Part shown: positions 1-64,000 of the stretch, piece by piece
How the letters are laid out: every line of letters starts with the position of its first letter
Position numbering within the stretch: the first letter of the stretch is position 1
Assembly: GCF_013409505.1 (NCBI RefSeq)
Contig: NZ_JACCBN010000001.1
Location: 2,232,001 to 2,296,000, forward strand
Length of the DNA stretch: 64,000 bases
Source: Actinomycetospora corticicola
Lineage (GTDB): Bacteria > Actinomycetota > Actinomycetes > Mycobacteriales > Pseudonocardiaceae
Reading direction: 5' to 3'
Position numbers and translations under genes: made by a program
Notes under the pieces: generated by a model
The model's input: the letters and a program-made list of their open reading frames with translations, nothing else
Told to the model about the DNA's origin: nothing
Databases searched by the model: none

Positions 1-135
1 CGCATCGAGGGCCCGACCCCGCTGCCGCCCGGGTCCGAGATCACGCTCGGCTCCGACGGTCCCCGGCTCCGCCTGCTCACCGCGGAGGGGACCGACCCGG
101 CCCCGACCACCCAGGTCCTCGCCCGGGGATACTGA
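1..135 (+). CDS. FHA-domain-like protein, C-terminal fragment
   Basis: Open frame runs in from the left edge and stops with TGA at 133-135, giving 44 residues. The visible stretch has the beta-strand pattern of an FHA fold end (a motif reading PLPPGSEITLGSD followed by RLRLLT). The next gene starts 4 bases later on the same strand and also looks FHA-like, so the two are probably co-transcribed. FHA modules bind phosphothreonine peptides and in actinobacteria usually sit in Ser/Thr kinase or cell-wall pathways. With only the tail visible the full domain content is unknown. Confidence 0.5.
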   Translation, partial: RIEGPTPLPPGSEITLGSDGPRLRLLTAEGTDPAPTTQVLARGY

Positions 136-139
136 CGCC

Positions 140-922
140 GTGCGGCTGCCGGGCGTCGGGCGTCTCCCCCTGGGCGGGTTGGCGCTGCTCGACGTCCGCA
201 CCGAGCGGCGGCTCTCCGTGCCGTGGGGCGACACGGCCACCATCGGGCGCAACGCCGCCGGCGACCGGCACGTCCACGTCGACGACGACCAGGTCTCCCG
301 GGTCGCCGCGGAGATCGAGATCCGGGACGACGCCTACCTCGTGATCAACCGGCAGCGCCACGGCGGGCAGCTGACCCTCGTGGTACCCGGCGTCGCCGGT
401 CAGGACCGGATCCGTGCCGGCAACGGTCTGCTCGTCCGCGACTCGCGGGCCTCGCTCGGCCTCTGGCTGGCCGACGGACGCGAGGTGACGCTGGCACTGC
501 TCGCGTTCGCCCCCACCGCCGCGGCGGCCGACCGCGACGACCTCACCGGCGGCCGGACCGTGAACGCCGAGCTGCCCACCGACGAGACGTGGTGGTCGGT
601 GCTGGTCGCCGCGTGCGGGCCGACCCTCATCGCCGCCGCCCTGAGCCCGGACGGGACCGCGCGCGACGTTCACGGTGACGCCGACCAGATCGCGGGCTGG
701 CACCGCACCTCGGGCCGGCCCGTCCCGAGCCCGAAGACGCAGAGCGAGGCCTTCCGGCACGCCCAGCGCTGGTTGCGCGGGGTGCGCCTGAACGACAAGA
801 CCCGCGGGTGGCGGGTGGCCGTCGTCGACCAGGTGATCGGCCTCCGGCTGGTGACCCTCGACGACGTCCGGCGGCTCTTCCCGGCCGAGGTCCCGACCCC
901 CCTCGTTCCCCGGCCGTCCTGA
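140..922 (+). CDS. FHA-like domain protein
   Basis: 260 residues starting at a GTG only 4 bases after the stop of the previous frame, which suggests translational coupling. Residues about 25-75 show FHA-like features: an IGRN motif near the start of a beta-sandwich, then DDQVSRVAAEI, which matches the Ser-Arg phosphothreonine-binding part of FHA domains, although the usual following His is replaced by Ala. The C-terminal half (from about residue 150) is a mixed alpha/beta region I do not recognise. No membrane segment or signal peptide is visible. Role is inferred: a phosphopeptide-binding partner of a kinase encoded upstream of the window. Confidence 0.6.
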   Translation: MRLPGVGRLPLGGLALLDVRTERRLSVPWGDTATIGRNAAGDRHVHVDDDQVSRVAAEIEIRDDAYLVINRQRHGGQLTLVVPGVAGQDRIRAGNGLLVRDSRASLGLWLADGREVTLALLAFAPTAAAADRDDLTGGRTVNAELPTDETWWSVLVAACGPTLIAAALSPDGTARDVHGDADQIAGWHRTSGRPVPSPKTQSEAFRHAQRWLRGVRLNDKTRGWRVAVVDQVIGLRLVTLDDVRRLFPAEVPTPLVPRPS

Positions 923-981
923 CGGTTCGCGCCGTGTCCTCTCGCCCCCCGGGGGTGTGAGGTCGTACGGTGCTCAATCGT

Positions 982-996
982 GTCGCGTCACGCGAC
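982..996. promoter_or_regulatory. 15-bp palindrome, candidate MarR operator
   Basis: Perfect 6-bp arms GTCGCG and CGCGAC around a 3-bp centre, about 150 bases upstream of the MarR-type gene start. The position and symmetry fit an autoregulatory site, but arms made only of common GC-rich words could arise by chance. Confidence 0.3.
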
Positions 997-1142
997 GTGA
1001 AGGGGGGCCGCGTCACCGTCCATACCGGACGGGTGACGTGCTGTACGCGTCGGACGGAGTGCGCGGTCGGTCTTCACCACCGAGGACGACTCCTCGTGAC
1101 CGCCCGTACCGCCGTTCGGCGCCCTGGGGGAACGGGGACGAG

Positions 1143-1670
1143 ATGACTGGGGACGACGACCGGAAGGCCGGGAGCGGCGAGACCGACGGGGCGGGGAGGG
1201 GCCGGGGGCGGCCCACGACGCCCGACCGGCTGCGGGGAGCACCGGGCTTCCTCGCACGCCGCCTCTACCAGGCGTACGCCGCCGCGTGGTTGCGGCACGT
1301 GGACACGACGCTCACCGGACCACAGTTCGCGGTGCTCACGGCGGTCCGCGAGTACCCGGAGGTCGACCAGGGGTCGCTGGCCGCCAGTGTGGCGCTCGAC
1401 CGCTCGACCATGGCCGACGTGTGCAAGCGGCTCGAGGACCGGGCCCTGATCCGCCGGGACACCGCACCGTCCGACGGTCGGCGCAAGCTGCTGTCGATGA
1501 CCGACCAGGGCTCCGCGCTCCTGGACGACGTCACCGCCAAGGTCGCCCGCCTCAACGCGGACCTCATGGGCGTGCCCGACGGCGCGGCCGACTCCGACGG
1601 CGAGCTCGCCGGCCTGCTCGGTGAGCTGGACCGGCTCTGCAGCCGCTGGGAGAAGGTGGCCGAGGGCTGA
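1143..1670 (+). CDS. MarR-family transcriptional regulator
   Basis: 175 residues from an ATG preceded by GGGGACGAG; the frame is open further upstream to 957 but that extension is arginine-rich and has no ribosome site. After a charged, disordered N-terminus (residues 1-35), a MarR winged helix follows: helix pair around LTGPQFAVLTAVREYP, recognition helix in LAASVALDRSTMADVCKRLE, and the wing with APSDGRRKLLSMTDQG. This DxR-type wing is typical of MarR proteins that respond to aromatic ligands. It stands alone between two genes of the opposite or unrelated class, so its target is unknown; autoregulation through the palindrome at 982-996 is possible. Confidence 0.85.
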   Translation: MTGDDDRKAGSGETDGAGRGRGRPTTPDRLRGAPGFLARRLYQAYAAAWLRHVDTTLTGPQFAVLTAVREYPEVDQGSLAASVALDRSTMADVCKRLEDRALIRRDTAPSDGRRKLLSMTDQGSALLDDVTAKVARLNADLMGVPDGAADSDGELAGLLGELDRLCSRWEKVAEG

Positions 1671-1698
1671 CCGCGCCGGTCCGGCCGCGGCCGCACCG

Positions 1699-2157
1699 TC
1701 ACGCGGCGCCCGCGCAGGCGGCCTCGCCGGGCGGTGGGCCGAGCGGGTCGGACGCGTCGACGTCGACGACGGCACCGGCCGCGGAGCGGAGCTCGCAGCG
1801 CACGACGGTGGCCGCGGGACGACCGGGCGGGCCCGCCACCCGCGCCCACAGCCAGTTGCCGTGCTCGTAGGGGACGGGCAGCACGACCGCCGGGCGCTGC
1901 GGGGACAGCTCGACCGGTGTGGCGTCGACCCCCTCCCCCTGCAGTCCGGAGGGGTTCCGCTGCCGGGTGTCGAACCAGACGGTCGTCGGCTCGTCGGTCT
2001 CCGCGGACACGGTCAGCGTCATCGCCGGTCGGGTGTCGGTACCGACGTCGGCGTCGGTGCGGATGCCGGTGGCGGGGGCGCACCCGGTCAGGAGACACAC
2101 CCCGGCGCCGCACGTCGCGGCGAGCAGCCGCACGATCCTGGTCCCTGTCCTCGTCAC
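1699..2157 (-). CDS. Putative lipoprotein, MmpS-like
   Basis: 152 residues from a GTG at 2157. The N-terminus is a lipoprotein signal: basic VTRTGTRIVR, a hydrophobic core and the lipobox LLTGC with lipidated Cys near residue 25. The mature part is a small beta domain ending with Val-Arg-Cys-Glu and Ala-Ala-Cys, a Cys pair spacing reminiscent of MmpS transport accessory proteins, which have a beta-sandwich with a disulphide. The match is by eye and weak. No MmpL transporter is next to it. It is convergent with the MarR gene, whose stop lies 28 bases away. Confidence 0.6.
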   Translation of the reverse strand: MTRTGTRIVRLLAATCGAGVCLLTGCAPATGIRTDADVGTDTRPAMTLTVSAETDEPTTVWFDTRQRNPSGLQGEGVDATPVELSPQRPAVVLPVPYEHGNWLWARVAGPPGRPAATVVRCELRSAAGAVVDVDASDPLGPPPGEAACAGAA

Positions 2158-2369
2158 CCGGGCCTCCGCCTCGCCGCCGTCGCCGTCGGTACGCCACGGT
2201 GCAGGCACATCGACGGCGGAGCATCGGCTCGGTGGGACACATCCGCGCGGCGGCCTTCCACCCACGGGGTCGGCACGGCGGCGCCCGGCACGCAGGCGGG
2301 AAGGGTCGACCGGGGCGCCGCCTCGTCGTGGTGACCCGGGCGTCCCGGTGGATCGCGGTCGGGGCGGCG

Positions 2370-2687
2370 CTACCGGCCGCGCGGCGCCGGGGAGGCGCTG
2401 CCGGAGCCGGCGGACCGGGCGAGCTCGGCCGCCTCGGCCTGCGCGACCTCCTGACGGTGTGCCCGCATCAACAGCAGACCGATGCCGCTGACCCCGGCGA
2501 CCATCATGAGGATCACCGCCACGAGGTAGGGCAGCCAGCCGTTGCTCACGAGGGCGAAGGTCAGCACGTAGACGGCCGCCAGCGTCGAGAGCGGGAACGT
2601 GAGCCGGAACAGGAAGCGGTTCCGGTCGGTGTCCGGCGGGGGCCACGTGATCGCACCGGACAACCGGCCGAGGAGCTCCGCGAGCAT
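2370..2687 (-). CDS. Small two-helix membrane protein
   Basis: 105 residues starting at an ATG 23 bases after the end of the YnfA-like gene, so last member of a three-gene operon. Two hydrophobic helices are clear: about residues 30-50 (FPLSTLAAVYVLTFALV) and 55-78 (LPYLVAVILMMVAG). The C-terminal 25 residues are charged and Ala-rich and probably cytoplasmic. No family recognised. The frame stays open upstream through the YnfA gene, but that part is a shadow of it. Confidence 0.65.
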   Translation of the reverse strand: MLAELLGRLSGAITWPPPDTDRNRFLFRLTFPLSTLAAVYVLTFALVSNGWLPYLVAVILMMVAGVSGIGLLLMRAHRQEVAQAEAAELARSAGSGSASPAPRGR

Positions 2688-2710
2688 GGGGTGACCGTAC
2701 GCGGGCGTCC

Positions 2711-3043
2711 TCAGGCGCCGCGCGGGGCGTACATGATGACCGCGACGCCGGCCAGGCACAGCAGCGCGCCGAGCACGTCGAACCGGTCGGGCCGGTACCC
2801 GTCGAGCACCATCCCCCACGCCAGCGACCCGGCCACGAACACCCCGCCGTACGCGGCGAGCACCCGGCCGAACTCGGCGTCGGGCTGCAACGTGGCGACG
2901 AACCCGTAGGCCGCGAGCGACACGATCCCGATCGCGATCCACACCCAGCCGCGGCCCTCCCGCACGCCCTGCCAGACCGCCCACGCCCCGCCGATCTCGG
3001 CGACGGCGGCGAGCAGGAACAGCAGGATCGACCGGGTCGTCAC
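2711..3043 (-). CDS. YnfA/UPF0060 family membrane protein
   Basis: 110 residues, the normal length for UPF0060. Four transmembrane helices and the family features are visible: [16 protein letters not shown] after the first helix, [12 protein letters not shown] in the second loop, [15 protein letters not shown], and a final hydrophobic helix. Proteins of this family are small integral inner-membrane proteins of unknown biochemical role, related in fold to SMR-type transporters. Its ATG overlaps the TGA of the preceding NTF2-like gene by 4 bases, so translation is likely coupled. Confidence 0.9.
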
Positions 3044-3438
3044 GCCACGATCATCCGCGTCCGGGTCACCTGCCCCCGCTTCACCGCGGTCAGGGTCACG
3101 ACGACGAGCTCGGTCGGCTTCCCGGTCGGCGGCCCGGGGAGCAGCCAGCTCAGCTCACGGTCGTGGGTGAAGGCGAAGACCTCCTCGTCCACCACTCGGA
3201 AGCGGTCGCCGGTGCGCGAGGTCCGGCGCACCGTGAGGTCCCCGGGGACGACGACCTGCTCGGCGACGAACCGCTCGATCTCGTCCGCCCCGGTGGCGCC
3301 GACCCCGGACGGCAGGACGTCGAACGTCGCGTCCTCGGCGAGCAGGTGCGCGACGGCGGCGCCGGCCCGGATCGCGGTGTGCAGCGCGTCGTGGACCCGC
3401 TCGACCGCGATCATGAGGTCCTGCACCGCCTTGGTCAC
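3040..3438 (-). CDS. NTF2-like (SnoaL-type) protein
   Basis: 132 residues from a GTG at 3438; the frame is open further upstream but the extra residues are not protein-like. An alpha helix ([19 protein letters not shown]) followed by alternating strands such as [22 protein letters not shown] and [10 protein letters not shown] fits the cone-shaped NTF2/SnoaL fold used by many small enzymes and sensors. No signal peptide. First gene of an operon with the YnfA homologue (4-base overlap). The substrate cannot be told from the sequence. Confidence 0.65.
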
Positions 3439-3529
3439 GCCTCCACGGTGCGCGAGCGGCGTCCGGTGGGCAAGTTCATGACCCGGGAGGTCATCGCGCC
3501 CGTGCCGGGGCGCGACCAGGCTCGTCGTC

Positions 3530-3868
3530 ATGAACGCATACGCGGTGGGCCTGCTCCACGACATCGACGCGAACGACGAGATCCTCGACTACCTGCGTCG
3601 CATCCAGGCGACGCTCGACCCGTACGGCGGCCGGTTCCTCGTCCACGGCGCGACGCCGGAGGTGCTCGAGGGTCCCTTCGACGGCGTGCTGGTGCTCATC
3701 GGTTTTCCCGACGTCTCCTCGGCGCGGGCCTGGTACGACTCCCCCGCCTACCGCGAGATCCTCCCGCTGCGCACGCGGAACACGCGCAGCGTCGCGTTCG
3801 TGCTGGAGGGATGCGGTCCGGACCACGACAGTGCGGCGATGGCCGACGAGATGGCGGCGGCGCGGTGA
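3530..3868 (+). CDS. DUF1330 family protein
   Basis: 112 residues with the dimeric ferredoxin-like alpha/beta pattern of DUF1330: YAVGLLHDID at the start, YLRRIQATLDPYGGRFLVHG in the middle, and FPDVSSARAWYDSPAYREIL followed by RTRNTRSVAFVLEG. The SxxxARxWYxSxxYxxxxxxR segment is the family hallmark. Catalytic role unproven for the family. Stands alone on the plus strand, divergent from the NTF2-like operon with 91 bases between the starts. Confidence 0.88.
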   Translation: MNAYAVGLLHDIDANDEILDYLRRIQATLDPYGGRFLVHGATPEVLEGPFDGVLVLIGFPDVSSARAWYDSPAYREILPLRTRNTRSVAFVLEGCGPDHDSAAMADEMAAAR

Positions 3869-3886
3869 GCGCGGCCGGGTGACGGT

Positions 3887-3915
3887 GACCCGGGGCGGAG
3901 GCGCGGCCCCGGGTC
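3887..3915. terminator. Bidirectional hairpin terminator
   Basis: Perfect 10-bp stem GACCCGGGGC/GCCCCGGGTC with a 9-base loop, sitting 18 bases after the DUF1330 stop and 9 bases after the P450 stop on the other strand. No T-run, as is common for actinobacterial terminators. Confidence 0.6.
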
Positions 3916-3924
3916 GCCGAGTGT

Positions 3925-5142
3925 TCACCACGTGACGGGCAGGGCCTTCACGCCGCCGGTGAGGTGCTGGGTGCGCACGTCGATGTCGTCGAGGTCGACG
4001 GCGAGACGGAGACCGGGCAGGCGCGTCGCGAGCGTGCGGAACACGGTGCGCAGCTCGGTGCGGGCGAGGCTCGCACCGATGCAGAAGTGCCCGCCGTGGC
4101 CGAACCCGACGTGGGCGCGCTCCTCGCGCTCCGGCTCGAACTCCTCGGCGTCGGCGAACGCCTGCGGGTCCCGGTTGGCCGCGTTGATGGAGATGACCAC
4201 CGCGTCGCCCTCGTGGATCGTCACGCCGGCGATCTCGACGTCCTGGTGGGCGTAGCGCACGAGCCCGAGGTCGCCAGGTGCCCCGAGGCGCATGATCTCC
4301 TCGACCACACGGTCGGTGCGGCCCTCGGGGTCCTCGACGAGGTAGTCCCACCGCTCCCGCTGGGTGAGCAGGAGGAGCACGCCCAGGCCGATCCGGTTGA
4401 CCGTGGTCTCGTGCCCGGCGAACAGCAGGCCGACCGAGAGCCGGATCATCTCCTCGTAGTCGTAGGCGTCGTCCTCCTCCTGGGCGTGGACGAGGTCGGA
4501 GATGACGTCCTCGGCGGGCTGCGAGCGCTTCTGCTCCGCGAGCGCCGCCATGTACCGGCCGAAGTCCTCGCGCGCCCCGTGGGCGTCGGCGGCCGGGTCG
4601 AAGGTCGCCATGCGGTCGGAGAGGTCGCGGAAGTACTCCGAGTCGTCGGTCGGCACGCCCAGGAGCCGGCAGATCACCGCGACCGGCAGCGGGACCGCGA
4701 GCGTCTCGTGGAGGTCCGCCACCCCGTCGGCCTCCCGGGCGCCGACCAGGGTGTCGACGTAGCCGTCCACGAGGCCCTGCACGTCCTCGCCCATCTGCCG
4801 CATGCGCTTCGCGGAGAACGCGGGCGTGAGGAGGCGCCGCATGCGGGTGTGGTCGGCCTCCTCGGTCTCGTAGTTGCCGCTCGGTCCGTCGGCGATCGCG
4901 GCGTGGGTGATCCGCGCGGCGTGCTCGGGGTCAGGATGCGAGCGGCCGAAGCGCTTGTCGCCGAGGAGGTCACGGACCTCCTCGAAGCGCGTGACCAGCC
5001 ACGCCGGGTCACCGGCCGGCGTCGTCACGGCGGCGACCGGGGCCTCACGGCGCAGGACGTCGTACAGCGGGGCGATCTCGAGGATGTTCGGACGCTCGAA
5101 GGGCAGGTGCAGGTCCGCGGCCCGGTCGGTGGTGGCAGTCAT
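3925..5142 (-). CDS. Cytochrome P450
   Basis: 405 residues, the usual bacterial class I length. All landmarks are present: I-helix oxygen-binding AGHETT, K-helix ExxR in VVEEIMRLG, and the heme loop FGHGGHFCIGASLAR with the axial Cys. A mono-oxygenase using ferredoxin/ferredoxin reductase electrons; no redox partner gene is nearby. The start at 5142 was chosen because it gives a standard N-terminus. Divergent from a TetR gene with an inverted repeat between them, so TetR control of the P450 is likely. Substrate unknown; sequence style resembles CYP105/CYP107-like actinobacterial enzymes. Confidence 0.92.
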   Translation of the reverse strand: MTATTDRAADLHLPFERPNILEIAPLYDVLRREAPVAAVTTPAGDPAWLVTRFEEVRDLLGDKRFGRSHPDPEHAARITHAAIADGPSGNYETEEADHTRMRRLLTPAFSAKRMRQMGEDVQGLVDGYVDTLVGAREADGVADLHETLAVPLPVAVICRLLGVPTDDSEYFRDLSDRMATFDPAADAHGAREDFGRYMAALAEQKRSQPAEDVISDLVHAQEEDDAYDYEEMIRLSVGLLFAGHETTVNRIGLGVLLLLTQRERWDYLVEDPEGRTDRVVEEIMRLGAPGDLGLVRYAHQDVEIAGVTIHEGDAVVISINAANRDPQAFADAEEFEPEREERAHVGFGHGGHFCIGASLARTELRTVFRTLATRLPGLRLAVDLDDIDVRTQHLTGGVKALPVTW

Positions 5143-5188
5143 GACGGCTCCTCGATGTGACGGCGACATCACCGACCGTACGTCTTTG

Positions 5189-5203
5189 TGGCAGTCAGTG
5201 CCA
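5189..5203. promoter_or_regulatory. Inverted repeat, likely TetR operator
   Basis: TGGCA-GTCAG-TGCCA, a perfect 15-bp inverted repeat located in the 85-base gap between the divergent P450 (start 5142) and TetR (start 5228) genes. The surrounding bases are relatively AT-rich (TTTG before, TTAAAA after), as expected for a promoter. Confidence 0.6.
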
Positions 5204-5227
5204 TTAAAAGGTGGGTAAGGTGTGCGG

Positions 5228-5869
5228 ATGACCACAGCCCGGGACGACGGGCCGGTCGGCCGTCGGGGACGGCCGCCGGTCACCGACGAGCAGCGCCGCC
5301 GACGCAGGCTGGAGATCTCGCGGCACGCCGTGGCGCTGTTCCGCGAGCACGGCGTCGGCGAGACCACCGGCGAGCAGGTCGCCCGCGCCGCCGGGGTCTC
5401 CGAGCGCACGCTGTGGCGGCTCTTCCGGTCGAAGGAGGCCTGCGTCGAGCCGCTGCTGTCGGTGTCGCTGGATGCGTTCGTCGAGGTCCTGCGCTCGTGG
5501 CGGCCGTCGGACGAGCTCGGCGACCACCTGCGCGCGGCCTACGTGGTGTCGCCCGAGGACCTCGAGGCGGTGCTCGCCGTCGTGCGGATGTCGCGCGACG
5601 AACCGGGAGTGCGCGCCGTCTGGCTGGTGCTCCACGAGCGGGCCGAGCCGGTCTTCGCGTCCGTGCTCGGGCAGCGCTTCGGCCTGCCCGCGCACGACCT
5701 GACGATCCTCGTGCGCGCGGCCGCGGTGAACGCGGCCCTGCGCGTGCTCACCGACGCCCTCGCGTGGTCGGACGACGCCGACCCGTCGTCGGGAATCGTC
5801 GACGAGCACCGCGACCGCCTGGCCGAGGAGCTCCGCGCCCTGACGGAGCTCCCGGCACAGCGACCCTGA
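5228..5869 (+). CDS. TetR-family transcriptional regulator
   Basis: 213 residues. ATG at 5228 is 7 bases after TAAGG; a GTG two codons upstream is possible but worse spaced. N-terminal HTH: ISRHAVALFREHGVGETTGEQVARAAGVSERTLWRLFRSKE by position about 30-70, classical TetR with the TLWRLFRSKE recognition/helix-4 segment. The C-terminal ligand domain (about 85-205) is all helical, similar to actinobacterial TetR_C proteins that act with P450 genes. Divergent from the P450 gene and separated by the inverted repeat at 5189-5203. Confidence 0.9.
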   Translation: MTTARDDGPVGRRGRPPVTDEQRRRRRLEISRHAVALFREHGVGETTGEQVARAAGVSERTLWRLFRSKEACVEPLLSVSLDAFVEVLRSWRPSDELGDHLRAAYVVSPEDLEAVLAVVRMSRDEPGVRAVWLVLHERAEPVFASVLGQRFGLPAHDLTILVRAAAVNAALRVLTDALAWSDDADPSSGIVDEHRDRLAEELRALTELPAQRP

Positions 5870-5875
5870 GTCCGA

Positions 5876-6742
5876 CTAGAGCCCGATCCCGATCCCGAGC
5901 CCGAGCACGTCGAGGGCGTTCTTCGCCATCACGCCCTCGCCGACGAAGTTCGGGTGCACCGGCGCGGCGTTGATCGGGACGATCGGCTCGACCCACCGCT
6001 TGAAGGGCGACTGACAGGCGTCGTGCCCCTGGGAGATCGCGGTGACGTCGAGGTACGTCGCGCCGGTCTGCTGCGCGGCACGCTTCACGGCGTTGTTGAG
6101 GGCGGCCTGGATGCCGTTGAGGTACGGCACGTCGCCCGCGGCGATCGGCATGATCGGGTAGCAGCCCTGCGTCGCGGGCAGGATCGTGAGGTAGCCCGAG
6201 ATCGCGACCCGCGCGTTCGGCGCCTTCGCCCGCACGTCCTTCAGCGCCTTGACGATGTTCGGGTAGTTGCTCGAGTTGATCGTGTCGACGAACGAGTCGC
6301 CGTACGCGCGCTGGCAGGGATTGCCCTGGCCGGCCGTGGTGGCGGCGGCGGTCGCGCACTTCTGGATCGACGATGTGAACACGCTGTTGTCGTTCCCGCC
6401 GATCGTCAGCGTGACCAGCTTCGTGTCGGCGGTCAGCGCGTTCAACTGCGGTGCGACCCCGGGCGACTGCGACGCGCGGAAGTCGCTGGTGTCGGCGCCG
6501 CTGCACGAGACGTCGACGAGCTGGTAGCGCTTCACCCGGGCGATGTCGTGCGCCCAGTTGAGCTGCGACTGGCTGCACTGGGGCGGCGCCGTGGCCACGG
6601 CGGGCTGGATGCCCGCGCCCGAGCTGTAGCTGTCGCCGAGATTGACGTAGCGCAGCGGGGCCTCGTCCGCCCACGCGGCCGTCCCACCGAGGAACAGACC
6701 GATCACCGCCAACGCAGCGACCACAGCTCGACGTGCACCCAT
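5876..6742 (-). CDS. Secreted SGNH/GDSL hydrolase
   Basis: 288 residues from an ATG preceded by GAGGACGAGGC. Sec signal peptide at residues 1-25 ending GTAAWA. SGNH blocks are all visible: GDSYSSG (nucleophile Ser), the Gly in SCSGADTSDF, IGGNDNS (oxyanion Asn) and HPN near the C-terminus with the catalytic His. Six or more Cys suggest disulphides, as in Streptomyces SGNH esterases/lipases. A secreted esterase or lipase. It is convergent with the TetR gene, with 6 bases between the stops. Confidence 0.92.
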   Translation of the reverse strand: MGARRAVVAALAVIGLFLGGTAAWADEAPLRYVNLGDSYSSGAGIQPAVATAPPQCSQSQLNWAHDIARVKRYQLVDVSCSGADTSDFRASQSPGVAPQLNALTADTKLVTLTIGGNDNSVFTSSIQKCATAAATTAGQGNPCQRAYGDSFVDTINSSNYPNIVKALKDVRAKAPNARVAISGYLTILPATQGCYPIMPIAAGDVPYLNGIQAALNNAVKRAAQQTGATYLDVTAISQGHDACQSPFKRWVEPIVPINAAPVHPNFVGEGVMAKNALDVLGLGIGIGL

Positions 6743-6826
6743 GCCTCGTCCTCCCCGCCCTCACCCGACCCGGGAGTGACGGTAGAGGGAGACCCCGACG
6801 GTCGGCAGGGCGGCCCGCCCGAACGA

Positions 6827-7066
6827 TCAGGCGACGGCGGCCTCGTCGAGCCAGGACACGACCGTGCGCACGGTGAGCCCGGTCGACCGCGAGAGCGCCT
6901 CGCGCAGGAGCCGCGCCTTGCGCTGGTCCGGCAGTTCGGTCAGCGACCGCGCGAGCTCCACGACGCGGACCCGCCCGTCGTCGTCCAGCCCCAGGTCGTC
7001 GATGTTGACCAGGGTCGACCACGCCGCCAGGCGAGCGCGCTCGCCCCACACCGTCGCTTCGTGCAC
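6827..7066 (-). CDS. Small hypothetical protein
   Basis: 79 residues starting at GTG 7066. Predicted all-helical and acidic/basic amphipathic, with segments VVELARSLTELPDQRKARLL and TGLTVRTVVSWLDE. No family recognised. No Shine-Dalgarno sequence is seen before the GTG; TAGTAT lies 13-18 bases upstream of it, so transcription could begin very near the start codon. The frame is open further upstream to 7225 but runs without protein-like composition. Confidence 0.5.
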   Translation of the reverse strand: MHEATVWGERARLAAWSTLVNIDDLGLDDDGRVRVVELARSLTELPDQRKARLLREALSRSTGLTVRTVVSWLDEAAVA

Positions 7067-7275
7067 GAGAGGGATACTAGAACTCTCAACCGATCGAACA
7101 CCAGCGGGTCGTCCACAATTCAACTGGTCCGGACCAGCCGCACCCTCGTGGCAGCGAAGCGTCGTTGCTGTCGTCCAGTGGCAGTCGCGCCCCATCGTCG
7201 GGATGACCCCCCGGAACGACCCCACGGAACGACGAAGGCCCGGCTCCCTGCGCGGGAACCGGGCCTGCCTGCGAG

Positions 7276-7347
7276 TGGGCGATACTGGGATCGAACCAGT
7301 GACCTCTTCGGTGTGAACGAAGCGCTCTCCCCCTGAGCTAATCGCCC
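7276..7347 (-). tRNA. tRNA-Val (anticodon CAC)
   Basis: Complete cloverleaf on the minus strand: acceptor GGGCGAT/ATCGCCC, anticodon stem CTTCG/CGAAG with loop TTCACAC (anticodon CAC), T-loop GTTCGATC. 72 bases, CCA not encoded. The acceptor and T arms are the same as in the tRNA-Val(GAC) at 10275 apart from one base. Confidence 0.95.
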
Positions 7348-7367
7348 GCAGCAGGGATCAGCCTAAC

Positions 7368-7862
7368 TCACGCCATGATCGGGCTGTGCAGCCAGGTCCA
7401 GTGTCCGAGCCCGACGATCCGGGCGACGATCCACAGGGCGTCGAGCAGCCAGAGCGTCGCCAGCACGACCACGCCCGTGGCCAGCGCCAACAGCAGCTGC
7501 ACCGCCGTGTTCTGCCGCTTCACCCACGCCACCCACCGGTCGTAGTAGCGGCGGGCGAAGCGCAGGACGCGGCCGGCCCACTCGAACTCGGTGGACAGGA
7601 TCCCGAGCCCCGTGAACACGATCAGCCATCCGGGGCCGGGGTACGGGATCGCGATGATGCCCACGATCAGCACCACGGCGCCGATGAAGCCGATGCCGCA
7701 GCGCCAGGCGCGGTTCCAGTGCGGGCGGGCACGCACCGTCATGCGGAAGGCCCGCACGCGGACCCGCAGGCCGTGCAGGCGCCTTCTCGACGGCGGCTCG
7801 GTCGGCCCGGACGGTGCGGTCTCGGTCGGTCGTGCGGAGGTGGTGCCCTGGTCCTGGGTCAT
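7368..7862 (-). CDS. TIGR02611-like PGPGW membrane protein
   Basis: 164 residues from an ATG at 7862. After a hydrophilic Pro/Thr-rich N-terminus (residues 1-30), three or four membrane helices follow: one around FIGAVVLIVGIIAIPYPGPGW, containing the PGPGW motif typical of this actinobacterial family, one after it (LIVFTGLGILS) and one at LLLALATGVVVLATLWLLDAL. Function unknown. Lies just downstream of the anti-sigma gene (41 bases) on the same strand and may be part of that operon. Confidence 0.78.
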   Translation of the reverse strand: MTQDQGTTSARPTETAPSGPTEPPSRRRLHGLRVRVRAFRMTVRARPHWNRAWRCGIGFIGAVVLIVGIIAIPYPGPGWLIVFTGLGILSTEFEWAGRVLRFARRYYDRWVAWVKRQNTAVQLLLALATGVVVLATLWLLDALWIVARIVGLGHWTWLHSPIMA

Positions 7863-7903
7863 CGCCTTGCCTGGCCTCGTCGTCGGTGCAGGCCCGCGGA
7901 GGG

Positions 7904-8704
7904 TCAGCCCGCCAGCTGACCGCTCGCGACGACCTGCGTCGGCGTGGCGGGCACCGTCCGCCCGGGCTCGTAGGAGACCGCGAACCCGGCGAAACGACGA
8001 TCCGCCGACATCGAGGGTACGGAAGCCGTCACGGGCCCCGAACCGGACATGTCGAACGCCTGCAGCCCGACCGGTCGCCCGCCCGCGAGGCCCCACAGGA
8101 CGTAGGTGTGCGCGCCGTCGTTCGGCGGCAGCCCGGTCGCGAGGAACTCCGGGCCCGCGCCCCGGTCCACGACCAGCCCCACGAAGCCACCGCCGGTCGA
8201 CGCCAGCACCGCGTGCGGCGTCCCCGGCCGCGCCGCCGCGTCGACGAGCTCCACGACCTGCCGGCCCCGGTCGGCCTGCGCGGCCGCCGCGTCCCGTTCC
8301 TGCGCGAGATCGCGGTTGGCGTTCACCAGACCGCCGATCACGACGACGAGCGCGGCCGCGGCCGCCACCGCGAGTCCGGCCACGATCCGTCGGCGACGGC
8401 GCAGCGGGACGACGTTCGACGACGGGGCGTCGGTGCCACGGGACGACAGCGACGCTCCGCTGTCATCAGGGGCGGCTTCGGCCTCCGCCGCCTCGAGGAT
8501 CCGGGCGCGCAGCGACGGCGGCGGCTCCGCCGGCTCGGACGCGGCGCCCAGCAGCGCCCCGACCCCCTCGGTCTCCGCCACGATCCGTCGGCACGCCTCG
8601 CACGCGGCGAGGTGCTCGGCGAACTCCGCGTCGTCCTGCGGGTCGAGGGCGTGCAGGGCCCAGGCGACGGCGAGCTCGGGGTGACCGTCGGGTGTGCCTC
8701 TCAT
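7904..8704 (-). CDS. rskA: Anti-sigma factor, RskA-like
   Basis: 266 residues. N-terminal zinc-anti-sigma module with H31-x3-C35-x2-C38 (EHLAACEACR), a basic stretch VVPLRRRRR, one transmembrane helix about 107-127 and an extracytoplasmic domain of the RskA type (about 150-266: GGFVGLVVDRG, GAHTYVLWGL, FAGFAVSYEPG). Such proteins hold an ECF sigma factor at the membrane until regulated proteolysis. Its ATG overlaps the TGA of the sigma gene by 4 bases, the usual arrangement for a cognate pair. Confidence 0.9.
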   Translation of the reverse strand: MRGTPDGHPELAVAWALHALDPQDDAEFAEHLAACEACRRIVAETEGVGALLGAASEPAEPPPSLRARILEAAEAEAAPDDSGASLSSRGTDAPSSNVVPLRRRRRIVAGLAVAAAAALVVVIGGLVNANRDLAQERDAAAAQADRGRQVVELVDAAARPGTPHAVLASTGGGFVGLVVDRGAGPEFLATGLPPNDGAHTYVLWGLAGGRPVGLQAFDMSGSGPVTASVPSMSADRRFAGFAVSYEPGRTVPATPTQVVASGQLAG

Positions 8705-9351
8705 GCCGGCCCCTCCTCCCGCTCGACCTGTCCGTCCAGCATCCCCCGCAGCGACCGAATCGCGGTGAACATGCGCGATTTCACCGTGCCCAACGGGACG
8801 TCCGCGATGCTCGCGACCTCCCGCTGCGTGAAACCGCCGAAGTAGGCGAGCGCGAGGGCCTCCCGCTGCTCGGCGGGCAGCCGACCCAGCGCCTCCCGGA
8901 CCTGGCCGGCGACGACCCGCTCCAGCGCGGCCTCGTCGGCGCCCGGCCCGGCGGGCAGGCCGTCCTGACCGCCCCGGTCGTCACCGTCCTCCACCGGGGG
9001 GACGGTGTACTTGCGACGGGTCGCCTCGCGCCGGACGGCGTCGACCGCCCGGTGGTGGACCATCGTCATGAGCCAGGTCGCGACGCTCCCGCGCGCGGCG
9101 TCGAAGCGCTCGGGATGACGCCAGACGTGGAGGAAGACCTCCTGCACGACGTCCTCGGCCAGGGACTCGTCCACGCAGATGCGCCGGGCGAGGGCGTAGG
9201 CCCGCCGGGAGAAGCGGTCGTAGAACGCGTCGAGCGCACGAGGGGCCCGTTCGGCCACGGCCCGCAGCAGTGTGGTGTCCGCCACGGCCTCGTCGGACAC
9301 GTCGTCACGCTCCGCAGTCGCCTCGGATCGGCTCCGGGAGGCCTCCGCCAC
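8701..9351 (-). CDS. sigK: ECF sigma factor, SigK-like
   Basis: 216 residues from a GTG with a strong GAGGAGGTGAGCCC ribosome site. Sigma region 2 lies about residues 40-110 (YDRFSRRAYALARRIC, then SLAEDVVQEVFLHVWRHP) and region 4 about 155-205 (LGRLPAEQREALALAYFGG with the HTH TQREVASIADVPLGTVKSR). Partner of the membrane anti-sigma factor encoded next. In mycobacteria SigK controls secreted redox-type antigens; the target set here is unknown. SigK is the best by-eye match because of the RskA-type partner. Confidence 0.9.
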   Translation of the reverse strand: MAEASRSRSEATAERDDVSDEAVADTTLLRAVAERAPRALDAFYDRFSRRAYALARRICVDESLAEDVVQEVFLHVWRHPERFDAARGSVATWLMTMVHHRAVDAVRREATRRKYTVPPVEDGDDRGGQDGLPAGPGADEAALERVVAGQVREALGRLPAEQREALALAYFGGFTQREVASIADVPLGTVKSRMFTAIRSLRGMLDGQVEREEGPA

Positions 9352-9590
9352 GGGCTCACCTCCTCCTCGTGCTCTCGTGTCCGGGTCGGATGCGGCACAG
9401 GTTAGTGCTGTCGGGTAGCGGAGGGCGCTCCGGCAGGGAGGGTCGGTCGTTACGGAGGCGGACCGGGTAAGGGCTCGACCGGGTACTCCTAAGATGGCTT
9501 CGGTGCGTGAGCCGGGTGAACCGGCGTCACAGGCTCGGCCGCCGGTCGTTCCCCTCTTCGACAGCAGCGTGCGCGAAAGGCAGCCTTCGA

Positions 9591-10010
9591 ATGCACAACG
9601 ACCACGTGACGATCCGGTCCACGGCGGTGTTCGACCTCATCGGTCCCCCGAATCCGCCCGTGCCGGTCCAGGTCGAACTCCGGTACGACACCCGCGACCC
9701 CTATGCGGTGCAGGCCGCCTTCCGGACCGGTCGCGCCGGCTGGGTCGAGTGGGTCTTCTCCCGCGACCTCCTCACCGAGGGACTGATCGACGCCGCCGGT
9801 GACGGCGACGTCCGCATCCGCCCCTCCGAGGGCGAGTCGGTCGAGATCGAGCTCTCCTCCCCCTCCGGGCACGCGACCTTCCGGGCGCTCACCCGGGAGG
9901 TCTCGGAGTTCCTCCAGCGCACCCACGAGGTGATCGAGCCGGGCTCCGAGGACGACTGGCTGGACCTCGAGCACGCCCTGGGCCTGCTGCTCTCCACCGA
10001 CCCGAGCTGA
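9591..10010 (+). CDS. SsgA-family sporulation/cell-division regulator
   Basis: 139 residues, normal for SsgA-like proteins. The start at 9591 (MHNDHVTIRSTAVFDLIG) was chosen over the longer open frame because it matches the family N-terminus. Visible features: PVPVQVELRYDTRDPYAV, then WVFSRDLLTEGL, VRIRPSEG and a C-terminal helical segment LTREVSEFLQRT. SsgA-like proteins occur only in morphologically complex actinomycetes and guide septum site selection and peptidoglycan processing. Encoded just upstream of a tRNA cluster. Confidence 0.9.
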   Translation: MHNDHVTIRSTAVFDLIGPPNPPVPVQVELRYDTRDPYAVQAAFRTGRAGWVEWVFSRDLLTEGLIDAAGDGDVRIRPSEGESVEIELSSPSGHATFRALTREVSEFLQRTHEVIEPGSEDDWLDLEHALGLLLSTDPS

Positions 10011-10102
10011 TCACCACCCCCCTCATCGGGGGCCGCGCGCGATGCAGTAGAGTTCTCATCATCGGCAGGGAGAACTTCTCCGGAACTTCTTACCGATGAC
10101 AG

Positions 10103-10175
10103 GCGGACGTAGCGCAGCTGGTAGCGCATCACCTTGCCAAGGTGAGGGTCGCGGGTTCGAATCCCGTCGTCCGCT
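10103..10175 (+). tRNA. tRNA-Gly (anticodon GCC)
   Basis: Acceptor GCGGACG/CGTCCGC, anticodon stem TCACC/GGTGA with loop TTGCCAA, T-loop GTTCGAAT. CCA not encoded. First of a three-tRNA cluster. Confidence 0.95.
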
Positions 10176-10201
10176 CGGGGAGGCAGGCCTCCGAGGATCC
10201 C

Positions 10202-10273
10202 GGCGGAGTGGCCGAGTGGTTTAGGCAAGGGCCTGCAAAGCCCTGTACGCGGGTTCGATTCCCGCCTCCGCCT
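10202..10273 (+). tRNA. tRNA-Cys (anticodon GCA)
   Basis: Acceptor GGCGGAG/CTCCGCC, anticodon stem AGGGC/GCCCT with loop CTGCAAA, T-loop GTTCGATT. 72 bases. Confidence 0.95.
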
Positions 10274-10274
10274 C

Positions 10275-10346
<72 letters not shown>

Positions 10347-10350
10347 CAAC

Positions 10351-10380
10351 AGGCCCTGGTCACCTATGTGACCAGGGCCT
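10351..10380 (+). terminator. Terminator of the tRNA cluster
   Basis: Perfect 13-bp stem AGGCCCTGGTCAC/GTGACCAGGGCCT with a 4-base loop CTAT, starting 4 bases after tRNA-Val, followed by TTGTCGTG. Strong intrinsic-type terminator. Confidence 0.88.
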
Positions 10381-10383
10381 TTG

Positions 10384-10693
10384 TCGTGTCCGGGGTCCTC
10401 CCCCGTCCCGACGCCGGGTCGGTGCCGGTCTTCGGCGCCCCGGCGCGACGAGCGGCGCGGCGACACCGTTGCTGAACCGTGACGTCGGCAGACGGAGCAG
10501 CCCGACCCGCCGTCCGGAAGAACCTGCCGCCGTTCGCCGCAGCAGACGCCCCCCTGCACGGCGTGTGCGGTCGCTCGCTCTCAGCAAAGCCCGATTCCCG
10601 ACGACGGGCTCCCTAGCGTTCTGGCTGCGCCGCCGCGGGAAGCCCCCGACTCCCGCGGCGGCACCGCTCCCCAGACCGAGAGGTACCTCCGCC
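10384..10693. other. Intergenic region with a strong hairpin
   Basis: About 310 bases without a convincing gene. The main structure is a perfect 12-bp inverted repeat, GCCGCCGCGGGA (10629-10640) and TCCCGCGGCGGC (10651-10662), with a 10-base loop, ending 31 bases before the next start codon. It may be an RNA hairpin in the leader of the following gene. Confidence 0.5.
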
Positions 10694-11764
10694 ATGCGCC
10701 CCGATGTCCAGCAGGACCCGCGACCGGAGTTCGGCATCCCCGTCCCCCGGGACGCACGTCGGTACGACGGCTACGACGCCCCGCGCACCGGTGGGTACCC
10801 CGCCGCCCCGTACTCCGGGCCGATCGCCGGACCGGCCTCCGGCCCGCAGCCGGTGAGCCCCTACGGCACCGGGGCGCACGCCGCCCAGCCGTACTCCGGG
10901 CCGCAGCCGGTCTCCGGGTACCCGACCACCGGGCCGCGCGGGCTGCCCGAGCGCCCGATGTCCGGGCCGCAGTCGTTCCCCCACGACGTCGGGCCCCGCG
11001 GTGCCGCCGAGCCGACCGTCCGTCGGCGGCTGGCCGACGACGTCGAGCCCCGCCGGCGCGACGAGCACCCCAGCGGCCCGCTGCCCACCGGTGGTCACCG
11101 CCGCGGCGCGCGGGGCGGACGGGGGCGGACGGCCCTGCTCGCCCTCGTCGCGGCCGGCGCGGTCGCGGCCGGTGCGGCCGGGTACGTCGCGATCGCGCAC
11201 TGGGGCACCTCCTCGGACCAGGCGGTCGCGACGACGGCGGGCGCGGGTCAGGTGGCCCCGACCTCGCTGACCGGGGCGAACCTCGCCACGCGGCAGACCC
11301 CGCTCGGCACCGTGGCCACGAGCGACGGGTACACGCTGTACTCGTTCACGAAGGACTCGAACAAGCCGGCCGCGAGCACCTGCACCGGGACCTGCGCCGA
11401 GCAGTGGCCGCCGGTCCTGGCCTCGGACGCCGACCCCTGGCTCAAGGGCATCGACGCCAGCCGCGTCGGCACCGTCGACCGTCCCGACGGCACCAAGCAG
11501 CTCACGCTCAACGGCTGGCCGCTCTACCGCTTCGCGAAGGACGCCGCGCCCGGCGAGACCGCGGGCAACGGCGTCGGCGGGACGTGGCGTGCGGTGGGGC
11601 CGGACGGCAAGCCGGTCGCCGCCAATGCCGCCGCCCCCGCGGCGGGCGGCAGCAGCACCGGAACCGGGGGTAGCGGCGGCGGGTACTCCGCCCCGGCCGC
11701 TCCCGCCGCCCCGGCCGGCGGCGGCTCGTCCTACGGCGACGCTGGCGGGTCCTCCGGGTACTGA
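10694..11764 (+). CDS. Membrane-anchored secreted-repeat (COG4315) protein
   Basis: 356 residues. The first 145 are Pro/Gly/Tyr-rich with repeated SGPQPVS and YSGP words and are likely disordered and cytoplasmic. One transmembrane helix (about 147-168, TALLALVAAGAVAAGAAGYVA) leads to an extracellular domain with two copies of the COG4315 secreted repeat: DGYTLYSFTKDS and NGWPLYRFAKDA, with CTGTCAEQWPPVL between. That repeat is found in predicted lipoproteins of unknown function. The C-terminal 45 residues are Gly/Ser/Ala-rich. Start chosen at the ATG after the hairpin; the longer open frame reads through the tRNA cluster. Confidence 0.82.
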   Translation: MRPDVQQDPRPEFGIPVPRDARRYDGYDAPRTGGYPAAPYSGPIAGPASGPQPVSPYGTGAHAAQPYSGPQPVSGYPTTGPRGLPERPMSGPQSFPHDVGPRGAAEPTVRRRLADDVEPRRRDEHPSGPLPTGGHRRGARGGRGRTALLALVAAGAVAAGAAGYVAIAHWGTSSDQAVATTAGAGQVAPTSLTGANLATRQTPLGTVATSDGYTLYSFTKDSNKPAASTCTGTCAEQWPPVLASDADPWLKGIDASRVGTVDRPDGTKQLTLNGWPLYRFAKDAAPGETAGNGVGGTWRAVGPDGKPVAANAAAPAAGGSSTGTGGSGGGYSAPAAPAAPAGGGSSYGDAGGSSGY

Positions 11765-12216
11765 GCCCCGCCCGGCGGGCCGGCCTCGATGGTCACCGGG
11801 AACGCCACGCTGCGCGCGATGAAGCAGGCCTCGTGCGCAGCGTGGTGGAGCGTGTCCAGGTCGGCCGGCGGACCCGTCGTCGTGACCTCCGGGTGGAGGA
11901 CGACCTGTTCGAAGGACCACCCGCCGTCGTCGTCGCGCGTCATCCGCCCCACCGCACGGTCGGTGTAGGCGGTGACGACGACGCCGGCCTCGGCGGCGAC
12001 GTGCAGGAAGCTGAGCAGGTGGCACTCGGACAGCGCCGCCACCAGCAGGTCCTCGGGATTCCAGCGGGAGGCGTCGCCGCGGAAGGCGCGGTCGGCCGAG
12101 CCGTCGAGCGTCGGCTTCCCCGCCGCCGTGACGGTGTGGTTCCGCGTGTAGGACCGGTAGTCGACGGTGCCCGGGTCGTCCGACCAGGACACCGTCAGCC
12201 GGTACTCGTGCGCCAC
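11731..12216 (-). CDS. OsmC-family protein
   Basis: 161 residues from a GTG at 12216. OsmC/Ohr fold features: GDASRWNPEDLLVAALSECHLLSFLHVAAEAG with the first redox Cys in SECH, and the second Cys in HEACFIARSV. These two Cys form the peroxidase site that reduces organic hydroperoxides. Length is slightly above family average. Its 3' end overlaps the 3' end of the plus-strand secreted-repeat gene by 34 bases, an unusual tail-to-tail overlap. Confidence 0.9.
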   Translation of the reverse strand: MAHEYRLTVSWSDDPGTVDYRSYTRNHTVTAAGKPTLDGSADRAFRGDASRWNPEDLLVAALSECHLLSFLHVAAEAGVVVTAYTDRAVGRMTRDDDGGWSFEQVVLHPEVTTTGPPADLDTLHHAAHEACFIARSVAFPVTIEAGPPGGAQYPEDPPASP

Positions 12217-12226
12217 CCGTCCCCCG

Positions 12227-12406
12227 TCACCAGTTGTCCCGGTCCTTGCGGTCCTCCTCCTCGGTCCGCTCCCGGGCGATCTCCAACGCCCGCGACGCGG
12301 TGTCCCGGTCGGGGTAGGGACCGAGCCGGTCGGCCGCGCGGCAGCCCTCGTAGGGCTCGACCGTGTTGTGCTTCAGGCAGTAGTACCACTCGTTCTCGTG
12401 GGCCAC
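12227..12406 (-). CDS. Small conserved actinobacterial protein
   Basis: 59 residues from a GTG at 12406. The segments NEWYYCLKHNTVEPYEGC, then RLGPYPDRDTASRALEIARERTE match a short conserved protein commonly seen in actinobacteria (some databases call it SPOR-like). Two Cys (in YYCLKH and EGCR) could bind a metal or form a disulphide; the second half is a charged helix. Lies 10 bases before the OsmC gene and may be co-transcribed with it. Confidence 0.72.
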   Translation of the reverse strand: MAHENEWYYCLKHNTVEPYEGCRAADRLGPYPDRDTASRALEIARERTEEEDRKDRDNW

Positions 12407-12444
12407 GGCCCGCAGCCTGCCACGGATCAGCACCCGTGCATGGG

Positions 12445-13233
12445 TCAGACCCGGGAGAGTCGCGCGGTGCCGAGGATCAGCTCCGCGGTGAGCTCCGGGT
12501 CGTCCGCCATCGGGACGTGCCCGCACCCCGGCAGCACCACGACGCGGGCGTCGGGCAGCACCCGGCGCAGGCGGCGGACCTGGGCGCGCGGGAGCAGGAA
12601 GTCCCGGGACCCCCAGCCGACCATCGTCGGCACGTCCGCCCGGCGCGGCGCGGTCCAGGTGTCGAGCGCGGCGAGCATCGTCGCGAACCCCTCGCGCGGA
12701 CGGGCGAGACCCTGCAGGTCGTCCCCCATCCCGGCGTAGTGGTCCCGCCCGGGGTGGGCGACCAGCGCGCTGAGCAGGGCGTACCGCCCCGCGGGGGTCG
12801 AGAGCACCGAGTCGAGCCGCTCGCGCGACCAGCTCTGCAGCACCTTCGACGCGCCACCCAGGAGCGCCTTCGCCCAGGCCCGCCCGACCGGCGACCAGAA
12901 CCCGGCGGGCGAGAGTGCGGTCGCCGACCGCACGCTGCCCCGCGCCGCCATCTCGAGGGCGATCAGGCCGCCCAGCGAGTTGCCGGCGATGTGCGGGCGG
13001 TCGATCCCCAGATCGTCGGCCAGGCCCTCGACCGCCTCGACCAGCGGCCGGGCCGACCCGTCGAACCCGGGATCGACGTCGGCGGACTCCCCGTGGCCGG
13101 GGAGGTCGATCGCGATCACCTCGTGCTCGCGCTCCAGGAGCGGGAGCACCGGGTCCCAGCCCTGGCGGCGGTGTGTGATCCCGTGGACCAGGAACAACGG
13201 TTCCCCGCTCCCGGACCGGCTGTGGGCGAGCAT
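12445..13233 (-). CDS. Alpha/beta hydrolase
   Basis: 262 residues with the complete alpha/beta-hydrolase frame: oxyanion LVHGITHRRQGW, VIAIDLPGHGES, nucleophile elbow IAGNSLGG, an acid residue around WGSRDFLLP and the catalytic His in PGCGHVPMADDPE. Cytoplasmic, no signal. Likely an esterase or a C-C hydrolase; substrate unknown. Head of a minus-strand set with the small protein and OsmC genes. Confidence 0.88.
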   Translation of the reverse strand: MLAHSRSGSGEPLFLVHGITHRRQGWDPVLPLLEREHEVIAIDLPGHGESADVDPGFDGSARPLVEAVEGLADDLGIDRPHIAGNSLGGLIALEMAARGSVRSATALSPAGFWSPVGRAWAKALLGGASKVLQSWSRERLDSVLSTPAGRYALLSALVAHPGRDHYAGMGDDLQGLARPREGFATMLAALDTWTAPRRADVPTMVGWGSRDFLLPRAQVRRLRRVLPDARVVVLPGCGHVPMADDPELTAELILGTARLSRV

Positions 13234-13277
13234 GATCGGACCTCCCCGACGTCGATGTCGGGGCGACCGTAGCGGGA

Positions 13278-14276
13278 CTACTCGCGGGTGTGGATCACGA
13301 CCTTGCCCGTCACGCGGCGCTCCGCGAGTTCACCGACCGCCGCGGCCGCCTCCGCGAGCGGGTAGACGCCGCTGATCGGCGGGGCGAGCCGTCCCGCGGC
13401 GATGTCGGCGGTGAGGTCGTCCCACTGCCGGCGCATGTAGCCGGGGTTGTTCCAGGCCCACTCGCCCCAGCCCGCGCCGACGACCTCGGTGTTGCGCAGG
13501 AGCAGCCGGTTGACCTTCACGGTCGGGATCTCGCCGCCGGTGAAGCCCACGACGACGAGCCGTCCCCCGCGCGCGAGCGACCGCAGCGAGTCGGTGAACC
13601 GGTCCCCGCCGACGGGGTCGACGATGACGTCGACGCCCCGCTTGTCGGTGAGCGCCAGCACCGCGTCCTTGAAGCCGGTGCCCTCGGCGTCGGTGACCAG
13701 CACGGCGTGATCGGCGCCGGCCGCCCGCGCGACCTCGGCCTTGCCGTCGGTCGAGACCACCGCGATCACCGTCGCGCCGCGGGCCTTCGCGAACTGGATG
13801 CAGGCGATTCCGACGCCGCCGGCCGCGCCGTGCACCAGCACGGTGTCGCCGTCGGCCAGCCGGCCGCGGGTGGCGACGACGAACTCGGCGGTCAGGTAGT
13901 TCATCGGCAGCCCGGCGCCGACGTCGAACGAGACGCCGTCGGGCAGCGGGAACGTCTGGTCGACCGGGGCGACGACGGTCTCGGCGAACGCGCCGACCAC
14001 GCACAGCGCGGCGACCCGGTCCCCGGGCGCGAACCCGGAGCCCTCGGGCGCGGTGCGTACGGTGCCCGCCACCTCGGACCCGAGGACGAACGGCAGCTCG
14101 GGCCGCATCTGGTACTCGCCCCGGGTCTGCAGCAGGTCGGGGAACACCACACCCGCCGCCTCGACGTCGATCAGGACCTGGTCGGGGCCGGCGACCGGCT
14201 CGTCGATCTCGACGACCTCGAGCGCCTCCGGCCCTTCGAGCTTGCTCACCTGCACTGCGCGCATGGGGGCGATCAT
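13278..14276 (-). CDS. NADPH:quinone oxidoreductase family protein
   Basis: 332 residues, medium-chain dehydrogenase/reductase without the zinc ligands, so quinone-reductase type. GroES-like N-terminal domain with AAGVVFPDLLQTRGEYQ and LPFVLGSEVAGTV; Rossmann domain with VLVHGAAGGVGIACIQFAKARGA (AAGGVG nucleotide motif) and NPGYMRRQWDD near the C-terminus. Reduces quinones or enoyl compounds with NADPH. Start could be the ATG at 14264 (MRAVQVSK) instead; neither has a good ribosome site. Confidence 0.9.
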   Translation of the reverse strand: MIAPMRAVQVSKLEGPEALEVVEIDEPVAGPDQVLIDVEAAGVVFPDLLQTRGEYQMRPELPFVLGSEVAGTVRTAPEGSGFAPGDRVAALCVVGAFAETVVAPVDQTFPLPDGVSFDVGAGLPMNYLTAEFVVATRGRLADGDTVLVHGAAGGVGIACIQFAKARGATVIAVVSTDGKAEVARAAGADHAVLVTDAEGTGFKDAVLALTDKRGVDVIVDPVGGDRFTDSLRSLARGGRLVVVGFTGGEIPTVKVNRLLLRNTEVVGAGWGEWAWNNPGYMRRQWDDLTADIAAGRLAPPISGVYPLAEAAAAVGELAERRVTGKVVIHTRE

Positions 14277-14301
14277 GCCCCACGGGCCGGTGGGTCGAGC
14301 G

Positions 14302-14478
14302 CTACAGCCCGAGGACGTGCAGGTGGGACAGCGCCCCGATGACGTAGATCGCCAGCAGCACCAGGACCGCCACCACGCCGCGGACCGCGCCGGGCGTCGC
14401 GAGCAGGTCCGAGACGGTGCGCCGGCTCTCCTGCTCGCGGGTGCCGTGCTCGTCGGTCGTGCGTCCCGTCGTCGTCAT
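14302..14478 (-). CDS. 58-residue single-span membrane peptide
   Basis: An ATG at 14478 preceded by GGGAGGATCACG (well-spaced ribosome site) opens 58 codons ending with TAG at 14302-14304. A hydrophilic N-terminus rich in Thr, Arg and Glu (residues 1-25) is followed by one transmembrane helix, about 33-52 (GVVAVLVLLAIYVIGAL). Family unknown. Small single-span proteins of this sort are often missed; the ribosome site and sharp amphipathic-to-hydrophobic change support it. Confidence 0.6.
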   Translation of the reverse strand: MTTTGRTTDEHGTREQESRRTVSDLLATPGAVRGVVAVLVLLAIYVIGALSHLHVLGL

Positions 14479-14624
14479 CGTGATCCTCCCGGGGGTCGGC
14501 GGCCGTCACGGGCGGCGGCCGGAGGACATCCGACCGCCGCACTCACGTGTAGGACGCACGCCGCGCGGACATCGTCACGGACTCGACCGGATGGAGTACG
14601 TCACGATGGCGGGAGGGCCCGTCG

Positions 14625-15284
14625 TCAGGAAGCCCGGAAGTCCGCCGGACGCTCCGCCGGGGCCTCCGCGAGCGCCTTCCGGACGCCCTCGGCGTCGAGG
14701 TCCGCGCCGTAGACCGGCGTGCCGGGCTGCTGGCGCCACGACTCCTCGAGCGGTCCGGCGTCGACCGCGTCGAACCCGAGCTCCTCGACGAGGGCGAGCA
14801 CGGTGTCCTTGCCGGGCCCGTCGGCCCCCGCGACCGGGAGCGCGATCCGGCCGGCCTCGCCGCGCGGCTTCCCGTTCTCGAGCAGGTGCTTCCAGTAGAT
14901 GCCGTTGAAGGCCTTGAACACCGGCGTGCCGAGCTGCTCGGAGACCCACACGCTCTCCGGGGTGCCGTCCTCGATCGCGTCGATCCTGCCGTCGCGCTGC
15001 GGGTAGTAGTTGTTGGTCTCGACGACGGGGGCGTCGGGCTTCCGGCCCGCGACCACGCCCTCGGGCAGGTCGGGGGTGGCCTTCTGCGGGATGCTCACGA
15101 CGACGAGGTCCGCGTCCTGCGCGGCGTCCTTCGCCCAGACCGCGGTCGCGCCGGTCTCGGCGGCCAGGTCCGCGAGCGTCTCGGGGTCGCGGGAGTTCGC
15201 CACCCGCACCTCGTGGCCCAGGGCGGTGAGCCGCCGCGTCAACGTGCCTGCGATCAGGCCCGCTCCGATGATGCCGATCCTCAT
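14625..15284 (-). CDS. NADP-binding oxidoreductase (F420:NADP reductase-like)
   Basis: 219 residues starting MRIGIIGAGLIAGTLTRRL, a Rossmann dinucleotide motif GxGxxA/G. Further features: VRVANSRDPETL (Ser-Arg after strand 2 indicates NADP preference), DADLVVVSIPQ, and FKAFNGIYWKHL. This is the Npd_F420 type NAD(P)-binding domain, where FKAFN is a recurring motif. Could reduce F420 or another flavin-type cofactor with NADPH, or act on an unrelated substrate. Preceded by the three-copy 14-bp repeat at 15337-15378. Confidence 0.82.
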   Translation of the reverse strand: MRIGIIGAGLIAGTLTRRLTALGHEVRVANSRDPETLADLAAETGATAVWAKDAAQDADLVVVSIPQKATPDLPEGVVAGRKPDAPVVETNNYYPQRDGRIDAIEDGTPESVWVSEQLGTPVFKAFNGIYWKHLLENGKPRGEAGRIALPVAGADGPGKDTVLALVEELGFDAVDAGPLEESWRQQPGTPVYGADLDAEGVRKALAEAPAERPADFRAS

Positions 15285-15336
15285 GCGCCGGGCAACCCGG
15301 GCCCCGCCGCCGGCATTCCACCGGCGACGGTTCCGC

Positions 15337-15378
15337 GGGTCACGGTTCGGGGGTCACGGTTCGGGGGTCACGGTTCTC
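15337..15378. repeat. Three tandem copies of a 14-bp unit
   Basis: Units at 15337-15350, 15351-15364 and 15365-15378. Each begins GGGTCACGGTTC; the first two end GG, the third TC. The array sits between the stop of the Old Yellow Enzyme gene (15382) and the start of the NADP-binding gene (15284), 53 bases upstream of the latter. Confidence 0.85.
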
Positions 15379-15381
15379 GGC

Positions 15382-16587
15382 TCAGGCCGAACGCAGCATC
15401 GCGATCTCGTCCTCCGGGGTCGGGGCCCAGGCACCCGCCGGCGGCAGCCCGATCGAGGCGGCGTGGCCGCGGAAGTTCTCCAGCCAGTGCCGCCAGTCGT
15501 CGGGGAGCATCGAGAACGGCGCCTCGTGCCCGAGCTCGCGCGCCGCCCACAGCGGCCAGTGCGGGTTGGACAGCGCCGGGCGCCCGAGCAGGACGACGTC
15601 GGTCAGGCCGGCCTCGATCGCCCGGTTCGCGTTCTGCGGCACGCCGAGGTTCCAGGAGCAGACGGTCGGGATGCCGACCTCGCGCCTGACCTGCGCCGAG
15701 CGCTCGAGCATGAAGCCCGGGTCGTTCATCGGGGGCTTGCGTTCCATGTCGTCGGTGTTGAACCCGAGGCTCATGTCCGCGGCGTCCAGCCCGTGCTCGG
15801 CCATCCATGCGACGGCCTGCAGGGACTCCTCGAACTGCACCCCCTGCGAGTGGAAGTCGTCCGAGCCGAGCCGCATCGTCAGCGGGAGCCGCTCGGGCCA
15901 CACCTCGCGGACGGCGTCGAGGGCCTCGAGCAGGAACCGTGCCCGGTTCTCCAGCGAGCCGCCGTACTCGTCGTCGCGCCGGTTGGCCAGCGGCGAGAAG
16001 AACTCGGCGCCGAGGTAGCCGTGGGCGAAGTGCATCTCGAGCCACTCGTAGCCGGCGTCGGCCGCGCGGCGGGCGGCGTCGGCGTAGGAGCGGTGGAGAC
16101 TCTGGATCTCGTCGCGGGACAGCGCGTGCACGTCGAAGGGATGGTCGCCGCCGTAGGGGACGTTCGACGGGCCGACGCACTGCCAGCCCCGGTCGTGGTC
16201 CGGCGGGAACTGGGCGCCCGGCCCGTACTCGCCGATCCGGTCGTGCGCCGCGACCTCGCTGCCCTTGCGGCCGGTGTGGCCCAGCTGGATCCCCGCGACC
16301 CCGCTCTGCCGCTTGATGATCGCGGTGACCCGGGCGTGGCCCTCGACCTGGTCGTCGTCCCAGATGCCCGCGCAGTCGACGGTCGTGCGCCCCTCCGGCA
16401 CGATCGCGACCTGCTCCGGGAAGATCAGCCCGAAGCCCCCGGCAGCCCGGGCTCCGAGGTACATCACGTGATAGTCGTTCATCTTCCCGCTGCGGTCCTC
16501 GCAGGCGTGCTGCGTCATCGGGGACATCCCGATGCGGTTGCGCAGCGTCACGCCCTTGAGGGTGAACGGGCTGAAGAGGTCGGCCAC
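15382..16587 (-). CDS. NADH:flavin oxidoreductase (Old Yellow Enzyme), copy 1
   Basis: 401 residues from GTG 16587 with AAAGG upstream. TIM-barrel OYE: ADLFSPFTLKGVTLRNRIG at the N-terminus, MSPMTQHACEDRSG, substrate-binding HTGRKGS, HFAHGYLGAEFFSPLANRRD, then the FMN-phosphate region YGGSLENRARFL and the C-terminal VVLLGRPALSNPHWPLWAA. Reduces activated alkenes with NAD(P)H. Close paralogue of the gene at 21507-22670; the two share most of their sequence. Divergent from the methyltransferase gene. Confidence 0.93.
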   Translation of the reverse strand: MADLFSPFTLKGVTLRNRIGMSPMTQHACEDRSGKMNDYHVMYLGARAAGGFGLIFPEQVAIVPEGRTTVDCAGIWDDDQVEGHARVTAIIKRQSGVAGIQLGHTGRKGSEVAAHDRIGEYGPGAQFPPDHDRGWQCVGPSNVPYGGDHPFDVHALSRDEIQSLHRSYADAARRAADAGYEWLEMHFAHGYLGAEFFSPLANRRDDEYGGSLENRARFLLEALDAVREVWPERLPLTMRLGSDDFHSQGVQFEESLQAVAWMAEHGLDAADMSLGFNTDDMERKPPMNDPGFMLERSAQVRREVGIPTVCSWNLGVPQNANRAIEAGLTDVVLLGRPALSNPHWPLWAARELGHEAPFSMLPDDWRHWLENFRGHAASIGLPPAGAWAPTPEDEIAMLRSA

Positions 16588-16674
16588 GGTGAGCCTTTCG
16601 GGATCGACGGAGGGACTCACCGTCGACAATTGCGCGCAACCGTTTCGCCGGTCGCTCGATGCTGTTGCGTCCGT

Positions 16675-17499
16675 GTGTCCCGGTGTGAGCTCCTCGCTGC
16701 CGTGGAGGACGACCGCTCGGTCCGCCGCACGACCTTCGACGAGGACGCACTGCTCTACGACCGCGCCCGGCCCACCTATCCAGAGGACCTGTTCGACGCG
16801 ATCGACCGTCGGCTCCCCGCGGACCGGCCCCGGACCCTCGAGATCGGCTGCGGCACCGGTCAGGCCACCGTGTCCCTCGCGCAGCGCGGTCACCGCGTCC
16901 TCGCGGTCGAGCTCGGTGCAGCGCTGGCGGAGGTCGCGCGTCGGAACCTGGCGCGCTTCCCTCAGGTGGAGGTGGTGACCGCCGACGTCGAGCGATGGGA
17001 GCTCGAGGAGGCCGACTTCGACCTCGTCGTCTGCGCCACGGCGTTCCACTGGCTCGACCCCGCCACGCGGTTCGCCCGCGTCGCGCGCCTCCTCCGCCAC
17101 GGCGGTCTGCTCGCTCTCGTCCAGACCATCCACGTCGCGGGCTCTTCCGCTGCGTTCTTCACCGAGGTCCAGCAGTGCTACGCCCGATGGGACCCGGCGA
17201 CCCCTCCCGACCTCCGAATCCCTGCGCTCGGTGACCTGCCTCCCGCGAGCGCCTACGGGCTCGAGGACGCCGAGGAATTCGACGCCGCGGAAACTCGGAG
17301 GTTCGGTGTCGACCTGAGCTACGACGCGGCTCGCTACCTGGACCTGCTCGCCACGTTCTCGAACCACCGGAGCCTGCCGACGGCCCAGCGCGAGGGACTC
17401 TTCGCCTGCCTCCGACGACGTATCGCCCGGGAACCCGGTGGAACCGTCGTCCGGTCGGTCGCGTTCGAGCTCAGCACCGCGTTCCGGCGTCCGGGGTGA
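16675..17499 (+). CDS. Class I SAM-dependent methyltransferase
   Basis: 274 residues from GTG 16675; a GTG at 16702 is an equally good start and would give 265. The SAM-binding motif I is LEIGCGTGQATVSLAQRG, followed by VLAVELGAAL (motif II), VEVVTADVERWEL and DLVVCATAFHWLDP. The N-terminal FDEDALLYDRARPTYPEDLFDAI is typical of a broad family of small-molecule methyltransferases. Substrate unknown. Its 3' end overlaps the 3' end of the 13E12-type gene by 29 bases. Confidence 0.88.
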   Translation: MSRCELLAAVEDDRSVRRTTFDEDALLYDRARPTYPEDLFDAIDRRLPADRPRTLEIGCGTGQATVSLAQRGHRVLAVELGAALAEVARRNLARFPQVEVVTADVERWELEEADFDLVVCATAFHWLDPATRFARVARLLRHGGLLALVQTIHVAGSSAAFFTEVQQCYARWDPATPPDLRIPALGDLPPASAYGLEDAEEFDAAETRRFGVDLSYDAARYLDLLATFSNHRSLPTAQREGLFACLRRRIAREPGGTVVRSVAFELSTAFRRPG

Positions 17500-19678
17500 T
17501 CTGCCAGGGCCGGTTGTGTCTCGGTGTTCGGGTGGGGTCGAGCCAGGCCGGTGGGGTGAACCAGGGCTGGTGGTCGATCATCGCGACGTCCCATCCGGCG
17601 TGGTGGACGAGGTCGTGGTGATACCGGCAGAGGCAGACGAGGTTGTCCAGGGCGGTGTCGCCGCCGTGGGCCCAGTGGGTGATGTGGTGGAGCTGGGTGG
17701 TGCGGGTTCTGCGGCGGCAGCCGGGGAAGGCGCAGTGGCGGTCGCGGTGGATCACGGCGCGGGCGATCCCGGCGGGGACGGCGCGGGATTTGCGGCCGAT
17801 GTCGAGGACTTCGCCCTTCGAGCCGAGCACGACGGGGATGATCTCGGCGTCGCAGGCCAGGCGGCGGGCGGTCTCGGGGCGGATCCAGGTGGAGTCCCCG
17901 AGCAGCGCGAGCGTCTGGTGGGCGTCGGTGAGCTGTTGGCGCAGGGTCTTGTAGTCCAGGGTGACGGTCAGGGTGACCCGCTCCCGTCCCGGTAGCGACA
18001 TCGCATCGAAGTCCGGTGGGCTCCACGGCTTGTGCGGCGGCGGTTCGTCCTCGGGCTCATCGTCGGGTGATCCGTCGCTGGGCAGCGGTGACTCGTCCTC
18101 GGGCTCGTCGTCGGGTGGCCCGTCGCTGCGCAGCGGTGGCTCGTCGGTGTCGGTGTCGGCGTCCTCGCCCGGCGGCACGGTCGCCGCGTTGCGCTCGGCG
18201 CCGTCGTCGGTGTCGTTGCCCTTGTCGGGATCGGTGTCTTCGTTCCGGTCGCTGGCGTCGGGCGGCCGCGGGTTCGCCGGACCATCGTGATGGCGTTCGT
18301 CGTCCTCGGACCCCGGGCCGTCACCGCGGTCGTCCTCGCCGCGGGTGGCGGTGGCGTCGGAGCCGCCGGCCGCGTGCCCGTCCTCGGTCGCACGGCGGGT
18401 AGCCGCGTCGGCGTCGGAGGACTTGTCACCGGTGTCGGCGTCGGGTGTGGGTTCGGTGGGCCAGGCGGTGGTGTCGCCGTGGTCGTCGAGGTCCGGGAGC
18501 GGCATGGAGGCGGTGGGGCTGCCGGGGTGCTGCTCGTCCTCGGAGTGGTCGAGCCCGGCCCGGTGGCTCGCGGAGATCAGGTCCAACAGCCCGGAGGCCT
18601 GCCGGTTGGGTTTGGAGTCCCGGGCCTCGACCCGCGGATCGACCCCCACCCGACGACCGCCGTCTGGATCATCGGAGACCGGCGGCAACCCGGTCTCGGG
18701 GTCGGCGGTCACCGCCGACGCCGGAGCAGGTGTCGCAGACCGGATGGCGTCGGCGAACAACGCCGCTGCGGCCGCCTCGCGCAGCACCAGCTTGGCGTGC
18801 AGGGAGCCGTTGCGGCGGGTGGTCAGGTGCAGCTCGTTGCCGGCCGGGTCGTCGTCCTTCGGGCGGGCACCATCGGGGTCGAGGCGGTCGGCGACCGTCT
18901 TCGCCGCCGACGCCAACGCCCGCGGCGAATGCGTCGCGGCCAACCCCGCGAGCTGCTCCTCGGCCACCGCGAGCACCGTCTCGTCGAGGTCGTCGACCTT
19001 CCGGAGCCGGTCCATGGTCTTGGCGACGATCTCGACGTGGTGCCCGTCGATCACCCCGTCATCCACCGCCGCGGCGGTGGCGGGCAACTGGGCGGGGGTG
19101 GTCGCCCCGGTCGGGGTGACGTGCGGGTGCAGGGCTCCGGCGTGCCGGTCGAGTATCGCGACGGTCTTGGGGTCGAGCCGGACGTGGTCCTCCAACAACC
19201 GCGACAGCCGCTGATACCGGGTCTCAGCCAGCACGTCACTGGCCCGCAGCGCCGTCACCGCCCGATACAACCGGGCCCCGGCCAGCCGGTGCGCGGTGGT
19301 GGCGGCATCGACCTCGTCCAACACGGCCTGCGACGACGCCGACAACCCGCCCTCGCGGTCGGCAGCAGAGCCTGTGTCGGTGACCCCGGGCACCGCCCAG
19401 CCCGGCTCGTCAGCTCGGGACTCGTCGGCACAGGGCTCCTGCGCACAGGACCGATCCACACCCGGACCGTCGGCCGTGGGCACACCAACCCACGGCGCGT
19501 GGTCCTGCGGGTCCTCGGGCTCGAAGAACGGTGGCTCGGGTTCAGGCGCCCACGGGAAGAGCGCCTCGAACTCGACGTCGGAGAGCGGGCGCCAGGTGGG
19601 CTCGTCGAGGTCCTCGGGTTCCCACGGCGATTCAGGCTCAGGCCCCACGCTGGGGTCCCACGCCGCGTCGATCGCCAT
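17471..19678 (-). CDS. 13E12-type DUF222/HNH endonuclease protein with long acidic insert
   Basis: 735 residues from ATG 19678, much longer than typical 13E12-repeat proteins (about 400-500). N-terminal half carries the DUF222 helical domain (about 130-330, with ALRASDVLAETRYQRLSRLL and MDRLRKVDDLDETVLAVAEEQ). Residues about 345-575 are an acidic, Asp/Pro/Glu-rich linker, including near-duplicate units such as DGPPDDEPEDE and DGSPDDEPEDE. The C-terminus is an HNH nuclease: HCAFPGC, LHHITHWAHGG and LVCLCRYHHDLVHH, with zinc Cys pairs. 13E12 proteins are multicopy in many actinobacteria and behave like selfish repeats. Convergent with the methyltransferase. Confidence 0.88.
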   Translation of the reverse strand: MAIDAAWDPSVGPEPESPWEPEDLDEPTWRPLSDVEFEALFPWAPEPEPPFFEPEDPQDHAPWVGVPTADGPGVDRSCAQEPCADESRADEPGWAVPGVTDTGSAADREGGLSASSQAVLDEVDAATTAHRLAGARLYRAVTALRASDVLAETRYQRLSRLLEDHVRLDPKTVAILDRHAGALHPHVTPTGATTPAQLPATAAAVDDGVIDGHHVEIVAKTMDRLRKVDDLDETVLAVAEEQLAGLAATHSPRALASAAKTVADRLDPDGARPKDDDPAGNELHLTTRRNGSLHAKLVLREAAAAALFADAIRSATPAPASAVTADPETGLPPVSDDPDGGRRVGVDPRVEARDSKPNRQASGLLDLISASHRAGLDHSEDEQHPGSPTASMPLPDLDDHGDTTAWPTEPTPDADTGDKSSDADAATRRATEDGHAAGGSDATATRGEDDRGDGPGSEDDERHHDGPANPRPPDASDRNEDTDPDKGNDTDDGAERNAATVPPGEDADTDTDEPPLRSDGPPDDEPEDESPLPSDGSPDDEPEDEPPPHKPWSPPDFDAMSLPGRERVTLTVTLDYKTLRQQLTDAHQTLALLGDSTWIRPETARRLACDAEIIPVVLGSKGEVLDIGRKSRAVPAGIARAVIHRDRHCAFPGCRRRTRTTQLHHITHWAHGGDTALDNLVCLCRYHHDLVHHAGWDVAMIDHQPWFTPPAWLDPTRTPRHNRPWQITPDAGTRC

Positions 19679-19838
19679 GCACCCAATATCGAACACCAGT
19701 TCGATTAGATCAACCGGCGAACGGAGCAACTTCGACGACGCCCTGCACCAGACACGCCACTCGAGGGCCTAGGAACGATCGGAAGGTGAACCTGAGCGAC
19801 GACGGCCCCCGGTGCACCCTCGTCCTGACCCCGAGGGA

Positions 19839-21440
19839 GTGCTCACCCCCGGGATCGGCCGCCTGCCAAACAGCCGGCACCTCCCTCGGCGAGGTCGCGG
19901 ACGCCGCGCTCGACGGCCACCACCTCCTCGACGCCTCGGCCGTCGGCTGGGCGCCATCGAGCCGCACCGCGCGCGGGGTTCACGCCCGGCCGGTGACACT
20001 GGGCCCATCAACACCTCCGGCACGGCGGACCGGCTCCTCGGACGCCGTCGGTTCCTCGCGTCGCTCCTGCCCGGACTCGGGCTCGGCGTCGGGCTCACCG
20101 CCCTGACCGCGGCGGACGCGCCCCGACCCGTCGTCGGGACGAACACGGTCGACGTCCGCGCCTTCGGCGCCCGGGGCGACGGGACCACCCGCGACACCGC
20201 GGCGATCCAGGCCGCAGTCGACACGGCGGGGAGAAGCGGCGGCACCGTCGTCCTCCCCGCCGGGAGGTTCCTCTCCGGGACGATCGAGCTCCGGTCGCAC
20301 GTCACGCTGCACCTCTCCCCCGGCGCCGTGCTGCTCGGTAGCCCGGACATCGCCGACTACCCGGCGCACGACCTCGGCGTCCGCGACCTCGACATCGGCG
20401 GACGACAGGTCTGGGCCCTGCTCCACGCGCAGGGCGCCGAGCAGGTCACCATCGAGGGCACCGGCACGATCGAGGGCAACGGCCACGCCTTCCCGAAGGT
20501 CCCGACGCCCGATCCCGAGGTCGCCACCGGTCCACGTCCTCGGATGATCTTCCTCCGGGGCTGCCGGTCGGTCGTCCTGCGGAACGTCACGTTGCGCGAG
20601 GCCGGCATGTGGACCGTCCACCTCGCCCAGACCACCGGCGTGCACGTCGAGAACCTCACGGTCACCTCCTCGCAGCACGTGCACCAGGACGGGATCGTCC
20701 TCGACAGCTGCGCCGGCGCGGTGGTCCGCGGGTGCCGCGTGGACACCCTGGACGACGCCGTCGTCCTCAAGAGCTCCTATCCCCAGCCGTGCGAGGACGT
20801 CCTCGTCACCGGCTGCACCCTCAGCTCGCGCTGCGCCGGACTGAAGCTCGGCACCCAGTCCCTCGGCGGGTTCCGCGCGATCCGGCTCGAGCGGTGCGTG
20901 TTCCGCGACTGCCGCCTGGGCGGGCTGAAGCTGCAGACGGTCGACGGCGGCGACCTCGAGGACGTCGTCGCCTCCGACCTCGTCATGCACGACGTCGCCG
21001 CGCCGCTGAGCATCCGCCGTGGCCACCGCGGCTTCGACTACGGGCGCACCGACGTCGTCCGACCGCGTCCCGTGGGAGCCCTGCGCGACGTGCACGTCCG
21101 CGACGTCCGCGCCGTCGTCAGCCGCTCCGCGGGGCCGCCTGCGGGCGACGTCATGAGCATCGCGGGCCTCCCCGGCTTCCCGGTCGAGGGCGTCACGCTC
21201 GAACGCCTCGACATCCGGACGCCGGGTGGCGGCACGCCCTCCGACGCGCGCCGCTCCGGCATCCCGGAGCTCGCGACGGCCTACCCGGAACACACGATGT
21301 TCGGCGTGCTCCCCGCCCACGGCCTCTGGGTGCGGCACGCGCGCGGCCTCAGCGTCCGCGACCTCCGGATCACGACCGCCGGACCGGACGCCCGCCCTGC
21401 CGTCGTGACCGACGACGTGGAGGGCCTCGACCTCCGCTGA
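19839..21440 (+). CDS. GH28-like glycoside hydrolase, Tat-exported
   Basis: The open frame runs 19812-21440. A Tat signal GRRRFLASLLPGLGLGVG lies about 75 codons in, but no ATG, GTG or TTG lies in frame near it; the nearest in-frame candidates are GTG at 19839 and 19812, so the true start is unclear. The mature part begins VDVRAFGARGDGTTRDTAAIQ, the classic N-terminus of pectate-lyase-like right-handed beta-helices. GH28-type catalytic features: DGIVLDSC, DTLDDAVVLKS, GLKLGTQSLGG and RRGHRGFDY. Secreted polygalacturonase-like enzyme acting on plant or microbial polysaccharide. Confidence 0.75.
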   Translation: MLTPGIGRLPNSRHLPRRGRGRRARRPPPPRRLGRRLGAIEPHRARGSRPAGDTGPINTSGTADRLLGRRRFLASLLPGLGLGVGLTALTAADAPRPVVGTNTVDVRAFGARGDGTTRDTAAIQAAVDTAGRSGGTVVLPAGRFLSGTIELRSHVTLHLSPGAVLLGSPDIADYPAHDLGVRDLDIGGRQVWALLHAQGAEQVTIEGTGTIEGNGHAFPKVPTPDPEVATGPRPRMIFLRGCRSVVLRNVTLREAGMWTVHLAQTTGVHVENLTVTSSQHVHQDGIVLDSCAGAVVRGCRVDTLDDAVVLKSSYPQPCEDVLVTGCTLSSRCAGLKLGTQSLGGFRAIRLERCVFRDCRLGGLKLQTVDGGDLEDVVASDLVMHDVAAPLSIRRGHRGFDYGRTDVVRPRPVGALRDVHVRDVRAVVSRSAGPPAGDVMSIAGLPGFPVEGVTLERLDIRTPGGGTPSDARRSGIPELATAYPEHTMFGVLPAHGLWVRHARGLSVRDLRITTAGPDARPAVVTDDVEGLDLR

Positions 21441-21516
21441 CCGACGACGCCGACCGACGACGCTGACCTACGACGCCGACCGACGACGCTGACCTACGAC
21501 GCCGACCTACGACGCG
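21439..21516. repeat. Six tandem copies of a 13-bp unit joining two stop codons
   Basis: Consensus GACC(G/T)ACGACGC(C/T), copies at 21439, 21452, 21465, 21478, 21491 and 21504. The first copy begins inside the TGA stop of the glycosidase; the last contains the stop (CTA on this strand) of the minus-strand Old Yellow Enzyme gene. The whole gap between the two convergent genes is this array. Confidence 0.92.
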
Positions 21517-22670
21517 ACGGGCGGCAGCCCGATGCTCTCGGCCGGACCGCGGAAGTTCTCCAACCACCAGCGCCAGTCGTCGGGCAGCAGCGAGAAGGGC
21601 CGCTCGTGCCCGAGCTCGCGCGCCGCCCAGACCGGCCAGTGCGGGTTGGCCAACGCCGGGTTGCCGAGCAGCACGAGGTCCACCCGCCCCTCGCGGACGG
21701 CGGCGTCCGCGACCTGTGGACGGCCCAGGTTCCAGCTGGCCATCGTCGGGATGCCGACCTCCTCGCGCACCCGCGCGGCCCGCTCCGCCATGAACCCCGG
21801 CCGGTCGAAGGGCGGCCGGATCGGCGGCTTCGCGGTGTTGAAGCCCATGCTCATGTCGGCCATGTCGAGCCCGTGCTCGGCCATCCACGCCACGGCCCGC
21901 ACCGACTCGTCGAACTGCACGCCCTCGGGATGGAAGTCGTCCGAGCCGAGCCGCATCGTCAACGGCAGCCGCTCGGGCCACACCTCCCGCACGGCGTCCA
22001 GCGCCTCGAGCAGGAACCGCGCCCGGTTCTCCAGCGACCCGCCGTACTCGTCGTCGCGCCGGTTGGCCAGCGGGGAGAAGAACTCGCCCGCGAGGTATCC
22101 GTGGGCGAAGTGCATGTGCAGCCACTCGTACCCGGCGTCGGCGGCCCGTCGCGCCGCGTCCGCGTACGACCGGTGCAGGCCGCGGATCTCGGAGACGGTG
22201 AGCGCGTGGACCGGGTGGTCGTGCGTCCCGTCGTCGTAGGAGACGGCGGACGGGCCGCTGACCTGCCAGCCGCGGTCGTGGTCCGGCGGCAGCTGGGACC
22301 CGCCGCGCAGGCCGTCGATCTCGTCGTGCTTGGCCACCTCGCTGCCCTTGCGGCCGGTGTGCCCGAGCTGGATGCCGGCGACCCCGCCCTGCCGCCGGAT
22401 GATCCCCGTGACCCGGGCGTGCCCCTCGATCTGATCGTCGTCCCAGATACCCGCGCAGTCCACCGTCGTGCGGCCCTCGGGGACGATCGCGACCTGCTCC
22501 GGGAAGATCAGCCCGAAGCCCCCCGCGGCCCGGGCCCCCAGGTACATGACGTGGTAGTCGTTCATGCGTCCGCTGCGGTCCTCGCAGGCGTGCATCGTCA
22601 TCGGCGACATCCCGATGCGGTTGCGCAGCGTCACGCCCTTGAGCGTGAACGGGGAGAAGAGGTCAGCCAC
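21507..22670 (-). CDS. NADH:flavin oxidoreductase (Old Yellow Enzyme), copy 2
   Basis: 387 residues from GTG 22670. Same layout as the gene at 15382: ADLFSPFTLKGVTLRNRIG, MSPMTMHACEDRSG, HTGRKGSEVAKHDE, HFAHGYLAGEFFSPLANRRD, YGGSLENRARFL and LGNPALANPHWPVWAA. Long identical stretches with copy 1 indicate a recent paralogue; the C-terminal tail is shorter and lacks the last 12 residues seen in copy 1. FMN enzyme acting on activated C=C bonds. A methyltransferase gene ends 18 bases upstream on the same strand. Confidence 0.93.
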   Translation of the reverse strand: MADLFSPFTLKGVTLRNRIGMSPMTMHACEDRSGRMNDYHVMYLGARAAGGFGLIFPEQVAIVPEGRTTVDCAGIWDDDQIEGHARVTGIIRRQGGVAGIQLGHTGRKGSEVAKHDEIDGLRGGSQLPPDHDRGWQVSGPSAVSYDDGTHDHPVHALTVSEIRGLHRSYADAARRAADAGYEWLHMHFAHGYLAGEFFSPLANRRDDEYGGSLENRARFLLEALDAVREVWPERLPLTMRLGSDDFHPEGVQFDESVRAVAWMAEHGLDMADMSMGFNTAKPPIRPPFDRPGFMAERAARVREEVGIPTMASWNLGRPQVADAAVREGRVDLVLLGNPALANPHWPVWAARELGHERPFSLLPDDWRWWLENFRGPAESIGLPPVAS

Positions 22671-22687
22671 GTGACGGTGCTTACCCC

Positions 22688-23344
22688 TCAACGCAGCCGG
22701 TGCACCGTGGTCGGGGTGACCGACCGGCCCTCGAGGTCCGTCGTATCCGGCACGTCGTAGTTCGCGAGCGCCTCCACCCGCCGCCGGGGCAGGTACTCGC
22801 GCCCCGGATCGCCGACGTAGACCTCGATCCCGACCCCGGTCGCCTCGTCGAGGAACTCCAGCATCAGCCGGGCCATCGGCTGCTCGTAGAAGACGTCGCC
22901 CGCGAGGATCACGTCGACGTCGAGCTCCGGCCCCTCCCCCGTCATCAGGTCGCCGACGACGTCGACGGTGAGGCCGTTCAGCGCCGCGTTGCGCGCCGTC
23001 GCCACGCGGGCGCGGGCGTCGTGGTCGGAGGCGACCACGGAGGCCGCCCCCGCCCGCAACGCGGCGAGCCCGACGATGCCCGACCCGCTCGCCAGATCCA
23101 GGACCTTCTTCCCGACGACGAGCTCGGGCCGGTCGAGCACGAAGCGCGACAGCGCCTGCCCGCCCGCCCACGCGAAGGCCCAGAACGGGGGTGCGGCCTC
23201 GTCGGTCTCCGACCAGGTCCGGTGGATGTCGTCGGCGAGGAGCAGGGTCACCTCGGGGACCAGCGGGGCCGTCCCGGGGGTGGTCCAACTCGTCACCTGG
23301 TCATCGAGTTCGCGCTCGGTCACGACCTCGTCACCCGCCGTCAT
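22688..23344 (-). CDS. Class I methyltransferase (ETFB-Lys/METTL20-like)
   Basis: 218 residues from ATG 23344. Motif I is VLDLASGSGIVGLAALRAGA, followed by VVASDHDARA, and the post-motif DVILAGDVFYEQPMARLML. The WAFAWAGGQALSRFVL segment before motif I and the AGDVFYE motif are typical of the METTL20/ETFB lysine methyltransferase and PrmA-like group, which modify protein lysines. Lies directly upstream of the Old Yellow Enzyme copy 2 gene (18 bases), so probably one transcript. Confidence 0.85.
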   Translation of the reverse strand: MTAGDEVVTERELDDQVTSWTTPGTAPLVPEVTLLLADDIHRTWSETDEAAPPFWAFAWAGGQALSRFVLDRPELVVGKKVLDLASGSGIVGLAALRAGAASVVASDHDARARVATARNAALNGLTVDVVGDLMTGEGPELDVDVILAGDVFYEQPMARLMLEFLDEATGVGIEVYVGDPGREYLPRRRVEALANYDVPDTTDLEGRSVTPTTVHRLR

Positions 23345-23426
23345 ACATTGCCCCGGACGGACGCAGCGCCGGACCGCGCGCCCACCTACCCTGTTGCGGA
23401 ACCGAGCGGTGCCGAGGAGGCAGACC

Positions 23427-23666
23427 ATGTCCGACGACGACGACACGGACGCCGTCCTGCTCTACCTCGGCGGCCCGCTCGACGGTCGCGTCGAGGTCCG
23501 CGAGGCACGCCACGGCGCCCCGTTGCCCACGGTGACCCACACCCACCTCCACGACGGTCCGAAGGTCGTGCACCACTACGACCTCCATCCGCTCACCGAC
23601 GGTGCGGGTGTCTACCACCTGCGCGTCGAGCCCGTGCCGCAGACCGTGGACGCCGAGTCCGCGTAG
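23427..23666 (+). CDS. Small hypothetical protein
   Basis: 79 residues with an excellent GAGGAGG ribosome site 7 bases before ATG 23427. Sequence features: acidic N-terminus, LLYLGGPLDGRVEVRE, then a His-rich core THTHLHDGPKVVHHYDLH and a beta C-terminus. The His cluster might bind a metal ion. Family not recognised. Divergent from the METTL20-like gene. Confidence 0.68.
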   Translation: MSDDDDTDAVLLYLGGPLDGRVEVREARHGAPLPTVTHTHLHDGPKVVHHYDLHPLTDGAGVYHLRVEPVPQTVDAESA

Positions 23667-23675
23667 GCGCCCGGC

Positions 23676-24062
23676 TCAGGCCAGGTACCAGCCGAGCGCG
23701 CACAGGGCGCCCCAGGCACCCGCCACCGCGATCGCCTTCGTGCGCGCCTCGCGGTCGGGCAGGCTCGTGCCGAGCAGCACCAGGTCGACCACGTCCGAGC
23801 CGACGCGCACGGCCGTCGCCGTCTTCAGCGACTGTCCCTCGGGGGCGAACGCCATCGCGAGGCCGGAGGCGAGGTCCCGCCCGCCGAGCGCGCGGATGCC
23901 GATCGCGGTGCCGCGCGAGAGCGACTCACCGTCCTTCGCGAGCTTGGTGGGGCGGGCGAACAGCTCGGGCTTCGCGATGATCGCGACGGAGTAGGCGGCG
24001 GTCGCGGCACCGAGCACGCGGGGCAGCCAGGGCGCCTTCGGGGTGGACGTCGTCAAGGTCAT
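23676..24062 (-). CDS. DUF4267-like membrane protein
   Basis: 128 residues. Hydrophobic segments near residues 14-28 (VLGAATAAYSVAIIA), 58-75 (around GGRDLASGLAMAFAP), 88-102 and 110-127. The GIRALGGRDLASGLAMAF motif resembles DUF4267 proteins, small four-helix membrane proteins of unknown role. The last residues end in AWGALCALGWYLA. 21 bases upstream of the antiporter on the same strand in reading direction terms, that is, downstream of it in the operon. Confidence 0.68.
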   Translation of the reverse strand: MTLTTSTPKAPWLPRVLGAATAAYSVAIIAKPELFARPTKLAKDGESLSRGTAIGIRALGGRDLASGLAMAFAPEGQSLKTATAVRVGSDVVDLVLLGTSLPDREARTKAIAVAGAWGALCALGWYLA

Positions 24063-24083
24063 GGGCCGCGTGTACCCACTCCG

Positions 24084-25256
24084 TCAGGCGGCCGCCCGTC
24101 GTCGTCCGGACAGCGCACCGTGGACCGGCACGACCACCCGGGCGAGGACCGGGCCGAGGACGGCCATGAGGAGCACGTAGGTCGTCGCGAGCGGCGCGAA
24201 GCCCGGGTCGATCGACGCCGAGGTGAGCGCGAGCCCGGCGATGACGATGGAGAACTCGCCGCGCGCCACCAGCGCCACCCCCGCGCGCCAGCGCCCGAGC
24301 GACCCCACGCCCGACTGGTGCGCGGCGAACCACCCGGCCCCGATCTTCGTCAGCGTCGTCACGACGGCGAGCGCGAGCGCCACCGGGATGACGGCGGGGA
24401 TCTCCCGCGGGTCGGTGTTGAGGCCGAACACGACGAAGAACACGGCGGCGAACAGGTCGCGCAGCGGGCTCAGGACCCGCGTGGCGTTCTCCGCGGTGTC
24501 CTCGCTGATCGCGATGCCGAGCAGGAACGCGCCCACGCCCGCGGAGACCTGCAGCTGCGAGGCGACGCCGGCGACGAGCAGCGCCACGCCGATCACCCGC
24601 AGCAGGAAGACCTCGGAGGTCGGCGAGTCGACCACGGCCGACACCGCGCCGCCGAACCGGAGGGCCACCACGAGGACCACCACGAGCAGGACCAGCGCGA
24701 TCCCCACCGTCCGCAGCCCTGCGAGGAACCCGAGCGACGCGAGCACCGCCGTCGTGATGGGCAGGTAGAGCGCCATCGCGAGGTCCTCCATGACGAGCAC
24801 CGACAGCACCGCGGGGGTCTCCCGGTTGCCGAGGCGGCCGAGGTCGGAGAGGACCTTCGCGATGATCCCGGAGGACGACACCCACGTGACGCCGGCCATC
24901 GCCAGGGCGCCCACGGGGCCCCAGCCCAGCAGCAGGGCGGCGACCGCGCCCGGCGTCGCGTTGAGGACCATGTCGACGATCCCGGCCAGCCACGACCGCT
25001 TGAGCCCGCCGACGAGGTCGGAGGCCGAGTACTCGAGGCCGAGCAGGAGCAGCAGCAGGACGACGCCGACCTCGCTCGCGAGTTCGGTGAACCCCCCGAT
25101 GCCCGCGAGCGGCAGCAGTCCGCCCTGGCCGAAGGCGAGCCCGCCGAGCAGGTAGAGCGGGATCGGCGAGATCCCGATCCGACCCGCGAGCCGGCCGAGG
25201 ACGCCGAGGCCGAAGAACAGGGCCCCGAGTTCCTCGAGGGCGAGCGCGGTCTCCAC
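24084..25256 (-). CDS. Kef/KhtU-type cation:proton antiporter
   Basis: 390 residues, about 12 transmembrane helices (CPA2 family). Characteristic parts: IPLYLLGGLAFGQGGL, LLLLLLGLEYSASDL, VTWVSSSGIIAKVL, a polar MEDLAMALYLP helix and VGAFLLGIAISEDTAENA, then FFVVFGLNTDP and GVALVARGEFSIVIAG. Exchanges K+ (or Na+) for H+. The GTG start follows the TGA of the TrkA-C gene with no gap, so the two are co-translated. KefB/KhtU-like; which ion it carries cannot be told. Confidence 0.9.
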   Translation of the reverse strand: METALALEELGALFFGLGVLGRLAGRIGISPIPLYLLGGLAFGQGGLLPLAGIGGFTELASEVGVVLLLLLLGLEYSASDLVGGLKRSWLAGIVDMVLNATPGAVAALLLGWGPVGALAMAGVTWVSSSGIIAKVLSDLGRLGNRETPAVLSVLVMEDLAMALYLPITTAVLASLGFLAGLRTVGIALVLLVVVLVVALRFGGAVSAVVDSPTSEVFLLRVIGVALLVAGVASQLQVSAGVGAFLLGIAISEDTAENATRVLSPLRDLFAAVFFVVFGLNTDPREIPAVIPVALALAVVTTLTKIGAGWFAAHQSGVGSLGRWRAGVALVARGEFSIVIAGLALTSASIDPGFAPLATTYVLLMAVLGPVLARVVVPVHGALSGRRRAAA

Positions 25257-25739
25257 TCAGCCGGCCTCGAGGATCTCCGCCGCCTGCTTCAGGCCCTCCC
25301 CGGTGCCGACGATCACCACCAGGTCCCCGGCCGCGAACACGAAGTCCGGGCGGGGCGACGGGGAGACGACGTGGTCGCGGACCACGGCGACGATGGACGT
25401 GCCCGTCCGCGTGCGCATCGCGGTGTCCCCCAGCGCCCGGCCCACGTACGGCGAGCGCTCGGCGATCGGGAACTGCGCGGTGTTGACGCCCTCGACCTCA
25501 CGCTGCTGGTCCTGCAGCTTCGCGACGAGGTTGGGCGCGCCCAGCAGCGTGCCGAGCGCGTTGCACTCGGCCTCGGTCATCGGGAGGGTGGCCACGCAGC
25601 TGTCCGGGTCCTCCCGGCCGGCCAGCAGCAGCTCCCGGTGACCGTCCCGGTGGGTCAGCACGCCGACCCGTCGTCCGTCGCCCGTGACGAACTCCTGCTT
25701 GGTCCCGATCCCGGGCAGTCTCGTCAGCTCGACGTCCAC
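25257..25739 (-). CDS. TrkA-C regulatory subunit (KhtT-like)
   Basis: 160 residues from GTG 25739. N-terminal alpha/beta domain (about 1-70) and a C-terminal RCK_C/TrkA-C domain (about 80-158: YVGRALGDTAMRTRTGTSIVAVVRD, then FAAGDLVVIVGTGEGLKQA). In KhtTU pairs KhtT gates the antiporter in response to ions, pH or nucleotides such as c-di-AMP. Gene order matches known khtT-khtU pairs. Divergent from the helicase gene. Confidence 0.88.
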   Translation of the reverse strand: MDVELTRLPGIGTKQEFVTGDGRRVGVLTHRDGHRELLLAGREDPDSCVATLPMTEAECNALGTLLGAPNLVAKLQDQQREVEGVNTAQFPIAERSPYVGRALGDTAMRTRTGTSIVAVVRDHVVSPSPRPDFVFAAGDLVVIVGTGEGLKQAAEILEAG

Positions 25740-25788
25740 GCCTGCCCACGCTAACCGTCACGGCGACCGACGGGGACAATGGACCGTG

Positions 25789-28311
25789 ATGACTGCTCCG
25801 TCCCTGCTCCCGACCCCCGGCGCCGACCCCGACGACCTGTTCGAGGGCTTCTCCGCCTGGGCGGCCGAGCGCGGGCTGGAGCTGTACCCGGCGCAGGCCG
25901 AGGCCCTGATCGAGCTGGTCACCGGCGCGAACGTGATCGTCTCGACGCCGACCGGCTCCGGGAAGTCGCTCATCGCGCTCGGCGCGCACGTGGCCGCGAT
26001 GTCCCGCGGCGAGCGCACCGTCTACACCGCGCCGATCAAGGCGCTGGTGAGCGAGAAGTTCTTCTCCCTCGGCGCGCAGCTCGGGTACGCCAACGTCGGG
26101 ATGCTCACCGGCGACGCCGCGGTGAACCCCGAGGCGCCGGTCATCTGCTGCACCGCCGAGGTGCTCGCGAACTGGGCGCTGCGGGAGGGGACGACCGCCG
26201 ACATCGGCCAGGTCGTCATGGACGAGTTCCACTTCTACGCCGACCCCGACCGCGGGTGGGCGTGGCAGGTCCCGCTGATCGAGCTGCCGCAGTGCCAGTT
26301 CCTGCTGATGAGCGCCACCCTCGGCGACGTGTCCTTCTTCCAGGAGGACCTCACGCGGCGCACCGGACGCGAGACCGCCGTCGTCGCGAACACCGAGCGC
26401 CCGGTGCCGCTGAGCTTCCGCTGGTCGACCACCCCGCTGCACGAGACGATCTCGGAGCTGATCACCGGGAAGCAGGCCCCGGTCTACATCGTGCACACCA
26501 CGCAGGCCGCGGCGGTCGAGCAGGCGCAGGCGCTGATGAGCCTCAACGTCTCGACGAAGGCCGAGAAGGAGCAGATCGCCGAGCTCATCGGTTCCTTCCG
26601 GTTCACCGCGGGCTTCGGGAAGACCCTGTCCCGGCTCGTGCGCCACGGCATCGGGGTGCACCACGCCGGGATGCTGCCGAAGTACCGGCGCCTCGTGGAG
26701 ACCCTCGCCCAGGCCGGGCTGCTGAAGCTGATCTGCGGCACGGACACGCTCGGCGTCGGGATCAACATCCCCATCCGCACCGTGCTGTTCACGGCGCTGA
26801 CCAAGTTCGACGGCCAACGGGTGCGCCACCTGCGGGCCCGGGAGTTCCACCAGGTCGCTGGCCGTGCCGGGCGCGCGGGCTACGACACCGCGGGCTTCGT
26901 CGTCGTGCAGGCCCCCGAGCACGAGGTGGAGAACGCGAAGCGGCTCGCGAAGGCGGGCGACGACGTCAAGAAGCAGCGCCGCGTCGTGCGCGTGAAGGCC
27001 CCCGACGGCTTCGTGTCGTGGTCCGAGCGCACGATGGAGAAGCTGGTCGAGGCGCAGCCCGAGCAGCTCACGAGCCAGATGCGCGTGACGACGGCGATGC
27101 TGCTGCAGGTCGCGCAGCGCCCCGGCCCGTACTTCCCGGCGATGCGGCACCTGCTCGAGGACAACCACGCCGACCGGGCGACGCAGCGGAAGCTGATCCT
27201 GCGGGCGATCCAGCTCTTCCGCGGCCTCATCGAGGCCGACGTGATCGAGGTGCTGAAGACCCCCGACGCGAGCGGGCGGACGGTCGCGCTCGTCGACGAC
27301 CTGCAGGTCGACTTCGCACTCAACCAGCCGCTCTCGCCGTTCGCGCTCGCCGCCTTCGAGCTGCTCGACGACGAGTCCCCGACGTACTCCCTCGACCTCG
27401 TCTCCGTCGTCGAGTCGACGCTCGACGACCCGAAGCAGGTGCTGCGCGCCCAGGAGAACGCCGCACGCGGCGAGGCCGTGGGCGCGATGAAGGCCGAGGG
27501 GCTCGAGTACGAGGAGCGGATGGAGCGCCTCGAGGAGATCACGTGGCCGAAGCCGCTGGTCGAGCTGCTGGAGCCGGCGTTCGAGACCTACCGCAAGGGC
27601 CACCCCTGGGTCGGCGACGCGGAGCTCTCCCCCAAGGCCGTCGTCCGGGACCTCTACGAGCGCGCGATGACCTTCGTCGAGTTCGTCTCGCACTACAAGA
27701 TCGCCCGCTCCGAGGGCCTCGTGCTGCGCTACCTCACCGACGCCTACCGGGCGCTGCGTCAGACGATCCCGGAGACGGCGGGCACGGACGACCTCGACGA
27801 CCTCATCGCCTGGCTCGGCGAGCTGGTCCGCCAGACCGACTCGTCGCTGCTCGACGAGTGGGAGACGCTCTCGAACCCGACCGAGCTGGACGCCGCCGGC
27901 TCCGCGGCCGCGCCCGTCGACCAGGGGCCGCCGCCGGTCACCCGCAACGAGCGGGCCTTCCGGGTGCTGGTGCGCAACCAGATGTTCCGCCGCGTCGAGC
28001 TCTTCGAACGCCGCTGGCCGGCCGACCTCGCCGACCTCGAGGACGACGGCCCGTCCTTCGAGGTGTGGGCCCGCGCGATGGAGGAGTACTTCGCCGAGTA
28101 CCCCACGCTCGGCGCCGGGCCGGACGCCCGCGGGCCCGCGCTCTTCCGCGTCGTCGACCGGGGCCGCACGTGGGAGGTCCGCCAGGTCTTCGACGACCCG
28201 GAGGGCGACCACGACTGGGGCATCACCGCGACCGTCGACCTCGACGCCTCCGACGAGGTCGGCTCGGCGGTCGTGCACGTGACCCACGTGGGGCCGTTCG
28301 ACGCGGTCTGA
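25789..28311 (+). CDS. DEAD/DEAH RNA helicase with DUF3516 C-terminus
   Basis: 840 residues from ATG 25789 (GTG one codon earlier also possible). Motor motifs: Walker A STPTGSGKSL, motif Ia APIKALVSEKF, motif II MDEFHFY, motif III LLMSATL, motifs in LKLICGTDTLGVGINIPIR and QVAGRAGRAGYDTAG. The C-terminal 350 residues (YEERMERLEEITWPKPL onward, ending in WGITATVDLDASDE) correspond to DUF3516. Superfamily 2 helicase of Ski2/Mtr4 type; likely RNA processing or ribosome maturation. Translation shadows on the other strand should be ignored. Confidence 0.93.
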   Translation: MTAPSLLPTPGADPDDLFEGFSAWAAERGLELYPAQAEALIELVTGANVIVSTPTGSGKSLIALGAHVAAMSRGERTVYTAPIKALVSEKFFSLGAQLGYANVGMLTGDAAVNPEAPVICCTAEVLANWALREGTTADIGQVVMDEFHFYADPDRGWAWQVPLIELPQCQFLLMSATLGDVSFFQEDLTRRTGRETAVVANTERPVPLSFRWSTTPLHETISELITGKQAPVYIVHTTQAAAVEQAQALMSLNVSTKAEKEQIAELIGSFRFTAGFGKTLSRLVRHGIGVHHAGMLPKYRRLVETLAQAGLLKLICGTDTLGVGINIPIRTVLFTALTKFDGQRVRHLRAREFHQVAGRAGRAGYDTAGFVVVQAPEHEVENAKRLAKAGDDVKKQRRVVRVKAPDGFVSWSERTMEKLVEAQPEQLTSQMRVTTAMLLQVAQRPGPYFPAMRHLLEDNHADRATQRKLILRAIQLFRGLIEADVIEVLKTPDASGRTVALVDDLQVDFALNQPLSPFALAAFELLDDESPTYSLDLVSVVESTLDDPKQVLRAQENAARGEAVGAMKAEGLEYEERMERLEEITWPKPLVELLEPAFETYRKGHPWVGDAELSPKAVVRDLYERAMTFVEFVSHYKIARSEGLVLRYLTDAYRALRQTIPETAGTDDLDDLIAWLGELVRQTDSSLLDEWETLSNPTELDAAGSAAAPVDQGPPPVTRNERAFRVLVRNQMFRRVELFERRWPADLADLEDDGPSFEVWARAMEEYFAEYPTLGAGPDARGPALFRVVDRGRTWEVRQVFDDPEGDHDWGITATVDLDASDEVGSAVVHVTHVGPFDAV

Positions 28312-28315
28312 CCGG

Positions 28316-28948
28316 TCAGCGGATCCCGGCGGCGAGACGCGCCTCTCGCCGACGCACCATCGCCCTCCGCCACCAGGCCCGGTCCCCCTCACGAGTGGCG
28401 ACGAGGTGCAGCCCGTGGACGAGGTGGAGGAACTGCCCGGCCGCGCGGGCCTGGCGGTCGGGGCGGTGCAGCGCGTAGGTCCGCACCATCGACCGCACGT
28501 GATCCCGGACGGCGATCCGGAACGCCGCGACGATCCGGTCCCGCTCCTCGTGCGGCACGAGCGACACCTCGACGCCCTGACGGTGATCCGCGCCGATCAC
28601 CCGCCGGACGTGACCGTCCGCCTCGAGCCGCCGGAGCATCTTCGACACCGTGCTGCGCGTGAGGCCCACCCGCTCGCCGACGGCCCCGCTCGACAGGGGA
28701 CCGAGATGGCGCAGGAGGTCGAGGCACAGCAGTTCGGGCAGCCCGAGCCCCAGTCGTCGTGCCGTCTCGATCCGGAAGCGGTGGACGACCGGGAGGAGGA
28801 GGTCGACGACGAGCGCCGTGAGCTCCTCCGTGGCGGCCTCGACCGCTGCCCGGTGCTCGGCCTGGTCCTCGGTCACGACGTCGAGCATCGCGCAGTGACC
28901 GCCGTCGCCGGGCCGGAACGACGAAGTACGTCCGACCATCCGAGTCAC
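28316..28948 (-). CDS. MarR-family transcriptional regulator
   Basis: 210 residues if translation starts at GTG 28948, 190 if at ATG 28888 (MLDVVTEDQ). HTH region about 90-140: SSGAVGERVGLTRSTVSKMLRRLEADG with the wing GADHRQGVEVSL. The C-terminal helices form the dimer interface. An operator-like palindrome lies over the upstream start, so the GTG start would put the operator inside the coding sequence, while the 28888 start leaves it in the promoter. I favour autoregulation with the start uncertain. Confidence 0.85.
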   Translation of the reverse strand: MTRMVGRTSSFRPGDGGHCAMLDVVTEDQAEHRAAVEAATEELTALVVDLLLPVVHRFRIETARRLGLGLPELLCLDLLRHLGPLSSGAVGERVGLTRSTVSKMLRRLEADGHVRRVIGADHRQGVEVSLVPHEERDRIVAAFRIAVRDHVRSMVRTYALHRPDRQARAAGQFLHLVHGLHLVATREGDRAWWRRAMVRRREARLAAGIR

Positions 28949-28966
28949 CGCGACTCGGATCCGAGA
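28938..28966. promoter_or_regulatory. Overlapping palindromes, MarR operator candidate
   Basis: ATCCGAGTC (28938-28946), 5-base spacer, GACTCGGAT (28952-28960): perfect 9-bp arms. A second palindrome CTCGGATCCGAG (28955-28966) overlaps the right arm. Located at the 5' end of the MarR gene. Confidence 0.7.
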
Positions 28967-29014
28967 TAGCAGTCCGGCCCGGCCGCCGGCCAGGCCACGA
29001 CCCGTCGGCGCCCC

Positions 29015-29875
29015 TCAGGCCTTCTTCCGCCGCGGGGCGCCCTTCTTGGCGCCGAGCGACGGCGGCGGGACGACGGGGCCGATGTCGCCGTCGGGGGCCT
29101 CGTCGAGGTCGACGATCACCGGGGCGTGGTCGGACGGGCCGGTGCCCTTGCGGGCCAGGCGGTCGACCCAGGCGGCCTGCCGGCGCTCGGCGATCGGGGC
29201 GCCGGCGAGGACGAGGTCGATGCGCATCCCGCGGTCCTGGTGGAAAGCGCCACCGCGGTAGTCCCAGTAGGTGAAGGCGGGGACGTCGACCCAGCGGTCG
29301 CGGACCACGTCGTGCAGGCCGGTCTTCTCGATCGCGGCCAGCGCCTCGCGCTCGGGCGGCGTCACGTGCGTCGACTCGGCGAACACCTCGACGGAGTAGA
29401 CGTCGAGGTCGGCCGGCGCGATGTTGAAGTCCCCCGCGACGACGGTCGAGGCCGGGTCGCCAGCCTCGACCATGTCGCGCAGCACGCCGAGCCACTCGAG
29501 CTTGTAGGCGTAGTGCGGGTCGTCCACCGTGCGGCCGTTCGGCACGTACACGCTGGTCACCCGCATCCCGCCACACGTCGCGGTGACGGCCCGCGCCTCC
29601 TGGTGCGGGTAGCCGGGCGCCCCCGGGAGTCCGTTCACCACGTCCTCGAGGCCCACCCGCGAGAGCAGCGCCACGCCGTTCCAGCGGCCCTCGCCGTGGT
29701 GGGCGACCTCGTACCCCCGCTCGGCCAGCGCGGCCCCGAAGGTCTCGTCGAACGCCTCGTCGGAGAGCTTGGTCTCCTGCAGGCACACGACGTCGGGCGC
29801 GCGGTCGTCGAGCCACCCCAGCAGGCGCGGCTCGCGGGCCTTCGCGGAGTTCACGTTCCAGGTCGCCACTCGCAC
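29015..29875 (-). CDS. xthA: Exodeoxyribonuclease III
   Basis: 286 residues, AP endonuclease/exonuclease family. Motifs: MRVATWNVNSAK (metal Asn), VVCLQETKL (Glu ligand), YVPNGRTVDD, AGDFNIAP (Asp/Asn), and the catalytic GPSDHAPVIVD. A basic tail of about 30 residues (GAKKGAPRRKKA) extends past the catalytic domain and may bind DNA. Acts in base excision repair at abasic sites and 3' blocking ends. 10 bases upstream of it on the strand order lies the membrane protein at 29885. Confidence 0.94.
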   Translation of the reverse strand: MRVATWNVNSAKAREPRLLGWLDDRAPDVVCLQETKLSDEAFDETFGAALAERGYEVAHHGEGRWNGVALLSRVGLEDVVNGLPGAPGYPHQEARAVTATCGGMRVTSVYVPNGRTVDDPHYAYKLEWLGVLRDMVEAGDPASTVVAGDFNIAPADLDVYSVEVFAESTHVTPPEREALAAIEKTGLHDVVRDRWVDVPAFTYWDYRGGAFHQDRGMRIDLVLAGAPIAERRQAAWVDRLARKGTGPSDHAPVIVDLDEAPDGDIGPVVPPPSLGAKKGAPRRKKA

Positions 29876-29884
29876 GACCCCACG

Positions 29885-30376
29885 CTAACGGGCGACCCCG
29901 ACGACGTCCTTCGAGGACTCCCGCGCACCGAGCGGCTGCGCCCGGCGCCACACGAGCTCCGCCTGGAAGGCGACCATCACGGCGATCATGAGCAGCACCT
30001 CGCCGATCCCGCCCGAGTCGCTGATCCCGGCGAAGTAGGCGACCGTGCCGAGCGCGAACTTCACGACCACCATGCCCAGGAACAGCCCGATGGTCAGGGC
30101 CGTGCCCTGCGCGTAGACGCTGCCCCCCTCCGCCCAGATTCGCGTGTAGCGCCCACGGGCGAGCCCCACCACCACCGACAGCGCGACGGACAGGCCGAGG
30201 AAGAGCCACGCCAGCCCGTTCGGCGGGACGTGGTAGCCACCGATCGCGATCCCCACGACCCCGTAGATGATCGCGAGCCTGAACCGCGAGGAACCGACGA
30301 CCTCGTGGCGCTGGGACTGCTTGTAGACGGCGTATCCGACCATCGCGAGGATGATCACCAGGGAGGACGCGGGCAT
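29885..30376 (-). CDS. DUF1453-like membrane protein
   Basis: 163 residues with four or five hydrophobic helices: SSLVIILAMVGYAVYKQS, then FRLAIIYGVVGIAIGG, WLFLGLSVALSVVVGLARG and LTIGLFLGMVVVKFALG. The GLARGRYTRIW motif after the third helix, and the overall size, recall the CcdC/DUF1453 group. Function unknown. Convergent-neutral context: follows the next gene on the same strand by 43 bases. Confidence 0.68.
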   Translation of the reverse strand: MPASSLVIILAMVGYAVYKQSQRHEVVGSSRFRLAIIYGVVGIAIGGYHVPPNGLAWLFLGLSVALSVVVGLARGRYTRIWAEGGSVYAQGTALTIGLFLGMVVVKFALGTVAYFAGISDSGGIGEVLLMIAVMVAFQAELVWRRAQPLGARESSKDVVGVAR

Positions 30377-30419
30377 CTCGGGCTCCTGACGGCGGGTGGG
30401 ACGGCGGGTGCGGTGCGGC

Positions 30420-30962
30420 TCAGGCCGACACGCGGACGGGGGTGGCGCTCTCGTGGGCGCCGGGGGCGGTGCGGCGGGCCGTGGCGCGGCGCGCGGCCCA
30501 GGTCGTGACCGCGGCGATCAGCGGGACCAGGAAGCAGGTGGGGATCGCGCCGACGTTGTCGGGTGCGGTGTTGCCGTGCATCAGCCACTGGGTGACGTGC
30601 TGGATGCCGTCGAGCCAGAGCTGCACGAAGGCGATCGCGATGACCGCGCTCATCCAGCCGCCCCGGAAGCGGCGCCACGCGACGACGACGCCGGCGATCC
30701 CCACCGCGAGGTCCGAGCCGCCGTTCTCCCACTGGAAGGGCGAGGGCGCCCAGCCGATGCTCTCCGCCGCGGCGGGTGCACCAGGTCCCAGGTGCACCAG
30801 GCCGGCCAGCACGCCGTTGACGCCGAGGCCGACGACCACGAACCAGAGGGCGGTCAGTTCGAGGACGCGGGCACCCGTCCGCCGCGCGGGCGACCGGTCG
30901 AGGACCACGTGGAGTACCAGCCCCACCAGCAGAATGGTCCACATGAACAGGAAGAACGACAT
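30420..30962 (-). CDS. DUF6790-like membrane protein
   Basis: 180 residues from ATG 30962 with AAAGGG 8 bases upstream. Helices near residues 5-20 (FLFMWTILLVGLVLHVVL), 35-50, 80-97, 105-120 and 145-160. The segment SIGWAPSPFQWENGGSDLAVG followed by WLDGIQHVTQW resembles DUF6790 proteins, small membrane proteins with a conserved FQxE motif. A few residues of the open frame upstream are not needed. Confidence 0.68.
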   Translation of the reverse strand: MSFFLFMWTILLVGLVLHVVLDRSPARRTGARVLELTALWFVVVGLGVNGVLAGLVHLGPGAPAAAESIGWAPSPFQWENGGSDLAVGIAGVVVAWRRFRGGWMSAVIAIAFVQLWLDGIQHVTQWLMHGNTAPDNVGAIPTCFLVPLIAAVTTWAARRATARRTAPGAHESATPVRVSA

Positions 30963-31028
30963 GACCGGCCCTTTCGACGGTGTGCTCAGCACGTAGCGTG
31001 ACCGGGATCCGCCGTCGGAACATCCGTC

Positions 31029-32849
31029 TCATGACGTAGACGGAGCCACTCCCCCGTCCCGCTGTCGGGCCGCCGTCGTCGCGAGCTCGACCCGGGTCCG
31101 CAGGCCGAGCTTGCGCAACGCGTTGGACACGTGGGTCTGCACGGTGCGCGGCGAGATCGCGAGCCGCGCCGCCATGTCGGGCCCGGCCACGCCGTCCGCG
31201 ATCAACTCGGCGACGCGTCGCTCCGTCGGCGTCAGCGCCGCCCAACCCTCCGGCGGCCGTCCGCGCCGACCGGCGGCCCCCAGCCGGACCCCGGCGGACC
31301 GGAGCCGCCCCGCCAGCCGCCGCGAGACCCCGTCCGCGCCCAGCCCGTCCGCCGTCTCCCGCACCCGGGCGGCGGCGGCGCGGGCGGCGTCCGCGTCACC
31401 GAGCCGGGCCGCCAGGCAGGCCACCTCCTCCCGGGCCGCGAGGCCGCCCGCCACGTCGCCGGCCGCGTCGAGGGCGTCGGCCGCGGCGAGGACCGCCGGC
31501 AGGTCGTCCGCCGCGAGCCCGGACATCAGGTCGACCACCGGCCGGACCAGCACCCCGTCGGGCGGATCGGCACGCAGCGCGGCGGCGAGGTCGTCGAGCA
31601 CGTCCCGCCGCCCCGCACGCAGGGCGAGGCGGGCGACGTCGACGCCGAACATCGCGAGGGCGACCGTCCGACCGCCCCGCAACGCCGTGCGCCAGGCGTC
31701 GTCCGCACGGCGCAGGGCGGCGTCCGGCGCGCCCCGGGCCTCGTCGAGGAGGGCGGTCGTCATCGCGACGGCGGGGAGGCCGAACTGCTCGGGTCGGCCG
31801 GCGGCCCGCTCGAGCACGACGGCGGCCGCGTCGACGTCACCGCGGTCGAGGTCCATCCGGGCCCGCCCGCCCACCGCGAGCGAGGTCCACCCGGTGCCGG
31901 TGCCGGCCGCGGCGGCCAGCCCCGAGTCCATCTCGGCCGACGCGTCCGACCACCGCCCGGCGATCACGTGCACCCGCGCCGCCACGAAGTCGTGGTACGG
32001 CCCGAGCCAGAGGTGCCCGGCCCGCGCGGCACGGTCCCGGACCTCGCGGGCGTCGCGTTCCGCCGCCGCCGGCCCCTCGGCGAGCAGCCGGCACCAGGCG
32101 GGCCACACCGTCGCCGACGCCGCGTCCGCCCACGACTCCCCCGCGCGCGCCGCGACCGACGCGACGGCCTGCTCGGTCGCCCGGGCGGTGCGGCCGCGCA
32201 GGAAGGACGCCATCGCCGCGTTGAGCAGGGCGGTGGGGTGGCCCTCGACGGGCTCCGCCGCCGGCACCGGCCCGTCCCCGGCCAGCAGGTCCACCCAGGT
32301 GCGGAGGTGGACGAGGCGGTCGTGCTGCTCCCGGGGCAGCGGGAGGGCGAGGACGGCGTCGATCTCGGCCCGGGCGTCCTCCACCCGCGCCGCGCTGATC
32401 AGGGTGAAGATCAGGAAGGAGCGGATCCGGGCGCGGACCGCCGGGTCCTCGGCGGCCGCGAGCTCCCCGCGGGCGACCCGGACCGCGTCGTCGACCCGGC
32501 CCGCCCCGGCCAGTGTGCCGGCCCGGGAGAGCGCGTCGGCGCTGTCCAGCGCGGCCACGTGGGCGGAGTGCAGGAGGCGGCGCAGGGGCCGGGGGATCGC
32601 GTCGTAGGCGACGTCCCGGTCCTCGACGCGGACGAACTCCAGCCGTTCGTCGTCGCGCCAGAGGAGCAGGCCCGCGTCGGTCGCCTCGCGCACGGCGCGC
32701 AGCATCGCGCCGGCCGGGAGGCCGGACACGGCGGCGAGGTGGTCGACCGACGCCGCACCGCCCCAGACGGCGAGGGTCGACACCAGGTCCGCCGCCGGGC
32801 CGTCGAGCCCCAGCACGTCGGTCCGGGAGGACCCGTCGTCGGGAAGCAC
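31029..32849 (-). CDS. LuxR-family regulator with TPR-like domain and no ATPase
   Basis: 606 residues. C-terminal LuxR HTH (about 540-595: LTPTERRVAELIADGVAGPDMAARLAISPRTVQTHV). The middle (100-520) is helical and Ala-rich, in short helix pairs typical of TPR or MalT-like repeats. An N-terminal 90 residues include a winged-helix-like patch, VWGGAASVDHLAAVSGLPAG, resembling the region after the ATPase in LAL (MalT-type) regulators, but the P-loop ATPase itself is absent. The start at GTG 32849 overlaps a GAGGGG ribosome-site-like sequence. Either a natural short LAL or a truncated one. Confidence 0.82.
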   Translation of the reverse strand: MLPDDGSSRTDVLGLDGPAADLVSTLAVWGGAASVDHLAAVSGLPAGAMLRAVREATDAGLLLWRDDERLEFVRVEDRDVAYDAIPRPLRRLLHSAHVAALDSADALSRAGTLAGAGRVDDAVRVARGELAAAEDPAVRARIRSFLIFTLISAARVEDARAEIDAVLALPLPREQHDRLVHLRTWVDLLAGDGPVPAAEPVEGHPTALLNAAMASFLRGRTARATEQAVASVAARAGESWADAASATVWPAWCRLLAEGPAAAERDAREVRDRAARAGHLWLGPYHDFVAARVHVIAGRWSDASAEMDSGLAAAAGTGTGWTSLAVGGRARMDLDRGDVDAAAVVLERAAGRPEQFGLPAVAMTTALLDEARGAPDAALRRADDAWRTALRGGRTVALAMFGVDVARLALRAGRRDVLDDLAAALRADPPDGVLVRPVVDLMSGLAADDLPAVLAAADALDAAGDVAGGLAAREEVACLAARLGDADAARAAAARVRETADGLGADGVSRRLAGRLRSAGVRLGAAGRRGRPPEGWAALTPTERRVAELIADGVAGPDMAARLAISPRTVQTHVSNALRKLGLRTRVELATTAARQRDGGVAPSTS

Positions 32850-32915
32850 CCCTCGATCCTGACGACGGGTGCACGGACCGCCACCTGCATCACCCGGACG
32901 GGCGAACGACGGGCC

Positions 32916-33386
32916 TCAGGCCGCCCGGCCCTCGACGCGCGCCTTCACCGTGGCGAGCGTCTGCGCCATGCCCTCGCGGTTGCGCGCGGGGCTGTCGTTC
33001 GTACGGGCCTTCCCGACGAGCGAGGCGATCGCGGTGCGCTTGTCGACCCAGCGCTGGGTGATGCGCGTGCCGGCGCCCTCGGGCTCGAGGGTGAAGCTCC
33101 AGCGGGCGACCGACTGCCCCGCGACGTCGACGTCCCAGCTGATGAGCGAGGCGGGTACGTACTCGGCGACGGTGCTCGTGGTGGGCCAGCGCAGGAGGCC
33201 CTTGCGGTTCCAGCCGATGAAGCGCGCGCCCGGCTTCGGGCCGGTCGCGCGGCCGAGCCAGCGGACCGAGTAGCACTCGGGTGAGATCTCACCCATGCGG
33301 GCCGGGTCGCCGACCAGCTCCCACACCTTCTCCGGCGGGGCCGCGATGGTCTCGCTGACGACGACGTCTGGCGCCTTCTCCGGCAC
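32916..33386 (-). CDS. SRPBCC-family polyketide cyclase-like protein
   Basis: 156 residues from GTG 33386 with the ribosome site AGGAGGTCGACC. Bet-v1-like/SRPBCC fold markers: VVVSETIAAPPEKVWELVGDPARMGEI, FIGWNRKGLLRWP, and ITQRWVDKRTAIASLV. Such proteins bind hydrophobic ligands or act as cyclases or coenzyme-Q-type carriers. The next gene, the FKBP, starts upstream at 33843 and is on the same strand; 58 bases separate them. Confidence 0.87.
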   Translation of the reverse strand: MPEKAPDVVVSETIAAPPEKVWELVGDPARMGEISPECYSVRWLGRATGPKPGARFIGWNRKGLLRWPTTSTVAEYVPASLISWDVDVAGQSVARWSFTLEPEGAGTRITQRWVDKRTAIASLVGKARTNDSPARNREGMAQTLATVKARVEGRAA

Positions 33387-33444
33387 GGTCGACCTCCTGG
33401 GGTGCGCAGTGGTACCGCTCGGTACCGCTGCGCACCCTAGAGGA

Positions 33445-33843
33445 TCAGTTGACCTTGACGAGGTCCACGACGAACACGAGGTGGGCGTTCGGCGGGATGA
33501 CCCCGCCCGCGCCCTGCGGTCCGTAGCCCTGGTGCGGGGGCACGACGAGGATGCGGCGGCCGCCCTCGCGCATGCCCGAGATGCCCAGCTTGAACCCGTC
33601 GATGACCTGGCCGAGGGGGAACTCGACGGGCGTGCCGCCGCGGCGCCACGAGGAGTCGAACTCGGTGGAGTTCGACACCAGCTTGCCCTCGTACTGCACC
33701 TGCACGGTGTCGCGGTGCGTCGCCTCGGCGCCGCCCCCGACGACGAGGTCGGTGATGTCCAGGTCGTTCGGGAGGGTGTCGGGGGTGACCGACGCACCCG
33801 GGGCACGGGTCAGGTCGTCGGTGTTCTCCACGGTGACTGCCAT
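33445..33843 (-). CDS. FKBP-type peptidyl-prolyl isomerase
   Basis: 132 residues from ATG 33843. FKBP features: DTVQVQYEGKLVSNSTEFDSSWRRG, FPLGQVIDGFKLGISGMREGGRR (the VIxGxxxG loop and GMxxGGxR), and PPHQGYGPQGAGGVIPPNAHLVF with the final beta strand LVFVVDLVKV. Cytosolic peptidyl-prolyl isomerase assisting protein folding. Normal length for short bacterial FKBPs. Confidence 0.93.
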   Translation of the reverse strand: MAVTVENTDDLTRAPGASVTPDTLPNDLDITDLVVGGGAEATHRDTVQVQYEGKLVSNSTEFDSSWRRGGTPVEFPLGQVIDGFKLGISGMREGGRRILVVPPHQGYGPQGAGGVIPPNAHLVFVVDLVKVN

Positions 33844-33867
33844 GCGCCCCACCGTAGGCGGTGCGGC

Positions 33868-35679
33868 TCAGTCCTTCGGCGCGAGGCCCAGCAGCGAGCG
33901 GGCCTTCGCGCCGACGGTCTCGCGCACGCCGTTGGCGATGATCGACAGCGCGTCGGGGTCACCGGTCACCTGCGAGCGGGCGGTGTTGAACGCCTGCTGC
34001 AGCGTGACGTGCGGCGGCACCAGCGGGATGTCCTTGTCGACCTTCGCGTCGACCACGAAGGGCCGGTCGGCGGCGAACGCGCGGTCCCAGACCGACCCGA
34101 TCGCGTCCCGCTCGGTGAGGGTCACGCCGTCGAGCCCGAGGAGCTTCGCCCAGTCCGCGTACGGCACGTCGGGCAGCGACTGCGACTGCGGGTCCGGCGC
34201 CTCGCCGAGCATCCCGCGGGTCTCCCAGGACACGAACGAGAGGTCGTCGTTGGAGAGCACCAGCACGACGAAGCGCGGGTCGGCCCACGTCCGCCAGTAG
34301 CGCTGGACGGTGATCAGCTCGTTGACGCCGTTCATCTGCATCGCGCCGTCGCCGACGAGGGCGACCACCGGCCGGTCGGGGTGCGCGGTCTTCGCGGCGA
34401 TCGCGTAGGGCAGCGCCCCACCCATGGAGAGCAGGGTGCCCGACAGCGACCCCCGCTGGGTGGGCCGCAGCGTCAGGTCGCGGGCGTACCAGGACGTCGC
34501 CGTGCCGCAGTCGACGGCGATCTGCGCGTCCTCGGGGAGGCGGTCGGAGAGTTCCCGGACGACGAGCTCGGGGTTCAGTGCCGAGGTGTGCGCGTGGGCG
34601 CGCTGCTCGGAGTACGAGTCCCAGGACGCGGTCCAGCGCTCCACGTGCGCCCGCCAGTCCGAGCTCTCCTTCTCCCGCAGCATCGGCAGCAGCGCCGTCA
34701 GGGTCGCGTCGGCGTCGCCGGTGAGGTTGACGTCGGTGTCGTAGCGGATGCCGCAGCGGGACCCGTCGACGTCGATCTGCACCGCGCGGGCCTGGCCGGG
34801 CGCCGGGTAGTACTCGGTGTAGGGCATCGTGGAGCCGACGATCAGCAGCGTGTCGCACTCCCGCATGAGGTGCCACGACGCCGTCGTCCCGAGCAGCCCG
34901 ATCGCCCCGGTGTTCCAGGGCGAGCGCTCGTCGACCACCCCTTTGCCGAGCAACGCCGTCGAGAGCCCGGCCTGCAGGCGGTTCGCCACCTCGGTGAGCA
35001 CCTGGGAGGCCCCGAGCGCGCCGGCGCCGGCGAGGATCGCGACCTTCTCGCCCGCGTTGAGCACCTCGGCGGCGGCGCGCAGGGCGGAGTCGGCGGGAGC
35101 GCCCGGATCGGACGAGGGGACGGCGGAGGTCTGGTAGTAGCCGTGCGCGTCCGGCGGCTCCGGGACCGCGTCCTCCTCCAGCACGTCGCTGGGCAGGATG
35201 ATCACCGCGACGGTGCGGTCGGCCAGGGCCGTGCGGCAGGCCCGGTCGACGATGTGTCGCACCTGCGAGGGGTCCTTCACCTCGGCCACGTAGCCCCCGA
35301 CGTCGGAGAACAGCGTGGAGAGGTCGACCTCCTGGTAGTAGCCGCCGGCCTGCGCGGTCTGCGCGGTGTGCCCGAGCAGGGCGACGACGGGCTGGTGGTC
35401 GAGCTTGGCGTCGTAGAGCCCGTTGAGCGCGTGGATCGCTCCCGGACCGCTCGTGACCGCGCAGCAGCCGATGGGCGACCCGCGGTACTTGACGTCCGCG
35501 CAGGCGGCGAACGCGGCGGTCTCCTCGTGGCGGACCTGGACGAACTCGGCGTCGTCGCGCTTCGGGATCGCGGTGAAGATCCCGCCGATCCCGTCGCCGG
35601 GGTAGCCGTAGAAGCGGTGCACACCCCAGGCGGCGAGACGGTCCAGGACGTGCTCGGCGACGTTCTTCGGTGCACTCAC
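33868..35679 (-). CDS. TPP-dependent pyruvate oxidase/acetolactate synthase-type enzyme
   Basis: 603 residues. TPP enzyme order is complete: N-terminal PYR domain with the catalytic Glu in VRHEETAAFAACADVKY, VTSGPGAIHALNGLYDAKLD, middle domain with LAGAGALGASQVLTEV, and the PP domain with ALVGDGAMQMNGVNELIT, where the GDG...N motif binds the metal-diphosphate. Resembles pyruvate dehydrogenase (quinone), PoxB. PoxB takes pyruvate to acetate and CO2 and gives electrons to quinone; other oxo-acid specificity is possible. Confidence 0.88.
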   Translation of the reverse strand: MSAPKNVAEHVLDRLAAWGVHRFYGYPGDGIGGIFTAIPKRDDAEFVQVRHEETAAFAACADVKYRGSPIGCCAVTSGPGAIHALNGLYDAKLDHQPVVALLGHTAQTAQAGGYYQEVDLSTLFSDVGGYVAEVKDPSQVRHIVDRACRTALADRTVAVIILPSDVLEEDAVPEPPDAHGYYQTSAVPSSDPGAPADSALRAAAEVLNAGEKVAILAGAGALGASQVLTEVANRLQAGLSTALLGKGVVDERSPWNTGAIGLLGTTASWHLMRECDTLLIVGSTMPYTEYYPAPGQARAVQIDVDGSRCGIRYDTDVNLTGDADATLTALLPMLREKESSDWRAHVERWTASWDSYSEQRAHAHTSALNPELVVRELSDRLPEDAQIAVDCGTATSWYARDLTLRPTQRGSLSGTLLSMGGALPYAIAAKTAHPDRPVVALVGDGAMQMNGVNELITVQRYWRTWADPRFVVLVLSNDDLSFVSWETRGMLGEAPDPQSQSLPDVPYADWAKLLGLDGVTLTERDAIGSVWDRAFAADRPFVVDAKVDKDIPLVPPHVTLQQAFNTARSQVTGDPDALSIIANGVRETVGAKARSLLGLAPKD

Positions 35680-35701
35680 GCCGTCGGGCTACCCACTGGC
35701 C

Positions 35702-36739
35702 TCACATGTCGATCGGGCCCAGCGGCCGCAGCGGGTGCTCCAGCGGCGCCGGCGCGGTGCCCTCCGGACCGAACGGGGAGCCGCCGAGCTCCTCGCGGTG
35801 GTGCGGGGTGTCCCAGGCCGTCAGCGGTCCGAGCGGGACGATCTGTGTCGGGTTGATCGTCGTCTGGACCTGGTAGTAGTGCCGCTTGATGTGGTCGAGG
35901 TCGACCGTGTCGCCGAACCCGGGGGTCTGGTAGAGGTCGCGGGCGTAGGCCCACAGCGCGCCGAACTCGGCGAGCTTCTGCCGGTTGCACTTGAAGTGGC
36001 CCTGGTAGACCGCGTCGAACCGGGCGAGCGTGGTGAACAGGCGGACGTCGGCCTCGGTGATGTGGTCGCCCACGAGGTACCGCCGGCTCTCGAGCCGCTC
36101 CTCCAGCGCGTCGAGGCGGGCGAACAGCGCCGCGTAGGCCTCCTCGTAACGCGTCTGCTTCGTGGCGAAACCCGCCTTGTAGACCCCGTTGTTCACGTCG
36201 TGGAAGACGCCCTCGTTGACCTCGTCGATCTCCGCGCGCAGGTGCTCCGGGTAGAGGTCGGGGGCGCCGGCGCGCTGGTGGGCCCGCCACTCCTGGCCGA
36301 GGTCGACGGTGATCTGGGGATAGTCGTTCGTGACGAGCGCCCCGGAGGCCACGTCGACGATCGCCGGCACCGAGACGCCGTTCTCGGTGCCGTCCTCCGG
36401 GTCGCGCGCGAGGTAGGCCTGCTCGAGGTGGGTGTAGCCGAGCACGGGGTCGACGCCGCCCTCGTCGAGGGAGAACCGCCAGGACCGGTCGTCCTGCAGC
36501 GGGTCGGTGATCGCGAGCGAGATCGCGTCCTCGAGGCCCATGAGGCGGCGCACGATGACCGAGCGGTGCGCCCACGGGCACGCCAGCGAGACGACCAGGC
36601 GGTAGCGCCCCGGCTCGGCGGGCCACTCCCCCTCGCCCGACGGGTTCGCCACGATCCGGTCGGTGAACCGGGGACCGCGGCGCTTGAACGAGCCGCTGGA
36701 GTCGGCGTAGGCCTTCGTGTTGCCGGCAGTGGTGCTCAC
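35702..36739 (-). CDS. Xi-class glutathionyl-hydroquinone reductase-like GST
   Basis: 345 residues from GTG 36739; an ATG at 36781 could extend it by 14. Signature of Xi-class GSTs and their actinobacterial relatives: GNTKAYADSSGSFKRRGPRFTDRIV at the start, catalytic CPWAHR, and a C-terminal helical domain with RYLVGDHITEADVRLFTTLARFD and YYQVQTTINPTQIVPLGP. In glutathione-using bacteria this enzyme reduces S-conjugated hydroquinones; actinobacteria lack glutathione, so mycothiol or another thiol is the likely partner. Divergent from the PEP carboxylase gene. Confidence 0.85.
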   Translation of the reverse strand: MSTTAGNTKAYADSSGSFKRRGPRFTDRIVANPSGEGEWPAEPGRYRLVVSLACPWAHRSVIVRRLMGLEDAISLAITDPLQDDRSWRFSLDEGGVDPVLGYTHLEQAYLARDPEDGTENGVSVPAIVDVASGALVTNDYPQITVDLGQEWRAHQRAGAPDLYPEHLRAEIDEVNEGVFHDVNNGVYKAGFATKQTRYEEAYAALFARLDALEERLESRRYLVGDHITEADVRLFTTLARFDAVYQGHFKCNRQKLAEFGALWAYARDLYQTPGFGDTVDLDHIKRHYYQVQTTINPTQIVPLGPLTAWDTPHHREELGGSPFGPEGTAPAPLEHPLRPLGPIDM

Positions 36740-36853
36740 GGGGACCGAGATTCCCCCGGGGAGGTGTACGCGAACCGACATCCGGGGAACGATGCCCGAC
36801 GTCCCCCGTCGACGTGGGCGTCCGACGACCCCACCCACGAGGAGACACGCCGT

Positions 36854-39628
36854 ATGAGCACCGGCCGCCGTTCCGACTCCGTGTCGACCGAGACCAGCGT
36901 CTCCTCCGAGTCGGAGCACTCCGCGCTCCGGACCGACATCCGGCGGCTCTCGACGCTGCTGGGGAAGACGCTCGCGCGCCAGAACGGCGACGACATGCTC
37001 GACCTCGTCGAGAAGGTGCGCCACCTCGTCCGGGAGGTGCCCGAGCGCGGGGACACCGAGATCCGTGACCTGCTCGGCTCGCTCGACCCCGGTACGGCGG
37101 CCGTACTGGCCCGCGCCTTCGCCACCTACTTCCACCTCGCGAATGTCGCCGAGCAGACCCACCGGGCCTCGGAGCGCCGGGCGGTGCACGAGGGCGGGGA
37201 GGGCCCGATCCACCTGCTCGCCGAGCGGCTGGTCACCGAGGCGGACCCGGAGGAGGTCGCGACCGCGCTCTCGCGGCTGGAGCTCAAGCCCACCTTCACC
37301 GCGCACCCGACCGAGGCGCAGCGCCAGTCGGTGCTCGGCAAGCTGCGGGCGATCGCCGGCATCCTCGGCGACGGGCTCTCGGAGGAGGTGGCGGAGACGA
37401 AGCTCGAGCGTCTCGTCGACCTCATGTGGCAGACCGACGAGATCCGCCCGGAGCGCCCGACGGTGCTCGACGAGGCCCGGTCGGTCGCCTACTACCTGGA
37501 GCAGCTCGGCCGTCACGCGGTCCCCCAGGTGCTCACCGTGCTCGACGAGGAGCTCGACCGCGTCGGGCTGCACCTGCCCGAGGGCGCCCGCCCGCTCGTG
37601 CTCGGCTGCTGGGTGGGCGGCGACCGCGACGGCAACCCGAACGTCACCGCCGAGCTCACCACCGACGTCATGACGGTCTACGCCGACCGCGGCGTCCGGA
37701 TCCAGATCGGGCTGATCGAGGAGCTGGTGCAGGAGCTGTCGGTCTCGACCCGGCTGGTGGGGGTCAGCGAGGACCTGCGCCGCAGCCTCGCCAAGGACCG
37801 GCGCCACCTGCCCGAGGTCTACGACCGGTTCGTGCGGCTCAACGCCGAGGAGCCCTACCGGCTCAAGTGCTCCTACGTGCACGCCCGGCTGGAGAACACC
37901 CGCGCCCGCTACGCCGACGGCTCGCCCCACGTGCCGGGACGGGACTACCTGGGCTCCGCGGAGTACCTGCACGACCTGGAGGTGATGGACCGGTCCCTGC
38001 GGTCCCACCAGGGCGATCGGATCGCCGACGGGATGCTGCGCGACGTCATGCGCACGGCGAACGCGGTCGGCCTGCACCTCGCCTCGATGGACGTCCGCGA
38101 GCACACCAAGTTCCACCACACCGCGCTCGCGGCCCTGTTCGACCGGCTCGGCGAGCTGGAGACCCCCTACGCCGAGCTCGACCACGACGGCCGGATCGAG
38201 GTCCTCTCCCGCGAGCTCGCCGGACGCCGGGCGCTCACGCCGCGGCGGAACTGGCAGGCCATCGGCGACGAGAGCTTCCGGGAGACCCTGGAGGTCTTCG
38301 ACACCATCCGCGAGGTGCAGGAGACCTACGGCGAGGAGGCCCTGCACACCTACATCATGTCGATGGCCCAGAACGTCGACGACGTGCTCGCGGTGGCCGT
38401 GCTCGCCCGCGAGGCCGGCCTGATCGAGCTGACCGTCGACGGGGCGCGCTCGTCGATCGACATCGTCCCGCTGTTCGAGACCGCGACCGAGCTGAAGATC
38501 TCCGGCGACCTGCTCGACGGGATGCTCTCCGACCCGTCCTACCGCGCGATCGTCGCCGCGCGCGGTGACGTCCAGGAGATGATGCTCGGCTACTCGGACT
38601 CCAACAAGGGCGCGGGGATCACGACGAGCCAGTGGTCCATCCACACCGCGCAGCGCCAGCTGCGCGACGTCGCGGCCAAGCACGGCGTGCGGCTGCGCCT
38701 GTTCCACGGCCGGGGCGGCTCGGTCGGACGCGGTGGTGGCCCCGCCGGCGAGGCGATCGCCGCGCAGCCGCACGGCGTGGTCGACGCGGTGATGAAGGTG
38801 ACCGAGCAGGGCGAGGTCATCTCGGACAAGTACTCGTTGCCCGGCCTCGCCGAGGACAACCTCGAGATCATGCTCTCGTCGGTGCTCGAGGCGACGCTGC
38901 TGCACCAGACCAGCCGGGTGCCCGCCGACCAGCTCGAGCGCTGGGACGAGGCGATGGACGTCATCTCGGACGCCGCGCAGGAGGCGTACGGGAAGCTCAT
39001 CGAGCACGAGGGGCTGCCGAACTTCTTCACCCAGGCGACCCCGGTGGACGAGCTCTCGATGCTCAACGTCGGGTCCCGCCCCGGCAAGCGCCCCGGGGCG
39101 GGCGGGGACGCCTCGCTCGACGACCTCCGCGCCATCCCGTGGGTGTTCGGCTGGACCCAGACGCGGATGATCGTGCCCGGGTGGTTCGGGCTCGGCTCCG
39201 GTCTCAAGGCCGCCCGCGAGGCCGGGTACGGCGACGTCATCGAGGAGATGAAGGACTGGGCGTTCTTCGCGAACCTGCTCTCCAACGTCGAGATGACCCT
39301 CGCGAAGACCGACATGCGCATCGCCGGCTTCTACGTCTCGGAGCTCGTCGACCCCGAGCTCACCGACGTCTTCGAGATCATCAAGACCGAGCACGCTCTC
39401 ACGCTCCGCGAGGTGCTCGCCCTGTCCGCCGGTGACGCCCTGCTCGCGAACAACCCGCTGCTGCGCCAGACCCTCGAGGTGCGCGAGAGCTACCTCGAGC
39501 CGCTGCACCACCTCCAGGTGCACGCCCTGGCCGAGCGGCGCACGGTCGACGAGCCCGATCCCGATCTGCAGCGCGCGCTGCTGCTCACGGTCAACGGCAT
39601 CTCGGCCGGGATGCGCAATACCGGATAG
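36854..39628 (+). CDS. ppc: Phosphoenolpyruvate carboxylase
   Basis: 924 residues from ATG 36854, with GGAGACACGCC-type ribosome site. All key regions are present: FTAHPTEAQRQS (catalytic His), WVGGDRDGNPNVT, LHLASMDVREHT, QEMMLGYSDSNKGAG, FHGRGGSVGRGGGP, and the C-terminal MRNTG motif. Anaplerotic carboxylation of PEP to oxaloacetate. N-terminal 50 residues are Ser/Glu-rich and not needed for catalysis; enzymes of this type usually have 880-930 residues. Confidence 0.97.
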   Translation: MSTGRRSDSVSTETSVSSESEHSALRTDIRRLSTLLGKTLARQNGDDMLDLVEKVRHLVREVPERGDTEIRDLLGSLDPGTAAVLARAFATYFHLANVAEQTHRASERRAVHEGGEGPIHLLAERLVTEADPEEVATALSRLELKPTFTAHPTEAQRQSVLGKLRAIAGILGDGLSEEVAETKLERLVDLMWQTDEIRPERPTVLDEARSVAYYLEQLGRHAVPQVLTVLDEELDRVGLHLPEGARPLVLGCWVGGDRDGNPNVTAELTTDVMTVYADRGVRIQIGLIEELVQELSVSTRLVGVSEDLRRSLAKDRRHLPEVYDRFVRLNAEEPYRLKCSYVHARLENTRARYADGSPHVPGRDYLGSAEYLHDLEVMDRSLRSHQGDRIADGMLRDVMRTANAVGLHLASMDVREHTKFHHTALAALFDRLGELETPYAELDHDGRIEVLSRELAGRRALTPRRNWQAIGDESFRETLEVFDTIREVQETYGEEALHTYIMSMAQNVDDVLAVAVLAREAGLIELTVDGARSSIDIVPLFETATELKISGDLLDGMLSDPSYRAIVAARGDVQEMMLGYSDSNKGAGITTSQWSIHTAQRQLRDVAAKHGVRLRLFHGRGGSVGRGGGPAGEAIAAQPHGVVDAVMKVTEQGEVISDKYSLPGLAEDNLEIMLSSVLEATLLHQTSRVPADQLERWDEAMDVISDAAQEAYGKLIEHEGLPNFFTQATPVDELSMLNVGSRPGKRPGAGGDASLDDLRAIPWVFGWTQTRMIVPGWFGLGSGLKAAREAGYGDVIEEMKDWAFFANLLSNVEMTLAKTDMRIAGFYVSELVDPELTDVFEIIKTEHALTLREVLALSAGDALLANNPLLRQTLEVRESYLEPLHHLQVHALAERRTVDEPDPDLQRALLLTVNGISAGMRNTG

Positions 39629-39763
39629 CGCACGACCGAATTCGGGGCCGATCGGATCCCCGACCTTCGACCCGTTGCTTTCCGCCGTGACTCCGATCAC
39701 GATCGACCGCGATCACATCGTGGCCTGGACATCGTGGCGATCATCTCGGCGGGGAGCACCGGT

Positions 39764-40870
39764 ATGGAATCGATCTTGTTGTTCGTGATCGGCATCGCGG
39801 TGCTGGTGTTCAGTGCGGAGAAGTTGATCGGCTATCTCGTCGGGGTGGCGAGTCGCTGGACGATCTCGCTGTTCCTCATCGCCGTGATCTTCACGGGGAT
39901 CGAATTCGACGACCTCGCGTTCGGGATCGTGCTGAACCTGGAGGATCTGAGCAACGTCGCCCTCGGCACGGTGATCGGGACGACGGTGGCGATGACGGGC
40001 GTCGTGCTCGCGATCTCCGCCATCGTCGCCCCGTGCGAGGTCGAGGTCCCGCGCAGTTACCTCGCGCTGTTCGTGCTCGCACCGGTCGTCATGCTCGCGT
40101 TCGCCCTCACCGGCTTCTTCACGGTGACGTCGGGGATCGTGCTGCTGGCGGCGTTCGTGGCGTTCGTCGGCTTCGTCGCCTGGCGGGAGTACGCCGCGCG
40201 CAAACCGGTGTTCCGCAACGCCGAGGTCTACGAGCAGCTCGAGAAGGTCGGCGCCGGCGTGGGCGGGAGCGGTGGCGCGGTCGCTCTCGGCGACCGGGAC
40301 GACACCCCGCCCCCGTCGGGCAGCGGCTCCGCGGGCCACGGCTTCACGCTCCCGCCCGACCTCCGGGTCGACCAGGGCTTCCTCAAGGCGCGGGCGCACT
40401 CCCCCGGGGTCGGCCTCGGGCTCGCCGTGCTCGCGCTCGTGGGCCTCGTCATCGGGGCCGTCGCCGCGGGCCAGGCCACGGAGGGGGTCATCGAGACCCT
40501 CGGGATCGAGGGCACCGTCTTCGGTGTCACCATCGCGACGCTGGCCCTCTCGCTCGAGGACATCTTCCTCACCGCCGAGCCGCAGCGCCGGGGCGCCCCG
40601 GAGATCGCGGTCGCCAACGTCATCGGCAGCGTCGTGTTCTCCGTGACCGGCAAGCTCGGCGTCATCCTGCTCACGGGCGGCGCGATCGCGGTCGACGAGG
40701 ACGTGGTGGCCTGGCACCTGCCGGTCCTCATCGTCATGACGGCGATCGCGGCGGGCTTCCTCGCCACCGGGCGGCTGCGCCGCTGGCACGGCGTGGTGCT
40801 GCTCGCCCTGTACGTCGCCTACTTCGTGGTGAGCCTCGTGGCCTTCGGCGGCGTGCCGATGGACGACTAG
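39764..40870 (+). CDS. CaCA-type cation exchanger
   Basis: 368 residues from ATG 39764 after GGGGAGCACC. About 10 transmembrane helices in two similar halves. Alpha-repeat-like motifs are TGIEFDDLAFGIVLN in the first half and ATLALSLEDIFLTAEPQRRG in the second, followed by NVIGSVVFSVTGKLG. The acidic residues in these repeats are what bind Ca2+ or Na+ in the Pfam Na_Ca_ex family. A central loop (about 150-210) is Gly/Asp/Pro-rich and probably cytoplasmic. Likely Ca2+/H+ or Na+/Ca2+ antiport. Confidence 0.8.
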   Translation: MESILLFVIGIAVLVFSAEKLIGYLVGVASRWTISLFLIAVIFTGIEFDDLAFGIVLNLEDLSNVALGTVIGTTVAMTGVVLAISAIVAPCEVEVPRSYLALFVLAPVVMLAFALTGFFTVTSGIVLLAAFVAFVGFVAWREYAARKPVFRNAEVYEQLEKVGAGVGGSGGAVALGDRDDTPPPSGSGSAGHGFTLPPDLRVDQGFLKARAHSPGVGLGLAVLALVGLVIGAVAAGQATEGVIETLGIEGTVFGVTIATLALSLEDIFLTAEPQRRGAPEIAVANVIGSVVFSVTGKLGVILLTGGAIAVDEDVVAWHLPVLIVMTAIAAGFLATGRLRRWHGVVLLALYVAYFVVSLVAFGGVPMDD

Positions 40871-40935
40871 GTGGCTTCGCCGGGTGAGCAGAAAGTGGGG
40901 CTATAGCCCCACTTTCTGCTCACCTGCGAAGCACC
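40871..40935. terminator. Long bidirectional terminator hairpin
   Basis: Perfect 19-bp stem GGTGAGCAGAAAGTGGGGC (40883-40901), TATA loop, then its complement at 40906-40924. An outer stem GCTTCGC/GCGAAGC adds to it, making a structure of about 65 bases. It lies between the convergent exchanger and pqqE genes, whose stops flank it. Confidence 0.88.
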
Positions 40936-42059
40936 TACGCGTGCGGGCGCGCCACCAGCGGCAGCTCGACCGGCCGGGACTCCTCGTTGGCCTCCGCCAC
41001 GGCCGCCTCGACGATCCCGTGGTCGGGCGCGAGGTGGCAGACCGGGTCGGTGCGGGTGGCGTCGCCGGTGAGCGCGAACGCCTGGCAGCGGCAGCCGCCG
41101 AGGTCGATCTCCCGGCGGTCGCAGGACCGGCAGGGGTCCTGCATCCAGTCGGTGCCGCGGTAGGCCGAGAACATCGGCGAGTCCCGCCAGATCCAGGACA
41201 GCGCGTGCTCGCGCACGTTCGCCGCCGGCAGCGGCAGGTCGTGCGCCGCGAGGCACGGCAGGGAGTTGCCGTTCGGGACGACGACGAGCTGACGTGCGCC
41301 CCAGCCGCCCATGCAGGGCTTCGGGTACGTCGCGTAGTAGTCCGGGATCACGTAGATGATCTCCATGCGCCCGCGCAGCCGTTCCTTCGCCTCGCGGACC
41401 ACCACCTCGGCCGCCGCCAGCTGCTCGCGTGAGGGCAGCAGCGACGCCCGGTTCACCGCCGCCCAGCCGTAGTACTGGGTGTTGGCCAGCTCGATCCGGT
41501 CGGCCTCCAGGTCCTCCGCCGCGGCGAGCACCTCGGCCACGCGGTCGATGTTCTGTCGGTGCAGGACGACGTTGAGCGTCAGCGGCCAGCCCAGCTCCCG
41601 CACCCGTCGCGCGGCCTCGATCTTGCGGGCGAACGACGGCGAGCCCGCGATCCGGTCGGACAGCGCCGGCTCGTCGGCCTGCAGCGACACCTGCACGTGG
41701 TCGAGCCCGGCGTCGTGCAGCTCGGCGGCCCGGGCCGCCGAGAAGCCGAGCGCGCTCGTGACGAGGTTGGTGTAGAGCCCCTGCTCCGAGGCGGTCCGGA
41801 CGAGGTCCGCGAGGTCCCGGCGCAGCAGCGGTTCACCGCCGGAGAGGTGGCACTGCAGCGCGCCCAGGTCGGCGGCCTCGGTGATCACCCGCTGCCACTC
41901 CTCGGTGGTCAGCTCCTCGCGGTACGCCGAGAGTTCCACCGGGTTCGAGCAGTACGCACACGCCAGCGGGCAGCGGTAGGTCAGCTCCGCGAGCAGCCCG
42001 AGGGGACCTTCCACCATGGTCGAGCTCCGCTCCGCTGCGTCTCCGGCCACATCAGCCAT
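40935..42059 (-). CDS. pqqE: PQQ biosynthesis radical SAM enzyme PqqE
   Basis: 374 residues from ATG 42059; MVEGPL at 42017 is an alternative. Radical SAM cluster motif CxxxCxxC in YRCPLACAYCSNP, SAM-binding CHLSGGEPLL, and C-terminal SPASM-type Cys: CMGGWG, PNGNSLPC, DPCRSCDRREIDLGGCRCQAF. PqqE crosslinks Glu and Tyr of the PqqA peptide with PqqD as chaperone. Its start lies within the 3' end of pqqD (8-base overlap). Last gene of the operon, ending at the long terminator. Confidence 0.95.
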   Translation of the reverse strand: MADVAGDAAERSSTMVEGPLGLLAELTYRCPLACAYCSNPVELSAYREELTTEEWQRVITEAADLGALQCHLSGGEPLLRRDLADLVRTASEQGLYTNLVTSALGFSAARAAELHDAGLDHVQVSLQADEPALSDRIAGSPSFARKIEAARRVRELGWPLTLNVVLHRQNIDRVAEVLAAAEDLEADRIELANTQYYGWAAVNRASLLPSREQLAAAEVVVREAKERLRGRMEIIYVIPDYYATYPKPCMGGWGARQLVVVPNGNSLPCLAAHDLPLPAANVREHALSWIWRDSPMFSAYRGTDWMQDPCRSCDRREIDLGGCRCQAFALTGDATRTDPVCHLAPDHGIVEAAVAEANEESRPVELPLVARPHA

Positions 42060-42369
42060 CGATGATCTCCAGGTGTCGGCGCTCCGCGAGCTTCGCGAGG
42101 TAGGCCACGACCTGCCCCTCGGGGACGTCCCCGTACTGCTCGCGCAGCGCCTCGACGATGTCGGCCACCGTCCGGACCCCGTCGCACAGCTCGAGGATCG
42201 CGGTCCCGGTGGCGTTGAGGACGACCACGGTCTCCGGCAGCAGCAGCACGTGCCGTTCCCGCGCGCGGTCGTACCGGAACTTCACCCCGCGCCCCAACCG
42301 GGGCACGCCCGTCGTCGCGAAGGGGACCCCGGTCGATGGTCCAGCTCCGCTGCGCTGTGTGTCCGTCAC
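42052..42369 (-). CDS. pqqD: PQQ biosynthesis peptide chaperone PqqD
   Basis: 105 residues from GTG 42369. The core after residue 25 has the PqqD fold markers: VKFRYDRARERHVLLLPETVVVLNATGTAILELCDG, then VADIVEALREQYG and VVAYLAKLAERRHLEI. PqqD is a RiPP recognition element that holds PqqA for PqqE. The GTG overlaps the pqqC stop by 4 bases. The N-terminal 20 residues (SGAGPSTGVPFATTG) are an unusual extension compared with standalone PqqD. Confidence 0.93.
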   Translation of the reverse strand: MTDTQRSGAGPSTGVPFATTGVPRLGRGVKFRYDRARERHVLLLPETVVVLNATGTAILELCDGVRTVADIVEALREQYGDVPEGQVVAYLAKLAERRHLEIIDG

Positions 42370-43052
42370 GCCGGGTACGCCGCGTCGATCGCGTCCATCA
42401 TCGACCAGAGCACGTCGTTCTTGAACGCGAGCGCGTCGTACGCCGCCTGCTCGAGCTCCGGGGTGCGGCAGTGCTCGAGCACCACCTCCAGGGCGTGCTC
42501 GGAGTCGCGCGGGGCCTGGTGCAGCCGGTTGCGGAAGTACTGCAGGCCCGCCGGGTCGATCCACGTGTAGTACTTCTCGAACGCGGCGAGGCGGGTCGCC
42601 ATGAGGTCGGGGGCGAACAGCTCGGTCAACGAGGACGCCACCGCGACCGGCCACGGCTTCGTCCGCGCGAAGGTGATGTACGCGTCCACCGCGAACCGCA
42701 CCCCGGGCCGCAGGTGCACGTGCGAGGTCATCTCCTCGCGCGGCACCCCGCACGCCTCCCCCAGCCGGAGCCAGGCCTCGATCCCGCCCGGGTCGTCGCC
42801 GACGCCGTCGTGGTCGGTGATCCGCCGGATCCAGCGCCGCCGCACCGTCACGTCCGGGCAGTTCGACAGGATCGCCGCGTCCTTGATCGGGATGGCCTCC
42901 TGGTAGGCGAAGCGGTTCGCCACCCACCCGCGGATCTGCGCCGGGGAGAGCTCGCCGTCGTTCATGCGCACGTGGAACGGGTGCGCCGCGTGGTACCGGG
43001 AGGCCTGCGAGCGCAGGCGCTCGGTCAACGTCGTCTCCACCACTGCGGTCAT
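42366..43052 (-). CDS. pqqC: Pyrroloquinoline-quinone synthase PqqC
   Basis: 228 residues from ATG 43052, which overlaps the pqqB stop by 4 bases. Key segments: HPFHVRMNDGELSPAQIRGWV, NRFAYQEAIPIKDAAILSN, DHDGVGDDPGGIEAWL, RFAVDAYITFAR and SSLTELFAPDLMATR. PqqC performs the last step, ring closure and eight-electron oxidation of AHQQ to PQQ, using O2 without a metal. Length is as expected for a stand-alone PqqC. Confidence 0.96.
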   Translation of the reverse strand: MTAVVETTLTERLRSQASRYHAAHPFHVRMNDGELSPAQIRGWVANRFAYQEAIPIKDAAILSNCPDVTVRRRWIRRITDHDGVGDDPGGIEAWLRLGEACGVPREEMTSHVHLRPGVRFAVDAYITFARTKPWPVAVASSLTELFAPDLMATRLAAFEKYYTWIDPAGLQYFRNRLHQAPRDSEHALEVVLEHCRTPELEQAAYDALAFKNDVLWSMMDAIDAAYPA

Positions 43053-43936
43053 GCCGAGATCTCCGTCCCGTCGGTCCCGATCTCCACCCCGGCCTTCCCG
43101 ACGACGGGGCGCTCGGCCGCGTCGGGCAGGAGGATCGGGTTCGAGTTGTTGACGTGCACCAGCACCACGCGCGGCACGCCGAGGTCGGCGAACGCGTCGA
43201 GCGACCACTCCAGCGCGACGTGCCCCATGTCCGCCGCGGTCTTGCGGCCGAGCCCGAGCCGGACGAGCTCGTCGTCGTGGAAGCAGGTCCCGTCCACGAG
43301 CAGTACGTCGGCGCCCGCGCAGGCCGCCCGCAGCGGCGCCAGGTCGGCCACGCCGGGGGCGTACACGACGACGCCGCCCGTGCGCCGGTCGTGGAACCGG
43401 TAGCCGACGACGCGACCCTCCTCGGGACCCGACGTCGGGAAGCGGGGCGTCTTGCCCGTGGGCAGGTCGAACGCGGTGTAGCTGAGGTCGTCGGTGAGCG
43501 CGTGCTCGACCCCGATCCCCACCTCCACCACCGTGACCGGGCAATAGGCCTCCAGCGTCGTCAGGAAGCCCGTGCCCTCCCGCAGGACCGCCTCGGAGGC
43601 GGCCGTCGCGTGCACCGTCACCCCGGCACCCTCGCGCAGGATGAGCAGGCCGAGCGTGTGGTCGATCTCCGCGTCGGTCAGCAGGATCGCCTCGACCGGG
43701 TTGCGCCGGGTCGCCCCCGGGTGCAGGTCGGGGGCCGCGGTGAGCTGCTGGCGGACGTCGGGCGAGGCGTTGACGAGAAAGGCACGAGCACCGGCGGGTC
43801 CGTCGTCGACGACGGCGATCGAGGACTGGGTGCGCGGCTCGACGGTGCCCGTGCGGGCGGCCGTGCAGCCGGCGCAGGAGCAGTTCCACTGCGGGAGCCC
43901 GCCGCCGGCGGACGACCCGAGGACGCGGACCTTCAC
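43049..43936 (-). CDS. pqqB: PQQ biosynthesis protein PqqB
   Basis: 295 residues from GTG 43936, overlapping the stop of the di-iron gene. Metallo-beta-lactamase-type fold with the family N-terminus [21 protein letters not shown], then LTDAEIDHTLGLLILREG (family version of the HxHxDH region, D-x-x-I-D-H), VDGTCFHDDEL, ADMGHVALEWS and VHVNNSNPIL. PqqB is an iron-dependent hydroxylase acting on the crosslinked Glu-Tyr product. N-terminal CxxC (NCSCAGC) is a zinc site in PqqB. Confidence 0.95.
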   Translation of the reverse strand: MKVRVLGSSAGGGLPQWNCSCAGCTAARTGTVEPRTQSSIAVVDDGPAGARAFLVNASPDVRQQLTAAPDLHPGATRRNPVEAILLTDAEIDHTLGLLILREGAGVTVHATAASEAVLREGTGFLTTLEAYCPVTVVEVGIGVEHALTDDLSYTAFDLPTGKTPRFPTSGPEEGRVVGYRFHDRRTGGVVVYAPGVADLAPLRAACAGADVLLVDGTCFHDDELVRLGLGRKTAADMGHVALEWSLDAFADLGVPRVVLVHVNNSNPILLPDAAERPVVGKAGVEIGTDGTEISA

Positions 43937-44697
43937 CAGAACTTGATCCCGACGGACTTGAGGCGGCGCTTGTGCAGCTGCTCCACCTTCTCGATGTCCT
44001 GACGGTCGATGAGCTCGCCCCAGGCGTTCGCGGCCTTCATGCCCTGCTGGAGCAGCTCCTCCATCTCGTCGGAGACGACGTCGGCGCTCTGGATGACGCG
44101 CGAGCCGAAGCCGATGTGCCAGCGCTCGTCGCGCAGCACCAGCTCCATGCCCTTGTGTACCCCGGGCATGCCCACCGAGCAGCGGTCGAGGGCGGCCAGC
44201 AGCGCGTGCTGCCCGGCCGTGAGGACCACACCCTCGAGGATCATGTGGTAGAGGCTGACCGCCGCGGTCAGGTCCTTCTCGCCGGCCGCGAGGTCCTCGG
44301 CGAGGGTGGGCAGCCGCTCCTCGAACAGTTCGAGCAGCTCCGGGCTCACCCGCTCGCGCAGGACGTCGAGCCGCTCGGCGAGGTTCTCCCCGGGGATGCC
44401 GACGACCTCGCCGGCGACGCGGTCGAAGAAGCGGGCGTGCCGGGCCTCGTCGCGTGCCTGGGCGCGGAAGCAGCCGGCCATGGAGTCGTCGGTGGTGGCC
44501 CGGTCCTCGAAGGAGCCGAGGTGCGTGGCGACCGCCATCTCGCCGACGCAGAACCCGGCGATCAGGCCGAGCACACGGTCGCGCTCCTCGCTCTCGAGCT
44601 TCGACCACGCCTCGACGTCGCCGGTCAGGTCGATGGCCTGCTCGTCCCACTGCAGCGACTCGGCGAGTTGGACGAAGTGTCCGTACCCGGTGATCAT
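43933..44697 (-). CDS. R2-like di-iron oxidase/ferritin-like protein in pqq operon
   Basis: 254 residues from ATG 44697. Four-helix di-iron carboxylate site is complete: Glu53 (VGEMAVATH), Glu84-x2-His87 (DEARHARFF), Glu155 (ILEGVV) and Glu191-x2-His194 (DERWHIGFG). The N-terminus [18 protein letters not shown] recalls ribonucleotide reductase R2/R2-like proteins. It is much shorter than R2 and no nrdE-type gene is near. Start overlaps the rubredoxin stop by 4 bases, and its stop overlaps the pqqB start by 4 bases. Likely an O2- or peroxide-using redox enzyme served by the rubredoxin and needed for PQQ formation or repair; this role is inference. Confidence 0.88.
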
Positions 44698-44894
44698 AGA
44701 TCGAGATCCTCTCCCGGTTGCACCTCGCGGAAATCCGCCTTCTCGGCGCCGCAGATCGGGCACATCCAGTCGTCGGGAATGTCCTCGAAGGGCGTCCCGG
44801 GCGGGATGCCGCTGTCGGGGTCACCCTCCTCCGGATCATAGATGAGTCCGCACATCTCGCAGATCCACTTGCTGGCCACGGGCGGCGCACTCAT
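44694..44894 (-). CDS. Rubredoxin
   Basis: 66 residues. The two Cys pairs that bind one iron are [15 protein letters not shown] and [13 protein letters not shown], and [12 protein letters not shown] between them is typical of rubredoxins. A short N-terminal extension (SAPPVASK) precedes the domain. Mobile one-electron carrier, expected to feed the di-iron protein whose start overlaps its stop. Separated from pqqA upstream by a 14-bp hairpin. Confidence 0.95.
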
Positions 44895-44925
44895 CGGTTT
44901 CCCCGTTTCTCGCTGTATACGCCGA

Positions 44926-44957
44926 CCAGGGGCGTCGGATTCCTCCGACGCCCCTGG
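44926..44957 (-). promoter_or_regulatory. Hairpin between pqqA and the downstream operon
   Basis: Perfect 14-bp stem CCAGGGGCGTCGGA/TCCGACGCCCCTGG with a 4-base loop, beginning 14 bases after the pqqA stop. No T-run follows. It is likely to stop part of the transcripts or protect the pqqA message, giving more precursor peptide than enzymes. Confidence 0.7.
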
Positions 44958-44971
44958 CGGGCATTACTCGA

Positions 44972-45052
44972 TCAGTCGTCCATCTGGGCGACGTACATCG
45001 TCACCTCAGGGGCGACACCGATTTCGGTGAACTCCGGGGTCTCCCACGTCAT
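44972..45052 (-). CDS. pqqA: PQQ precursor peptide PqqA
   Basis: 26 residues starting MTWETPEFTEIGVAPEVTMY and ending VAQMDD. The EVTMY motif holds the Glu and Tyr that become PQQ (Glu-x3-Tyr spacing conserved). Strong ribosome site AAGGGAGGTCTGAC before the ATG. Too short for ordinary gene finding. Compared with the classical peptide, which ends soon after Tyr with basic residues, the tail here is acidic (MDD). Confidence 0.96.
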   Translation of the reverse strand: MTWETPEFTEIGVAPEVTMYVAQMDD

Positions 45053-45099
45053 GTCAGACCTCCCTTCCTCGAATTCGGTCCATCAATCGTCCCTCGGAC

Positions 45100-46788
45100 T
45101 CAGTCCTCGGGCAGTGCGAAACAGAACAGCGCGTCACCCGCGGAGGCGCCGAGCAGGCCGGGCAGGAAGCCCTCGACCCAGCCGCCCCAGCCGGTCGGCA
45201 CGGCCACGTACTGCCGCCCGTCGACCTCGAAGGTGATCGGGCTCGAGTGGTGTCCGCTACCGCACTGGAACTGCCACAGCTTCTCGCCGGTGGACGCGTC
45301 GAGGGCGACGAACTCGCCGCTCGGCGTGCCCTGGAAGACGAGCCCGCCCGCGGTCGTCACGTTCGACGCGCACATCGGGTACTCGTGGTTCCAGCGCCAC
45401 TTCTCCTCGCCGGTCAGCGGGTCGACCGCGCTGACGAAGCCGTAGTGGTCGTCGAGGTCGACGGCCACGCCGGCCCCCCAGTAGGGGATCGACTCCTTGA
45501 ACTCGCGGCGACGGCGGGTCGCCGTCGCCCCGACCTCCTGGACCGGGATGTAGATCAACCCGGTCTCCGGGTTGTACGACATGTGGGTCCACTCCTTGCC
45601 GCCGGCCGGGCCGGGCCAGAAGTGGACGGGGACGCCCTCCTCGTCGGGGTAGATCTTCGGCGTCACCTTGCCGTCGGCGCTGATCTCGCCCCAGGTGATG
45701 CGGTCGACGAACGGGAAGACCCGCACGAGCTCGCCGTTGCTGCGGTCGAGGACGAAGAAGTAGCCGTTCTTGTCCGCGTGGGCGAGCAGCTTGCGCCCGT
45801 CCGGAGCGTCGAAGAGGACGTTCTCCATCGTCGAGTCGTAGTCCCACAGGTCGTGGGGCGTGAACTGGTAGTGCCAGCGGATCTCGCCGGTGTTCACGTC
45901 GATCGCGACGGTCGAATCGGTGTAGAGGTTGTCGCCCGGGCGCACCCCGCCGTCGAAGTCCGGCGCCGGGTTGCCCGTCCCCTGGTACAGGAGCTCGAGG
46001 TCCGGGTCGTAGGTCGGGGTGATCCAGCAGTTCGCGCCACCGCGCTGCCAGGCCTCGCCGTCGTCCGGCCAGGTCTCCGAGCCGGGCTCGCCGGGCTTCG
46101 GCACCGTGTAGCAGCGCCAGCGGCGCTCGCCGGTCTGGGCGTCGAAGGCGTCGAGGTGCCCGCGGACACCGAACTCGCCGCCGGCGCTGCCCACGACGAC
46201 CATGTCCTTGACGATCAGCGGGGCGGCCGAGCCGCTCTCGCCGGCCCGGACGTCACCGTTGGTGGTGTCCCAGACCTTCTCGCCGGTGGTCGCGTCGAGC
46301 GCGATGAGGTGGGCGTTGAGGGTGTACATGTACACCTTGCCGTGGCCCACGGCGACGCCGCGGTTGACGTTGCCGCAGCACAGCGAGGTGTCGAACGGCG
46401 AGGCGTGCTTGTACCGCCAGAGCTCGTCGCCGGTCTTCGGGTCGATGGCCCAGACCTTGCCGTCGGGGCCGGAGACGTACATGACCCCGTCGACCACGAG
46501 CGGGGTGGCCTCGAACGAGTAGGTCGAGGCACCGGAGTGCATGCCGGTCGAGCCCGCCTGGAAGACCCAGGCCGGGGTGAGTCGGCGGACGTTGTCCTTG
46601 GTGATCTGGTTCAGCGTCGAGTAGCGCTGTCCGTCGTAGGTGCCGTAGTAGGTGAGCCAGTTCTCCGGCTCCGACCGGGCACCCTGGATGCGCTCGTAGT
46701 CGACGTTGCGTGTCGCGGGCGCCTCGCCCTTGACGTTGGACAGTGTGCGGTGGGCGACGGCCTCGCCGGCGTCGACGTAGTCGGTCAT
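45100..46788 (-). CDS. PQQ-dependent alcohol dehydrogenase (methanol/ethanol family), lanthanide-type
   Basis: 562 residues from ATG 46788 with a GAGGAGCACACC ribosome site. Eight-bladed propeller enzyme. Visible: vicinal Cys137-Cys138 (SLCCGN) that form the unusual disulphide over PQQ, Glu205 (GGEFG), Asn273 (GTGNPAPDF), Asp316 catalytic in LWDYDST, and Asp318, two residues further. This Asp-Tyr-Asp pattern is the hallmark of lanthanide-dependent enzymes (XoxF, PedH); calcium enzymes have Ala or Ser there. No signal peptide: the N-terminus MTDYVDAGEAVAHRTL is hydrophilic. Oxidises a primary alcohol, and the electron acceptor is unknown. Confidence 0.93.
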   Translation of the reverse strand: MTDYVDAGEAVAHRTLSNVKGEAPATRNVDYERIQGARSEPENWLTYYGTYDGQRYSTLNQITKDNVRRLTPAWVFQAGSTGMHSGASTYSFEATPLVVDGVMYVSGPDGKVWAIDPKTGDELWRYKHASPFDTSLCCGNVNRGVAVGHGKVYMYTLNAHLIALDATTGEKVWDTTNGDVRAGESGSAAPLIVKDMVVVGSAGGEFGVRGHLDAFDAQTGERRWRCYTVPKPGEPGSETWPDDGEAWQRGGANCWITPTYDPDLELLYQGTGNPAPDFDGGVRPGDNLYTDSTVAIDVNTGEIRWHYQFTPHDLWDYDSTMENVLFDAPDGRKLLAHADKNGYFFVLDRSNGELVRVFPFVDRITWGEISADGKVTPKIYPDEEGVPVHFWPGPAGGKEWTHMSYNPETGLIYIPVQEVGATATRRRREFKESIPYWGAGVAVDLDDHYGFVSAVDPLTGEEKWRWNHEYPMCASNVTTAGGLVFQGTPSGEFVALDASTGEKLWQFQCGSGHHSSPITFEVDGRQYVAVPTGWGGWVEGFLPGLLGASAGDALFCFALPED

Positions 46789-46807
46789 GGTGTGCTCCTC
46801 TCGCGGG

Positions 46808-47272
46808 TCAGGGACGGGGCTGGGCCGGGCGGTCGAGCTTGGCCGAGTCCGGCACCTCGCCACCCATGACCAGGGCGGCGGTCAGGCCGCGGCCCTCGTC
46901 GTTGCCGGTGGTGGAGCCGTACCAGTAGGCCCCGGGACCGTCGAGGTTCAGCCGCGCCGTCCCCTTCGAGTGGTTGACGAGCCAGATGATCTTCGGGTCA
47001 CCGTTGTGCGGCAGGAGCGCGCAGTGGGTGTTCTTGTCGTCGTTGATCAGCGTCAGCTCGATGTCCCCGCCGTGCGGGAACACGATGATGCTGGGGTCGA
47101 AGATCAGCTGGTCCTCGGGGATGCGGACGGTGGCGCGCATGACGCCGTCCTCGCCCTCCTCGGCGTAGCCGACGTTGCCGGTACCGAGCATGCGCCCCAG
47201 CGTCGTGCGGTTCTGTCCGTCCAGTCCCGCTGCATGGAGCTCCTGGGCCCGATCGTCTGCCGTGGCCGTCAT
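46808..47272 (-). CDS. PQQ-associated cupredoxin-like protein (MSMEG_3727 type)
   Basis: 154 residues from ATG 47272 with GAGGAGGGGACGGCCG before it. Beta-sandwich protein with VRIPEDQLIFDPSIIVFPHGGDIELTLINDD and the metal-ligand-like segment NTHCALLPHNGD (Cys and His), ending LDGPGAYWYGSTTGNDEG. Resembles the small PQQ-associated protein found with PQQ dehydrogenases in mycobacteria. Could be the electron acceptor of the dehydrogenase that follows it by 19 bases. No signal peptide visible. Copper binding is inferred, not shown. Confidence 0.85.
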   Translation of the reverse strand: MTATADDRAQELHAAGLDGQNRTTLGRMLGTGNVGYAEEGEDGVMRATVRIPEDQLIFDPSIIVFPHGGDIELTLINDDKNTHCALLPHNGDPKIIWLVNHSKGTARLNLDGPGAYWYGSTTGNDEGRGLTAALVMGGEVPDSAKLDRPAQPRP

Positions 47273-47697
47273 CGGCCGTCCCCTCCTCGTCACGACTGCA
47301 CTGGTCCTCCCCGCGCCGGAACGGCGCGGCGGAGATGTCGGGCGGCGTCGAACGGGGCGGGCCGGGAGGGCCCGCCGACCGTGTGCCTGCGCAGGGTCCC
47401 GGGAAGTGCGCACACGATGCCGCCACGCGGTCGATCGACCGCTCGGCCGACGTCGTCGGCCTGTGGGCGGCAGGACACGCCGTGGATGTCGACGACTGCA
47501 CGTGGTCAGTCGCCGAGCGGTGTGTGCTGAGCCACTTCCGACCATAGATACCGAGCCGGACGACGGCAAGTGGATCGTGCTCGACCCGAAGATCTCGATC
47601 ACGGCGAGCCCCTCGTCGCCGGGCGGGCGAGGCCCTAGAGTCGCGGTCGACGGGTCGACGAGGACCGCCGTCACGGTCCGGTGGGAGGCCGAACGAC
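47273..47697. other. Promoter region of the PQQ operon and CYTH gene
   Basis: 425 bases between the divergent PQQ-associated gene and the CYTH-like gene. No convincing gene. The 10-mer ACGACTGCAC occurs twice in the same direction, at 47292-47301 and 47492-47501, exactly 200 bases apart. A TATCTA-like -10 element for the minus strand is seen near 47544-47549 (reading TAGATA on this strand). Confidence 0.45.
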
Positions 47698-48459
47698 GTG
47701 CCCAGGTTCGGGATGCCGGAAGCCCTGTCGGAACTCATCGGCACGGACGGCCTGGCCGACAGCGTCGAGCTGAAGGCGCTGCTCGCCTGCCCCGCCGGCC
47801 CGGCGGCCGAGGCCCTGACCGGTCGGGCCGCGCCGACCTGGAGCACCCGGCGCAGCTACCTCGTCGACACCCCCGCGCTCGACCTCCTGCGGGTCGGCGT
47901 CGAGGTCCGGCTGCGCCGACGGACCCGCGGTCGCTACGACCTCGCGGTCTCGGCCCGGCGCGGGGGCTCCACGGCGCACCGGGGCACCCCCCGCGGCGGT
48001 CGGGTCGAGCTCGACGTCGTGCCCGGCGGGCTGTGGCTCGACGTCGAGGTCCGCGCCGAGGTGGATCCGGAGGCGGCGGCGCGGGCGATCGAGGGCGCGG
48101 TGGCGGGCGTGGACCTGCTCTCCGCCGCCCAGCGCGCCTGGGCCTGCCGCGGCGGGGCCGGCCCCGTGGACGACCGCCGGCTGCGCGACCTGCGGGTGCA
48201 CGGCCCGCTCGTCGTCAGCCGCGTCAAGGTGGCCGCGGCCCGGTGGGGCCTGCGGCGCGCCGACCTCGAGCACTTCCGGTTCCCCAGTGGCCGGGAGCTG
48301 GTGGAGCTCTCCACGCACTGCGGCCCGCGCGAGGTCGCGGAGACCGTCCCGGCCTTCGAGCGGATGCTCGACGAGCAGCACGTCGTGTGCGCGTCGGCCT
48401 ACCGACCGCGCACCGCGGTCTGGCACGACGAGCTCGACCCGGCGCGTCGGCGGAACTGA
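47698..48459 (+). CDS. CYTH-like (triphosphate-tunnel) domain protein
   Basis: 253 residues from GTG 47698 with GGGAGG eight bases before. The CYTH signature is partly visible: an ExK-like start VELKALLAC, then TRRSYLVDTPALDLLRVGVEVRLRRRTRGRYDLAVSARR in the beta-barrel strands (Arg/Lys-rich face), and the acidic strands LWLDVEVRAEVD. The barrel of such proteins binds tri- or polyphosphate, with adenylate cyclase or phosphatase activity in some. Substrate here is unknown. Convergent with the first kinase gene, 3 bases between the stops. Confidence 0.65.
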   Translation: MPRFGMPEALSELIGTDGLADSVELKALLACPAGPAAEALTGRAAPTWSTRRSYLVDTPALDLLRVGVEVRLRRRTRGRYDLAVSARRGGSTAHRGTPRGGRVELDVVPGGLWLDVEVRAEVDPEAAARAIEGAVAGVDLLSAAQRAWACRGGAGPVDDRRLRDLRVHGPLVVSRVKVAAARWGLRRADLEHFRFPSGRELVELSTHCGPREVAETVPAFERMLDEQHVVCASAYRPRTAVWHDELDPARRRN

Positions 48460-48462
48460 CCG

Positions 48463-51400
48463 TCACGACGACGGGTCGGGACCGTCCTCGACGGCCGTCA
48501 CCGTGCCGAGCAGCGCCTCGCACGCGGCGGCCAGCACGGTGGCGGCGTCCCGGACGTCCCGCGCGGTGCCCGGGTGGCCGGCCAGCCGGGCCCAGGCGGT
48601 GCGCTGCTTGCGGGCGAGCCGGGCGAGCTCGAACCGGTCGGCCGCGCGGTCGACGCCGAGCCGGGTCGCGGGGTCGCCGCCGCGCAGCAGCCGGGCCGCG
48701 GCGTCCCGGCGGCCGGGTGGGAGGGCGACCCGACCGGCGTCGAGGTCGTCGGCGAGCGCCTGCTCCGCGAGCTCGCGGGCGCCCGCCGCCCGGACCCGTT
48801 CGAGCTCCACGGCGAGCCGGCGCGTCCAGGGCCGCCCGGGCGCCGCCGCCACGAGGCCGTCCGCCGCGTCCAGCGCCGCGAGGGCCCGACGACGGGCCGC
48901 CACGGGACGGCAGCGGGCCACCAGCACCGTCGCCAGCCGGCCGAGGTTCGTCCCGCCGAGGGCACCGGGACCGGGCAGCGCGACCCGGACGACGCCGGTG
49001 AGCGGGTCCTCCGCCGACACCGAGACCGCGGGCACCACCCGGGCCCCGACGGTGGGCACGGCGGCGAGCCAGTCCGGGACGCGGGTCCCGGTGTCGTCCT
49101 CGGCCAGCAGCACCAGCGCGTCGACGACCTCGTCGGGGGCGAGCGGGCCGAGCGCGGCGCGGCCCGCCAGGTCGACGACGGCGGCGGGCCGCTCGACCAC
49201 CCCGGCGAGCGCGGCCGCGACGGCGGCGCCGTCCCGGGGCGTCGGGCCGGCGACCCCGTACCGCCAGGGGTCGCCGAGCGCGACGGCCAGGGCGGCGACC
49301 CGCTCCGCCGCGGGATCGCCGACCGGGACCTCCTCCAGGGTCCGGCGCAGCACGGACTGGGTCTGCGCGAACAACGGCGACCCGGGGTCGGGCAGGGGCG
49401 GGCCCACCGGGCCGACCGGGCGGCGTGGTCCGGTCCCGAGCGTCGGGACGACGGCAGGCAGGCGCGGGTCGGGGGCCTGCGGGACCTGCGGGGCCGCCGG
49501 GGTCCGGACCGGACCCACCTGCCGGGTGGCCTCCTCGACGAGGGCCCGCGCGCGGACCGCGATCCGCTCGCGGGTGGCGTCCGACCCGCCGTCGGGACCG
49601 GGACCGGCGACGAGGGCGGGGACGAGCCCGGTCGCGGCGTCGGTCGACGGGGGCCCGGGCTCCGACGGGGTGGTCCCGACCGGGATCTCGGCCCGGACGA
49701 CGGTCCCCTCGCCCGGCGCGGAGGTGAGCGTGACGCGTCCCCCGACCCGGGCGAGGCGGGCGTCGAGGTTGCGCAGGCCGCGGCCCGGGCCGTCGCGCTC
49801 GACGGTGAAGCCGGGTCCGTCGTCGGCGACCCGCAGGACCAGGACGCCGCCCCGCTCCTCCAGCCGCACCCGGACCGCGGCGCCCCCGGCGTGCTTGCGG
49901 GCGTTGTTCACCGCCTCGAGGCACACGAAGTAGGCGGCGGCCTCCACCGCCTCGTCGTGCCGGTGGACGCCGACGGCGTGGAGCGTGACGGACGGGTCGC
50001 CGGCGAGGTCGGCCTCGAGGGCGCCGACGAGGCCGAGCCGGGCCAGGGTGGCCGCGGACATCCCGGCGGCGGCCCCGGCCAGCACCGTGCCCGCGGTGTC
50101 GAGCTGCTCGCGCAGGACATCCAGGCGCTCGCGGGCGTCCGCGAGGCGACCGGCGCCCACCAGGTGCTCGACCAGGCCGAGGGTGAGCCGGAGCGAGACG
50201 AGGTGGTGCTGGGCGCCGTCGTGCAGGTCCCGCTCGAGGCCGCGCCGCTCGGCGTCGGTCTCGGCGACCAGGCGCCGCCGGGCGGCCGCGATCTGCTCGG
50301 CCTGGGCGACCCCGGCCCGCAGCTGGCGTTCGAGCTCGACCTCGGTCCGGTGCGCGACGAGGGCCCCCTCCAGGCCGGCCGCCACCTCGGCGACCAGCCG
50401 GGTCCGGTCCCCGGCGCCGGCGAGGGCCTCGGCGTCCACGGCGAGCGACCCGATCTCCCGGTCCGCGTGGTGGATCGCGAACGCGACCTCCTCCTCCCCC
50501 GCGCCCGGGTCGCGCCAGGCGACGACGCGGTCCCGCAGGCCGTCCCGGTGCACGGTGAGGCGGACGGCGCGGGCACCGAGGGCCCGTCCGACGGCCTCCG
50601 GCACGTCGTCGAGACCACCGTCGTCCCGCGCGGCGGACGCGACCCGGGCGAGGACGTCGGCGGGGGTGGCGCGGTTGCCGTGGAGCAGGCGTTCGGCGAG
50701 GCGGTCGGCCGCCGCGGAGACCGGGAGCCAGAGCACGGCGACGGCGAGGGTCGCGACGACCCAGCCGGTCACCGATCCGCCGGTGGCCCGGCCGGACAGG
50801 GCGGACACGAGGGTGGCGAGCAGGACCGCGAGCCCGCCGAGCCCGACCACGGCGAGCAGCGCGGCGAGGCCGCGGTGCAGGAGACGCTCGGCCGAGCGGG
50901 CGCGCCGGGCGGCGAGCACGGCCAGGGCGAGCACCGCGGCGGTGAGCCGGGAGAACCAGAACAGCAGCGCCAGCGGGAGGCCGACGCCGGGGCCGCCGTG
51001 CCGGGCGGTCGGGTCGTCGAGGGTGAGACCGGGGCGGCCGAGCAGCGCGAGGACCAGGGTCAGCAGCCCGAGCACCAGCGCCGCGCCGAGGGCGGCCACG
51101 AGCACGCTCGTCAGCAGCCGCGCCCGGGCGCGGGCCTCCCGGTCGGGCCCGCGGCGCACGGCCGGTCCGACCGCGGCGAGGCCCAGCAGCGGCACCCCGA
51201 ACCCGAAGAACACCACGCAGCTCACGGTGTGCGGCAGCAGCGCGGTGCCGAGGCCCGCGAGGAACAGGACCGCGGCGACCACCGGCACCAGCGCCCGCGA
51301 GCGGCGCCCGCCGGGCGGGTCGACGACGGTGAGCAGGGCCCCGGCGTAGGCCGCGCCCGCGATGCCGTGCAGCAGGATCTGGTGCAGCTCGCCGATCTCG

Positions 51401-51771
51401 AGGCCCGTCGCGGCCCGGACGGCGGCGGTGGCCGCGTGGGCCTGCAGGTTGAACGCTCCCGCCGACCCGACCATGGCCAGCGCGAGCAGCCGCGTCGGCC
51501 ACGCGTCGCCCCCGGAGCGCAGCAGGACCACGGCGACGAGGAGCGAGACCCCGCTCGCGAGGTAGTCGACGACGGCCTGCCCGGAGGGCTCGTCGAGCGC
51601 GGCGGGCCCGGCCGGTCCCACCACCGCGACGACGGCGCCCACCGCCAGCCACACCAGCGTCATCGCGGTGACGACGCCGAGCACGACCCGGTACCCGACC
51701 CGTGTCGCGGTCCGGCGCGTCACCCCGGAACCGGGCGCGACGGCGGGCGGCAGCGCCACGCCGCCGGTCAC
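48463..51771 (-). CDS. Sensor histidine kinase with long C-terminal extension
   Basis: 1102 residues, starting GTG 51771. About 10 transmembrane helices fill residues 20-380. The catalytic part is HisKA_3 type: ERRGLERDLHDGAQHHLVSL, with the phospho-acceptor His517, then CLEAVNNARKHAGG (N-box) and VLRVADDGPGF, GRGLRNLDARLARVGG (G-boxes). From about 700 to 1102 follows a Pro-rich linker and a helical domain with GVAGPTPRDGAA and VVDALVLLAEDDTG, of no clear family; a degenerate dynamin-like GTPase is one weak possibility. Start overlaps the stop of the next kinase-like gene by 4 bases. Confidence 0.85.
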   Translation of the reverse strand: MTGGVALPPAVAPGSGVTRRTATRVGYRVVLGVVTAMTLVWLAVGAVVAVVGPAGPAALDEPSGQAVVDYLASGVSLLVAVVLLRSGGDAWPTRLLALAMVGSAGAFNLQAHAATAAVRAATGLEIGELHQILLHGIAGAAYAGALLTVVDPPGGRRSRALVPVVAAVLFLAGLGTALLPHTVSCVVFFGFGVPLLGLAAVGPAVRRGPDREARARARLLTSVLVAALGAALVLGLLTLVLALLGRPGLTLDDPTARHGGPGVGLPLALLFWFSRLTAAVLALAVLAARRARSAERLLHRGLAALLAVVGLGGLAVLLATLVSALSGRATGGSVTGWVVATLAVAVLWLPVSAAADRLAERLLHGNRATPADVLARVASAARDDGGLDDVPEAVGRALGARAVRLTVHRDGLRDRVVAWRDPGAGEEEVAFAIHHADREIGSLAVDAEALAGAGDRTRLVAEVAAGLEGALVAHRTEVELERQLRAGVAQAEQIAAARRRLVAETDAERRGLERDLHDGAQHHLVSLRLTLGLVEHLVGAGRLADARERLDVLREQLDTAGTVLAGAAAGMSAATLARLGLVGALEADLAGDPSVTLHAVGVHRHDEAVEAAAYFVCLEAVNNARKHAGGAAVRVRLEERGGVLVLRVADDGPGFTVERDGPGRGLRNLDARLARVGGRVTLTSAPGEGTVVRAEIPVGTTPSEPGPPSTDAATGLVPALVAGPGPDGGSDATRERIAVRARALVEEATRQVGPVRTPAAPQVPQAPDPRLPAVVPTLGTGPRRPVGPVGPPLPDPGSPLFAQTQSVLRRTLEEVPVGDPAAERVAALAVALGDPWRYGVAGPTPRDGAAVAAALAGVVERPAAVVDLAGRAALGPLAPDEVVDALVLLAEDDTGTRVPDWLAAVPTVGARVVPAVSVSAEDPLTGVVRVALPGPGALGGTNLGRLATVLVARCRPVAARRRALAALDAADGLVAAAPGRPWTRRLAVELERVRAAGARELAEQALADDLDAGRVALPPGRRDAAARLLRGGDPATRLGVDRAADRFELARLARKQRTAWARLAGHPGTARDVRDAATVLAAACEALLGTVTAVEDGPDPSS

Positions 51772-53051
51772 CGGGCGTCCGGGAAGAGCTCGACCGGGAG
51801 CCGGATCCGCAGGCCCGAGGCGTCGACGTCGAGGGCCCCGCCGAGCGCGGCGAGCCGGTCGGCCTCGTCCGCCAGGGCGCCCGGGTCCACGGTGCCCTCG
51901 GCCCCGTCGGCCACGTCGGCCCCGTCGGCACCTTCCGCACCGGATGCCCGGGTGACCTCCACCGTGGCGCGGTCGCCGGCGCGGCCGAGGGTCACCTCGA
52001 GCGGGTCGTCCCCCGGGACGGCCGAGAGCACCGCCAGTGCGGCGTAGTAGAGCCCCGACTCCACCTCCCAGGGCAGCCGGTCGGGCAGGCGCCCGGCGAG
52101 GTGCACCGGGCGGGGCAGGTCGGCGACGACCTCCTCCAGTGCGGCTCGCAGCCCCTGGTCGCGCAGCACGGCGGGGTGCACGCCGCGGGCGATGACGCGG
52201 AAGCGGTCCAGGAGGTCCTCGAGCCGCTCGCGGGCGACGTCGAGATGGTGGCGGGCCAGCTCCGCGGCCTCGGTGCGGTCGTCGTCGGCGGCGTCCGGGG
52301 CGAGCCCGTCGTCGAGGACCTCGCCGGCGTCGTCGACGGCCCGACGCAGGGCGACGAGCCGGTCGCCGGTCGCGTCCGCGAGCTCGCCGGCGAGGCGACG
52401 GCGCTCGGCCTCCCGCGCCCGTCCGAGCCGGCGTCGGGACTCCCCGGTCTGGCGGGCCAGCTCGGCGACCCGCTCCACGCGGTCGCGTAGTTCCGCCCCG
52501 CGTGCGAGGCCGCGCACGAGCAGCCCGGTGGCGTCGGCGACGTCCGCGACCAGGGCGCGGTCGGCCGCGGTGACCGGACGTCCGGGCTTGCCGACGGTGA
52601 GCACGGCCCGCAGCCCGGCACCGGACGAGCCGGGAGGTCGGTCGAGGACCGGGTGCGCGTGGTCGACGTCGGGGCGGGCGAGCAGCTGCGCGAGGTCGGC
52701 CACCCGCTCCCCCGTGCGGCCGACCAGTCCGTCGCCGCCCGCGAGCCAGACGTCGGCGGACGCGGCCCGGGTGCCCTCGCGCAGCACCGTCGCGAGGGCG
52801 GGCAGGGAGGCCGCGTCGCCGGTCGCGGCGGCCAGCACCGCCGACCGTCCGACACCGGACGACCGGCCGCCGTCACCCGGGGCGGCGAGGCCGGTCACCG
52901 CGAGCACGGCGGCCGCGAGGCCGACCCCGGCGAACGGGGCGAGGACCGGACCGGCGGCGCCGAGGGCGAGCTCGCCGGCGACGACGGCGAGGAGCAGGCA
53001 GATGGCGACGACACCGGCGACGGACAGCGCCCGCAGTCCACCCGTCGTCAT
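51768..53051 (-). CDS. Degenerate histidine-kinase-like protein
   Basis: 427 residues from ATG 53051 with GGGGACC upstream. Two membrane helices at the N-terminus, a GAF-like or helical middle (residues 60-180), then a DHp-like helix with RRLAGELADATGDRLV. Compared with the HisKA_3 pattern R-R-L-A-x-x-L-H-D-G, the His is replaced by Ala (near residue 224). The ATPase part YYAALAVLSAVPGDDP lacks the N-box Asn and the DxGxG motifs. So it cannot phosphorylate by the usual route. Stop overlaps the start of the complete kinase. Confidence 0.8.
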   Translation of the reverse strand: MTTGGLRALSVAGVVAICLLLAVVAGELALGAAGPVLAPFAGVGLAAAVLAVTGLAAPGDGGRSSGVGRSAVLAAATGDAASLPALATVLREGTRAASADVWLAGGDGLVGRTGERVADLAQLLARPDVDHAHPVLDRPPGSSGAGLRAVLTVGKPGRPVTAADRALVADVADATGLLVRGLARGAELRDRVERVAELARQTGESRRRLGRAREAERRRLAGELADATGDRLVALRRAVDDAGEVLDDGLAPDAADDDRTEAAELARHHLDVARERLEDLLDRFRVIARGVHPAVLRDQGLRAALEEVVADLPRPVHLAGRLPDRLPWEVESGLYYAALAVLSAVPGDDPLEVTLGRAGDRATVEVTRASGAEGADGADVADGAEGTVDPGALADEADRLAALGGALDVDASGLRIRLPVELFPDAR

Positions 53052-53108
53052 GAGGTCCCCGTCCGCCACGCGTGGGCACGGAGCGTAGGCACCGCGCCGG
53101 GGGGTCGT

Positions 53109-53774
53109 CTACGCCTCGCCGCGCTGCGAGCGCAGATAGGTGAGGACGGCGAGGACACGGCGGTTGCTGTCCGTGGCGTCCGCGTGCAGGCCGAACTTGT
53201 CGAAGATGCTCGCGATGTGCTTCTCCACGGCCTTGCCGCTGACGAAGAGCTGACCGGCGATCGCCGCGTTGGCGCGCCCCTCGGCCATGAGGCGGAGCAC
53301 GTCGCGTTCCCGCTCGGACAGCGTGGCCACCACGTCCGCCCGGTCGTTCCGGGGCTTCTCCACCAGCCGCCGTGCCAGCACCGGCTCGATGACGATCTCG
53401 CCCTCGGCGATCCGGGTCAGGGTGTCGGACAGGACGTCGACGCTGCCGACCTTCTCCTTGAGCCGGTAGCCGATCCCCTCGGTGCCGATCTCGAGGATGC
53501 GCACCAGGTAGTGCGACTCCGCGTAGTGCGACAGGAACAGCAGCCCCGTCCCCGGGTGGCTCGCCCGGAGCCGCTCGGCCGTGACCAGACCCCCGTCCGG
53601 CTCGGGCGGCATCCGGATGTCGAGCACCGCCACGTCCACCGGGACGCCCTCCAGGGCGCGCAGCAGCTCGTCCCCGCCGGGCTCGACGGCGACCACCTCG
53701 TGCCCGGCCGCCTCGAGCAGCATCACCAGCCCCTGCCGGAACAGGGCCCCGTCCTCGGCCAGCGCTACCCGCAC
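53109..53774 (-). CDS. NarL-type response regulator
   Basis: 221 residues from GTG 53774 with the ribosome site GGGAGGTTCCC. Receiver: acidic pair in VALAEDGALF, phospho-acceptor Asp in VAVLDIRMPP, Ser/Thr at LLFLSHYAE and Lys in GYRLKEKVG. LuxR HTH: LSERERDVLRLMAEGRANAAIAGQLFVSGKAVEKH. Target of the kinase cluster. Its start overlaps the end of the small kinase-like gene by 10 bases, and the complete and degenerate kinase genes follow on the same strand. Confidence 0.93.
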   Translation of the reverse strand: MRVALAEDGALFRQGLVMLLEAAGHEVVAVEPGGDELLRALEGVPVDVAVLDIRMPPEPDGGLVTAERLRASHPGTGLLFLSHYAESHYLVRILEIGTEGIGYRLKEKVGSVDVLSDTLTRIAEGEIVIEPVLARRLVEKPRNDRADVVATLSERERDVLRLMAEGRANAAIAGQLFVSGKAVEKHIASIFDKFGLHADATDSNRRVLAVLTYLRSQRGEA

Positions 53775-54313
53775 GGGAACCTCCCGACGATCGTGTCCGG
53801 TCCGACCCGCACCTCGCCGCCCAGGGGCGTCGCCTCGTCGGCGACCACCGCCGCGAGCCCCGGGTCGGCCCCGGAGATCACGACGACGAGGGTGGTGCCG
53901 TCCCGCCGCGCGGTGACGGTCAGCGGTGCGGGGACGGCGGCGAGGACCTCGACGAGCGCGAAGTAGGCGGCGCCCTCCGCGGCCGGGCCGTGCCGCTCGC
54001 CGTCGACGTCCACGGTGACGTCGGCGCCGGTGGTCCGGACCCGCTCGAGCAGCGCCGGACCGAGCCCCGCCTCGTGCAGGAGCGGCGGGTAGATCCCGGC
54101 GGCGACCGCCCGCAGCTCGTCCAGCGCCGACGCCACCTCCGCCTGCAGCGCCTCGACCTGCTCGCGCGGGGCGTCGAGCACGCCCAGGCGCAGCGCCAGG
54201 GAGGAGATGCGCAGCGCGGCCCCGTCGTGCAGGCGGCGCTCCAGCCGACGCCGCCGCTGCCAGTGCTCCCGCCGCCGTTCCCGACGACCGGTGGGGTCCT
54301 CCGCCGTCGTCAT
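53765..54313 (-). CDS. Small cytosolic kinase-like protein lacking an ATP site
   Basis: 182 residues from ATG 54313. No membrane or sensor region. A basic helix RRERRREHWQRRRRLERR leads to LHDGAALRISSLALRLG, with the conserved HisKA_3 His. The ATPase-like part YFALVEVLAAVPAPLTV and VVISGADPGLAAV has lost the N-box Asn and the DxGxG motifs. It could accept phosphate from the complete kinase and pass it to the regulator, or act as a phosphatase-type partner. Overlaps the response-regulator gene by 10 bases. Confidence 0.78.
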   Translation of the reverse strand: MTTAEDPTGRRERRREHWQRRRRLERRLHDGAALRISSLALRLGVLDAPREQVEALQAEVASALDELRAVAAGIYPPLLHEAGLGPALLERVRTTGADVTVDVDGERHGPAAEGAAYFALVEVLAAVPAPLTVTARRDGTTLVVVISGADPGLAAVVADEATPLGGEVRVGPDTIVGRFPCG

Positions 54314-54503
54314 GGCCACGAGTCTCCGGCGCCCCGACCCACGGCGGGGAGGGGGCGCTCCCTCCCGGCGGGTAGGGCTGACCCCCTTGACGCGGGGTCG
54401 CGGTGACGATCCGTGGCGCACGGGGCGACCGTGCCCGAAGTGCTCGCCCGTCCGCACCATCGCTGGTTACGATCCGTCGAGATCGTCGCCCGAGGAGGCC
54501 TCC

Positions 54504-56129
54504 GTGTCCTACGTCCTGGGCGTCGACCTCGGGACGACAACGGTCGCGGCCGCCGCCGGGGACGCCGGGCGGGCGGAGATGGTGGCGCTCGGCGACCGGA
54601 CGGTGCTCGCCCCCGCCGTGGTGGCCCGCCGGACCGACGGTGCGCTGGTGACCGGGGAGTCGGCCCTGCGGCGTGCCACGACCGAGCCGCACCGGGTCGC
54701 GCGGGCGGTCCGCCGACGGCTGGGCGACCCGACCCCGGTCCTGCTGGGCGACGAGTCCGTGGGGCCGACCGATCTGCTGGCCGCCCTGCTGCGCGGGGCG
54801 GTCGACCGGGCGACCGGGGTGCAGGGCGACCGGCCGCGCCGTGTGGTGCTGACCCACCCGGCGTCGTGGGGGCCCTACCGCCGCGGACTCCTCGACGACG
54901 TCGCCGCGGCGGCCGGGCTCGCGGACGTCGTCACGGTGTGCGACCCCGAGGCCGCCGTGGGCCGGGTCGCCGCCGTGCGCGGCCTGCCGGACGGGGCACC
55001 CCACGCGGTCCTCGACCTCGGCGGGACCTCCTGCGAGGCCGCCGTGGTCGACGGCGGGACGCTCGTCGGGGTACCGGTCGCGGTCGAACGGCTCGGGGGT
55101 GACGACCTCGACGAGGCGGTCGCCGCCGTGGCCGACGAGGCCTCGGGCGGCCTGCTGGCCGAGCTGGACCCGGAGGACCCGGCCTCGGTCCCGGCGCTCA
55201 CCCGGTTCCGCGCCGACTGCGTCGCCGCCAAGGAGGCGCTCTCGGTCGACCACGAGGCTGTGGTCGGACTGCTGCTCCCGGGCCGGCACGTCGACGTCAC
55301 CGTGCGGCGGGCGGCCTTCGAGGCCCGGATCGCCCCGGTGGTCGAACGCGCGGTCGCGGCGCTGCGCCAGGCCCTCGACGCCGCCGAGGTGCGCGCGGAC
55401 GACCTGGGGGCGGTGCTGCTCGTGGGCGGGTCCGCCCGGGTCCCGCTCGTCGTGCGCGCGGTGCGGACGGCCGTGGCGGCCCCCGTGGTGGTGGAGCCGC
55501 ACCCCGACCACGTGGTCGCGCTCGGCGCGGTCCGGCTCGGGGCCGCGCGCGGTGTCGCGGCGTCGGCCGCTGGTGGAGAGACGGGCGGGGACGACGGCGG
55601 GGAGGGGCGCACGAGCCTGACCCCGCTGCGGCCCCCGATCGAGGACGGCCGGACCACCGCGGTGCGCGTGCCGCCCGCGGCCGGGGCGCGCGGAGCCGGA
55701 CCACGCGGGCCCGCCGCGCGCGGGGGTGGTCCACGGCCGGGACCCGGTGGTCCCCGTGCGTCGGGTCCAGGACCCGGTCGGTTCCCGCCGACGGGCCCGT
55801 TCCCCCCGGCCGGCGCGGTCCCCGGCACCGGCCCGTTCCCCGGCCCCTTCTCCGGGTCCGGCCCGTTCCCGCCGAGCGGGCCGTTCCGGGCGGCCGGGCC
55901 GCCTCCCGGCCGGCCCGCCCGCCCCGGGGCACCGGTCGGTCCGCCGGGTCCCGGAGGCCGTCCGACCGGCCCTCCCCCGCCGTCGGCCCCGGGGTCGTCG
56001 GCCCCGGAATCGTCGGCTCCCGGGTCGGGCGGGCGGTCCGGACGCGGACGGACCGTGCTGCTCGTGCTCGTCGTCGTCCTCGTGGTGGCGGCCCTGGTGG
56101 TCGGCGGCGTCCTGCTCCTGGGGGGTTGA
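54504..56129 (+). CDS. Membrane-anchored Hsp70-like protein
   Basis: 541 residues from GTG 54504 with GAGGAGGCCTCC upstream. The Hsp70/actin ATPase domain spans about 1-355: phosphate loop 1 GVDLGTTTVAAA, phosphate loop 2 VLDLGGTSCEAAVVDGG and the adenosine motif LLVGGSARVPLVVRAV. The substrate-binding domain is missing; it is replaced by about 150 residues rich in Gly and Pro with repeated GPFP words, and a C-terminal transmembrane helix (about 520-540). Divergent from the kinase cluster. Function unknown; this design is a signalling or envelope ATPase rather than a folding chaperone. Confidence 0.85.
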   Translation: MSYVLGVDLGTTTVAAAAGDAGRAEMVALGDRTVLAPAVVARRTDGALVTGESALRRATTEPHRVARAVRRRLGDPTPVLLGDESVGPTDLLAALLRGAVDRATGVQGDRPRRVVLTHPASWGPYRRGLLDDVAAAAGLADVVTVCDPEAAVGRVAAVRGLPDGAPHAVLDLGGTSCEAAVVDGGTLVGVPVAVERLGGDDLDEAVAAVADEASGGLLAELDPEDPASVPALTRFRADCVAAKEALSVDHEAVVGLLLPGRHVDVTVRRAAFEARIAPVVERAVAALRQALDAAEVRADDLGAVLLVGGSARVPLVVRAVRTAVAAPVVVEPHPDHVVALGAVRLGAARGVAASAAGGETGGDDGGEGRTSLTPLRPPIEDGRTTAVRVPPAAGARGAGPRGPAARGGGPRPGPGGPRASGPGPGRFPPTGPFPPAGAVPGTGPFPGPFSGSGPFPPSGPFRAAGPPPGRPARPGAPVGPPGPGGRPTGPPPPSAPGSSAPESSAPGSGGRSGRGRTVLLVLVVVLVVAALVVGGVLLLGG

Positions 56130-56219
56130 GGCCACTCGGACGGTGGGTCCGCCCCGCCGTGGGGCAACCCCGGCGCGCCCCAGGCTTCTCCTCATCACCG
56201 ACGAACCGAGGAGCCCACC

Positions 56220-56414
56220 GTGACCGTCACCCTCGACACCGCTGCCGCCGCCCTCCCCGCCCGCGACCGCGCCGTCCTCGCGGCCCTCGCCGCCGGCCGG
56301 GGCACCGTCGTCGGCGACCGCATCATCGTCGACGGCCTCCCGCTGGCCGACCAGTTCGTCGCCGCCCGGCTGCGCGCGGCGGGGCTGCTGGACGCGTCCG
56401 GCCGCGCCGCCTGA
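56220..56414 (+). CDS. Small hypothetical protein
   Basis: 64 residues from GTG 56220 with GAGGAGCCCACC upstream. The sequence suggests two helices: LPARDRAVLAALAAGRG and VAARLRAAGLLDASG, separated by a short strand VVGDRIIVDGLPLADQ. No family recognised. Sits between the Hsp70-like and MTHFR-type genes on the same strand. Confidence 0.6.
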   Translation: MTVTLDTAAAALPARDRAVLAALAAGRGTVVGDRIIVDGLPLADQFVAARLRAAGLLDASGRAA

Positions 56415-56475
56415 TCCCCGCGGCCACTCCCGGCCGCCGTGCGTTCCCGGCGGTCCGACGGGGCACCCCGGCGCG

Positions 56476-57504
56476 GTGATCAGCTGCCCGAAGCGGATGC
56501 GGTACGGCCCGTGCGGCGGGGTCCGGCCCTCCGGGGCCTGCGAGCTCGACGAGGCCCTCCCCTGCCCGTGGACCTCCGGTGACCCCGTCCTGGCGTGGGA
56601 CGGACCCGAGCCGGACGCACCCGCCGTCGTGGACCCGCCGGTGGTGCTCTCCGACCTCGCGGTCCCCGCGCGCGACCCCGCGACGCTGCGGGCGGTGGCC
56701 ACCCGGCTGGCCGACGGGGCGGACGCGGTGCTGGTCGCCGACCTGCACGACCGCGCCGACTTCCCGCCCACGATGATCGCCGCGACGCTCCTGGAGCTCG
56801 GGGTCCGGCCCTGGATCACGCTGACCTGCCGGGACCGCAACCGGGTCGTGCTCGAGCAGGAGGTCGTCGGCCTCGCCGCGCTGGGGGTCGGCGGCGTGCT
56901 GTGCGTGACCGGGGACAGCCGCCCCGGCAGCGGCGCCGGGACCACCGTGGGCGCCGGCGCCACCCAGGTCTTCGACCTCGACGCGACCCGGCTCGCCCAC
57001 CTCGTCGCCACGAACGGGCTCGTCGCGACGGTCACCGCCGCCCCCGCGGCACCGCCCGACCCCGCCGCCCGCGCCGCGGGCCTCGCGGCCAAGCAGGCCG
57101 CGGGGGCCCGGCTCGTCGTCACGAACCACGTCGCCTCCCCCGCGGTGCTCGACGACTTCCTGACGGCGGGTCGCGCGGCCGGGGTGAGCCTCCCCGTCGT
57201 CGCCGGGGTCGCGGTGTTCACCGACGCCCGCACCGCCCGCGGGCTCGCGGACCTGCCGGGGCTGGCCCTCGACCCGGACGCGGTGGCCCGCGTGCTCGAC
57301 GCCGACGACCCGGTCGAGGCCGGGATCGAGGAGGCCGTCGCCGAGGCGCGCGCGCTGCTCGCCCTGGACGGGGTGGTCGGCGTGAATCTCTCCGGTGTCG
57401 GATCGAGCGCGGGCTGGGTACCAGCGGCCGATCTGAAGGCCGAGGTGGGGCGACGCGTGCGCGCGGCCCACCGGGCGGAGAGCGAGTCCCTCCGCCCCGC
57501 ATGA
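56476..57504 (+). CDS. MTHFR-C (MetV-like) fused to MTHFR (MetF-like) barrel
   Basis: 342 residues from GTG 56476. The N-terminal 35 residues are an MTHFR-C module with Cys motif CPKRMRYGPCGGVRPSGACE and a fourth Cys in LPCPW, ligands for an Fe-S or zinc site. The rest is a methylenetetrahydrofolate-reductase-like TIM barrel: ADAVLVADLHDRA, LELGVRPWITLTCRDRNR, VGGVLCVTGDSRPG and LVVTNHVASP. In acetogens MetV and MetF are separate partners; here they are one chain with the Cys module first. The catalytic Glu and FAD ligands of classical MTHFR were not confirmed. Its stop overlaps the next gene. Confidence 0.8.
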   Translation: MISCPKRMRYGPCGGVRPSGACELDEALPCPWTSGDPVLAWDGPEPDAPAVVDPPVVLSDLAVPARDPATLRAVATRLADGADAVLVADLHDRADFPPTMIAATLLELGVRPWITLTCRDRNRVVLEQEVVGLAALGVGGVLCVTGDSRPGSGAGTTVGAGATQVFDLDATRLAHLVATNGLVATVTAAPAAPPDPAARAAGLAAKQAAGARLVVTNHVASPAVLDDFLTAGRAAGVSLPVVAGVAVFTDARTARGLADLPGLALDPDAVARVLDADDPVEAGIEEAVAEARALLALDGVVGVNLSGVGSSAGWVPAADLKAEVGRRVRAAHRAESESLRPA

Positions 57505-58280
57505 GGGGACGTGGGGTGCAGGAGGCGCTGGAGGTCGAGTTCGACACGGTGGCGGCGTGGACCGAGGAGGCGGTGGCCGCACTCGGTGCGGACCACGCCA
57601 TCCCGGCCGCGTGCCGGGGCTCGGGGCGGCCCGCGGACCTGGCGTGGCTCGCGGACGGCCTGGAACTCGCCGACGGCGACCGGTTCCTCGACGCCGGGTC
57701 CGGCCTCGGCGGCCCGACCGCCTGGCTGGTCACCGAGTTCTCCTGGCGCTGGCGGGGGTCGGTCGTCCTCGCCGAGCCGATGGTGCACGCCGCGACCGCG
57801 TCCGTGCGCCTGTTCGGTCACCCGGCGGTCGCGGCGTGGACCGAGGAGCTCCCGCTGGCCGACGGCTGCGTCGACGCCGCCTGGGCGCTCGGGGTCCTCG
57901 ACACCGTGCCGGACAAGCGGGCGGTGCTCACCGAGCTGCGCCGCGTGCTGCGGCCGGGCGCGCGGCTCGGCCTGCTCGTGCTGGTCGCCCGCGGGGAGCG
58001 GGCCGCGGAGCTGGAGTCGAACTCCTTCCCCACCGACGTCGACCTGCACCGGGATCTCGCGGCCACCGGGTTCCGGGTGCACGACCGGGTGGAGGCCTCG
58101 ACCCTGCCCGACGCGCCCCCGGAGTGGACCCGCCGGGCCGACGCGGTCGAGGCGTTCCTCGCCGAGCAGCACGCCGACGACCCCGCGTGGCACCAGGCCC
58201 AGGAGCAGACGGCCGTCCTCGGCGGTCTGCTCGACTCCCGCGACGTGGTCATCGTGCTGCTGCGCTGCGAGGCCGTCTGA
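57501..58280 (+). CDS. Class I SAM-dependent methyltransferase
   Basis: 259 residues from ATG 57501, overlapping the MTHFR-type stop by 4 bases. Motif I is FLDAGSGLGGPTAWL, then VLAEPMVHAATAS, CVDAAWALGVLDTVPDK and LRPGARLGLLVLVA. Probably a small-molecule methyltransferase. Tight coupling with the folate enzyme suggests that the two act in one C1 pathway, but the substrate is not known. Confidence 0.85.
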   Translation: MRGRGVQEALEVEFDTVAAWTEEAVAALGADHAIPAACRGSGRPADLAWLADGLELADGDRFLDAGSGLGGPTAWLVTEFSWRWRGSVVLAEPMVHAATASVRLFGHPAVAAWTEELPLADGCVDAAWALGVLDTVPDKRAVLTELRRVLRPGARLGLLVLVARGERAAELESNSFPTDVDLHRDLAATGFRVHDRVEASTLPDAPPEWTRRADAVEAFLAEQHADDPAWHQAQEQTAVLGGLLDSRDVVIVLLRCEAV

Positions 58281-58462
58281 CCCGGGTCACACCCCGTGTC
58301 GTCTGGCGGTACGGCCGGTCGAGTGACCGCCGCTGGAGTGGACCGCCGATCGCGGAATCGGTTCAGCCCGGCGCGGGTACCTGCGTGACGGCTGGCCCGC
58401 GGGGGCGCCGTGCCGTTGGGTCGGACAGGCCGCTCCCACCTCGGGGGCAGGAGGAGGAATCC

Positions 58463-58798
58463 GTGACGTACGACGCGGTCAGCGCCTACACCGTGCTGCT
58501 CGGGGACGGGGTCGGCCCGACCACGGTGAGCGTGCACGGCAGCGCCGTGGACGCCTGGGCGGCCCTGGCGTCGGCGGTCGGGGTCGCCCCCGACACCGCG
58601 CCCCGTCGCCGGTTCGGGTTCCGTGCCCCCGTGGCCGTCGTGCCGCGCGAGGGGCTGGCGCAGGAGGAGGTCCACGAGGCCGCCGAGGTGTGGCGGACCG
58701 TCGACCCGGAGCGCCGGTTCTGGCAGGTCACCTCGCACCGGCTGCAGGTCACGGTGCCGGCCATCAACACCGGCCCGCTGGTGAGCCGGACGGCCTAG
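58463..58798 (+). CDS. Hypothetical protein
   Basis: 111 residues from GTG 58463 with GGAGGAGGAATCC upstream, a very good ribosome site. Mixed alpha/beta sequence: YDAVSAYTVLLGDGVGPTTVSVHG, AVDAWAALASAVGV, RFGFRAPVAVVPREG, EEVHEAAEVWRTV, ending in VPAINTGPLVSRTA. Looks like one compact domain; no family recognised. Preceded by 182 bases that contain no clear gene. Confidence 0.7.
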   Translation: MTYDAVSAYTVLLGDGVGPTTVSVHGSAVDAWAALASAVGVAPDTAPRRRFGFRAPVAVVPREGLAQEEVHEAAEVWRTVDPERRFWQVTSHRLQVTVPAINTGPLVSRTA

Positions 58799-58811
58799 TC
58801 CCCGGAACGCA

Positions 58812-58856
58812 CGAACGGCACTCTCGCAGCATCGACGTGCGCGAGAGTGCCGTTCG
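58812..58856. terminator. Bidirectional terminator hairpin
   Basis: Perfect 16-bp stem CGAACGGCACTCTCGC/GCGAGAGTGCCGTTCG with a 13-base loop, between the convergent hypothetical gene and gltD (stop at 58878). The design, with long arms and no T-run, suggests a dispersed terminator family. Confidence 0.82.
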
Positions 58857-58877
58857 CTCAGCCGGTGGCGCCGCCGA

Positions 58878-60341
58878 TCAGGCGAACGCGCGGTCCCCCG
58901 GGTTGATCGGCCGCGGGAGCACGGTGCGCCCCGTCAACTTCTCGTCGACCCCGCGGGCGGCGGAGCGGCCCTCGGCGATCGCCCAGACGATGAGCGACTG
59001 CCCGCGCCCGGCGTCGCCGGCGACGAACACGTTCGGCACCGAGGTCTCGTAGGACGCGTTCCGGACGACGTTGCCGCGCTCGTCGAGCTCGACCCCGAGC
59101 GCCTCGACCAGCCCCTCGCGCTGCGGGCCGAGGAAGCCCATCGCGAGGAACACCAGGTCGGCCGGGATCTCGCGCTCACTGCCCTCGACGGGCTGGAACT
59201 TGCCCTCGACCCGCTGCACGTCGACGAGCTTGAGCGCCCGCAGGGTGCCGTGCTCGTCGCCGAGGAACTCCTCGGTGTTCACCGAGAACAGCCGCTCGCC
59301 GCCCTCCTCGTGGGCCGAGGACACCCGGAAGACCGCCGGGTAGGTCGGCCACGGGTTGCTGGCGGGGCGGTCGGCCGGCGGGATCGGCATGATCTCGAGC
59401 TGGGTCACCGACGCGGCGCCCTGCCGGTGCGCGGTGCCGACGCAGTCCGCGCCGGTGTCCCCGCCGCCGATCACGACGACGTGCTTGCCCTCGGCGTCGA
59501 TGTCCGAGCGCGAGTAGTCGCCCTGCTGCACCCGGTTCGACGGCGGGAGGTACTCCATCGCCTGGTGCACGCCGTGGTTCTCCCGGCCCGGGATGGGCAG
59601 GTCGCGCCACGCCGTGGCCCCGACCGCGAGCACGATCGCGTCGAACCGCTCCTGCAGCTCGGCCACCGTGATGTCGTGCGGTCCGGCGCCGCCGACCTCG
59701 ACGCCCGCGACGAACCGCGTGCCCTCGGCGGCCATCTGACCGAGCCGACGGTCGAGCCGCCGCTTCTCCATTTTGAACTCGGGGATGCCGTAGCGCAGCA
59801 GGCCGCCGATGCGGTCGGCCTTCTCGTAGACCGTCACGTCGTGCCCGGCCCGGGTGAGCTGCTGGGCGGTGGCGAGGCCCGACGGCCCGGAGCCGATGAC
59901 GGCGACGAAGAAGCCGGTCTTGGTCTCGGGGAGCTCCGGGCGGACCCAGCCCTCCTCCCAGGCGCGGTCGATGATCTCGATCTCGACCTGCTTGATGGTC
60001 ACCGGGTCCGAGTTGATCCCGAGCACGCACGCCGCCTCGCACGGGGCGGGGCACAGCGTCCCGGTGAACTCCGGGAAGTTGTTGGTGGCGTGCAGGCGCT
60101 CGATGGCCTCCGACCAGTCGTCGCGCCACACCAGGTCGTTCCACTCCGGGATCATGTTCCCGAGCGGGCACCCCTGGTGGCAGAACGGGATGCCGCAGTC
60201 CATGCAGCGCCCGGCCTGCTTCTTGAGCGTCGTCTCGTTGAGCTCCTCGTAGACCTCGTGCCAGTCCTTTAGGCGCAGGTCGACGGGCCGGCGGCGGGGC
60301 AGCTCGCGGCCGGTCGTCATGAAACCCCGGGGGTCAGCCAC
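58878..60341 (-). CDS. gltD: Glutamate synthase, small (beta) subunit
   Basis: 487 residues from GTG 60341, which overlaps the gltB stop by 8 bases. N-terminal double [4Fe-4S] Cys pattern [14 protein letters not shown] and [12 protein letters not shown], then FAD-binding [24 protein letters not shown]-binding [18 protein letters not shown] and the final [17 protein letters not shown]. Passes NADPH electrons to the large subunit, which makes glutamate from glutamine and 2-oxoglutarate. Confidence 0.96.
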
Positions 60342-63300
60342 GAGCCGCCTCCATGATCGCGTCGTTGACGTCACGACCGTCGCGCTCGGCGTCGGCGGTC
60401 GCCTCCAGGACCCGCTTGAAGTCCACGGGCATCACCTTGGTGAACCGCATCGTCGCGGCCTCCCAGTCGGTGAGCAGCCCGTGCGCGACGGCGGAGTCGG
60501 TCGCCGCGTAGTGCTTCTCGACGAGGACCTTGAGCTCCTCGAGGTCGGAGGCGGTCGGCACCTCCAGCTCCACCATCTGGTGGTTCACCCGCTGCTCGGG
60601 CAGGTCGAGCACGTAGGCGACGCCCCCGGACATGCCGGCGGCGAAGTTCCGGCCGATCGGACCGAGGATGACCGCACGTCCCCCGGTCATGTACTCGCAA
60701 CCGTGGTCGCCCACGCCCTCGACCACGGCGTGCGCCCCGGAGTTGCGGACGCAGAAGCGCTCGCCGACCTTCCCGCGCAGGAAGATCTCGCCCTCGGTGG
60801 CGCCGTAGGCGATGACGTTGCCGGCGACGATGTTGTCCTCGGCCACCAGCCGGGAGTCCGGGTGCGGCCGCACGCTGATGCGACCGCCGGAGAGCCCCTT
60901 CCCGCAGAAGTCGTTCGTGTCGCCGACCAGCCGCAGGGTCACCCCGCGCGGCAGGAACGCCCCGAACGACTGACCGCCGGACCCGGTGAACGTCACGTCG
61001 ATGGTGTCGGCGGGCAGGCCCGCGCCGCCGAAGCGCCGCGTCACCTCGGTCCCGAGCATCGTCCCGACGGTGCGGTTGACGTTGCGCACCGGCAGCTCGA
61101 GGCGCACCGGCGACCCGTCGGCCAGCGCGCCCTCGGCGAGCTGGATCAGGGTGTGGTCGAGCGCCTTGTCGAGGCCGTGGTCCTGGCTCTTCGAGCAGTA
61201 CAGCGTCTGCTCGGCGAAGGACCCGCGCAGCTCGGGCCGGTGCAGGATCGGCGCGAGGTCGAGGCCCTCGGCCTTCCAGTGCGACTCGGCCGCCCGGGTG
61301 TCGAGCACCTCGGTGTGACCGATCGCCTCCTCGAGCGACCGGAAGCCCAGCGCCGCGAGGTGCTCGCGCACCTCCTGGGCGATGAACTCCATGAAGGCGA
61401 CGACGTAGTCGGCCTTGCCGTCGAACTTCGCGCGCAGCTTCGGGTTCTGCGTCGCGACGCCGACCGGGCAGGTGTCGAGGTGACAGACCCGCATCATGAT
61501 GCAGCCCGAGACCACCAGCGGGGCGGTCGCGAAGCCGTACTCCTCGGCGCCCAGCAGCGCCGCGATCATGACGTCACGGCCGGTCTTGAGCTGACCGTCG
61601 GTCTGCACCACGATCCGGTCGCGCAGGCCGTTGAGCAGCAGCGTCTGCTGGGTCTCGGCCAGGCCGAGCTCCCACGGCCCGCCCGCGTGCTTGATCGACG
61701 ACAACGGCGAGGCCCCGGTCCCGCCGTCGTGCCCGGAGATCAGCACGACGTCGGCCTTGGCCTTGGACACGCCCGCCGCGACGGTGCCGACCCCGACCTG
61801 CGAGACCAGCTTGACGTGGATCCGGGCGCGGTCGTTGGCGTTCTTGAGGTCGTGGATGAGCTGGGCGATGTCCTCGATCGAGTAGATGTCGTGGTGCGGC
61901 GGCGGACTGATCAGGCCCACGCCCGCCGTCGAGAAGCGGGTCTTCGCGATCCAGGGGTAGACCTTGTGGCCGGGCAGCTGCCCGCCCTCGCCGGGCTTGG
62001 CGCCCTGCGCGATCTTGATCTGGATGTCGTCGGCGTTGACCAGGTACTCGCTCGTGACGCCGAAGCGCCCGGAGGCCACCTGCTTGACGGCGGAGCGGCG
62101 CGAGTCCCCGCTGGGGTCGCGGGTGAACCGCGACGGGTCCTCCCCGCCCTCGCCGGTGTTCGAGCGGCCGCCGAGACGATTCATCGCGATCGCGAGGACC
62201 TCGTGCATCTCCTGCGAGATCGACCCGTAGGAGATGGCCCCGGTGTTGAACCGCTTGACGATCGCGGAGACCGGCTCGACCTCCTCGATCGGCACCGGCG
62301 TGCGCTCGCCGTCCTTGAACCCGAACAGGCCGCGCAGGGTCAGCAGCGCGCTCGACTGCTCGTCGACGGCGCGCGTGTACTCCTTGAACGTGTCGTAGTT
62401 CTGGGTGCGCGTGGAGTGCTGCAGCTTGAAGACCGTGTGCGGGTTGAACACGTGCAGCTCGCCCTCGCGGCGCCACTGGTACTCGCCGCCGACCACGAGC
62501 TCGCGGTGCGCGGCGTGCACGCCGTCGGCCGGCCACGCCACCCGGTGGCGCAGTGCGACCTCCTCGGCGAGGACGTCGTAGCCGATGCCGCCCAGGCGGG
62601 AGGTGGTGCCGGCGAAGCAGTCCTCCACGACCTCGTCGCCGAGCCCGATCGCCTCGAAGATCTGGGCGCCGATGTAGGACGCGACCGTCGAGACGCCCAT
62701 CTTGCTCATGATCTTGCGGACGCCCTTGGCCAGCGCCTCCACCACGTTGCGGGTGGCGGTGGGCACGCCGACGCCGGTGATCACGCCGCGGTCGATGAGG
62801 TCGGCGACGGAGTCCAGGGCCAGGTACGGGTTGACCGCCGAGGCGCCGTACCCGAGCAGCAGCGAGACGTGGTGGGTCTCGCGGACGTCGCCCGCCTCGA
62901 CGACGAGGTCGACCCGCGTCCGGGTCTTCTCCCGGACGAGGTGCTGGTGCACGGCCCCGGTGAGCAGCAGCGACGGGATCGGCGCGAACCGACCGTCGGA
63001 GTTGCGGTCGGACAGGATGATCACGCGGGCGCCCTCGGCGATCGCCGACGAGACCTCCGCGCGGATCTCGGCGAGCCGGCCGCGCAGCGCGTCCCCGCCG
63101 CCGGAGGCCTCGTAGAGCCCGGACACCACGTGCGGGGCGAAGCCGGGCAGGTTCCCGTCGTCGTTGATCCCGACCAGCTGCGCGAGCTCGTCGTCGTCGA
63201 TGACCGGCAGGGGCAGGACCACGCGCCGGCAGGACGCGGGCGAGACCTCGAGCAGGTTGGTCTCGGAGCCGAGCTGGACCTGCAGCGAGGTGACGAGCTC

Positions 63301-64000
63301 CTCGCGGTAGGCGTCCAGCGGCGGGTTGGTCACCTGCGCGAACAGCTGCGTGAAGTAGTCGAACAGCGACCGGCTGCGGCTGGAGAAGGCCGCGAGCGGC
63401 GCGTCGTTGCCCATCGAACCGGTGGCCTCGGCGCCCCCGGTGGCCATCGGGCGCAGGAGCAGCGTGAGCTCCTCGCCGGTGTAGCCGAAGGTCTGCTGCC
63501 GGCGGACCAGCACGTCGTGGTCGAACGGCACGCGGTGGCGGGCCGGCAGGTCGGCCAGCTCGATCATCCCGGCGTGCAGCCACTCGCCGTAGGGGTGCTC
63601 GGCCGCGAGCTCGCCCTTGATCTCGTCGTCGTCGACGATGCGCCGTCCGACGGTGTCGACGAGGAACATGCGGCCCGGCTCGAGCCGGCCCTTCCGGACG
63701 ACGGCGGAGGGCTCGATGTCGAGCACGCCGACCTCGGAGCCGAGGACGACCAGGCCGTCCTCGGTCACCCAGTACCGCGCCGGGCGCAGACCGTTGCGGT
63801 CGAGCACGGCGCCGATGACGGAGCCGTCGGTGAAGGCCGCGAGCGCGGGCCCGTCCCAGGCCTCCATGAGGGTGGAGTGGTAGCGGTAGAAGGCCCGGCG
63901 GGCCGGGTCCATCTCGGTGTGGTTCTCCCACGCCTCCGGGATCATCATCAGCACGGCGTGCGGCAGCGACCGGCCGCCGAGGTGCAGCAGCTCGAGGACC
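60334..64000 (-). CDS. gltB: Glutamate synthase, large (alpha) subunit, 5' end outside window
   Basis: The frame is open to the right edge, so about 1220 C-terminal residues are seen of an enzyme of about 1500. The seen part lacks the N-terminal class II glutaminase Cys; it has the end of the amidotransferase domain ([18 protein letters not shown]), the central domain, the FMN/2-oxoglutarate barrel with [31 protein letters not shown] and [19 protein letters not shown], the [3Fe-4S] segment [15 protein letters not shown], and the C-terminal beta-helix ([18 protein letters not shown]). Partner gltD follows with overlap. Confidence 0.97.

What the first reader, a model, noticed from the sequence alone, without database searches (positions are those of the whole stretch)
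45100..46788. Alcohol dehydrogenase with lanthanide-type Asp-Tyr-Asp
Catalytic Asp316 is followed by Tyr317 and Asp318. In PQQ alcohol dehydrogenases an Asp two residues after the catalytic Asp is the accepted marker of lanthanide (La-Nd) use, as in XoxF and PedH; calcium enzymes have a small residue there. If correct, this actinobacterium uses rare-earth metals. No lanthanide-binding or uptake protein is seen nearby.
Basis: partly seen in the sequence, partly recalled or inferred. Interest (0 to 1): 0.7.

Follow-up and report, generated by a model that had tools for sequence, protein, structure and literature searches.

The report
Actinobacterial PQQ enzyme with lanthanide-type site
A soil actinobacterium carries a single PQQ-dependent alcohol dehydrogenase whose metal site has every residue shared by the known rare-earth-metal enzymes, yet it belongs to a separate, untested family that has no export signal, so if it really uses rare earths it would probably do so inside the cell, where no such enzyme is known.

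Summary
The gene at 45100-46788 (minus strand, 562 aa) encodes a TIGR03075 PQQ alcohol dehydrogenase with Trp315-Asp316-Tyr317-Asp318. All four residues that bind the metal in lanthanide enzymes are present (Glu205, Asn273, Asp316, Asp318), together with Gly204, a second lanthanide-associated residue. D316/D318, E205 and G204 are invariant in 92 distinct homologues.

Asp-x-Asp alone is not a proof: E. coli glucose dehydrogenase (Gcd), generally regarded as a Ca/Mg enzyme, has it too, although Gcd lacks the other ligands. The protein is neither XoxF nor PedH. It forms its own clade (support 100/100; nesting beside PedH rejected, p = 0.0003), the uncharacterised MSMEG_3726 family.

The gene sits in a complete pqqA-B-C-D-E operon and is the genome's only PQQ propeller dehydrogenase. 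No family member has a signal peptide, so the enzyme is probably cytoplasmic. A CaCA-type cation antiporter with an unusually acidic transport motif adjoins the operon and recurs beside it in 26 of 44 testable relatives.

Best reading: a lanthanide-capable, probably cytoplasmic PQQ alcohol dehydrogenase. Ca or Mg use remains possible. No metal has been measured.

The parts
45100..46788 (-). [quoted passage not shown] metal ligands Glu205, Asn273, Asp316, Asp318; Gly204; vicinal Cys137-Cys138; no signal peptide
45835..45843 (-). codons of Asp316-Tyr317-Asp318 (the motif of the finding)
   Evidence: position computed from the ATG at 46788
46808..47272 (-). MSMEG_3727-family PQQ-associated protein (TIGR04339/PF23509), predicted cupredoxin fold without conserved copper ligands, no signal peptide; next to the ADH in all fetched family loci
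44972..45052 (-). pqqA, PQQ precursor peptide (PEVTMYV core)
   Evidence: TIGR02107, 32.2 bits over cut-off 20
44694..44894 (-). rubredoxin
   Evidence: PF00301, NF045768
43933..44697 (-). R2-like diiron protein (ribonucleotide-reductase small-chain/R2lox superfamily)
   Evidence: PF00268; weak hits to R2lox structures
43049..43936 (-). pqqB
   Evidence: TIGR02108 325.8 bits
42366..43052 (-). pqqC
   Evidence: TIGR02111 304 bits
42052..42369 (-). pqqD
   Evidence: TIGR03859 78.7 bits
40935..42059 (-). pqqE
   Evidence: TIGR02109 518.7 bits
39734..40870 (+). CaCA-family (Na/Ca exchanger) cation antiporter, convergent with pqqE; GIEFDD in place of the GTSLPE motif of NCX_Mj
   Evidence: PF01699 94.4 bits; conserved neighbour; motif

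Best explanation
This is the genome's only propeller-type PQQ alcohol dehydrogenase, made in one operon with the PQQ biosynthesis genes. It belongs to a distinct, mostly actinobacterial clade (MSMEG_3726-like) that keeps the full four-ligand metal site of lanthanide-dependent PQQ dehydrogenases. SHOWN: the ligand set, its invariance, the separate clade, the operon, the absence of a signal peptide, the constant small cupredoxin-fold neighbour, and the recurrent cation antiporter. INFERRED: a light lanthanide (La-Nd) is bound by Glu205, Asn273, Asp316 and Asp318 and polarises the PQQ C5 carbonyl; Asp316 takes the proton from the alcohol; the alcohol is oxidised to an aldehyde; and PQQH2 passes electrons to an unknown acceptor. 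Because neither the enzyme nor its partner carries an export signal, both probably work in the cytoplasm, with the metal supplied or controlled by the neighbouring CaCA-type antiporter.
For: Glu/Asn/Asp/Asp in 91 of 92 homologues and Gly before Glu205 in 92 of 92. Among the PDB sequences aligned here, 4 of 4 lanthanide enzymes have this exact combination, and 6 of 6 calcium enzymes have Ser, Thr or Ala at the extra-Asp position and Ala or Asp at the Gly position. A review lists the same four ligands for the lanthanide structures and names Gly171 as a further lanthanide-associated residue (PMC11845868). Best PDB relatives by sequence and by fold are PedH and XoxF. Complete pqqABCDE and a sole PQQ propeller dehydrogenase. 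No signal peptide: in 45 of 109 loci an in-frame stop lies within 15 codons upstream of the conserved start, and hydrophobicity of the first 45 residues stays below that of exported relatives. CaCA antiporter near pqqE in 26 of 44 testable loci, while PF01699 is found at only two places in the genome.
Against: E. coli Gcd carries Asp-x-Asp without being known as a lanthanide enzyme (PMC11996626). Deep branches of the superfamily also have the Asp, so it may simply be ancestral. No lanthanide-specific protein was found: MoxJ/XoxJ-type TIGR03871 is absent, and lanmodulin was not searched for. CaCA antiporters normally move Ca2+. Inside a cell Mg2+ is far more available than lanthanides. The AlphaFold model is only fair (pLDDT 76), contains no metal, and the block with residues 311-320 has low confidence.
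Confidence: 0.52

Rival explanations
1. The Asp-x-Asp site is the ancestral form and here holds Ca2+ or Mg2+ (or is promiscuous), as in E. coli Gcd; the enzyme is an ordinary Ca/Mg PQQ dehydrogenase and the neighbouring antiporter handles Ca2+.
For: Gcd has WDMD and is reported to work with several divalent metals (PMC11996626). Deep actinobacterial, Halococcus and Deinococcus relatives also have Asp-x-Asp. The adjacent transporter is from the Ca2+ antiporter family. A cytoplasmic enzyme would meet abundant Mg2+.
Against: Gcd has Asn/Val at the Glu/Asn ligand positions and Asp where lanthanide enzymes have Gly, so its site differs. The full Glu-Asn-Asp-Asp plus Gly set was found only in lanthanide enzymes among those of known metal in this comparison.
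Confidence: 0.33
2. The enzyme uses lanthanides but is exported by an unrecognised route and works outside the membrane like XoxF and PedH.
For: Conserved vicinal Cys137-Cys138 (92/92), which in relatives forms a disulfide typical of exported proteins (from established knowledge); the tested lanthanide PQQ enzymes are periplasmic (PMC11845868).
Against: No Sec or Tat signal in any of 92 homologues, none in the partner protein, and the start site is fixed by nearby stops in many loci.
Confidence: 0.12
3. It is a member of the known lanthanide families XoxF or PedH/ExaF.
For: Best hits are PedH and XoxF.
Against: Separate clade at 100/100; placing it with the PedH subclade is rejected (AU p = 0.00027); sister to PedH+ExaA (p = 0.13) or to Xox+Mxa (p = 0.09) is not rejected but not favoured. 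No cytochrome c partner gene was seen beside it and TIGR03871 (XoxJ/MoxJ type) is absent.
Confidence: 0.03

Closest known systems
MSMEG_3726/MSMEG_3727 pair of Mycobacterium smegmatis (TIGR03075 + TIGR04339)
   Same: Same family by annotation: lone PQQ dehydrogenase in the PQQ cassette beside the MSMEG_3727-type protein (Mycolicibacterium locus L106).
   Different: The family is named, but no enzyme activity or metal was found described in the papers read; here rubredoxin and an R2-like protein are added to the operon.
PedH of Pseudomonas putida (6zcv/6zcw), lanthanide ethanol dehydrogenase
   Same: Same fold (TM 0.87), same four ligands and Gly before Glu.
   Different: 43% identity; other clade; PedH is periplasmic and has a Ca-dependent twin, PedE; the query has no export signal and no twin.
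XoxF methanol dehydrogenases (4mae, 6dam, 6oc5)
   Same: Same four ligands and Gly before Glu.
   Different: 36-41% identity; other clade; XoxF has Thr where this family has Pro276; periplasmic, with XoxG/XoxJ partners.
E. coli glucose dehydrogenase Gcd
   Same: Asp-x-Asp motif (WDMD).
   Different: Membrane-anchored; lacks the Glu and Asn ligands and the Gly.

Membership tests
PQQ-dependent alcohol dehydrogenase, methanol/ethanol family (TIGR03075) | Score over curated cut-off (480 bits) | tested here: met
   628.8 bits
PQQ-dependent alcohol dehydrogenase, methanol/ethanol family (TIGR03075) | Glu-Asn-Asp metal site and vicinal cysteines | tested here: met
   E205, N273, D316, C137-C138
PQQ-dependent alcohol dehydrogenase, methanol/ethanol family (TIGR03075) | Signal peptide / extracytoplasmic location (usual, not required by the family model) | tested here: not met
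   No hydrophobic N-terminus in 92 homologues; stops close upstream
Lanthanide-dependent PQQ dehydrogenases | Extra Asp two residues after catalytic Asp | tested here: met
   D318, 92/92
Lanthanide-dependent PQQ dehydrogenases | Gly before the metal-binding Glu | tested here: met
   G204, 92/92; 4/4 lanthanide vs 0/6 calcium PDB enzymes
Lanthanide-dependent PQQ dehydrogenases | Bound lanthanide and lanthanide-dependent activity | not testable with these tools
   Needs protein chemistry
PedH/ExaF clade | Groups with PedH to the exclusion of ExaA | tested here: not met
   AU p = 0.00027
XoxF clade | Groups inside the XoxF/MxaF clade | tested here: not met
   XoxF/MxaF is a 100/100 clade without it; a sister position is not rejected, p = 0.09
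XoxF clade | XoxJ/MoxJ-type partner in genome | tested here: not met
   TIGR03871 absent from the genome
MSMEG_3726-type actinobacterial PQQ ADH | Adjacent MSMEG_3727-family protein and PQQ cassette | tested here: met
   TIGR04339 266.9 bits; pair present in all fetched family loci

The most novel reading that the evidence does not exclude
A phylum-wide actinobacterial clade of PQQ alcohol dehydrogenases uses lanthanides inside the cytoplasm, with the metal handled by a CaCA-type antiporter whose transport motif has been remade with extra acidic residues (GIEFDD / SLED): a first cytoplasmic lanthanide enzyme and a first Gram-positive lanthanide transport candidate.
Probability: 0.22. Interest if true: 0.85.

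Novelty: new variant of a known kind. Interest (0 to 1): 0.5.

Why it matters
The review read here (PMC11845868) describes lanthanide PQQ enzymes as periplasmic and says that the need for lanthanides in the cytoplasm is unknown. A conserved family with a lanthanide-type site and no export signal, spread over Actinomycetota, would make that question directly testable and would widen rare-earth use to common soil actinobacteria. If the enzyme turns out to use Ca or Mg instead, it would show that the widely used Asp-x-Asp criterion over-counts lanthanide enzymes in metagenome surveys, which is also worth knowing.

Tried and rejected
1) Glu184 was first taken as the Glu ligand; the alignment showed the true position is Glu205 in GGEFGVRG. 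2) A missed signal peptide upstream of ATG 46788: rejected, because other loci have in-frame stops a few codons upstream and the readthrough residues are not conserved. 3) The MSMEG_3727-like neighbour as a copper electron carrier: its predicted fold is cupredoxin, but only one His and no Cys or Met of a copper site is conserved, so copper electron transfer is unlikely. 4) Membership of PedH or XoxF: see the tree tests. 5) Lanthanide machinery: TIGR03871 absent; lanmodulin and lanthanophore genes were not searched. 6) Other PQQ users: no second propeller dehydrogenase; two GSDH-family (PF07995) proteins over the cut-off lie elsewhere in the genome and could also use PQQ. 7) Literature: no paper was found in the held library reporting metal or activity for this actinobacterial family; Good et al. 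2020 on the essential Asp is not held, so it is known here only through citing papers.

Full report
WHAT IS THERE. On the minus strand, ATG 46788 to 45100 encodes a 562-residue protein with W315-D316-Y317-D318 at the stated place. It scores 628.8 bits against TIGR03075, far over the cut-off. The window lies in a single-contig 6.17 Mb genome in which this is the only match to PF01011 and to TIGR03075; the membrane-type model TIGR03074 is matched only by this same gene, under its cut-off. The nearest named relatives are Actinomycetospora species (97-98% protein identity).

THE METAL SITE. Ten PDB sequences of known metal were taken from the printed search alignments and aligned with the query, 92 distinct homologues and other relatives. 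The four residues that hold the metal in lanthanide structures (listed in PMC11845868) correspond to Glu205, Asn273, Asp316 and Asp318. Glu-Asn-Asp-Asp is found in PedH and three XoxF structures; the six calcium enzymes have Glu-Asn-Asp followed by Ser, Thr or Ala. A second marker named in that review, Gly in front of the Glu, is also present: Gly204 in 92 of 92 homologues, Gly in 4 of 4 lanthanide enzymes, Ala or Asp in 6 of 6 calcium enzymes. A third XoxF feature, Thr in place of Pro a few residues after the Asn, is absent (Pro276); PedH also has Pro there. The Asp pair, Glu205 and Gly204 are invariant; one homologue of 92 has Asp for Asn273.

THE MARKER IS NOT ABSOLUTE. E. coli Gcd (read from MG1655) has VHHDLWDMD, that is Asp-x-Asp. 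A 2025 ocean survey (PMC11996626) notes this and that Gcd works with several divalent metals. Gcd however has Asn and Val at the Glu and Asn positions and Asp at the Gly position, so the query's site matches the lanthanide pattern better than Gcd does. Asp-x-Asp is also widespread in deep branches (actinobacterial lipoprotein-like relatives, Halococcus, Deinococcus), so it may be the ancestral state, lost in calcium lineages.

FAMILY. A maximum-likelihood tree puts the query in a 100/100 clade with actinobacterial sequences (Pseudonocardiaceae, Mycobacteriaceae, Micrococcaceae, Streptomycetaceae, Kineosporiaceae, Rubrobacteraceae, Solirubrobacteraceae) and one unclassified one (bacterium HR26), apart from the PedH/ExaA, XoxF/MxaF and quinohaemoprotein clades. 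In a smaller set, grouping it with PedH alone is rejected (p = 0.00027); sister to PedH+ExaA (p = 0.13) or XoxF+MxaF (p = 0.09) is not rejected, so its exact place is open. It occurs in 91 of 299 genomes sampled from the same taxonomic family and in about 11 of 397 genomes across the phylum (my count of matches at 65% identity or more, query included). The M. smegmatis member, MSMEG_3726, was noted in 2011 as a lone PQQ dehydrogenase in the PQQ cassette (PMC3023750); a 2019 study found that ethanol growth of M. smegmatis depends on mycofactocin instead (PMC6529628). No activity or metal was found reported.

OPERON. On the same strand follow pqqA (44972-45052), rubredoxin (44694-44894), an R2-like diiron protein (43933-44697), pqqB, pqqC, pqqD and pqqE. 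Upstream is the MSMEG_3727-family protein (46808-47272), present beside the ADH in all loci of the family fetched. It is predicted to be a cupredoxin fold (pLDDT 83, Foldseek E about 1e-5 to auracyanin and CuA domains), but the copper ligands are not conserved; invariant instead are N77-D78-D79-x-N81-x-H83 and G123-N-D-E-G-R-G.

LOCATION. Neither the ADH nor the partner has a signal peptide. The ADH starts close to a conserved Y-[VI]-[DE]-A stretch in nearly all homologues; in 45 of 109 loci with readable upstream sequence an in-frame stop lies within 15 codons upstream of the position of the query's Met1, and what can be read upstream is not conserved. The most hydrophobic 12-residue stretch in the first 45 residues has a median of 0.70 (maximum 1.68) against 1.82-2.56 for exported bacterial relatives and Gcd (a simple hydropathy scan, not a trained predictor). 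The best inference is a cytoplasmic enzyme. The tested lanthanide enzymes act in the periplasm, and the need for lanthanides in the cytoplasm is described as unknown (PMC11845868). The conserved Cys-Cys pair is the one observation that sits less easily with a cytoplasmic place.

TRANSPORTER. Next to pqqE, convergent, is a CaCA-family antiporter (39734-40870; PF01699 94 bits). It lies within 4 kb of pqqE in 26 of 44 relatives where enough sequence is held, in both orientations and across Actinomycetospora, Pseudonocardia, Saccharopolyspora, Arthrobacter, Kineosporia and Allosalinactinospora; one of the 26 (L059) is only a distant match (27% identity). The genome has PF01699 at two places only. 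Compared with NCX_Mj, the transport motif GTSLPE (G49-E54) reads GIEFDD, and in the second repeat TSLPE reads LSLED. GIEFDD is found in nearly all relatives that cover it, two having GVEVDD or GIEVDD. The cargo is unknown.

STRUCTURE. AlphaFold2 on 32 family sequences gave pLDDT 76, pTM 0.85. Foldseek ranks PedH first (TM 0.87, E 1.9e-51), then XoxF. The model is weak around residues 311-320 and has no metal, so it supports the fold, not the metal.

VERDICT. The more interesting point is the combination of a lanthanide-type site with no export signal. Mechanism beyond the site (metal identity, substrate, electron acceptor, location) is inference.

Noticed in passing
window 39734-40870 (+); homologues in L034, L053, L091 and others: CaCA-family antiporter linked to the PQQ/ADH operon across genera, with GIEFDD and SLED replacing the canonical GTSLPE/TSLPE ion-binding motifs. 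Cargo unknown; candidate Ca or lanthanide handling protein.
   Followed up: partly
window 43933-44894 (-); also L037, L053, L058, L060, L070: A rubredoxin plus R2-like diiron protein pair recurs near this ADH (R2-like hit in 26 of the 80 loci, rubredoxin in 22; my counts). Its role, for example an oxygenase making the alcohol or an electron outlet, is unknown.
   Followed up: partly
window 46808-47272 (-): MSMEG_3727-family protein: cupredoxin fold without copper ligands but with invariant acidic/Asn clusters (NDDxNxH, GNDEGRG); constant neighbour of the ADH, function unknown.
   Followed up: partly
window 48463-53069 (-): Two adjacent histidine-kinase-like genes upstream of the cluster (the larger matches HisKA_3 and HATPase_c; the smaller has no Pfam hit), also seen in Actinomycetospora locus L034; possibly regulators.
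   Followed up: no
G000:C1:5501134-5502141: The genome also encodes the mycofactocin radical SAM maturase (TIGR03962, 654 bits), so it has two peptide-derived redox cofactor systems associated with alcohol oxidation.
   Followed up: no
L142 (Halococcus dombrowskii plasmid): A haloarchaeal PQQ-propeller protein with Asp-x-Asp (WDYDSPCP) also shows no hydrophobic N-terminal stretch.
   Followed up: no
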